DNA of 33,433 nucleotides from Candidatus Zixiibacteriota bacterium (GCA_014728145.1 WJMC01000076.1:1-33433); one strand, 5' to 3'. Positions 1 through 33,433 are shown, counted from the stretch's first letter. Made by a program: numbers and translations. Notes: a model not told the origin generated them from the sequence alone.

Positions 1-291
1 CAGAAATTCTGCCTCAGGCGCCCCGGAGGGACTGTTGACTATTTGTACCTGGCGGTAATAAATCTTCTGGCCCAATGGTGACAGTGCTTTGAATGTGGCC
101 TCTTTGAAGGCGAAACGTGCGGCCAGTGACGGTGCCGGATTCTTTTTGGCAAAACAATAAGCCTGCTCGCGATCGGTATATACCCTCTTCATCGTCGAGC
201 GTTTGAAACGCCTGATCATCTCCTCAAAGCGCACGATTGATTCGATGTCTACGCCGAGGCTGAGGTCCTCTGAAAATGATTGCAGGTCCAT
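1..291 (-). CDS. acpS: Holo-[acyl-carrier-protein] synthase (AcpS-type phosphopantetheinyl transferase), partial
   Basis: The enzyme moves 4'-phosphopantetheine from CoA to a serine of acyl carrier protein, activating it for fatty-acid synthesis in the cytoplasm. I translated 97 residues directly. They contain LGVDIESI near residue 12, then RVYTDREQAYC, and ARFAFKEATFKAL at 58-70. D15 and E64 match the metal-binding Asp and Glu of AcpS (E. coli D9 and E58), with the same spacing of 49. The start ATG has an AGGGGA ribosome site six bases upstream. About a dozen residues precede the GVDI motif, more than in classic AcpS. The C-terminal part lies beyond the left edge. It is divergent from the tricorn-type gene. 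The family is clear; the exact substrate carrier protein is not shown. Confidence 0.88.
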   Translation of the reverse strand, partial: MDLQSFSEDLSLGVDIESIVRFEEMIRRFKRSTMKRVYTDREQAYCFAKKNPAPSLAARFAFKEATFKALSPLGQKIYYRQVQIVNSPSGAPEAEFL

Positions 292-418
292 GCTTTTCCC
301 CTAAATTATATGCTGTTGTAATATAAGTATAGATATTATATTGAGGGCTGTCAATCGAGCGGGGGTATGGCGGTGGAAATTCTTTTCTTTGTGAGATATC
401 ATAAAAGTGGGAGGTCTA

Positions 419-3400
419 ATGGCTAAGATCATAAAATTATCATTCTTTGTAATCATTTTATTGTACCTGGTGAATACCGCCGGTGCCGAAGACAGGCTGT
501 TTCGGTTTCCCGATGTTTCTTCCGACAAGATAGTGTTCAGCTATGCCGGAGACCTGTGGCTGGTACCGATCGAAGGGGGCCAGGCCAGACAACTAACCGG
601 CGACAAAGGGCTGGAGATATTCGCGAGGTTTTCGCCGGATGGCGGCCGGATCGCTTTCACCGGGCAGTACGACGGCAATACCCACGTTTATGTCATCCCG
701 GTCGAAGGTGGTGAGCCAAAACGCCTGACTTATCATCCGGCCATCGCCCGGACTTCGGAGCGGATGGGTCCTGAGCATATCGTCATGGACTGGTCTTTGG
801 ATGGCAAAGATATTCTCTTCCGTTCCCGCAGGCAGGTCTCGGATGTCTGGTCGGGCAAGTTGATGCTGGTTTCGATTGAGGGAGGTCTGCCTCGTGAACT
901 CCCGGTACCAAAAGGCGGTTTCGCCAGCTTTTCTCCCGATCAATCCAAAATAGCCTACTGCCCCAAGTATCGCGATTTTCGTACCTGGAAACGATATAAA
1001 GGCGGCATGGCGCAGGATGTGTATATCTACGATTTGCAGACCTATGACCGTAAAAAACTGACTGACTGGATCGGTACTGACAATATGCCGATGTGGCTCG
1101 GTGATAAAATATATTTCAACTCCGACCGTACCGGCAGATTAAATCTGTATTCTTACAATCCAGAAAGTGAAGAGATTGTCCAGGTTACAGATTTCACTGA
1201 TTACGATGTCCGCTGGCCGTCAATGGGTCCTGATCATATAGTCTTTGAAAATGGCGGATATGTATACCTGTACGATGTTAACACCGGCCAGAGCCGTAAG
1301 ATCGATATCGAGGTTGGATCGGATAAAACAGAGGTCCGTCCGGAGTATCTCAATGTCAGAGATAATATAGTCGATTACAGCCTTTCTCCGGATGGCAAGC
1401 GGGTTGTCATCGGTGCCCGGGGTGACATCTTCACCGTACCGGCTGAGCATGGGGATATCCGCAACCTGACACAAACCAACGGCATTAATGAAAAATACGC
1501 CGTCTGGTCGCCCGATGGAAATAATATCGCCTGTGTCTCAGATAAGACCGGCGAGGAAGAAATCTATATCCTGTCAAGAGAGGATGACTGGCGTGAAATC
1601 CAGCTCACTACGACAGGTAACAACTGGCGGTTTCAACCGCGCTGGTCGCCTGATTCCAAAAAGCTGGCATTTTCCGATTCTGAAACCGGACTTCATATCC
1701 TCGACGTAAACAACCGCGAGATTACTACAGTCGACGAGACGTTCAAGGACAGGATCGGTCATTACCGCTGGTCTCCGGATTCCCGCTGGCTGACCTATGT
1801 CAAACATCCGGATAAAACACGTATCCGTTCGATATTTTTGTATTCGCTCGAAGATAACCAGATCTACCGCCTGACTGATGGTACCACCGATGATTACAAC
1901 CCGGTTTTTGATCCCGATGGAAACTACATCTACTTTATCAGCAAGCGCAGTTTCAACGCTACTACCGGCGATTACGAGTTCGATTTTGTTTACAACCATA
2001 TGGATGGTATTTACGCTATCCTGCTGGATAAGGATAAGCCCTCACCGTTTGCCCCGAGATCCGACGAGGTTGGGGAAAAAGAATATGACGACGACGATGA
2101 TGAAGATGATTGGGATTACAAAGCACCGAATAAAATCAAAATCGACTTGGATGGGATCATGTATCGGCAGGTGTCAATACCGATCGATCCGGGGAGCTAT
2201 TCCAATCTCAAGGCTGTCCCGGGCAGGCTGTTCTATTACTACAACCCGTACCGCGGGCTTTCGGGCAAAAAAGATGACAGTGACCGCAGGCTGATGGTTT
2301 TCGATATGGAAGAGCGTGAAGAGAAGGTCTTTCTCGAAAACCTCAGCGGTTACAATTTCTCTGCCGATTATGAAAAGATTCTGATTAGAGACGGCAATAA
2401 ATATTTCATAAACAAAGCTTCAGCCGACAAGGGCGATAAATCCAGAGGTGTGCTCGATCTGGATGGCCTGGAGATGTATCTCGACCGCAAGGCCGAATAT
2501 GCCCAGATCTTTGATGAATGCTGGCGCCGGATGAGGGATATGTTCTACGACCCCAATATGCACGGTGTCGACTGGCAGGCGATGCATGACCTGTACGCTG
2601 AGCTGGTACCCCACGCTTCTCACCGCTTCGACCTGATTTATATCATCGGCGAGTTAATCGGGGAAGTCGCCTGCTCACATACCTATGTCGGCGGGGGCGA
2701 CTATAACCGCCCGTCGTCGGATCAGGTCGCGCTTCTGGGCGCGGTGATCGAGGCTGATTCTTCAGCAGGCCTGTATCGTATCGGCAGAATCTTCAACAGT
2801 GTCAACTGGGATAAACGTTTGCGGTGTCCTCTGACTGAGCCGGGAGTTGGTATCGAGGAGGGTGAGTACCTGTTCGCTATCGACGGAGAGAACCTGGATG
2901 TTTCCATTAATCCGTACAAGCTTCTGGTCAACAAAGCTGACCGTATGGTTACCCTGACTGTCGGAAAAACTCCTGATCGCGACAGGGCACGGAATGTCAA
3001 AATCGATCCTATCGATAACGAAGCAGGACTTTGGTACCATGACTGGGTCGAACGCAGAAGGGAAATCGTCGACTCTCTTTCCGAGGGCAAGATCGGATAT
3101 ATTCATATACCCGACATGGGTGGTTTCGGGCTCAATATGTTTGCCAAACAATTCTACTACCTCTATAAAAAACAGGGCCTGATCCTCGACGTTCGTTACA
3201 ATGGCGGCGGTTTTGTATCGCAGCTGGTTCTCGATCGATTAAGGCGTGTTGTGGCCGGTATGGGGGCCGGTCGGTTTGACTGGGTGGGAACTTATCCAAG
3301 CGTCGCATTTCATGGACATATGGCCTGCCTGTTAAATGAATTCTCATGTTCCGACGGCGATATTTTCCCGTACTATTTCCGCGAATACGGCCTGGGGCCA

Positions 3401-3694
3401 TTGATCGGTAAACGAAGCTGGGGCGGAGTGATCGGAATCGGTGGTTTTCGACCGCTTACCGACGGCGGTTATCTGTTCGTGCCGGGTGGTGGCAGTTTCA
3501 GCCTCGAGGGTGACTGGACGATGGAGAATGTCGGTGTCTATCCCGACATAGAAATCGAACAGGATCCAAAGCTGGTTATGCAGGGCAGAGATCCGCAACT
3601 TGAAAAAGCGATTGAATACCTGCTCGAGAAAATCAAAACTGAGCCGAAGACATTGCCGGATAAACCGGGTCCACCGGAGCAGCGCAACAGATAA
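419..3694 (+). CDS. Exported tricorn-type serine protease
   Basis: This is a large protein of about 1091 residues in the tricorn protease family (S41), which trims peptides to short oligopeptides. Residues 1-23 are a signal peptide ending near TAGAE, so it acts in the periplasm or outside. Next come repeated beta-propeller (PD40) motifs, e.g. FSPDGGRIAF and WSPDGNNIAC, to about residue 500. A C1 domain, a PDZ-like region around 800-850 and a C-terminal peptidase domain follow. Family catalytic residues are visible: S753-H754 (CSHTY), S978 (CSDGD) and E1036 (ENVGVYPD). A run of acidic residues sits at 555-567. I chose ATG 419 over GTG 407 because GGGAGG (409-414) lies five bases ahead of 419 and would overlap the earlier start. 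It is intact; the family call is firm and the natural substrates are unknown. Confidence 0.93.
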   Translation: MAKIIKLSFFVIILLYLVNTAGAEDRLFRFPDVSSDKIVFSYAGDLWLVPIEGGQARQLTGDKGLEIFARFSPDGGRIAFTGQYDGNTHVYVIPVEGGEPKRLTYHPAIARTSERMGPEHIVMDWSLDGKDILFRSRRQVSDVWSGKLMLVSIEGGLPRELPVPKGGFASFSPDQSKIAYCPKYRDFRTWKRYKGGMAQDVYIYDLQTYDRKKLTDWIGTDNMPMWLGDKIYFNSDRTGRLNLYSYNPESEEIVQVTDFTDYDVRWPSMGPDHIVFENGGYVYLYDVNTGQSRKIDIEVGSDKTEVRPEYLNVRDNIVDYSLSPDGKRVVIGARGDIFTVPAEHGDIRNLTQTNGINEKYAVWSPDGNNIACVSDKTGEEEIYILSREDDWREIQLTTTGNNWRFQPRWSPDSKKLAFSDSETGLHILDVNNREITTVDETFKDRIGHYRWSPDSRWLTYVKHPDKTRIRSIFLYSLEDNQIYRLTDGTTDDYNPVFDPDGNYIYFISKRSFNATTGDYEFDFVYNHMDGIYAILLDKDKPSPFAPRSDEVGEKEYDDDDDEDDWDYKAPNKIKIDLDGIMYRQVSIPIDPGSYSNLKAVPGRLFYYYNPYRGLSGKKDDSDRRLMVFDMEEREEKVFLENLSGYNFSADYEKILIRDGNKYFINKASADKGDKSRGVLDLDGLEMYLDRKAEYAQIFDECWRRMRDMFYDPNMHGVDWQAMHDLYAELVPHASHRFDLIYIIGELIGEVACSHTYVGGGDYNRPSSDQVALLGAVIEADSSAGLYRIGRIFNSVNWDKRLRCPLTEPGVGIEEGEYLFAIDGENLDVSINPYKLLVNKADRMVTLTVGKTPDRDRARNVKIDPIDNEAGLWYHDWVERRREIVDSLSEGKIGYIHIPDMGGFGLNMFAKQFYYLYKKQGLILDVRYNGGGFVSQLVLDRLRRVVAGMGAGRFDWVGTYPSVAFHGHMACLLNEFSCSDGDIFPYYFREYGLGPLIGKRSWGGVIGIGGFRPLTDGGYLFVPGGGSFSLEGDWTMENVGVYPDIEIEQDPKLVMQGRDPQLEKAIEYLLEKIKTEPKTLPDKPGPPEQRNR

Positions 3695-3707
3695 AAGAGT
3701 CTGATTA

Positions 3708-5405
3708 TCAGTTCAAGACGCAGGGTGGATTTCCATTGCGGAAGATGTAATTAATCAGAAAGATTATGTCGACCAGGTTAACCTTCCCGTCGCAATCAGG
3801 ATCACCGTTGGCAAGCGGATATGGCGAGGGACCGTCGTTAAAGATATAGTTGATCAGGTAGACCGGGTCGGTAGTGTTGATATCCCCGGAACCATCGCAA
3901 TCACCCGGATACGGCTCCGGTTCGCCTATTATTACAGTATAGGTCCTCGTGTCGCTACGGGGTGGATTGGATGAATCGGTTACTTTCAGGCTGAAAGTGT
4001 ATGAGGTCGCGTAAGTCGGCTGACCGCTCAAAGTCAAAGTGTCGCCGTATCGAAAAGACAACCCATAGGGTAACTGGCCCGATATTCGCTCCCATGTCAA
4101 TGGCAACTCGCCGTTGGTGGCGCAAAATGACTGCGTGTAATCCCTGCGGACTTTGCCGGATATCGCGGAATCGGTAATGATCACCATTTCACCTGCAAAG
4201 ACTTTCAGGAAATTACGCCAGCTCGTCCGTGACAGATCAACCTGGGATTCGTATTGGTCGATATCGCTGTGAGCCGAGTAATTTTTCGGAAACCAGATAG
4301 TGCAACCGTAGCCGTCAGTGTAGTTGGCGGTTTTGCTGTTTATAAAAGATGAGTCGATTGCATCGACAAGGTTAAGAGCGACGCTTCGTACCTCAGATGG
4401 AAGAGATTGGTTAATTGCCAGTGCCTGGGCAAAATTGTAGAGTTCATAGTTTGGTGTGGAGTAGGACGGGCTGTTGCGCCGTTCGATTTTTATAATAGAA
4501 TCATGTTCGTTGAAGTGATTTGACAGGACGGAATTGAATGAATCGAAAGCCGGCATGAAGTGATCGACCATGACATTCAGGTCGACAGCGGCCTGCGTGT
4601 TACAGCATCCGACATCCTGGCCATACCATTCATAGTAAAACTGCACAATCTGGCCAGCCAGTTCGCGCGGGGTCATGTCCGGATTGCTCTTCAGGTTTAC
4701 GAACGGTCCCTCATAATCCCAGCCGTCGAACGGCTCGTTATCCGGTGATGCGATACTAATATCAGCCGAGTAGCGTGCCTGGTAGTGCGTCTCGAATTGT
4801 CCACCCAGGCAGACGTCGTGCCCCACGATATCGATTTTTTTGCCGGCCGCGGCTCGCCCGGATGCCATCACTTGTTTGAATTCAGCCAGATCAATGTAAT
4901 CGTCGGGATTGCCCCCGTTGTCGTCCCAGCACTCTCCCTTCATTACGAAATCATCCCCGCTTTTGAAAATCCCGGAACCGTGATCCCAGATGGAAAGCAG
5001 GTAATGCTCCGCCGGATAATTCTGGATCGACCAAACCAAAAAATCCTGCAGGGTTTCCGGATTGCCCATATCTTCTTCGGAGGCCAGCCAGCCAGCCTGA
5101 TTGTCGATAATCGGTGAGATAATATTATTATCATCGCCTGCGGGCAGGCCGGAGCTGTCATGGGTTACATAATAGAGGTGAGTGTCGTCTACTCCCCAGC
5201 GGTCGAGCAGGTAGATGATATTGATGTTTTCATCCGAACCTGACAGTTCCAGTTCATTCAGGTCGTTAACGCCCGCCATGTCGAGGTTGTTATCGGCACA
5301 GCAATATACCATGATGGTCCATTTTTTGGTCGATTCCGCATTGAGAGACATCGAAAAAAGAATAAAAAGGGAGATGATAAAACCCGTCAACAGTTTTGAT
5401 TTCAT
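3708..5405 (-). CDS. Secreted clostripain-like (C11) cysteine protease with Ig-like domain and C-terminal dockerin
   Basis: A 565-residue predicted secreted peptidase of family C11. It has a signal peptide (about 1-24), then WTIMVYCCADNNLD, a catalytic His in IWDHGSGI (H142) and a catalytic Cys in HDVCLGGQFE (C199). The usual C11 strands surround these. Residues about 430-495 look like a putative Ig (He_PIG) domain: LPLTWERISGQLPYGLSF followed by a TFSLKVTDS strand. The last 65 residues form a type I dockerin with two calcium-loop repeats, GDCDGSGDIN (501-510) and GDPDCDGKVN (534-543), each followed by an LINYIF helix. Such dockerins are common in this kind of genome without cellulosomes, so here it may be a calcium-stabilised anchor (inference). 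It ends 13 bases from the convergent tricorn gene. Upstream of the start only a weak AGGTAG site is seen. Confidence 0.9.
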   Translation of the reverse strand: MKSKLLTGFIISLFILFSMSLNAESTKKWTIMVYCCADNNLDMAGVNDLNELELSGSDENINIIYLLDRWGVDDTHLYYVTHDSSGLPAGDDNNIISPIIDNQAGWLASEEDMGNPETLQDFLVWSIQNYPAEHYLLSIWDHGSGIFKSGDDFVMKGECWDDNGGNPDDYIDLAEFKQVMASGRAAAGKKIDIVGHDVCLGGQFETHYQARYSADISIASPDNEPFDGWDYEGPFVNLKSNPDMTPRELAGQIVQFYYEWYGQDVGCCNTQAAVDLNVMVDHFMPAFDSFNSVLSNHFNEHDSIIKIERRNSPSYSTPNYELYNFAQALAINQSLPSEVRSVALNLVDAIDSSFINSKTANYTDGYGCTIWFPKNYSAHSDIDQYESQVDLSRTSWRNFLKVFAGEMVIITDSAISGKVRRDYTQSFCATNGELPLTWERISGQLPYGLSFRYGDTLTLSGQPTYATSYTFSLKVTDSSNPPRSDTRTYTVIIGEPEPYPGDCDGSGDINTTDPVYLINYIFNDGPSPYPLANGDPDCDGKVNLVDIIFLINYIFRNGNPPCVLN

Positions 5406-5507
5406 GATATTCTACCTGCAGTTTTAAAATACTATACGCAAGACCGCATTGATTCTTTAAAATCAAGGTAGCGTGAGTCCGGATTTTGTCAAGAAATATC
5501 CCATACG

Positions 5508-5539
5508 AAAAAGCGGGCCGGAGGATCGGCCCGCTTTTT
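5508..5539 (-). terminator. Strong hairpin terminator after the VWA gene
   Basis: A perfect 13-bp inverted repeat, AAAAAGCGGGCCG with its complement, encloses a 6-base loop (5521-5526). Read on the minus strand the stem ends in five Ts. It lies 35 bases past the VWA gene stop and before the C11 protease gene, so it probably separates the two transcripts. Because it has A and T runs on both sides it could work in either direction. Confidence 0.85.
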
Positions 5540-5574
5540 GCACGGCTGAATAGTAGAGAAAGAAAAGGGTAGGA

Positions 5575-7614
5575 TCAGTCTTCACCTGATGTCAGGAGTT
5601 CTTTGGCGTCCCACAGCTTTTTAGTCCTGCTTACCATGGCGGTGAATTCGATGATGTCATCATCACCCGGCTTATCACTGCCGAGCTTTTGTACCACCGG
5701 AAGAAGATCATCCAGGCTTTCGCCTTTGGCCCAGTAGGATTCGCGCAGAATTTCAGCAAACTGGGCGGCACAGGCGGACAACCTGAAATCGACCGATCTA
5801 TTTTCAAATGTTGAGGAGATATCTTCACGCTTGAGCGGGAAACTGAGTTCGCTCACTTCGTCGTTAAATTCGGGATCCTTGTGACGGATGAAGACAGTCG
5901 CGTACTTTCCACGAGCGCCCTCCCTGAACTTGATTTCATAGAGTGCGGTGACATCATGGCCGGCCCCGATTTCTCCGCCATCCTCTTTGTCATCGCGGAA
6001 TTTATCATCTTCGACATCGCGATTTTCATAGCCCAAAAGCCTGTAACTGAGCACTTTTTCAGGATCGAAATCGACCTGTATTTTAACGTCCTTGGCGATC
6101 ACCTGAAGTGTGCCAGTCAGGTTTTCCATGAAGACCCGGCGGGCTTGCTGGAGGTTGTCGACATAGGCAAAATGGCCGTTGCCCTTGTCGCCCAGCTTCT
6201 CCATCAGGACATCGTTGTAGTTATTCATACCGAAGCCTACCGTAGTCAGGGTGATGCCCTGTTCGACATACTTTTTGATCTCGGCCAAAATCTGGTCCGG
6301 CCCGGTCGCGCCGACATTGGCGACACCGTCGGAGCAAAGGATGATGCGGTTGATTGCGCCTTTTTTGAAATTTTCGGAAGCCATCTGGTAACCGATCTTG
6401 AGACCTTCTTCGGCGAAGGTCGATCCGGCGGGCCTCAAACCGTCTATCGCCAGCAGGATTTCGGCTTTATCTTTGATCGAGGTGTGGTCCAGGATCTTTC
6501 GCCCCCGGTTGGCGTAAACGGCGATCCCGACTTTGTCATCTTCACGCAGGTTATCAACCAGGATCCTGAGAGCTTTTTTGACCAGGCCGAGACGGGTATC
6601 AATGCCCATCGAGCCGGATACATCGATTACGAATGTCAGTACTGCCGGTTTACGATCTTGCGTATCTATTTCCTGTCCCTTGATACCGATTCTGACCAGG
6701 TCGCAATTCTGACCGAAATACGATGGCGCGCCTTCGGTATAGGCCTTGAATCGGTCACGAGTCGGAGCCGGATAATCGTAATTAAAGAAATTCACGAACT
6801 CTTCAACCCGGACAGCATCAGCAGGCGGCAGGTGACCGCGGTCGATATATCCACGGGTTACGCTGTATGAGGCATCGTCGACATCGATTGCGAAAGTCGA
6901 ATAGCGGTCATCATCCGTAAAAACAAAGGGATTCACTCCATGATGTTTAAAGAAAGCTCCCGAATAGGGCTCGCCATTTGGGGGTGTGGTACCGCCATGG
7001 GGAAGCCATTGCCCCATGGGCGGAGCAGGCGAGAGGCGGGGACTGAAACTTTTCCTCTCCACACCATCAACTTGATAACTTATTTCTCCCGTTCTGCCAC
7101 CCCTGATATGTATCTCACCATTGCTGTTGACTGTTCCAGTTTGTGATTGTAATAGTTTATCGATATTATCAATCTGCGTTTTCTCGATTTCATCTGCTGT
7201 TACAGAACGGATATTCTGAACTTCACCGAGCTTGATTTCAGATCTTTCCGCGGTGACGACTGTTTCAGCGGACTGAAGTATAGTTTCCTCTAATTTCAAA
7301 ATCCCCAGATTATAGGTGTCGTCCACTTTTAGCATCAGGTCTTTGATAGTTAGTTTTTTGTATCCTATGAAACGGATAACGAGATCGTATTTTCCGGGCG
7401 GAACGTTCAAAATAATGAAACTGCCGTCGGGTTTCGTCATAGTGCCAATTTTGGTACCCTCGATAACGACAGCTACCCCGGGAAGTGCTTCACCACTTTT
7501 TGCTTCAAACACTTTACCGATAATTTTACCGGTGGAACCTGCGTTGATGCTCGAAAGTGTGCCGAAAATCAGCATCAGGATCAAAATGGGTATAAGAATC
7601 CTTGTAACAGACAT
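5575..7614 (-). CDS. VWA-domain protein (YfbK-like) with N-terminal TonB-receptor-like regulatory and plug region
   Basis: A 679-residue exported protein. Residues 1-25 are a signal peptide. Residues 27-110 form a carboxypeptidase-regulatory-like beta-sandwich (GKIIGKVFEAKSGEALPGV). Residues about 135-185 resemble the start of a TonB plug, with IHIRGGRTGEISYQVDGV at 168-185. A linker leads to a YfbK-type region (STFAIDVDDASYSVTR at 239-254, then VRVEEFVNFF). A von Willebrand A domain follows, with a complete metal site: D331-x-S333-x-S335, T399 and D429. The C-terminal part resembles the extension found in YfbK relatives. VWA domains bind proteins through a metal ion; the partner is unknown. 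No outer-membrane barrel is present. A GGAGG ribosome site precedes ATG 7614. The domain calls are firm; the role is open. Confidence 0.9.
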   Translation of the reverse strand: MSVTRILIPILILMLIFGTLSSINAGSTGKIIGKVFEAKSGEALPGVAVVIEGTKIGTMTKPDGSFIILNVPPGKYDLVIRFIGYKKLTIKDLMLKVDDTYNLGILKLEETILQSAETVVTAERSEIKLGEVQNIRSVTADEIEKTQIDNIDKLLQSQTGTVNSNGEIHIRGGRTGEISYQVDGVERKSFSPRLSPAPPMGQWLPHGGTTPPNGEPYSGAFFKHHGVNPFVFTDDDRYSTFAIDVDDASYSVTRGYIDRGHLPPADAVRVEEFVNFFNYDYPAPTRDRFKAYTEGAPSYFGQNCDLVRIGIKGQEIDTQDRKPAVLTFVIDVSGSMGIDTRLGLVKKALRILVDNLREDDKVGIAVYANRGRKILDHTSIKDKAEILLAIDGLRPAGSTFAEEGLKIGYQMASENFKKGAINRIILCSDGVANVGATGPDQILAEIKKYVEQGITLTTVGFGMNNYNDVLMEKLGDKGNGHFAYVDNLQQARRVFMENLTGTLQVIAKDVKIQVDFDPEKVLSYRLLGYENRDVEDDKFRDDKEDGGEIGAGHDVTALYEIKFREGARGKYATVFIRHKDPEFNDEVSELSFPLKREDISSTFENRSVDFRLSACAAQFAEILRESYWAKGESLDDLLPVVQKLGSDKPGDDDIIEFTAMVSRTKKLWDAKELLTSGED

Positions 7615-7746
7615 GACTGCCTCCTGTGATAATTGTGATTGAATTGTCTTTTTTTTCAGGCTTCTGCGGGCTTTACACTACAGACGCACGCTTTATTCCC
7701 GACGTTTAAAAGAAATAGTTCGGCATAGCAGTAACAGATTTTTAAC

Positions 7747-7775
7747 TTGACTTAACCATAAGAGGGGCAAATATT
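7747..7775 (+). promoter_or_regulatory. Possible sigma-70-type promoter for the phosphatidyltransferase gene
   Basis: TTGACT (7747-7752), a 17-base spacer and AATATT (7770-7775) lie 36 bases before ATG 7812. The match is five of six and four of six to the classic boxes. Promoter rules for this lineage are not known, so this is tentative. Confidence 0.3.
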
Positions 7776-7811
7776 TAACCTGAGATATATTTCGTTGAGA
7801 TTTTTACAATA

Positions 7812-8444
7812 ATGGCTGACATAAAACTAAAACATTTCTTCTGGATTCCTAACCTGTTCTCTTTAATCAGGTTTGTATTGGTTGTCCCGATCTGGATTCT
7901 GCTTCAGAAAAGCGATCAGACTTCGAATATATTACTTCTGGCGATTGTCGGGTTCGCGATTTTGAGCGACTGGCTGGATGGTTTTTTTGCCCGGGTTCTT
8001 GACCAGAAATCAGACCTCGGACGACTGCTGGATCCATTGGCGGATAAATTTCTGATGGTGGCTGGTTTAGTCGGGTTCGTTATTTACCGGGAATTCCCGC
8101 TGGCTTTGCTGTTGCTTTTAGCATACCGGGATTTTCTGATTGCAATCGGGGGGATATTGATCGCCCGCAAATCAGGTGAAATCACTGAATCCAATTTCTG
8201 GGGCAAGGCCAATACTACGGTTGTCTCGGTGGCGGGATTTTTCTTTTTACTTATTCCCGACTGGATCGGCACACAGGTTTTACTGGTTTTGTCGTATATA
8301 TCTATCCTGATATCCGGGACCAGCTATCTGCTCGCCGGAATCCGCAAACTTGCTGTCAGGAAAAGCATTCTACCCCCTGTAGTGATCGCCTGTGGAATAC
8401 CGGTGGTATTGATTCTCTATTTCTTCAGGTACAGCCTGCTCTGA
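7812..8444 (+). CDS. CDP-alcohol phosphatidyltransferase (PgsA-like)
   Basis: A 210-residue integral membrane enzyme that exchanges CMP on a CDP-lipid for an alcohol. The likely role is phosphatidylglycerophosphate synthesis, but other alcohol acceptors are possible. The full family signature is present at residues 53-78: D53-x2-D56-G57-x2-A60-R61-x8-G70-x3-D74-x3-D78, whose aspartates bind the metals and the CDP group. The N-terminus WIPNLFSLIRFVLVVPIWIL is typical of PgsA (PNLLTLxRxxL). Several more hydrophobic helices follow, to about residue 208. No strong ribosome site is seen ahead of the ATG. Its stop directly abuts the stop of the convergent gamma-glutamyltransferase gene. The family is certain; the PgsA assignment is probable only. 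Confidence 0.88.
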   Translation: MADIKLKHFFWIPNLFSLIRFVLVVPIWILLQKSDQTSNILLLAIVGFAILSDWLDGFFARVLDQKSDLGRLLDPLADKFLMVAGLVGFVIYREFPLALLLLLAYRDFLIAIGGILIARKSGEITESNFWGKANTTVVSVAGFFFLLIPDWIGTQVLLVLSYISILISGTSYLLAGIRKLAVRKSILPPVVIACGIPVVLILYFFRYSLL

Positions 8445-10145
8445 TTACTCTATCACGACAGCCTGGCCGCCGCGGCGATTATCTGCTTCGGCCTGCCAGG
8501 TTGAAGTCGACGTTTTGCGGGCTAGTACATTCAGGCAACCATAGGGAGTTCGTTCGGTCATCGTATGACCCAGATCGATTAGATTTTTTATGGTCTCTTC
8601 ATCGAATGCTCCCGGTTCATAGTAGATCGCGTCAGGGAGATGCTGGTGGTGGTAGCGGGGAGCAAAAACCGTCCGCTCGAGGTTGAAATTGAAGTGGTAG
8701 TAATATAGAATCGAGAGAGCGACGGTTGTGATGATCCTGGAACCGCCCGGTGATCCGGTCACCATCACGGGCTCATCATCTTTGAATACGATCGTCGGCG
8801 ACATGGAAGAGAGTGGTCGTTTCTGGGGCGCGATTTTATTGGCCTGACCACCCACCAGCCCATACAGGTTGGGCACGCCCGGTTTGATCACGAAGTCATC
8901 CATCTCGTTGTTTAGAAAGAAACCGAGGCTGTCGGCCACCACTTTCGAGCCGAAGCTGGCGTTTATTGTATATGTCAAAGCCAGGGCGTTACCGTAGCTG
9001 TCGACAATTGAGTAATGTGTCGTCTGCTCCGATTCACCGGCCAGGTTTCCCGGTTCTACTTCTGTTGAAGGTGTGGCCTGCACGGGATTGAAATCAGAGA
9101 TTCGCTCGACCGCGTAATTAAGCGAGGTCAGCTCGCGAATGGGCACATCCACGAATTCGAAATCTCCCAGGTATTCAGCACGATCCGCATAGGCCCGCTT
9201 GCATGTTTCCGCGAACAGGTGTACGAAGACCGGATTGTAGGGGCTGTTTTTGGGCAGGCTGAATTGCGAGAGCATGTTAAATATCTGGGCCAGGAGTATG
9301 CCTCCTGATGACGGCGGACCCATCGAAAATATCCTCAAATCATCGTATTCACAACTGATCGGAAGACGCCAGCGAGGCTGATACTCTTTGAGGTCTGTAC
9401 GGGTTATCAATCCGCCGTTGGCCATGCAGGCCTGCTCTAAAAGATCGGCAGTCCGCCCGCCATAGAAACCGCTGGCACCGTACTCGGCAATTCGTTTCAA
9501 TACCTCTGCCAGGTCGGTTTGAACCAGCGTGTCGCCCCGGCGGAGCGGAATTCCGTCTCTGAAGAAAATCTCACGAGTGCTTTCGAATTCGGCCAGGGCC
9601 TGCATATGATCGACCAGGTCCGAGGCCAGCACCGAATCAACTGCGAATCCATTTTCCGCCAGTTCGATTGCTAAAGAGAGCAAGTCGTTTAAAGGCAAAA
9701 GCCCGAAACGGTGATGCAATTCCAGAAGTCCCGCCACTGTGCCCGGTACCGCGGCCGCTTTGTAGCCGAACAGGCTGGCGTCCACGACCGGATTACCGAG
9801 CGAGTCGAGATACATATCCTCGGTCGCGAACAGCGGAGCTTTCTCTCGAAAATCGAGAGTGGTCACGAGACTGGAATCCTTGCTATAGACCACGGCAAAC
9901 CCACCACCGCCCAGGTTTCCCGCCTGCGGGTACACGACCGCCAGCGTAAAACCGACTGCGACCGCGCAGTCAGCCACGTTTCCACCCCTCACCAGGACAT
10001 CCCGGCCGACTTCGGTGGCAATCGGATGAACGGTGCTGAGCGCGCCCTGGAAATACTCGATTTTGTGATCCTGGCAGGTGAAAAGCGACAGCGAGATAAG
10101 AAGCGTGATCGAAATCAAGACAAACCGTGTATATCTCATAATCAT
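8445..10145 (-). CDS. ggt: Gamma-glutamyltransferase (glutathione hydrolase)
   Basis: An N-terminal nucleophile hydrolase that cleaves the gamma-glutamyl bond of glutathione and related peptides, outside the cytoplasm. It is 566 residues long, the normal size. After an N-terminal hydrophobic segment, SLFTCQDH (20-27) could be an unusual lipobox at C24. The substrate-binding Arg is R100 in LDFREKAP. The autoprocessing site is Q374/T375 in QTTHYSIVD, T375 being the nucleophile of the small subunit. PLSSMSPTIV lies further on. The second ATG (10139) has better spacing to the GAGG site (nine bases) than the first, so the protein may begin two residues later. It starts nine bases after the stop of the upstream GT-B-like gene, so the two are probably co-transcribed. 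Confidence 0.93.
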   Translation of the reverse strand: MIMRYTRFVLISITLLISLSLFTCQDHKIEYFQGALSTVHPIATEVGRDVLVRGGNVADCAVAVGFTLAVVYPQAGNLGGGGFAVVYSKDSSLVTTLDFREKAPLFATEDMYLDSLGNPVVDASLFGYKAAAVPGTVAGLLELHHRFGLLPLNDLLSLAIELAENGFAVDSVLASDLVDHMQALAEFESTREIFFRDGIPLRRGDTLVQTDLAEVLKRIAEYGASGFYGGRTADLLEQACMANGGLITRTDLKEYQPRWRLPISCEYDDLRIFSMGPPSSGGILLAQIFNMLSQFSLPKNSPYNPVFVHLFAETCKRAYADRAEYLGDFEFVDVPIRELTSLNYAVERISDFNPVQATPSTEVEPGNLAGESEQTTHYSIVDSYGNALALTYTINASFGSKVVADSLGFFLNNEMDDFVIKPGVPNLYGLVGGQANKIAPQKRPLSSMSPTIVFKDDEPVMVTGSPGGSRIITTVALSILYYYHFNFNLERTVFAPRYHHQHLPDAIYYEPGAFDEETIKNLIDLGHTMTERTPYGCLNVLARKTSTSTWQAEADNRRGGQAVVIE

Positions 10146-10154
10146 GGACCTCGA

Positions 10155-11333
10155 TTAATTCAATTCTTTGACGATAATATCCGAAATTCTTGAAGCGCCT
10201 TCAAGTCCGAATTTCGTTGTTTCGAAAATCAGGCGTTTGCTTCTGGCACGATAGTCCTGAACGAAACGATCTAAACCGGAACGGATATCGTCGTTAGATA
10301 TATCATAGAGCAAGCCATGTTCTCTGGCAAATTCACGATTGAGAGGAGCGAAACTTCCGAAGTCGGGCGTCAGTAAAATCGTCGGGAAGCCGAGACCGAC
10401 CGTCCAGTTTATACGTTCATGAGCGGCCATAATTATTATATCAGCAGTTTCCAAAAGTGACAGCTCCAGAAGTGTCAGGTTCTCTCGCTCGGGCAGGCCG
10501 AATACTATCAGTTTCGATTCATTTCGATTGAACTTTTCGATATCCGCCTCGGGATTGAATTCAGCCAGTTTTCCTTTCATCCAGTTGACCATGCGATGAT
10601 CGCATCCGGCTGACAGGATGACCCGTCCGAGCCTGCCGGTAAGAATATGTCCGATAGCCGAAATAATCTGCTCCTGATGGTAACGCGGGTATGCGCCGGA
10701 AGTGAAGAACGCGAATGTCGGTTCCCGGCCGGCTTCGATACGCCGGCTTCTGTTTTCCCGTAGTTCATTGTTTTTTGATGCGATCTCGGGTTCGAGCACC
10801 AGGCCGGTGATCTCAAACTGTGCACTCATCAGGCCGGCCGCCAGCATTCTGTCCTGCGTGATTTCAAGCGGTACGAAGATCTTCTCAGTGCGCATTAGAT
10901 CGAATTCGACCGGCCACGCGATTTCACCATGTACATACCAGACCCGGCAGATATCCGACAGAAGCTGTGCCAGAAGCGGATGGGCGACTAAAACAACGCC
11001 ATCGTAACCGGTATACTTTCTCCTCAGGTCGCGGCCGAGATATTTCACGATCATTCCGCTCTGGACAGAGGATTTGCGGTTTTTCCTGAGGTTGTTGTAA
11101 AAACGCGAAACCAGGCCTCCTCGGCCACCCGCACGATACATCCGAGCCACCATCTTCCAGGCCATCCGCGAAAAACCATGTGATTCCTTGAAAACGGATG
11201 TCACCGCCAGTTTTTCGGGAGTGTCTTCCAGTTTTGGCCGTAACATCCGTAGAACTGAATCGAGATAGTTTGGATGCCCCCGGCCGATATCTGTATAGAG
11301 TGCTGATACCTGTTCAGGTAAGTTCTTACCCAT
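10155..11333 (-). CDS. GT-B-like glycosyltransferase-family protein, function unknown
   Basis: A 392-residue soluble protein with no signal peptide or membrane segment. The N-terminal motif TDIGRGHPNYL (14-24) is like the glycine-histidine loop that opens GT28/MurG and MGDG-synthase-type GT-B enzymes. Two Rossmann-like halves can be imagined, the second starting near TFAFFTSGAYPRYHQ. A late acidic segment, ETADIIIMAAHERINWTVGLGFPTILLTP, sits where nucleotide-sugar enzymes bind the donor. No catalytic residue can be named with confidence, and a UDP-GlcNAc epimerase-like role is an alternative. It lies 63 bases after the receiver-kinase gene and nine bases before ggt, both on the same strand. 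The start ATG has no clear ribosome site. Confidence 0.6.
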   Translation of the reverse strand: MGKNLPEQVSALYTDIGRGHPNYLDSVLRMLRPKLEDTPEKLAVTSVFKESHGFSRMAWKMVARMYRAGGRGGLVSRFYNNLRKNRKSSVQSGMIVKYLGRDLRRKYTGYDGVVLVAHPLLAQLLSDICRVWYVHGEIAWPVEFDLMRTEKIFVPLEITQDRMLAAGLMSAQFEITGLVLEPEIASKNNELRENRSRRIEAGREPTFAFFTSGAYPRYHQEQIISAIGHILTGRLGRVILSAGCDHRMVNWMKGKLAEFNPEADIEKFNRNESKLIVFGLPERENLTLLELSLLETADIIIMAAHERINWTVGLGFPTILLTPDFGSFAPLNREFAREHGLLYDISNDDIRSGLDRFVQDYRARSKRLIFETTKFGLEGASRISDIIVKELN

Positions 11334-11396
11334 ACATACAGGAAATAAAAAAGACCGTCTCCTGGCAAATAAAACTTTTGATTATAGCGATTCAGG

Positions 11397-13112
11397 TCAG
11401 ACCCTGATCCTGGCGATTTCGGAATCGTCCTGACGATTTTCTTCAGAAGGAGCTTCGAGAGGGAGTTTGATGGTGAAGATGGTACCGCCTTCGTTTCCAC
11501 GGCGGACTTTGATTTTGCCATTGTGGTTGGCGACAACTTTGGCGCATACGATCAGTCCGAACCCGTGGCCCTCGGATTTGGTCGTAAAGCGGGTGGTGAA
11601 AGCTTTGTCGACAAGATCCTGGGGGATGCCCGGACCGTTGTCGCGTACTTCGATTACAACTTCTTCTTTTTCAGGATCAAAATTCGTATGGATATCGATT
11701 TTAGAATCATCATGCTTCTTCAAGGCCTGCGCGGCATTGTTAAGGATGTTGTAAAAGAGCTGTGACAGCTGGCTCGGATCGGCCATCATGGCAGGAGTAG
11801 AGGTGTCCAGGTACTTGTTCAGCTTGATCTCGCGGAAGCGCTTTTGAGGTGATAAAAACGACACGATATCTTCAATCAGTTCGTTGAGATTGATGCTCTG
11901 GATTTCGGTTTTGAGATTGGCTGAATCAACCAGCCCCGATGTGAAGCGTGTCATCTGGTCGAGACTGCCGTTGATGCTCTCGATATACTTTTCCACCTCC
12001 TGCATATTTTCGATCTTTGCCTTGTAGCTCAGAATCTCAAAATTTGAGCGCACGATATTGAGGAAGTTATTGAGTTCGTGCCCGATCTCAGCCGACATGA
12101 TTCCCTTGGTAGCCACTTTCTCAAGGTTGACGATATCATCGTGGAGCTTTTCGAGCTCCGACAACGCTTTCTGGGATTCCTCGAACAGGGCGATGTTTTC
12201 TGCCGCCAGCGATATCAGGGAGAGTACAATCGACAGCAGTTTCAGGTCGCGGTCGTGGAGTGGTTCCTCGCTCGATTCCTGCAACAGCAAAACGACGTGA
12301 AAGTGATTTCTACTGTTGACAGCCAGGGTCGTAACAGAGGCATCTTCCCGGAAAAATCCGGCATAAGATTCAGCCTCGGGAATTACTTTTATCAGGTTTG
12401 CAAAGAATTCATTCGAAGTCATCCCGGTTGTTCGAAGAGGTGACTCGACCTGGAAACAGCTTTCGATTTCTCCGGCCCGCATCATCCGCGAGAGCATCTT
12501 GAATGCGCCTTCCTTGACATTTTGAGTGGCGGCCAAATCGAGCTTGCTGGAACGAGCGTCCCAGGCGGCGATCATGCCAACCTCCAGACTGCAATTCAAA
12601 AGCGCCAGCCCCAAAGACAGTTTTAACAGGCTGTCACGGTCACCGACATTGTAAAGCACCTCCATCAGGTCAGAGAGACGTTTCAAATCCTGCCCGCCAG
12701 AACTTTCCTCCAGGCGGGTCTTTTTGTCGGTCGCTTTTTTTATGGCGTTACGAAGCTCGGTAAGTTCGAACGGCTTCATGATATAGTCATAGGCGCCGGT
12801 CTTGATCGCCTCCTTGGCGGTGTCAAGACTGGCGTAACCGGTCATGAAAACCGTTCCCAGATCGGGGTCGATCTTCTGCGCTTCACGCGCCAGGGTCATG
12901 CCGTCCATATTGGGCATCTTGATGTCGGTCAGTAAAAAGTCAAATTTCTGGGAATTCAGAAGTTCGAGTGCTTTAAGCGGATCATTCGAAGTCGTTATTT
13001 CATAGCCCTCGGTTTTGAGAACATCCGAAGCGATATTTAATATGATCTGCTCATCATCTACGATAAGGATCTTGTATTTTCTGGATTTGCTGTCATCCAC
13101 AATGGCACTCAT
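11397..13112 (-). CDS. Hybrid response regulator / histidine kinase (REC - GAF-like - HisKA - HATPase)
   Basis: A 571-residue cytoplasmic signalling protein. Residues 13-130 form a receiver domain with acidic pocket D19-D20, phospho-acceptor D63 (LLTDIKMP), T91 and K113. Residues about 145-310 look like a GAF-type sensor. A short coiled coil follows. The dimerisation domain carries the phospho-histidine H345 in AEIGHELNNF. The ATPase domain has the N box (N456-N459), DNGPGIP (491-497) and GHGFGL (515-520). A receiver at the front of a kinase suggests that its activity is set by phosphate from another kinase, most simply the membrane kinase upstream (inference). Its ATG overlaps the stop of the preceding receiver gene as ATGA. 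There is no DNA-binding domain. Confidence 0.92.
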   Translation of the reverse strand: MSAIVDDSKSRKYKILIVDDEQIILNIASDVLKTEGYEITTSNDPLKALELLNSQKFDFLLTDIKMPNMDGMTLAREAQKIDPDLGTVFMTGYASLDTAKEAIKTGAYDYIMKPFELTELRNAIKKATDKKTRLEESSGGQDLKRLSDLMEVLYNVGDRDSLLKLSLGLALLNCSLEVGMIAAWDARSSKLDLAATQNVKEGAFKMLSRMMRAGEIESCFQVESPLRTTGMTSNEFFANLIKVIPEAESYAGFFREDASVTTLAVNSRNHFHVVLLLQESSEEPLHDRDLKLLSIVLSLISLAAENIALFEESQKALSELEKLHDDIVNLEKVATKGIMSAEIGHELNNFLNIVRSNFEILSYKAKIENMQEVEKYIESINGSLDQMTRFTSGLVDSANLKTEIQSINLNELIEDIVSFLSPQKRFREIKLNKYLDTSTPAMMADPSQLSQLFYNILNNAAQALKKHDDSKIDIHTNFDPEKEEVVIEVRDNGPGIPQDLVDKAFTTRFTTKSEGHGFGLIVCAKVVANHNGKIKVRRGNEGGTIFTIKLPLEAPSEENRQDDSEIARIRV

Positions 13113-13486
13113 CGAGGTTTAACAAGTTTTTCGGCCTGCTTCAGAGTTTTCTTGAGTTCCGTCAACTCGAATGGTTTTGCCAGGCAACACAATGCGCCCA
13201 TCTGGTTTGTCTTTTCCGCCAGCTTGTCCGGCAGGCTGTCGGTCATGACAAAGCAGATATCGGGATCGATCTCCCGTGCTTCAATAAAAGTGTCGAATCC
13301 GTTTTTGCGCGGCATATGAATATCACAGATTACCAGGTCATAGCTGTCGGACCTGATTTTGTCTATAGCCTCAACTCCATCGTTGGCTTCATCGAATTCA
13401 TACCCCTCCGATTCGAGAACATCACACAGGAAGCGCCTGATGATCGGAGTGTCATCGACAACCAGTACTTTTTTGATTTCAGACAT
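13109..13486 (-). CDS. Stand-alone receiver (response regulator) protein
   Basis: A 125-residue single receiver domain with no output domain. Residues D11-D12, phospho-acceptor D55 (LVICDIHMP), T82 and K104 are all present, so it should be phosphorylatable. It resembles CheY/Spo0F-type phosphate shuttles. Its last codons overlap the start of the receiver-kinase gene by four bases (ATGA), and it sits 108 bases after the membrane kinase stop. It may carry phosphate between the two kinases (inference). The ribosome site before its ATG is weak. Confidence 0.9.
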   Translation of the reverse strand: MSEIKKVLVVDDTPIIRRFLCDVLESEGYEFDEANDGVEAIDKIRSDSYDLVICDIHMPRKNGFDTFIEAREIDPDICFVMTDSLPDKLAEKTNQMGALCCLAKPFELTELKKTLKQAEKLVKPR

Positions 13487-13594
13487 ATATCGGAACTCGA
13501 TTTAAGGACCTGAAAGATTGTAATACCTACACTATTTATCGGCAGGAAAAGCAAATCTTTACTTATCAGGCTGAATATTTAATCAGATTCCGGG

Positions 13595-15286
13595 TTATTC
13601 AACATCCCTAATCTGTTCCGATTCTGTTTCAGGTTGAGGCGGTTGTTCGGTAGTACAGGCTTTATCCAAAGGCAGAACCAGCATGAAGGTCGTGCCCTCG
13701 CCGACCCTGCTCTTGACCAGTATATCGCCCTGGTGCTCCTTGATGATGCCGTAAGAAATAGAAAGCCCGAGACCGGTACCCTTGCCGACTTCCTTGGTTG
13801 TATAGAACGGTTCGAAGATTTTGTTCAGAACCTCAGGCGGTATACCACATCCGGAGTCAGTGAATTCCACCTCGACACAGCCAGTAAATTCGCCCACCGG
13901 CTTGGCAAAACGGGTTGCGATGAGGAGCTTGCCTCCCTCTTTCATGGCATGTTCAGCATTGATGATCAGGTTCGTGAATACCTGCTGGAGCTGGCTGGCG
14001 TTGCCGTTATATTTGGGGAGATCGGGATCGAGCTGTTTTTCCAGTTCTATGTTTTTCATGTCGAGCTGATGCTGTACGAATGTCAATGTTTCCTCGATCG
14101 CCTCGTTGAGGTCGAATGGTTCGAAGTCCTCCTTGGATGAGGTGCGCGAGAACTTCAGGAGATTTTTGACGATCTCTTTGCAACGACGGGCCTGCTGTTC
14201 AATATCGCCCAAGAAACGGCATTGCGATTCGATGTCCTCCTCGGTCATCTCGGTTGCTTTCTTGCGCGAAATCTTTTCGAGGGCGTATTGCGAATAACCC
14301 AGGATTCCGCCCATCGGGTTGTTCAATTCGTGGGCGACACCCGCCGCGAGTTGCCCGATAGCCGCCATTTTCTCCGACTGGATCAACTGGTCCTGGGCAT
14401 TTTCCAGTTCGCGCGTGCGTTCCGCAATCTTCTGCTCGAGAGTACGGTTGTACATCTCGACCTCATGGCGGTACTTGCGAAGCGAGTCGGTCATCTTGTT
14501 AAAAGATACAGCCAGTCTGGCGATTTCGTCGGTGGACTTGACCGGAACCTGGTGCGAGAGATCGCCCGAGGCGATCCGCTCCGTGACTGACACGATATTT
14601 TCGATCGGTTTGATCGTGAAATTGACCATGGTGATCGTGAGGACAATCGCCGCCATGACAACCAGCGTGGTCAGAATAATTGTCATCCAGACCATGCGCG
14701 ATATGTCTTTTTCCATCTGGAGAAGAGAAATGCCCAGGCGCGCCAGCCCGATCGGCTCGGCCTTGACATTGCCGCCATTCAAACCGGTCTGGACATTGCC
14801 CAGTTCTTCGCGTGCCAGGCCTCCCTCGACTGAATACTTGAAGACCGGATAAGTGAATTCCATCAGGTTGTAGTTGAGGTTCTTCAGCCGGCGAATATCG
14901 ACCGAGACACGTTTCAGATTCAGAAGATTTTCAGTATTGCCGGTGATCAGTTCATTCATGTCGAGCGAATCCTGGAGCGTGGAGACCTGGGCTATCAGGT
15001 CACCCTGGCTGTTTTGCACGGTCACGAATACGAAGTCTTTTTCGAAGGCGAGAGTTTTCATGAGGTCCTTGAGGATCATCTCGGACTCGATCATGACGCC
15101 GTATTCGCAGTTGTTGGCCAAAATCTTGATCAATGATTCACCGCGTTTTTTCAGCTCGGTCATCATGTTTTCTTTCTGGCTTTTGATCAGTGAACCGACC
15201 AAAATAGCCGAGGTCAGAATGATCAGGGCTGAAATCGCCGCCACTGCCTGGAAACGCAGGGATGTCACCTTAAACAACCGCCTCAT
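13595..15286 (-). CDS. Membrane sensor histidine kinase (TM - periplasmic sensor - TM - HAMP - HisKA - HATPase)
   Basis: A 563-residue transmembrane kinase. TM1 spans about 13-35. The periplasmic sensor spans about 36-197; its segment NNCEYGVMIESEMILKDL resembles CHASE8-like sensors. TM2 spans about 198-223, the HAMP linker 224-275 (IKPIENIVSVTERIASGDL) and a coiled coil 275-308. The kinase core has H319 in GVAHELNNP, the N box at N443, DSGCGIPP (477-484) and GKGTGLGLS (501-509). Its ATG overlaps the stop of the binding-protein gene by four bases, so the two are translationally linked. The simplest model is that the periplasmic binding protein presents a ligand to this kinase (inference). The C-terminus ends shortly after the ATPase domain, with no receiver. 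Confidence 0.94.
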   Translation of the reverse strand: MRRLFKVTSLRFQAVAAISALIILTSAILVGSLIKSQKENMMTELKKRGESLIKILANNCEYGVMIESEMILKDLMKTLAFEKDFVFVTVQNSQGDLIAQVSTLQDSLDMNELITGNTENLLNLKRVSVDIRRLKNLNYNLMEFTYPVFKYSVEGGLAREELGNVQTGLNGGNVKAEPIGLARLGISLLQMEKDISRMVWMTIILTTLVVMAAIVLTITMVNFTIKPIENIVSVTERIASGDLSHQVPVKSTDEIARLAVSFNKMTDSLRKYRHEVEMYNRTLEQKIAERTRELENAQDQLIQSEKMAAIGQLAAGVAHELNNPMGGILGYSQYALEKISRKKATEMTEEDIESQCRFLGDIEQQARRCKEIVKNLLKFSRTSSKEDFEPFDLNEAIEETLTFVQHQLDMKNIELEKQLDPDLPKYNGNASQLQQVFTNLIINAEHAMKEGGKLLIATRFAKPVGEFTGCVEVEFTDSGCGIPPEVLNKIFEPFYTTKEVGKGTGLGLSISYGIIKEHQGDILVKSRVGEGTTFMLVLPLDKACTTEQPPQPETESEQIRDVE

Positions 15287-16245
15287 TTGTAGATCTCCTT
15301 GGAAATGTCCACCAGCGACTGATCGATTTCGATGCCGAGCTGATTGGCGGTTTTAAGGTTAATGTGAAGATAGATAACTCCCGGTGGAGCCAGGGGCAGT
15401 TCACCTATGGGCGTACCCTTGAGATGGCTGGCCGCGAGTTCACCGGCTTGACGGCCGATATCTTTGTAATCGTAATTGAGCCCCAGCAGTGCGCCACTCT
15501 TGACGAAATTTGGCGAAAATCCCATGATCGGTTTGCCGTTACGGAGGGCGGCCAAAATCATGAAACGGGTTGCCTGGGGCGTATAGATCTGGTCGTCGGC
15601 AGTCGTCCAGATACCGTCGACAACCCGGCAAAGCGAATCCAGCGCTTTAGGCAACTCCTTGTCGGAATTGATCTTGATTGCATGAAAATCGAGATTCAAC
15701 TGCGGGGCTACCCGATAGGCTTCTTCGATCAGCGAGGCGGTATTGGCGGTGTAGATAACCCCCAGCTTCTTCAGCGAGGGGTAGACCATTTTGAATTTTT
15801 GAAACTGGATATCGACCGGAATATCCAGTGTGCTTCCGGTAATTCGGACGCGAGAAGAATCATCGGGACTTATTATCCCGGAGGTGGTTGGATTGAGGAC
15901 CGTCGAAAAAATCAACGCCTTATCTGGAAATGTTTCCTTTATATATTTAGTGCTGGGCGAACCGACTGAGATAATCAGGTTCGGATTGAGCACATTGATT
16001 ATACTTTTTAATTTGGCTTTGCCTTCGGACTTAAAATTAATTTCCTCGATTTCCGTCTCGAGGCCGGAGTATTTTAAGGATTGGCGGATCCCCTTGACAG
16101 AACGCGAGGTGGCGTGAGTCGAATCCGAGCAGACGATTAGAATCAGTTTTTTAAGCGAGTCCGTATTCTGGGCAAAACCTGCCGTGCTTACCACTAGCAG
16201 ACAGAGAGCCAGGCTGCAAAGCGACTTCAGTAAACTTCTAAACAA
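15283..16245 (-). CDS. ABC-type substrate-binding protein (TrpX/DUF534 family), signalling context
   Basis: A 320-residue periplasmic binding protein. The signal peptide runs to about residue 25 (CLLVVSTAGFAQ). The rest matches the ABC_sub_bind (PF04392) fold: LILIVCSDSTHAT, NLIISVGSPSTKYIKETFPD, then PSLKKLGVIYTANT and KSGALLGLNYDYKDIGRQAGELA, which is typical of this family. Members of known function bind tryptophan or similar small molecules; the ligand here is unknown. The start is TTG at 16243-16245, with a GAGG site nine bases upstream, and no ATG occurs that would keep the signal peptide. No permease or ATPase gene lies beside it; a histidine kinase follows instead, overlapping by four bases. 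Confidence 0.85.
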   Translation of the reverse strand: MFRSLLKSLCSLALCLLVVSTAGFAQNTDSLKKLILIVCSDSTHATSRSVKGIRQSLKYSGLETEIEEINFKSEGKAKLKSIINVLNPNLIISVGSPSTKYIKETFPDKALIFSTVLNPTTSGIISPDDSSRVRITGSTLDIPVDIQFQKFKMVYPSLKKLGVIYTANTASLIEEAYRVAPQLNLDFHAIKINSDKELPKALDSLCRVVDGIWTTADDQIYTPQATRFMILAALRNGKPIMGFSPNFVKSGALLGLNYDYKDIGRQAGELAASHLKGTPIGELPLAPPGVIYLHINLKTANQLGIEIDQSLVDISKEIYK

Positions 16246-16613
16246 TTACAGGTCCTCTGCTTATATGAAACGTAAGCGTCTGTAAAACGGGACTATAGAT
16301 CCCCTTCATCTGGCAACAGATTGAACAAAAACTGATCCTATAACCGCAGTTTTTGGAAATAATCAATTCCGGTCACAGATTCTTTTCATGACAAAATGGT
16401 CATTGCTTATATCGGCAATTTGAATTTTGACCTTACGATGGAGCCGGGAATTTTTTCTGATTAAACATGTAAAATTCCCTTAAAAATATTTCCGGGATGT
16501 CGATATCAGATATTGAAAATAGAATCTCTGTCGTTTGCTGTGTCATAACGTCAGAATTGCACCCGGAAGTAAAATGCCCTGTTACGAATAAATTAAATAT
16601 GAGGAGCCCCCGT
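16246..16613. promoter_or_regulatory. 368-base divergent control region between the binding-protein/kinase run and the TonB-receptor operon
   Basis: No gene is supported here. The region must hold the promoters of two diverging transcripts. One 16-base dyad is visible: ATGAC (16388-16392), six bases, GTCAT (16399-16403). It has the form of an operator but may be chance. An in-frame open stretch from 16497 extends the receptor frame upstream, but that extension reads like non-coding DNA and lacks a signal peptide. The true start is placed at GTG 16614. Confidence 0.4.
16601..16606 (+). promoter_or_regulatory. Ribosome binding site deciding the GTG start of the TonB receptor
   Basis: GAGGAG ends seven bases before GTG 16614. 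It overlaps the possible ATG at 16599, which rules that start out. The next ATG (16626) would be 19 bases away, which is too far. Confidence 0.65.
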
Positions 16614-19253
16614 GTGAAAAATGCCATGAAACTAAGCTGTCTGGTGTTTGTCCTGTTACTATTGACAGCTTCTTTACTTCATGCCGGGACCTCTGGAAAG
16701 ATCGCCGGAACCGTTTACAGTGCGGAAACCGAGGAAGAGCTTCCCGGAACCACGGTACGAATTCCCGAGCTGGGATTTGCCGTGGCTTGTGATGCCGATG
16801 GAGAATTTTATCTGATTAATGTCCCTGTCGGTACATATACTATTGAGGCTACCCTGATCGGTTACCAGACGGTCACCAAGACCAATGTAAAGGTTCTGGT
16901 GGATTTGACAACACCGGTTGACTTCTACCTGGTCCCCAAGGAACTGTCATCTGATAGCGCTGTGATCGTCGTGGCTGAACGCGATCCGATTCAGGAGGAT
17001 GTCAGTTATTCCGAGAATTGGCTGACGCGTGAAGAAATCATTCGCATGCCGAACTCATCTTCAGTACAGGACTTGATCGCCAATATGGCCGGAGCGGTGG
17101 TCGATGGTGACGGAAGCCTGCACCTGCGAGGCGGTCGTGACGGAACCATAAGTTACTACTTTGATGACACCAATATCCAGGATCCTTTTACCGGACGAGC
17201 CGGAACCAGGATTTCACCGGAAGCTTTGGAAGAGCTGTCGGTTGTCTCGGGTGGATACCTGGCCGAATACGGCGAAGCGCTCTCGGGTGTTGTAAATGCG
17301 CTCACCCAGGAGGGCGGGAACAGTTATTCCGGCAAGCTAAAACTATCTGACGGCCTGGCGACCCCGTATGATGTCAATACCGGAGAGTTCGGTGATCTGC
17401 GCCGAAACGATCGCAACACCTATGTTTTCAACCTGGGCGGTCCGGTGCCGATGCTTAAAAATAATCTGGATGCGCGCTTTTTCACTTCGAGTGAATATCG
17501 CGATCTCGAAGGCTACCTCCCGCATAACCGGCTGATCTCATTTTCTCAGACCAGCAAATTGAATTTCAAGCCGGTTCCCAGCTTGAAGTTCAACCTGTAC
17601 GGGAATTACTATCGGGCGCAAAGGGAGCGTTACATTCATCGCGATGTCAACGACGTTTCCTATGATTTCAATCTCGATGGCGCTGGGCTGATCAAAAACC
17701 TCAGCTATCGCTATGGAGTCAAAGCCAGCTATACATTTTCACCCAGTCTCATCTTTAATGTCAGCTACAATCATTTTTATACCCGAACCAAGCTGGCCCC
17801 GGAACATCTCTTCGATACCTACTGGGATCAATGGCCGGGATATTCCGAGGATGAAAACGGTGTCTATAACGGCACGATTCACGAAAACAATTATCAGCCA
17901 AACTATATCGGCAATACATGGGCCGGGTTCACGGACAGTTCCGACTTCTATCCTGTTTATTCATATCGAAGAAATAGCTATAACAGTTTCTCGACTGAGC
18001 TGATAAGCCAGGCCAATAAATATAACCAGATTAAACTGGGACTCGAGTATAGGGTAAATGACCTCAGCTGGGATCAGAAACAGTTTTTCAATTCGCAGCC
18101 GTACGGTGAAAAATATGACGTTACTCCTCATTACGCGGCAGGGTATATCCAGGACAAAGTCGAGCTCGGATACCTGATCATGAACGCCGGCGTACGTTTC
18201 GATTATCTCGATGCCGCTATTGACTACTGGGATGATCCTGTTACAAAGGAAAGTAAAAAGACAGCCAAACCGAAAACCGAGGTGTCGCCCCGTTTCGGAA
18301 TGTCATACCCGATTGGAGAGAATTCGGTTATTCACTTCAATTACGGTTTCTTCTACCAGGTGCCTCTGTATATGTACATGTTCACAAACCTCCAGGGTGA
18401 TTTAAACACCGGCTTCCCGATCGTCGGTAATCCGGATATGGATCCCGAGAAGACAGTTGCCTACGAGGTGGGCTGGAATCATCTTTTGACAGAAGATATC
18501 ACCTTCAAGATGATCGCATATTACAAGGATGTCTCGAATCTGACCTCGGGCCGATTAATCGAATTCCCGGGTGGTTCTTACACCTATTATACCAATGCTG
18601 ATTATGGTTCTGTAAAAGGTCTCGACCTGATAATGGTCAAACATCGCCACGGTTCACTTTTGGCGGGATCGGTAAACTATTCCTACATGATGGCGATGGG
18701 CAACTCATCAGATCCGAACGAGGGCTACTACAATTATTATACCCGTGATAACTCCCCGCCCTGGCCTGACCGGGAATATCCGCTGGCCTTCGACCAGCGC
18801 CATAAACTGGCGGTCAATGTCGATTTGAGTATCCCGCGTGATTATAAATTCAAGCTCTTTGGCCTTACTATGCCGTCGGCCTGGGGATTCAATACCGTGT
18901 TTAACTACGGGAGCGGACTGCCGTATACTCGAACGAACAACCAGGGCGACCGAATCGGATCACCCAATTCCGGCAGGTTGCCGTCATATTTCAGGGTTGA
19001 TATGCGTTTTGTCAAAGATATCCCGCTGAAACTCTCGTCCTCGAGCCAGATGTCATTTTTTGTAGAAGTCGAGAATCTTTTCGACCGTCGTAACATCGTC
19101 AACGTTTACACCAATACCGGTGAAGCGGATAATGACGGCCTGGCCTCGGGCCTCTCCGAAGCGGATCAGGAGCTGTATGAACTTATGAACAAAGACCCCC
19201 AAAACTATGACACCCCGCGCACCCTCCGCTGGGGTCTTGAACTGTTATTCTGA
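16614..19253 (+). CDS. TonB-dependent outer-membrane receptor with carboxypeptidase-regulatory N-terminus
   Basis: A protein of about 879 residues in the TonB-dependent receptor family, imported to the outer membrane for uptake of a large or scarce nutrient. The GTG start gives a good signal peptide (about 1-24, ending LLHAG). Residues 28-110 form a carboxypeptidase-regulatory domain (GKIAGTVYSAETEEELPGT). Residues 117-125 (VIVVAERDP) lie where a TonB box may be. The plug covers about 135-235 with LHLRGGRDGTISYYFDD and YLAEYGEALSGVVN. The rest is a beta-barrel of alternating strands, with MSYPIGENSVIHFNYGFFYQ and the C-terminal strand TLRWGLELLF ending in an aromatic residue. No substrate can be read from the sequence. 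The next gene begins 14 bases on. Confidence 0.9.
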   Translation: MKNAMKLSCLVFVLLLLTASLLHAGTSGKIAGTVYSAETEEELPGTTVRIPELGFAVACDADGEFYLINVPVGTYTIEATLIGYQTVTKTNVKVLVDLTTPVDFYLVPKELSSDSAVIVVAERDPIQEDVSYSENWLTREEIIRMPNSSSVQDLIANMAGAVVDGDGSLHLRGGRDGTISYYFDDTNIQDPFTGRAGTRISPEALEELSVVSGGYLAEYGEALSGVVNALTQEGGNSYSGKLKLSDGLATPYDVNTGEFGDLRRNDRNTYVFNLGGPVPMLKNNLDARFFTSSEYRDLEGYLPHNRLISFSQTSKLNFKPVPSLKFNLYGNYYRAQRERYIHRDVNDVSYDFNLDGAGLIKNLSYRYGVKASYTFSPSLIFNVSYNHFYTRTKLAPEHLFDTYWDQWPGYSEDENGVYNGTIHENNYQPNYIGNTWAGFTDSSDFYPVYSYRRNSYNSFSTELISQANKYNQIKLGLEYRVNDLSWDQKQFFNSQPYGEKYDVTPHYAAGYIQDKVELGYLIMNAGVRFDYLDAAIDYWDDPVTKESKKTAKPKTEVSPRFGMSYPIGENSVIHFNYGFFYQVPLYMYMFTNLQGDLNTGFPIVGNPDMDPEKTVAYEVGWNHLLTEDITFKMIAYYKDVSNLTSGRLIEFPGGSYTYYTNADYGSVKGLDLIMVKHRHGSLLAGSVNYSYMMAMGNSSDPNEGYYNYYTRDNSPPWPDREYPLAFDQRHKLAVNVDLSIPRDYKFKLFGLTMPSAWGFNTVFNYGSGLPYTRTNNQGDRIGSPNSGRLPSYFRVDMRFVKDIPLKLSSSSQMSFFVEVENLFDRRNIVNVYTNTGEADNDGLASGLSEADQELYELMNKDPQNYDTPRTLRWGLELLF

Positions 19254-19267
19254 GGGAGGAGGATATA

Positions 19268-21913
19268 ATGAAGATTCTTAGATTATCCTTGATCATCCCG
19301 GCGATAATGGTTCTCCTTGCGACCGGCGGAGTTGATGAGCTGGTGGCCGGCACTGCCCAGCAGAGCTCACTGCCACCAACCGAACTGATCGACTATGTCA
19401 TCCACAGCAAGGGCAATATCGTCACCGCGGTCTTCAACTGGGGACTGATTGGCGGTTTTTCAGATGTGCCCTCAGGAGAATGGCCCAAGGGATCGGGGAG
19501 AAACTATATCGGCGAACTGAAGTACTGGATGGGTGCCACCCTTCCCAATGGCGATACGGTGGTGGCCAACGCTTCCGAAGATTTCAACCCGGAAATCGAT
19601 GTAGCTGTTTCGCTGGACCAGACTATTCATTTTTCGACTGACAGCACCCGTTATGATTATGATCCCTCCGACACTGTCGGCCTGGGAGTATCCGCTCCGG
19701 CTTACGGCTGGAGACATTACGATCTCGATACTGACAGCTGGATTTACAACCGCAAATACAATCCCTGTGACAGCAGTTTTGTAACCTGCGGTCCCATCGC
19801 CCAGCAGGAAAGCCAGTACATCATGAATGATGAGCGACTCGGCTATGCCGCCCTGGGTGTTATGGTTTCACAAACTATCTATCAATGGAATTACGATTAC
19901 AACAAAGATATAATGTTTGTGGAACTGGAGATCGAAAACGTTTCTGACAACGATTATACCGATTTTGCTTTCGGTCTCTACGTCGATATCGATGTGGGCG
20001 GATGGTTCGAAGGTGAAAACGGCCGACTTGGCGATTTGGTCGCTTACGACAGCGCTGAGAACCTGGCCTGGATATACGACCAGGACGATTACGACCCCGG
20101 CTGGGGAGCTTCGGTTGTGGCCGGTCGGATGGGTACCAAGTATATCGAAACTCCCGGCGGTCGCGGTATGACCGGATTCCGTACCGGGATCTGGGACAGC
20201 CTGCCGGATACCGATCAGGGTCGTTTCGCGCTTCTTAATTCCGAACAATTCGACGATATCCTGCCTCCGGCGGATCAGTATTATATCCAGTGCACCAACG
20301 GTATCGAGCTGTCCTCCGGTGATGTCGTCCGGGTGGTCTACACCCTGATTGCCGCCCAGACTGATGAAGAAATGGTTGAGAAATCTCAGATGGCACAAGT
20401 TGTATACGACAACTTCTTTACCGGTCCGGAGCCTCCGCCTCAGCCGGGCCTGCGAGCTGAAGCCGGGGACAAAAAAGTCCACTTGTACTGGGGTAATGAT
20501 GCCGAGGATGCGCTCGATCCGCTTTCATGCTCTGAAGATTTTACAGGTTATAAGATTTTCCGATCCACCAATTTCGGTGCCACCTGGGGGCCTTTGACAA
20601 ATAATCCGGATGGCTCTCAGGGGCCCGACTATATCCCGCTGGCGACATTCCGCAAGGATGAGACCACGGGCATGATTCGCCACAGCTATGTAGACACAAA
20701 TCTCGTCAACGGTTTTGAGTACTGGTACGCCGTGGTCGCCTTCGATGAAGGTGATACAACGATCTCACTGAAATCACTCTCTTCCGCTCGTGGCCGACCG
20801 GGCGAGGATTCCTCCGCCGTGAGAGTTGTTCCCCGTACGGATCCGGCAGGGTATTACCCGATCCAGCAGACGGTCGAACATCGGTACAACGGCGATGACA
20901 AGAAAAGCGACGGCAGTATAGCGGTTGAGGTTTTTGATAAGTCTCAGTTCGACGGAAATGAATATAAAGTAGTATTCGAAGAACAGCCCCTGCAGACATA
21001 CTGGCACTTACTGGATGACGTCACCGGGGACACACTGCTGACATCCCAGACAGACCAAAATGCCGATCTTCAAGAGGCTCAGATCGTCGATGGCCTCCAG
21101 GTTCTGGTCACCAACGGTGAGCGGGAACCGCGTGACATGGCCCAAACAGGATTTTCCGGGGGCGATACTACCGTCTCAATGATGCATTTCTTCGGTTCGG
21201 TGGCGGAGGTGTTCGGGTATCCGCGGGGCGGGGATATTCATTTTCGCTCAAACTACGAGATTCGATTTACCGCCACGGGCTCTCAGGGTTACTGGTGGTG
21301 GGATGATGTCACACCGGTACAACTGCCCTTCGAGATCTGGAACACGTCTCTCGGCTACCAGGTCATCGCTGAAATCGGGGACTTTGAATATGACCAGGAA
21401 TGGGATCCTGAAGTTGGTGACTATATCGTGATCAACAACACTCCCTATGATGGCTCGCCTCACCCGGAAGCGTTTCCGTACCAGATGAGCTGGGTGTTCC
21501 GTTTCGATACAGCGGCTTATGGCCAGACCGGTGATGTCTACACGATCGAAGGTGCGCCCTTGAATTCTGCCAATGACGAGTTCTATTTCACCACGCCCGG
21601 GATCGATACAGCCACGGCTCAAAACCAGATGGATCAGATCAAAGTCGTACCGAACCCGTACCTGGCCTACGCAGACTGGGAGCATGAGGCGGGTGAAAGA
21701 AGAATCGAATTCATTCATCTTCCCGATGATGCCACGATCAGGATTTATACCTTGGCAGGTGATCTGGTGGTGACTTTGAAAAACAGCAATGATGGAACAG
21801 TGGCCTGGGATTTGAGATCTGTCAATGAGCAGGGAATAGCGCCGGGTATTTATCTCTACCATGTCGAGTCACCTTTCGGTGAAAAAATCGGTAAATTCGC
21901 GATAATCAAGTAG
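19268..21913 (+). CDS. Large secreted protein with FN3-like domain and type IX-like C-terminal sorting domain
   Basis: An 881-residue predicted secreted protein with a signal peptide (about 1-28, ending LVAG). The first 380 residues are Asp/Tyr/Gly-rich, beta-type and unassigned. A fibronectin III-like domain at about 390-500 is recognisable: KKVHLYWGNDAEDALDP, then TGYKIFRSTNFGATW, then GFEYWYAVVAFD. The last 90 residues (KVVPNPYLAYADW, then ATIRIYTLAGDLVVTL, then GIAPGIYLYHVES and a KIGKFAIIK tail) look like the C-terminal sorting domain of type IX secretion cargo. The GGAGG ribosome site before ATG 19268 is strong. It sits between a TonB receptor and a PorV-like gene, the latter being the partner needed for such cargo in Bacteroidota. 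The sorting-domain call is by resemblance. Confidence 0.72.
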   Translation: MKILRLSLIIPAIMVLLATGGVDELVAGTAQQSSLPPTELIDYVIHSKGNIVTAVFNWGLIGGFSDVPSGEWPKGSGRNYIGELKYWMGATLPNGDTVVANASEDFNPEIDVAVSLDQTIHFSTDSTRYDYDPSDTVGLGVSAPAYGWRHYDLDTDSWIYNRKYNPCDSSFVTCGPIAQQESQYIMNDERLGYAALGVMVSQTIYQWNYDYNKDIMFVELEIENVSDNDYTDFAFGLYVDIDVGGWFEGENGRLGDLVAYDSAENLAWIYDQDDYDPGWGASVVAGRMGTKYIETPGGRGMTGFRTGIWDSLPDTDQGRFALLNSEQFDDILPPADQYYIQCTNGIELSSGDVVRVVYTLIAAQTDEEMVEKSQMAQVVYDNFFTGPEPPPQPGLRAEAGDKKVHLYWGNDAEDALDPLSCSEDFTGYKIFRSTNFGATWGPLTNNPDGSQGPDYIPLATFRKDETTGMIRHSYVDTNLVNGFEYWYAVVAFDEGDTTISLKSLSSARGRPGEDSSAVRVVPRTDPAGYYPIQQTVEHRYNGDDKKSDGSIAVEVFDKSQFDGNEYKVVFEEQPLQTYWHLLDDVTGDTLLTSQTDQNADLQEAQIVDGLQVLVTNGEREPRDMAQTGFSGGDTTVSMMHFFGSVAEVFGYPRGGDIHFRSNYEIRFTATGSQGYWWWDDVTPVQLPFEIWNTSLGYQVIAEIGDFEYDQEWDPEVGDYIVINNTPYDGSPHPEAFPYQMSWVFRFDTAAYGQTGDVYTIEGAPLNSANDEFYFTTPGIDTATAQNQMDQIKVVPNPYLAYADWEHEAGERRIEFIHLPDDATIRIYTLAGDLVVTLKNSNDGTVAWDLRSVNEQGIAPGIYLYHVESPFGEKIGKFAIIK

Positions 21914-21925
21914 GCGGGCAGGAGT

Positions 21926-22939
21926 ATGAACATGAAAAAATATATATTGATTATACTGACACTTCTGCTGTTCTGTTTCGGCCAGGTATCAGCAGATGAA
22001 TTTTCCAAGGTTGGAACAGCCGGCGCTCAGTTTCTGAAGATCGGTATGGGCGCTCGCTATATCGGTCTGGGTGAAGCGGCTACTGCAATGGTCGATGATG
22101 TCTACGGCCTGTACTGGAATCCGGCGGCATTGTCATCGCTTCAACAGTCGCAGGTCGCCTTTACCTCGGTCGACTGGGTGGCGGGTATACGGCTGAACTA
22201 TTTCGCTTTCGCTTATCCGGTGCGCGAGGATATGACGCTCGGGTTTGCCCTCGATGTTCTCTCGGTGGGCGATATGGAAGTTACTACCGTTTACAAGCCG
22301 GATGGCACCGGACAGACCTTCGATGCCAACAGCGTCGCGCTTCAGGCAGGTATCTCGAAACAATTGACTGACCGGTTTGCCTTTGGTGTCAATTTCAAAT
22401 ATGTATCGGAACAGATCTCTGAACAGCATTCGCGCGGTTTCTGTTTCGATGTTGGCGCACTGATGTACACCGGTTTTAAATCGCTCAGGCTGGGAATCAA
22501 TATCTCGAATCTGGGACCCGATCTGCATTTCGACGGTAATGAACTCGACGAAAAACTTAATCCGGATCCGGATAATCCGAATCAAGCAGAGGTCGATTAT
22601 GAATACGCTACCGATAATTATGATCTGCCGCTCATGTTCCGTGTAGGACTGGCATATGATCTTATGGACGACACCCGCAACCGCTGGACATTTTCGGTCG
22701 AAGCCCGAGATCCCAGCGACAATATCGGGCAGTTTTCTGTCGGCAGTGAGTATGGTTTAAACGAGATGTTCATGCTCCGTGCCGGGTATAAATTCAACTA
22801 CGAGGAGGAGGGACTTACCCTTGGCGGAGGACTCAACCTCAATCCGACCCCGCGGACGAATCTCAGCTTTGATTATGCCTGGGCTGATTTCGGTCGATTG
22901 CAATCGACCCATCGCTTTTCGATCGGGCTGAAATTCTAA
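21926..22939 (+). CDS. PorV/PorQ-family outer-membrane beta-barrel protein
   Basis: A 337-residue outer-membrane protein of the PorV/PorQ (UPF0164) family. A signal peptide ends at QVSADEF. The N-terminal block KVGTAGAQFLKIGMGARYIGLGEA and the DVYGLYWNPAALSSL motif are the hallmarks of the family. Alternating strands follow, and the end RFSIGLKF is a barrel terminus. PorV in Bacteroidota holds type IX cargo at the outer membrane so that the sortase can process it. It starts 12 bases after the secreted cargo-like protein, with GGCAGGAG ahead of the ATG. The cluster order fits a cargo plus receptor plus shuttle unit, though PorQ-type lipid-binding roles are possible too. Confidence 0.87.
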   Translation: MNMKKYILIILTLLLFCFGQVSADEFSKVGTAGAQFLKIGMGARYIGLGEAATAMVDDVYGLYWNPAALSSLQQSQVAFTSVDWVAGIRLNYFAFAYPVREDMTLGFALDVLSVGDMEVTTVYKPDGTGQTFDANSVALQAGISKQLTDRFAFGVNFKYVSEQISEQHSRGFCFDVGALMYTGFKSLRLGINISNLGPDLHFDGNELDEKLNPDPDNPNQAEVDYEYATDNYDLPLMFRVGLAYDLMDDTRNRWTFSVEARDPSDNIGQFSVGSEYGLNEMFMLRAGYKFNYEEEGLTLGGGLNLNPTPRTNLSFDYAWADFGRLQSTHRFSIGLKF

Positions 22940-22999
22940 AATGTATTAAATATTGTAGATTTTTGAGATATTTTTTATTATACTAATCAAGGACATTAC

Positions 23000-23434
23000 A
23001 TGAAACCTTTACCACCTGATCAAGCGAAAGGTAGTGAATCTCCGATGAACGATCGCCCCGCAGATTCGAGAGGTACTATTCTTTTAATTGACGACGAGGA
23101 AATCATTCGTCAGCTCGGACGAAATATCCTCCAGAAGGTCGGTTATGAAGTCATTACTGCAGAAGATGGAAGAAGTGGAATTGAGGTCTACCGCGAGAAT
23201 CGGGACAAAATCGATGTCACGATCCTGGATATGTCAATGCCGACTATGAGCGGCGAAGAGACCTTCGAACATCTCAAGTCAGAATTTCCCGATGTGCGTG
23301 TTCTGATATCCACCGGCCACTCAATGGAGAGCGGGATCGGAGGGCTTATGGATCGCGGTGTCTACGGTCTGCTTCAAAAACCTTATCGCGTGGGCGAGTT
23401 GACCAAGAAAATCGAAGAAGTCATGAACATGTGA
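23000..23434 (+). CDS. Stand-alone receiver (response regulator) protein
   Basis: A 144-residue single receiver domain with a roughly 25-residue leader (MKPLPPDQAK). Phospho-acceptor D77 (VTILDMSMP), acidic pair D31-D32, T105 and K127 are all present. There is no output domain. It lies 60 bases after the PorV-like gene on the same strand, and the transcript ends at the hairpin at 23466. AGGA eight bases before the first ATG supports that start; ATG 23045 is a weaker alternative. The partner kinase is not adjacent. Confidence 0.88.
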   Translation: MKPLPPDQAKGSESPMNDRPADSRGTILLIDDEEIIRQLGRNILQKVGYEVITAEDGRSGIEVYRENRDKIDVTILDMSMPTMSGEETFEHLKSEFPDVRVLISTGHSMESGIGGLMDRGVYGLLQKPYRVGELTKKIEEVMNM

Positions 23435-23465
23435 ACCCGATTGTTCGTTGCGAGAATATAGAATG

Positions 23466-23496
23466 AGGCCGCCTTGAGAGGCGGTCTTATTTTTTG
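23466..23496 (+). terminator. Intrinsic terminator after the receiver gene
   Basis: A 9-bp stem, AGGCCGCCT with AGGCGGTCT (one G-U pair), has a 4-base loop and is followed by TATTTTTTG. It lies about 30 bases after the receiver stop and ends that operon. Confidence 0.88.
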
Positions 23497-23551
23497 TCTT
23501 GATCTACGAGAATATCAGGCTATCATTATTACAAACAGAAAGGAGTCTGTT

Positions 23552-23848
23552 ATGCCTACCTTCGTACTGATGACCAAGCTTCCGCCCGAGATCAGCCAGA
23601 AGATGAAAGAGCGCGCGGCTGTAGGCCGGGAATGGCTCAACAAAGTCAAGGAAAAATGCCCCACAGTAAAGTTTCTGGATCACTACGCACTGCTTGGACC
23701 TTATGATTTTCTGGATATCTATGAGGCCGACAATGCCGAAGAGGCGGCGAAGGTTTCGATGATATCGCTGGCTTTCGGGGCTGAGCGGGCTGAAAGCTGG
23801 AACGCAATTCCGTACCAGAGATTTCTGGAACTGGCACAGGATTTATAG
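23552..23848 (+). CDS. GYD-domain protein
   Basis: A 98-residue protein of the GYD family (PF08734), which is of unknown function. Typical blocks are FVLMTKLPPE at 4-13, then LLGPYDFLDIYEADNAEEAAK near 48-68 (the family motif, here with P-Y-D) and MISLAFGAE. I chose ATG 23552 because AAAGGAG lies seven bases upstream. The longer open frame from TTG 23474 would read through the terminator hairpin. It stands alone between a terminator and convergent permease genes. Confidence 0.85.
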   Translation: MPTFVLMTKLPPEISQKMKERAAVGREWLNKVKEKCPTVKFLDHYALLGPYDFLDIYEADNAEEAAKVSMISLAFGAERAESWNAIPYQRFLELAQDL

Positions 23849-23875
23849 TTGCAGTCAACTGTCATGAGTTTCAGT

Positions 23876-25444
23876 CTACCTGAAAGCGTCGACGATTTTC
23901 ATCTGGGTCGCCCGTATGGAGGGGAATACTCCTCCCACGAAGCCCATTGAAATCGCGAAGATAAATGTATACATCACAGTCAGGAGCGTCAGCGTCATCT
24001 TGAGATAGAACTCGCCAAAGAAGTTGACTGTGGAGAACATCTGCAACTCGAATGTTGAAAAAATCGAGGCGACTGCTATGCCCAGGATGGCTCCGAGTGT
24101 GCCGATCAGCATCGACTCGATCAGAAACGCGGCCTGGATGCCCTCGGCCTGGAATCCGAGGGAACGCAGGGTGGCGATTTCGTTGGTGCGATTGGCGACC
24201 GCCGAGTACATCGTAATCATCGCGCCGATCGTTGCTCCCAGGGCAAAAACCACGCAGATAAACATACCCAGGTATTTCAGAAATCCGGTGGTGTTTTCGG
24301 ATTGGCCTTCGTAGTAGCTTCTCTCGATATAGGCTTTGACTTCGAGATCGGGGGTGTCTTCCAAAGTCTGCTTGAGAGCTTCGAATTCACCCGGCTCTTC
24401 CAGTCTCGCTAAAACAATTGATCCGGCCACTCCGGCCCGGTTGTAGCTGTCGGTCAGGCTGTATATATCGGTCCAGATTTCGGAATCATACATCGAACCG
24501 CCGCATTCGAAGACCCCGATAACTCTAAAATAATCACCGGCCACATTTATGGAATCACCGACATTACAATGGGCCATTCGCTTGCTCAGAGATTTACCCA
24601 CAATACAGTTCGGCAATCCCATTTCGTACATTTCACCCTCGATCATTCTGAAATCACGCCTCAGTCGAGGCGCAATCTCACCTGTCCCGCGCATGGTGAC
24701 GTTTTTCAACTCCGTCGTATCCTCTTTGGAGGGTAAAGAAATGCTGGTAATCAATTCGGGTGAAAAAAGCTGTTCGCTGTATTCTTCATCAAATGCAAAA
24801 AAGCCCAGGTTTTCGAGTTTATCGACTTCATCGGGCATTAGCGAGCTTTGAACTTCGGAAAACTTATCTTCCTCCATAAAGACCACGTTGTCTGTTTCAC
24901 CGGTCGAGGTCAGAACTTTCTGGATTCCAGCCGCCAGCATCAGCACACCGCAGAACATGAAAGATACCAGGCTGATTCCGAGGATTGTCAAAACCGTTGT
25001 CAACGGACGGGAGAAGAGGCTCTTGAATGTATACTTAAATGGAATCGTGACTTTACCCATATAATCTGTCAGGCTCGGCCTGCTTAACAGGTACCAGAAC
25101 AGCAGAAACAAAACCGCGCGCCCGGCATCGACCAGGTCGATATCAAAAAGACCCAGCATGGTTTCAAAAAGCATCAGCCACAAAAACCAGATCCGCCCCC
25201 AGTTGTGGCCTTTCATGACTGCGATACCCATCACCAGATGATACAGCGAACGAAAGACCATCAGGATAACCAGAAGCGTCAAGGCTTCGAAATCGAAATA
25301 CTGATCGATGAAGACCTCGACATCCTCTGAAAGAACAGTCTTACCCAGAATCAGGAAGGCGGAAAGCAGGGAAAAGATGATCCCCAGGATGAAGATTATC
25401 AATCCGAGCAATCTCATGCTGGACGGTTTCGAGCTGTATTCCAT
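23876..25444 (-). CDS. ABC transporter permease (FtsX/MacB fold) with extra N-terminal four-helix membrane domain
   Basis: A 522-residue permease of the MacB/FtsX class. The last 380 residues are canonical: TM near 145-165 (LTTVLTILGISLVSFMFCGV), a large periplasmic MacB-PCD domain, and three C-terminal helices with the MITMYSAVANRTNEIATLRSLGF motif. The first 125 residues are unusual: four more hydrophobic helices at about 11-35, 50-78, 83-103 and 107-122, with no likeness to the ABC core. It ends the adaptor-ATPase-permease-permease run; the previous gene stops 15 bases before its start. Its C-terminus (FPSIRATQMKIVDAFR) matches the family. Confidence 0.9.
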   Translation of the reverse strand: MEYSSKPSSMRLLGLIIFILGIIFSLLSAFLILGKTVLSEDVEVFIDQYFDFEALTLLVILMVFRSLYHLVMGIAVMKGHNWGRIWFLWLMLFETMLGLFDIDLVDAGRAVLFLLFWYLLSRPSLTDYMGKVTIPFKYTFKSLFSRPLTTVLTILGISLVSFMFCGVLMLAAGIQKVLTSTGETDNVVFMEEDKFSEVQSSLMPDEVDKLENLGFFAFDEEYSEQLFSPELITSISLPSKEDTTELKNVTMRGTGEIAPRLRRDFRMIEGEMYEMGLPNCIVGKSLSKRMAHCNVGDSINVAGDYFRVIGVFECGGSMYDSEIWTDIYSLTDSYNRAGVAGSIVLARLEEPGEFEALKQTLEDTPDLEVKAYIERSYYEGQSENTTGFLKYLGMFICVVFALGATIGAMITMYSAVANRTNEIATLRSLGFQAEGIQAAFLIESMLIGTLGAILGIAVASIFSTFELQMFSTVNFFGEFYLKMTLTLLTVMYTFIFAISMGFVGGVFPSIRATQMKIVDAFR

Positions 25445-25459
25445 GAATAAATCCTCTTG

Positions 25460-26626
25460 CTATTCGAGTGTCCTGAGACCGTCGACAATTGTCGTACGGG
25501 TCGCCTTTAGTATCGGCACCAGCGATGCCAGTATGCCGACGATTGCGAGAGCGGGACCCACCCATGCCAATGTTATCCATTTATATTCGACTTGTTGCAA
25601 AAACGGCATCAATTGCTTGAACATGATGATTCCCGGCCAGATCAAAAAAGCGCCTAACACAGCTCCCAATAGAGCCACAATCATTGATTCACCAAAATTC
25701 AAGAATACCAGGTGACCGGTCCTGAATCCAAGCGTTTTCAGGACAGCATTTTCAGATATTCGCTCGCGAGCAACCATCGACATTGTATTCAAAAGTACCA
25801 GAAGAATAACTCCGATCATCAGGTATGAACTTACCTTCAAAGCGGTTATGATCGTCTTGAAACGGTCAATTTGAGCATCCGCATACGCGTTAACCGACTC
25901 AGTTTTGGTTTCGTAGTCGCTGTTCATGAAAAGTGAATCGACCCGGGCTGCCACCTCGGCCGCTTCATCGGGAGGATCGGCCAGAAGCTCGATCCAGCCG
26001 ACCTGGTGCTCAAGTTCAGGTGATACGTTTTGACCAATTGACTGCCGGAACAGATCACCACGGACCATCATAAACTTGGTCTGTTGCTGTTGTTCCTGGT
26101 TAAATTCAAACTGGCCAACAATTTCGACATCGAGTTGAACATTGTCGAAATAATCACAACCGACCGTGACCTGTTTGCCTATCTCCCAGCCTTTATCCAG
26201 TGCCAGGGCGGGAGTGATCAGGGCGGCGTTCTTCTTTGCCTGAAATTTCTTTAAATCTTCGTCAGATACTGTCCAGTCACTGCGAATTTTATGAAAATTA
26301 TCAGCATCTATTGCCATGCGCGGAAAGAATTCCTCCGGGTTGTCACCATATTTTGCGCCCAGCCAGAAAGAATATGTAACCGCTTCCACGCCTTCAACCT
26401 GTCTCATTTTATCCAGATGAGTAATCGGCAGGAACTGCATCATCGAGGTCTTATGACGGGAAATCAAATGACCCGGAACCAAATCATCTTGAGAATAGTT
26501 AAAGACCTCAAGGATATTTCTGACGATTCCGAACGACATGACTGTTACCGCCAGCCCTAAAATTGTCAGGAAAGTGCGCAGTTTATGACGGAAAGCGTTC
26601 TTTACGATGAGCTTGAGAATTTTCAT
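25460..26626 (-). CDS. ABC transporter permease (FtsX/MacB fold)
   Basis: A 388-residue permease of the usual size. There is a TM at about 13-35 (HKLRTFLTILGLAVTVMSFGIV), a periplasmic MacB-PCD domain with FFPRMAIDADNF, and C-terminal helices including LVLLNTMSMVARERISENAVLKTLGF. It lacks the additional N-terminal helices of its neighbour, so the pair may form an asymmetric heterodimer (inference). It begins three bases after the ATPase stop, with GGAGAG in the ATPase coding end as the ribosome site. Confidence 0.92.
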   Translation of the reverse strand: MKILKLIVKNAFRHKLRTFLTILGLAVTVMSFGIVRNILEVFNYSQDDLVPGHLISRHKTSMMQFLPITHLDKMRQVEGVEAVTYSFWLGAKYGDNPEEFFPRMAIDADNFHKIRSDWTVSDEDLKKFQAKKNAALITPALALDKGWEIGKQVTVGCDYFDNVQLDVEIVGQFEFNQEQQQQTKFMMVRGDLFRQSIGQNVSPELEHQVGWIELLADPPDEAAEVAARVDSLFMNSDYETKTESVNAYADAQIDRFKTIITALKVSSYLMIGVILLVLLNTMSMVARERISENAVLKTLGFRTGHLVFLNFGESMIVALLGAVLGAFLIWPGIIMFKQLMPFLQQVEYKWITLAWVGPALAIVGILASLVPILKATRTTIVDGLRTLE

Positions 26627-26629
26627 GGC

Positions 26630-27304
26630 TTAAGTCAGCTCTCCTTTGTCAAGATGACGTACGACTTTGGCCGATTCAGCTGCCCTGGGATCGTGGGTAA
26701 CCATGATAACCGTTTTCTTGAATTCCTCGTTAAGACGCCCGAGAAGAGTCATGATGTCCTCGGCTGACTGACGATCCAGGTCACCGGTAGGTTCATCGGC
26801 CAAAAGAATCGACGGGTCGGTTACAATCGCCCGTGCGATAGCCACTCGCTGTTCCTGTCCGCCGGAAAGCTGGCGCGGATAATGGTCCATCCGGTCGGCC
26901 AGGCCGACGATTGAAAGCGCGGTTTCGACATGATTGCGGCGTTCGGCCTTATTCAGGCGTGTCAAAAGAAGCGGAAGTTCGACGTTATCAAAAGCGGTCA
27001 GTACCGGTATCAGGTTGTAAAACTGGAAGATAAATCCGATATGATTGGAGCGCCAGCGGGCCAGTTGTCCCTCGGTCAGCTGGGCAACCGATTCGCCAGC
27101 AACCGCAAGATCGCCCCGGGTGGGACGGTCGATTCCGGCAATCAGGTTCAGAAGCGTGGTCTTGCCCGACCCTGAAGGTCCCATCAGCGCCAAAAACTCT
27201 CCCTCGGCAACATCCAGGTTGATATTCTGAAGGACCGGGATCCGCATATCATCTCGGATATACTCCTTATATAGATCATTGATTCGAACGATAGATTCAG
27301 ACAT
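26630..27304 (-). CDS. ABC transporter ATP-binding protein (MacB/LolD-type)
   Basis: A 224-residue ATPase that drives the two permeases. Walker A is GPSGSGKT (42-49), the Q loop is Q94, the signature is LSGGQ (146-150), Walker B is ILLADE (166-171) and the H-loop is H204. Length and motifs fit the FtsE/LolD/MacB group. The start lies 30 bases after the adaptor gene stop. It could belong to a tripartite exporter or a lipoprotein releasing system; the adaptor gene favours export. Confidence 0.95.
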
Positions 27305-27334
27305 AATACTACTCTATTGAAACAGTGTTTTTAT

Positions 27335-28579
27335 CTATTCACCGAGTTCGATCTTGTCGCCATCCTCGAGGCTGGAAGGCGGAGTTAGAACGACCTCGTC
27401 GCCATCCTCTAAACCACCTAAGATTTCGACAGTGCGACCGATCGTCTTACCGGTTTCGATATATTTCTTTCTGGCTGTATTACCCTCGACAAAAAAGACG
27501 TAACTGCCACGATCGTCTTCCATGACAGCATTTAACGATAACCCGAGGTATGACGGTTCCTCAACTTCAACCGGTTTCTCGTCCGGGTTCATAAAATAAA
27601 CCCTGGCAGACATTTCCGGGTAGATCAGGCTGTCGAGCTGATTGAAAGCAATTCTCGACATGATCGTGGCAGAGGCGCGGTTGGCGGTCGGGACGATATT
27701 TTTAACATAACCGGTGTAGCGAACCTCCGGGTAGGCATCCAGAACTATCTCGCAGGGTTGTGCGACCGAAACTTTCTGGATATTGGCTTCGGAGACATCG
27801 GCTTCGACTTCCAGTGAAGCCATATCCGCTAACGCCACCACCGCTCCCGCGGCCGAAGCCGAGGAAGCCATCGGCGCAACGATATCGCCGATTTCGGCCA
27901 GCTTGTTGATGACGGTGCCGTTGAATGGTGCCCGGATGATCGTGTTGTCGACACTGATTTCGGCCGAACGAACCGATGCCCGTCGGGCCTGCACAGTCGC
28001 GTTTGCCTTGGCATACATGGCCTGATATGATTCAAATTCTGCTTCGTCGATCAGGTTGTTGTTATACAACTGCTGGTTGCGACGGAAATTCGAGGCGGCA
28101 TCGACACTGTCTGCGAGTGCGATATCGAGATTAGCCTCTGCCAATGCCAGCGACGCTCGAACATCGTCGCTTTCCACCCGCGCGATAATATCCCCCTCGA
28201 GTACTTTGTCGCCCTCGCCGACCGAGAGAAATACCAGACGGCCGGTAGCCTTGGAGGCGACATTCGACTGCCTCTGGGCGACAACATAACCGGAGGCCGA
28301 CAGGGTGGCCTGGGCCGAAGCTCCTTTGATGAGGCGGACTTTTGTGGTGTCGACCGATTTACCCTGTTTCAAACGATCCAGGGCAATAAAATATCCTACA
28401 ACCAGAACGGCAATTACCAGAATCCATGGTATCGCCTTGGTCCACTTGCGTGTCTTTATCCGTTCTTCTCGTTGCCGGTCAATTTTTAGTGCAGATAAAT
28501 CTGCGGTCCTGGGATTGTGTTTTTCTTCAGAGTCCATCTTAAGCCGGTTAGTGCTCGAATTGGAAATCTCATGTTTCAT
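27335..28579 (-). CDS. Periplasmic adaptor (HlyD/MacA membrane-fusion family)
   Basis: A 414-residue adaptor protein anchored by one helix at 48-66 (AIPWILVIAVLVVGYFIAL) after a long cytoplasmic tail. The biotinyl-lipoyl domain is near 95-140 (SNVASKATGRLVFLSVGEGDKVLEGDIIARV). A helical hairpin of about 70 residues follows, with NRLS-like repeats less clear. Then come a beta-barrel domain (DNTIIRAPFNGTVINKLAEIGD) and a C-terminal domain. The helical arm suggests contact with an outer-membrane exit duct, but no TolC-like gene is in the window. It starts the operon; ATG 28579 has GGAAG six bases upstream. A shorter start at M15 is possible. Confidence 0.9.
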   Translation of the reverse strand: MKHEISNSSTNRLKMDSEEKHNPRTADLSALKIDRQREERIKTRKWTKAIPWILVIAVLVVGYFIALDRLKQGKSVDTTKVRLIKGASAQATLSASGYVVAQRQSNVASKATGRLVFLSVGEGDKVLEGDIIARVESDDVRASLALAEANLDIALADSVDAASNFRRNQQLYNNNLIDEAEFESYQAMYAKANATVQARRASVRSAEISVDNTIIRAPFNGTVINKLAEIGDIVAPMASSASAAGAVVALADMASLEVEADVSEANIQKVSVAQPCEIVLDAYPEVRYTGYVKNIVPTANRASATIMSRIAFNQLDSLIYPEMSARVYFMNPDEKPVEVEEPSYLGLSLNAVMEDDRGSYVFFVEGNTARKKYIETGKTIGRTVEILGGLEDGDEVVLTPPSSLEDGDKIELGE

Positions 28580-28773
28580 GTTTAGCTTCCGAAAAATAGC
28601 TCATTATTACAACTTGTCAATCAACTATTTATTTATCCGTTCACAGAGCTTACACCTACCTACGTCATTTTATTCGCCAGGTTTCCATATTTAACCCGTA
28701 TAGTTTATTTATTCGAAACGAAACACTCAAAAAAATTGCATCTTTTCCAGTTCATGTTTACCTTTCCGTCGCT

Positions 28774-29238
28774 ATGGGAATTCGGCAGTTGATAGATAAG
28801 TTTTTGGCGGAAACCCGGATTGTAATGGTGGGAGTTTCTTCTGATGAAAAGCATTTTTCCCGGATTCTTATGCGTGATTTGATCTCCCGCGATTATGAGA
28901 TCGTCCCGGTAAATCCTAATCAAAAAGAAATCGATGGGATCAAAGTGTTCTCGAATATTGATGATATTCCCGACTGCCCCAGGGCAATGTTGCTTTTGGT
29001 CCCGGCTGAAAAAACCATGGGTGTCTGCCGTCAAGCGCCATCGGCGGGAATCGAAATGGTATGGTTTTACCGCTCGATCGGGCAGGGGGCGTACGCTCAG
29101 GATGCAGTCGAATACTGCCGAACGAACGATATTGAAGTAATCCCCGGATATTGTCCTTATATGTTTTTAACGGACCCAGGCTTCATCCATTCCGCCCATG
29201 TTTTTATGATGAAACTGGCCGGAAAGTATCCACGCTGA
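28774..29238 (+). CDS. CoA-binding domain protein
   Basis: A 154-residue cytoplasmic protein of the CoA_binding_2 (PF13380, YccU-like) family: a Rossmann-type fold of the succinyl-CoA synthetase alpha N-terminal type. Motifs are TRIVMVGVSSDEKHFSR at 14-30, then YEIVPVNPNQKEIDGIKVF, LLLVPAEKT and IEVIPGYCPYMFL. Homologues bind CoA; the biological role is unclear. No good ribosome site precedes the ATG. It ends one base before the stop of the convergent lyase gene. Confidence 0.87.
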   Translation: MGIRQLIDKFLAETRIVMVGVSSDEKHFSRILMRDLISRDYEIVPVNPNQKEIDGIKVFSNIDDIPDCPRAMLLLVPAEKTMGVCRQAPSAGIEMVWFYRSIGQGAYAQDAVEYCRTNDIEVIPGYCPYMFLTDPGFIHSAHVFMMKLAGKYPR

Positions 29239-29239
29239 A

Positions 29240-30631
29240 CTACTTGCCGGGAATTCCCGGTTCGGTCAGTTTGTCGGGTGACAGGTATATATCCAGTTCC
29301 TCTTCTTTCAAATAGCCCTTTTCGACCACAATTTGTTTGATCGGTTTACCGGTTTTTTCCGATTCTTTGGCGACTTCGGCCGCTTTCAGGTATCCTATAA
29401 CAGTATTTAGGGCGGTCACCATAGCGAAGCTGTTTTCGGCGTAAGCGCGGCAACGCTCGCGGTTAGCGCTGATATTTGCCAGGCAACGGCGGTTGAACGA
29501 CTCGATTCCGCCGGTCAGGATCTTGATCGATTCGACTAACGTATCAGCGATCAGGGGCATCATCACGTTTAAGTCCAATTGGCCCGCACCGCCGGCTGAG
29601 GATATCGTCAGGTCATTGCCGATCACCCGGAAGCAGACCATGTTCAGCATCTCGGCCATGACCGGGTTGACTTTGCCGGGCATGATAGACGATCCGGGCT
29701 GAACCGGGGGCAGGTTGATTTCGCTCAGTCCCGTCCGTGGACCCGAGGACAAGAGGCGGAAATCATTGGCGATTCGACCCAGGTCGGTTGCCAGCCCGCG
29801 AAGGGTTCCCGAGAGATTAACAAACGGACGCATCGACTGCATCGCCTCGAAGTAATTATCCGCCATATGCAGTTCGAGGTCGAGATTCTTCGAGAGAGTC
29901 TCGACCATCTGGCGACGGTAATCGGGATGGACATTGAGTCCGGTACCGGCCGCTGAACCGCCGATTCCGAGCGCTTCAAGTTCTTTGGCGGCAGTTTGTA
30001 TATGCCTGAGATGATTATCGAGACAGACTTTATAGCCTGAAAATTCCTGGCCCAGCCTGATCGGGACAGCGTCCTGCAGATGAGTCCGGGCGGATTTGAT
30101 TACATCATCGAATTCTCTGGACTTCTGTTCAAATAAATCGATCATGCGGCTCAGGACCGGGTAGAAATCCTTTAGCATAGTCAATGAGGCCAGACGAATC
30201 GCGGTCGGGATCGTGTCGTTGGTCGACTGCGCCATATTGACATGATCGTTGGGATGGATATGCTCGTAATTGCCCGGTTCGCCACCCAGTTTGCGGTTGG
30301 CCAGGTTAGCCAGGACCTCGTTGACGTTCATGTTGTGGGAAGTGCCCGCACCGGCCTGGAAGATATCGACTACGAAATGATCGTCAAATTCACCCGCCAG
30401 TACAAGGTCAGCCGAGGAAACTATGGCATCGGCTTTGTCTTTTGGCAACAGACCGAGTTTGTCATGGACCTGGGCGGCTGCTTTTTTTATCTCGACGGTA
30501 GCATAGATATATTCACTCTGTCCGGTACGCCCGGAAACCCTGAAATTTTCCACCGCGCGCGCGGTCTGGGCACCATAGAGTGCCCGATCCGGGATCTGAA
30601 TCTCACCCATTGAATCTTTTTCGGTGCGCAT
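29240..30631 (-). CDS. Aspartase/fumarase-family lyase (class II fumarate hydratase or aspartate ammonia-lyase)
   Basis: A 463-residue enzyme that adds or removes water or ammonia across fumarate. Family signature GSSIMPGKVNPVM (313-325) carries catalytic S314, K320 and N322. H184 lies in ARTHLQDAVP, and HPNDHVNMAQSTND is at 126-139. Evidence is mixed for the substrate. QEFSGY and GPRTGLSEINLPP are fumarase-like, while AQSTND and NPVMAEMLN are nearer to aspartase. The C-terminus ends with the fumarase_C-type domain at about 400-460. The GGAGG ribosome site lies just before ATG 30631. It is a single gene, transcribed away from the ferritin-like gene's terminator. Confidence 0.87.
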   Translation of the reverse strand: MRTEKDSMGEIQIPDRALYGAQTARAVENFRVSGRTGQSEYIYATVEIKKAAAQVHDKLGLLPKDKADAIVSSADLVLAGEFDDHFVVDIFQAGAGTSHNMNVNEVLANLANRKLGGEPGNYEHIHPNDHVNMAQSTNDTIPTAIRLASLTMLKDFYPVLSRMIDLFEQKSREFDDVIKSARTHLQDAVPIRLGQEFSGYKVCLDNHLRHIQTAAKELEALGIGGSAAGTGLNVHPDYRRQMVETLSKNLDLELHMADNYFEAMQSMRPFVNLSGTLRGLATDLGRIANDFRLLSSGPRTGLSEINLPPVQPGSSIMPGKVNPVMAEMLNMVCFRVIGNDLTISSAGGAGQLDLNVMMPLIADTLVESIKILTGGIESFNRRCLANISANRERCRAYAENSFAMVTALNTVIGYLKAAEVAKESEKTGKPIKQIVVEKGYLKEEELDIYLSPDKLTEPGIPGK

Positions 30632-30711
30632 ATATCCTCCACATGTTTGTATTCTTTTGATTTATAGAAAACAGGATGATAAAGCGATGGTTCCATTTTG
30701 ATGCAATCGCC

Positions 30712-30747
30712 ATAAATAAAAAAAACCGGAGGATCAGGCCTCCGGTT
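30712..30747 (-). terminator. Intrinsic terminator after the ferritin-like gene
   Basis: A perfect 9-bp stem, AACCGGAGG (30724-30732) with CCTCCGGTT (30739-30747), has a 6-base loop. On the minus strand it is followed by an almost unbroken run of Ts (30712-30725). It lies 19 bases past the diiron protein stop. Confidence 0.9.
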
Positions 30748-30765
30748 GAGCAACAAAACATATCG

Positions 30766-31254
30766 CTATTTCAGGACTTCTTCCTGAAGTTTTTTGATCT
30801 TGCGCACATGAGTATCCTCGAATTTGGAGAGATATTCCATCGTTTCCTTGCCGGAAGGATCATCGATCTGCTTCGCCAGCCCGGCGTACAGGTCGCGAGC
30901 CCTGATTTCCAGCGAAAGGGCTATATCCAGAATCCGTTTGGGAGTAATTTGGCTGGAGATCTCGTCAATAAAATCCTCGTGAACATCTTCCATCTTCTCA
31001 TCCAGATTGGGCAATCCGGGTTCTTTCATGGTGTCGTTGTAAGTTACCCACATCTCAGATCGAACAAGGCTGTCGTACTGACGTTCCAGTATCTTGTAAT
31101 GACTCTTTTCTTCGGAGGCCAGTTGCGCCAGAAGATCCTTGAGATCGTCGCGATCGGTAACATCCATGCTTTTTTTATAGAAAACATAGGAAGCCAGTTC
31201 CGCCTGGATTCCCTGATTGAGGCCGTCTAAAACCGCCTGTGAGACAGCTGCCAT
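30766..31254 (-). CDS. Rubrerythrin-like ferritin-fold diiron protein
   Basis: A 162-residue four-helix protein of the ferritin-like superfamily. It probably handles peroxide or iron in the cytoplasm. Metal ligands are readable: E19 (QAELASY), E49-x2-H52 (EEKSHY), E116 (SLEIRARDLY) and E146-x2-H149 (FEDTHV), a complete diiron set of the rubrerythrin type. No C-terminal rubredoxin domain is present, so an outside electron donor would be needed if it acts as a peroxidase. The ribosome site GGAGG is six bases before ATG 31254, and a strong terminator follows. Confidence 0.88.
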   Translation of the reverse strand: MAAVSQAVLDGLNQGIQAELASYVFYKKSMDVTDRDDLKDLLAQLASEEKSHYKILERQYDSLVRSEMWVTYNDTMKEPGLPNLDEKMEDVHEDFIDEISSQITPKRILDIALSLEIRARDLYAGLAKQIDDPSGKETMEYLSKFEDTHVRKIKKLQEEVLK

Positions 31255-31591
31255 TTTATTCCTCCTGTAAGTTTACTAAATAATTGTCATCAATTTAACA
31301 ACAACAATAACTGATGTCAATGTTCCAATATAAACTTAAATGGCTATTATCGAAAAGGTTTTAATTGACACAGCTTGAGCGAAGCTTTAAAATATCCTTA
31401 TATTGAATGGGGATGGCAGAGGAAAAACAGTCCCGTCCGCTCATCACGTTCAGTCATTGTAAGCTTATACATAATAGTTAGATCGGTTTATTTGACAAAC
31501 TTGTAGTAAATTACATTTTTTGTCATAAAATCTCGATTCGGTTGCGTATATTTTTAATAAATTGCCGAGGCAAAAAAAGAGGAAGATTAAT

Positions 31592-31669
31592 CTGTGACGC
31601 AATATTCCGATGAGACAATCCTGCTGAAGCTAAAGTTGACGGCAGGTTACTGACATCGGTCGCACACAG
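31592..31669 (+). promoter_or_regulatory. Possible structured RNA leader upstream of actA
   Basis: Nested complementary pieces are visible: CTGTG (31592-31596) with CACAG (31665-31669); CCGATG (31607-31612) with CATCGG (31654-31659); and CCTGCTG (31620-31626) with CGGCAGG (31640-31646, one G-U). A symmetric 7/7 internal loop lies between the last two stems. The apical loop is 13 bases. The structure ends 27 bases before the actA TTG start. It does not match a riboswitch class I recognise, and no covariation can be tested here. Confidence 0.4.
31594..31653 (+). CDS. Possible 19-codon leader ORF
   Basis: A GTG start with GAGGAAG eight bases upstream opens a frame MTQYSDETILLKLKLTAGY, closed by TGA at 31651-31653. 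The frame lies across the possible hairpin and ends 43 bases before the cytochrome gene. Nothing in the peptide (no run of one amino acid) suggests attenuation. The open frame could be chance; the ribosome site is the only support. Confidence 0.25.
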   Translation: MTQYSDETILLKLKLTAGY

Positions 31670-31696
31670 CTGGACTGCTGAATCAAAGGGATAAAA

Positions 31697-32416
31697 TTGG
31701 ACGCGAAACCATTTCTAAGAAACAAACTCCACCTGATTCTCATCATCCTCGTATTCCTGGCATTTGTGGTCTACTATCTTGATAATATCTACAACAACGT
31801 CGGATATTTCCCCGACCAGCCGATCGTTTATTCACATAAGATCCATGCCGGCGATTACCAGATCGAATGCCTTTACTGCCACACGGCGGCAGAAAAAGGT
31901 CCCCATGCGACTGTTCCATCGCTAGAGAGGTGTATGGGCTGTCATTTTGTTGTGGCGATCGACAAGGAAGATGTGCAGACGATGAAATCGATTTACGATG
32001 AGGGCAAGGCGATCGAATGGGTACGGGTGCACAGTCTGCCCGATCATGCCTATTTCAATCATAAATGGCATGTCAACGCCGGTATCGAATGCGAGACCTG
32101 CCACGGCGAAGTTTCGGAGATGGCTGTTATCGGCCAGGTCAACCGGCTGGAGATGGGCGACTGCCTGATCTGCCATCGCGATAACGACTATTCTCTGCCG
32201 TATTTTGAGAAGGTGGCCACGCTCAATGCCGGTGATATCGCTAAAATAGTTTACAGGTATCCGTATTTGAAGTATATCGATGACTGGACTTTGAGGACTA
32301 TGCAGGAGGCAGGTATTCAATATATTAAAGATGAATCAGAACTCCCGGAAAAACAGGCTACAGGTGTAGATGTACAGCATAATGCTCCCCAGCAGTGCAA
32401 CACCTGTCACAATTAA
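31697..32416 (+). CDS. actA: Pentaheme c-type cytochrome (ActA-like subunit of alternative complex III)
   Basis: A 239-residue membrane-anchored cytochrome that passes electrons in the periplasm. One N-terminal helix is at 10-28. Five CxxCH haem sites occur: C58-H62, C79-H83, C132-H136, C156-H160 and C234-H238. The motif YSHKIHAGDYQIECLYCHTAA is typical of ActA and related cytochromes. The start is TTG 31697, with AAAGGG six bases upstream. It is followed after 22 bases by ActB, as in alternative complex III operons, a quinol-oxidising complex. Only two of the usual subunits are in the window. Related polysulfide-reductase-like complexes use similar pairs. Confidence 0.9.
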   Translation: MDAKPFLRNKLHLILIILVFLAFVVYYLDNIYNNVGYFPDQPIVYSHKIHAGDYQIECLYCHTAAEKGPHATVPSLERCMGCHFVVAIDKEDVQTMKSIYDEGKAIEWVRVHSLPDHAYFNHKWHVNAGIECETCHGEVSEMAVIGQVNRLEMGDCLICHRDNDYSLPYFEKVATLNAGDIAKIVYRYPYLKYIDDWTLRTMQEAGIQYIKDESELPEKQATGVDVQHNAPQQCNTCHN

Positions 32417-32438
32417 GAAAATGGCTTGAGTTACAAAC

Positions 32439-33433
32439 ATGGATGACAGATCGAAGAAATACTGGTCGACATTAGCAGAATACTACAATGATCCCGAGGT
32501 CGAGAAGCTTCGCTCGGAAGAATTCTTCAGCAAACCGCAAGAATTCCTTGAGCAGAATCATGGTCCGGCCAGTTTCTCGCGCCGTGACTTTATGAAGTTG
32601 GGGAGCCTGGCGGCGATGATGTCCCTGATCGCCTGCGGGCAGAGGCCGGTCGAGAAGATCGTGCCTTATTCGCAACAGCCCGAAGAAGTTGTCCCGGGGC
32701 TGGCAAACTATTATGCCTCGACCTGTTCGGAATGTCCGGCCGCCTGCGGGATAGTGGCTAAAACCCGTGAAGGTCGCCCGATCAAACTCGAGGGCAATCC
32801 GGATCATCCGCTCAACCGTGGCAGGCTGTGTACCCGTGGACAAGCCTCGCTCTTCAATCTTTATGATCCCGACCGCCTGCGTTATCCGCTCAAAACCTCG
32901 CCCGATGGAGCTCAGAAACAGCTCTCATTCGATGAGATCGATGCCGAATTAGTTCAAAAGCTAAAAAATATCGAGGGCGACCTGGTTGTCCTGACCGGTA
33001 CCTGGCACGGCCCGGCGCGTAGCGATCTGATTAACAGGTTTTTAGAACAGTTTCCGCAGTCGCGTCATATTCGTTATGAAGCTCTCTGCCATGACGCTTT
33101 CATGCAAACCCGGCGTGATGCTTTCGGCGACACAGCCTTCCCGGAATATCATATCGGCCGAGCAAATATCCTGGTTCTGCTGGGTGCGGATCCGTTTGCG
33201 TGCGGACGCAACCGTCTTAAGTATATGCGTGAATTCGCTACTAAACGTCTTCCGGGCGATGAGAGAATGTCGCGGGTCTATGCTTTCGAGCCGGCTTTCT
33301 CCGAAACCGGAGCCTGTGGCGACTACCACTGGCCTGTAAATCCAAAAGATTTATATAAAATCGCCGGCGCGCTGGCCAACCAGATTGTGATTAAAGACGG
33401 TCATTCCGCCTACATAAATAATGATAGCGTGAA
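32439..33433 (+). CDS. actB: ActB-like molybdopterin-type oxidoreductase subunit, partial at the window end
   Basis: The frame is open to the window edge, giving the first 331 residues. A Tat-type signal (SFSRRDFMKLGSLAAM at 45-60, R48-R49) ends in LIACG, a lipobox-like site at C66. Next are four cysteines, C96-x2-C99-x3-C103-x27-C131, the pattern that holds an N-terminal [4Fe-4S] cluster in molybdopterin oxidoreductases. GNPDHPLNRGRLCTRGQ is characteristic. The rest matches the molybdopterin-type domain of ActB (ILVLLGADPFACG, then ETGACGDYHWPV). The iron-sulfur domain expected after this lies beyond the edge. Its ribosome site is weak. Translational coupling to the cytochrome gene upstream is likely. 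Confidence 0.9.
   Translation, partial: MDDRSKKYWSTLAEYYNDPEVEKLRSEEFFSKPQEFLEQNHGPASFSRRDFMKLGSLAAMMSLIACGQRPVEKIVPYSQQPEEVVPGLANYYASTCSECPAACGIVAKTREGRPIKLEGNPDHPLNRGRLCTRGQASLFNLYDPDRLRYPLKTSPDGAQKQLSFDEIDAELVQKLKNIEGDLVVLTGTWHGPARSDLINRFLEQFPQSRHIRYEALCHDAFMQTRRDAFGDTAFPEYHIGRANILVLLGADPFACGRNRLKYMREFATKRLPGDERMSRVYAFEPAFSETGACGDYHWPVNPKDLYKIAGALANQIVIKDGHSAYINNDSV

Follow-up and report, generated by a model that had tools for sequence, protein, structure and literature searches.

Signalling kinases that make use of a periplasmic binding protein are known one by one. In LuxP-LuxQ, TorT-TorS and AioX-AioS, the binding protein gene adjoins the gene for a membrane kinase with a Cache/PAS-type periplasmic sensor, and no dedicated transporter is present; AioX is described as a binding protein that has become a signal protein (PMC5908839). 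In YfiBNR (TpbB), a sensor of the CHASE8 type is combined with a periplasmic partner and an outer-membrane component; in one described YfiBNR-like operon with a CHASE8 cyclase, the cyclase is repressed by periplasmic YfiR (PMC8294551).

The cluster described here, from Candidatus Zixiibacteriota bacterium (genome 3.12 Mb, 95% complete), belongs with LuxPQ, TorTS and AioXS among the binding-protein-dependent kinases and shares with them the gene arrangement, the type of sensor and the lack of a dedicated transporter. In contrast to these systems, its binding protein belongs to the PF04392 family, its output is through stand-alone receivers and a receiver-kinase, and an outer-membrane receptor arm is linked to it and has promoters of the same, sigma-28-type class. 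A sensor of the CHASE8 type, a periplasmic partner and an outer-membrane component are shared with YfiBNR; the enzyme is a histidine kinase and not a diguanylate cyclase, the periplasmic partner is a PF04392 protein and not YfiR, and the outer-membrane component is a TonB receptor and not YfiB. In a literature search, no relevant paper was found on PF04392 proteins with kinases, on Zixibacteria with TonB receptors and kinases, or on FliA in connection with modules of this sort, and no description of an outer-membrane arm and sigma-28-type promoters on a binding-protein-dependent kinase was encountered. The reading preferred here, to which we give slightly better than even chances, is that of a binding-protein-dependent kinase module whose genes are expressed along with those of its outer-membrane arm as part of a motility-type regulon, with output via stand-alone receivers.

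Results

Gene content and conservation of the locus

The window, i.e., the whole stretch of 33,433 nucleotides that was analyzed, corresponds to contig C76 of the assembly. Among named relatives, Candidatus Zixiibacteriota assemblies are the nearest, the three closest with 63-65% identity in the binding protein. The following features are relevant:

11397 to 13112, minus strand: receiver-kinase HK2, consisting of a receiver (D63), a middle domain without Pfam match, HisKA (H345) and HATPase; no transmembrane segment
13109 to 13486, minus strand: stand-alone receiver of the second type (MTDSxPD, D55, K104)
13595 to 15286, minus strand: membrane sensor kinase HK1, consisting of a transmembrane segment, a single Cache (CHASE8/sCache_4-like) sensor, a transmembrane segment, HAMP, HisKA (H319) and HATPase
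15283 to 16245, minus strand: periplasmic binding protein of PF04392/TrpX-like fold (PF04392 E 2.6e-33), with signal peptide and without lipobox
16409 to 16435, minus strand: candidate sigma-28-type promoter toward the binding protein gene (TAAGGTCA-N11-GCCGATAT, 12/16)
16497 to 19253, plus strand: TonB-dependent receptor with CarboxypepD_reg domain, plug and barrel; translation probably starts near 16599
19268 to 21913, plus strand: large secreted-looking beta/Fn3-like protein (881 residues) with a type IX-like C-terminal tail
21926 to 22939, plus strand: PorV/PorQ family outer-membrane protein (NF033709, 226 bits, cut-off 90)

All four minus-strand genes lie where the initial annotation had placed them, and both 4-base ATGA overlaps it reported (binding protein/HK1 at 15283-15286; receiver/HK2 at 13109-13112) are present. 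As it had also noted, only receivers and the second kinase follow HK1, and a DNA-binding domain was not found in any of the four genes. As a unit, however, the interval 11397-16245 was drawn too narrowly: it comprises the four genes and omits the divergent plus-strand genes, together with the shared region that contains the sigma-28-type promoters.

The binding protein was found in 100 of 132 Zixibacteria genomes, mostly as a single intact gene and, on a few contigs, as fragments. When the surroundings of 96 binding protein loci were collected and their gene order compared, the order was conserved, and the exact 4-base overlap with HK1 recurred in 71/87 loci, a pattern beyond chance that bears out the proposed coupling of binding protein and membrane kinase. 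Homologues of the HK1 sensor, searched for with the sensor alone, occur in 90 genomes and directly adjoin the binding protein wherever coordinates were compared; in these cases, they are not scattered without it. Vertical inheritance by itself can preserve gene order. No Rosetta-stone fusion of binding protein and kinase was seen. In one locus (L037:7678-9060 and the preceding ORF; the same locus as L003:8933-10620), HK1 is split over two overlapping frames, due to a frameshift or an assembly error. The gene after HK2 in the window (10155-11333) encodes a protein of 392 residues without Pfam or NCBIfam match, with 42% identity to its counterpart in L003/L037.

The outer-membrane arm

The receptor encoded at 16497-19253 gave profile matches to the structures of PhuR, CirA and FepA, and its plug domain was matched as well. 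Among Zixibacteria loci with at least 3 kb of upstream sequence (n = 78), the receptor arm is on the same stretch in 75: directly upstream in 71, downstream in three and further upstream in one. The linkage of the two arms persists through two rearrangements. In L110-L112 the receptor arm is positioned behind HK2, and in L115-L121 the genes for receptor, secreted protein, PorV, binding protein and kinase mostly point in the same direction. The receptor, the secreted-looking protein and the PorV/PorQ gene belong with the kinase cluster as one larger unit.

The protein encoded at 19268-21913 is probably exported by the type IX route. Its sorting tail remains below the model threshold (TIGR04183, 20.4 bits, cut-off 23), CHU_C matches 10/16 of its orthologues, and the genome itself encodes a full SprA translocon (SprA 690 bits, cut-off 200). 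A search with its structural model (mean pLDDT 70) returned partial matches only, to a GH94-like sandwich, Fn3 and PorZ. No SusD match was obtained when the gene was probed as the second half of a SusC/SusD pair beside the receptor, and the protein is not a second TonB receptor either: it lacks plug and barrel matches and has the type IX-like tail. ExbD proteins are encoded in the same genome. In family f8, a flagellin-family gene is located beyond the PorV gene (L096:17985-18839; also L095 and L097).

Sigma-28-type promoters in the shared region

Words were counted over 71 divergent intergenic regions between the two arms. CCGATA was present in 66/71 (10 expected) and AAACTTGA in 33/71 (1 expected), and these are the halves of a sigma-28 (FliA/WhiG-type) promoter, T[CA]AAGTTT-N11-CCCGATAA. 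The published sigma-28 consensus is TAAAGTTT-n11-GCCGATAA (PMC2859248; PMC7286023). Candidate sites were scored out of 16, with the spacing set to 11, either C or A accepted at position 2 and C permitted as the first -10 base. Sites scoring at least 13/16 were found toward the binding protein in 50/71 regions and toward the receptor in 31/71, 22 of which had both; L104 and L109 have sites of 15/16. Such scores were reached by 8/710 shuffled regions and by 5/633 control genes of the same loci, none of the latter at 14 or more. The strict pattern TCAAGTTT-N11-GCCGATAA, at a score of at least 14, occurs 595 times per Mb in the divergent regions versus 0.45 per Mb elsewhere in the loci.

These enrichments are partly circular because the words were discovered in the same regions. 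What is not circular is the agreement with the published consensus and spacing, the rearranged loci and the flagellin genes. In L110-L112, which were outside the discovery set, the receptor gene has a 14/16 site in all three cases, and the binding protein has a site scoring 11 to 13. Of the 16 main flagellin genes, 12 have a site scoring 12 to 14, located 181-216 bases before the start, and FliA was above the cut-off in 123/132 genomes. A genome-wide pattern scan returned 55 sites, compared with 22 for the reversed control pattern (an exact strict promoter pattern proved too narrow); genes downstream of such sites include those for a PilT-like ATPase, a prepilin, a PilZ protein, FHA proteins and PAS kinases. 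In three related genomes, an FHA-domain gene (L249:1644-2339, L266 and L268:1641-2336) has a conserved sigma-28-type site ∼110 bases upstream.

In the window, the site is weak (16435-16409, minus strand; 12/16, a score that 7% of shuffled regions reach), and its position is that of the sites in L037 and L038. Sigma-28-type sites are absent in family f19, although the module genes are present, and in the loci outside the phylum. No short inverted or direct dyads were enriched in the shared region. The likeness to the motility regulons of sigma-28 (FliA) and WhiG lies in the promoter; the unit controlled here is an envelope sensor module and not parts of a pilus or flagellum.

An unlikely, if still serious, alternative to the motility-linked module is a transport-coupled loop, in which the kinase would sense a periplasmic ligand delivered by the TonB receptor and adjust uptake genes via a DNA-binding regulator encoded elsewhere, with an output other than motility. 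The linkage of receptor and kinase arms and their common promoter region are consistent with such a loop, as is the HK1 core, which resembles AtoS/ZraS kinases, the partners of NtrC-type regulators. However, no sigma-54 enrichment was detected in the shared region (observed mean 14.54; shuffles 14.48), the conserved promoter class being sigma-28, and the receivers that recur over the loci are devoid of output domains.

The HK1 sensor and the binding pocket

CHASE8 matched the sensor of 11/19 HK1 orthologues and sCache_4 that of 10/19; for the window's own HK1, only a weak sCache_4 match was obtained. The sensor (residues 35-195 of HK1) is predicted to fold as one Cache domain with a membrane helix on either side (mean pLDDT 86). 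Its best matches among solved structures are WalK, CitA, KinD and DctB, with LuxQ lower in the list. Because Cache folds are common, these matches indicate the type of sensor, not its partner. The Cache domain could itself bind a ligand. In family f13 (L110:7504-9621 and L123:4443-6560), HK1 contains an insert of ∼145 residues before HisKA, which is probably a PAS domain.

The binding protein was compared, at its pocket positions, with the aromatic-amino-acid binders 3LKV, 3LFT and 6HNI. Serine or threonine at position 96 and D217 are kept in 91/91 proteins each, S244 in 81/91 and Y260 in 75/91; therefore, a ligand pocket is likely. In CD0873, E263 and Y279 determine the choice of ligand (PMC6816091), and the equivalent positions are Ser and Tyr in the binding protein studied here.

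These data also bear on the possibility of a YfiR-like monitor, in which the binding protein would inhibit the CHASE8 kinase through its conformation and would report the envelope or redox state without binding a small ligand. The membership of the HK1 sensor in the CHASE8/sCache family and the precedent of the repressed cyclase (PMC8294551) speak for it; conservation of the very positions that align with an aromatic-amino-acid pocket speaks against it, and we consider it improbable.

Receivers, kinases and the path of phosphate

Stand-alone receivers without output domains recur over the loci, and many loci contain two of different types, marked by MTDSxPD and ISGYSS motifs; the window operon retains the MTDSxPD type only. 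A relative encodes a receiver of the first type at L049:12520-12897. The solved chains closest to this receiver (13109-13486) are the receiver of RcsC, Spo0F and CheY, and it lacks the CheY tyrosine. Beyond the PorV gene, a further stand-alone receiver is encoded (23000-23434), which L006 and L039 have too. It was considered as the missing first receiver and dismissed, since its identity to the operon receiver is no more than 27% and it belongs to neither type.

The catalytic residues reported as intact in the initial annotation are conserved: H319 in 79/79 HK1 proteins, D55 in 115/115 receivers, and H345 in 64/64 and D63 in 63/64 HK2 proteins, the one exception being a gap. A linear relay, running from the binding protein via HK1 and the receivers to HK2 with its output elsewhere, had been proposed from the gene order and these residues. 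No HPt domain was detected in the four genes, and without an HPt protein at the locus a linear two-kinase phosphorelay is unsupported. Together with the fact that HK2 has an ATP-binding domain of its own, this means that a branched network of kinases and receivers fits equally well. In addition, HK2 was not seen in the loci of family f19. Thus, the linear arrangement is quite improbable.

Phylogeny and context of the binding protein

The assignment of the binding protein to the TrpX/DUF534 type holds at the level of the family (PF04392) and not beyond, given that the score for the TrpX equivalog model is far below threshold (101 bits; cut-off 390). A tree was built from Zixibacteria binding proteins and relatives from other phyla. 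All ten proteins adjoining an ABC permease are in one branch (17 rows, support 100/97), which is separate from the main Zixibacteria and kinase-linked proteins; the deepest split of the tree is weak. One odd Zixibacteria row, L122, is placed inside the transporter-type branch, on a long end branch. Transporter contexts of the family were encountered only outside the phylum. Within the Zixibacteria loci, neither a permease nor an ABC ATPase was seen next to the binding protein, in agreement with what had been claimed for the window, and hence no transporter is regularly paired with it. The resemblance to TrpXYZ and CD0873, the transporters of aromatic amino acids, is confined to the fold and the pocket positions, and it is offset by the lack of permease and ATPase, the separate branch and the residues where selectivity is set. 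It follows that the protein does not form part of a transporter. That it serves an ABC transporter encoded elsewhere and is placed here by chance is hardly credible: the family does include the transporter proteins TrpX and CD0873, but the branch is a separate one, and a genome usually has just a single copy of the gene, tied to that of the kinase.

In several kinase-linked relatives from outside the phylum, TonB receptors are likewise encoded nearby (L168, L173, L176, L177, L179 and L189); in L177:4500-12909, TonB receptors, a PhnD-like binding protein and a PF04392 binding protein are followed by a CHASE8-type kinase and a receiver. The family was encountered in other settings as well. In L194:3271-11000, four PF04392 binding proteins are encoded near a dCache-HAMP adenylate/guanylate cyclase, and L196:4122-7046 encodes an apparent fusion (974 residues) of an ABC permease with two tandem PF04392-type binding domains. 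In the genome that contains the window, a protein of 831 residues (L002:61-2556, contig C117) combines a weak PF04392-like binding domain (23.3 bits, cut-off 25.9) with an outer membrane efflux domain of the TolC type (148 bits).

Discussion

For the binding-protein-dependent kinase module preferred here, the following course of events may be envisaged. The outer-membrane and signalling arms would be expressed jointly, driven in most of the phylum by sigma-28 (FliA/WhiG) class promoters that stand back to back. On entering the periplasm, possibly via the TonB-dependent receptor, a solute would close the binding protein, which in its closed form would dock on the Cache domain of HK1 and thereby change the activity of the kinase. 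From HK1, phosphate would be passed to the stand-alone receivers and probably also to the receiver of HK2, which would tune HK2. The receivers may then act as soluble outputs of the CheY/PilG kind, on motility or surface behaviour and not on DNA. Points that speak against this reading are the weak promoter match in the window, the module genes of family f19 that have no such promoter, the CheY tyrosine missing from the window receiver, a Cache domain that could bind a ligand by itself, and the capacity of vertical inheritance to preserve gene order.

Since a flagellin-type promoter is found in most of the phylum, the cluster is probably a movement-linked sensor rather than a nutrient transporter. 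No flagellin was found in two genomes that carry the module, one of family f13 and one of f14; a flagellar output, therefore, cannot be general, and pili or another surface behaviour are as likely a target as flagella. The control of type IV pili by WhiG in Rubrobacter (PMC8325347) provides a precedent for a pilus target. Going further, one might propose that the whole phylum has a chemosensory route alongside that of classical chemotaxis, leading from receptor and surface protein via the binding protein and the Cache kinase to receivers that steer flagella or pili, the whole unit being under a motility sigma factor; we regard this extension as possible, yet on the whole doubtful.

About three quarters of the genomes sampled from this little-studied phylum retain a unit that includes an outer-membrane receptor and a protein probably exported by the type IX route, and sigma-28-type promoters are present on one or both of its arms in much of the phylum. 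The motility-linked reading would explain why the operon contains no DNA-binding output. The cluster is a concrete candidate for how Zixibacteria couple solutes on the outside to movement or surface life.
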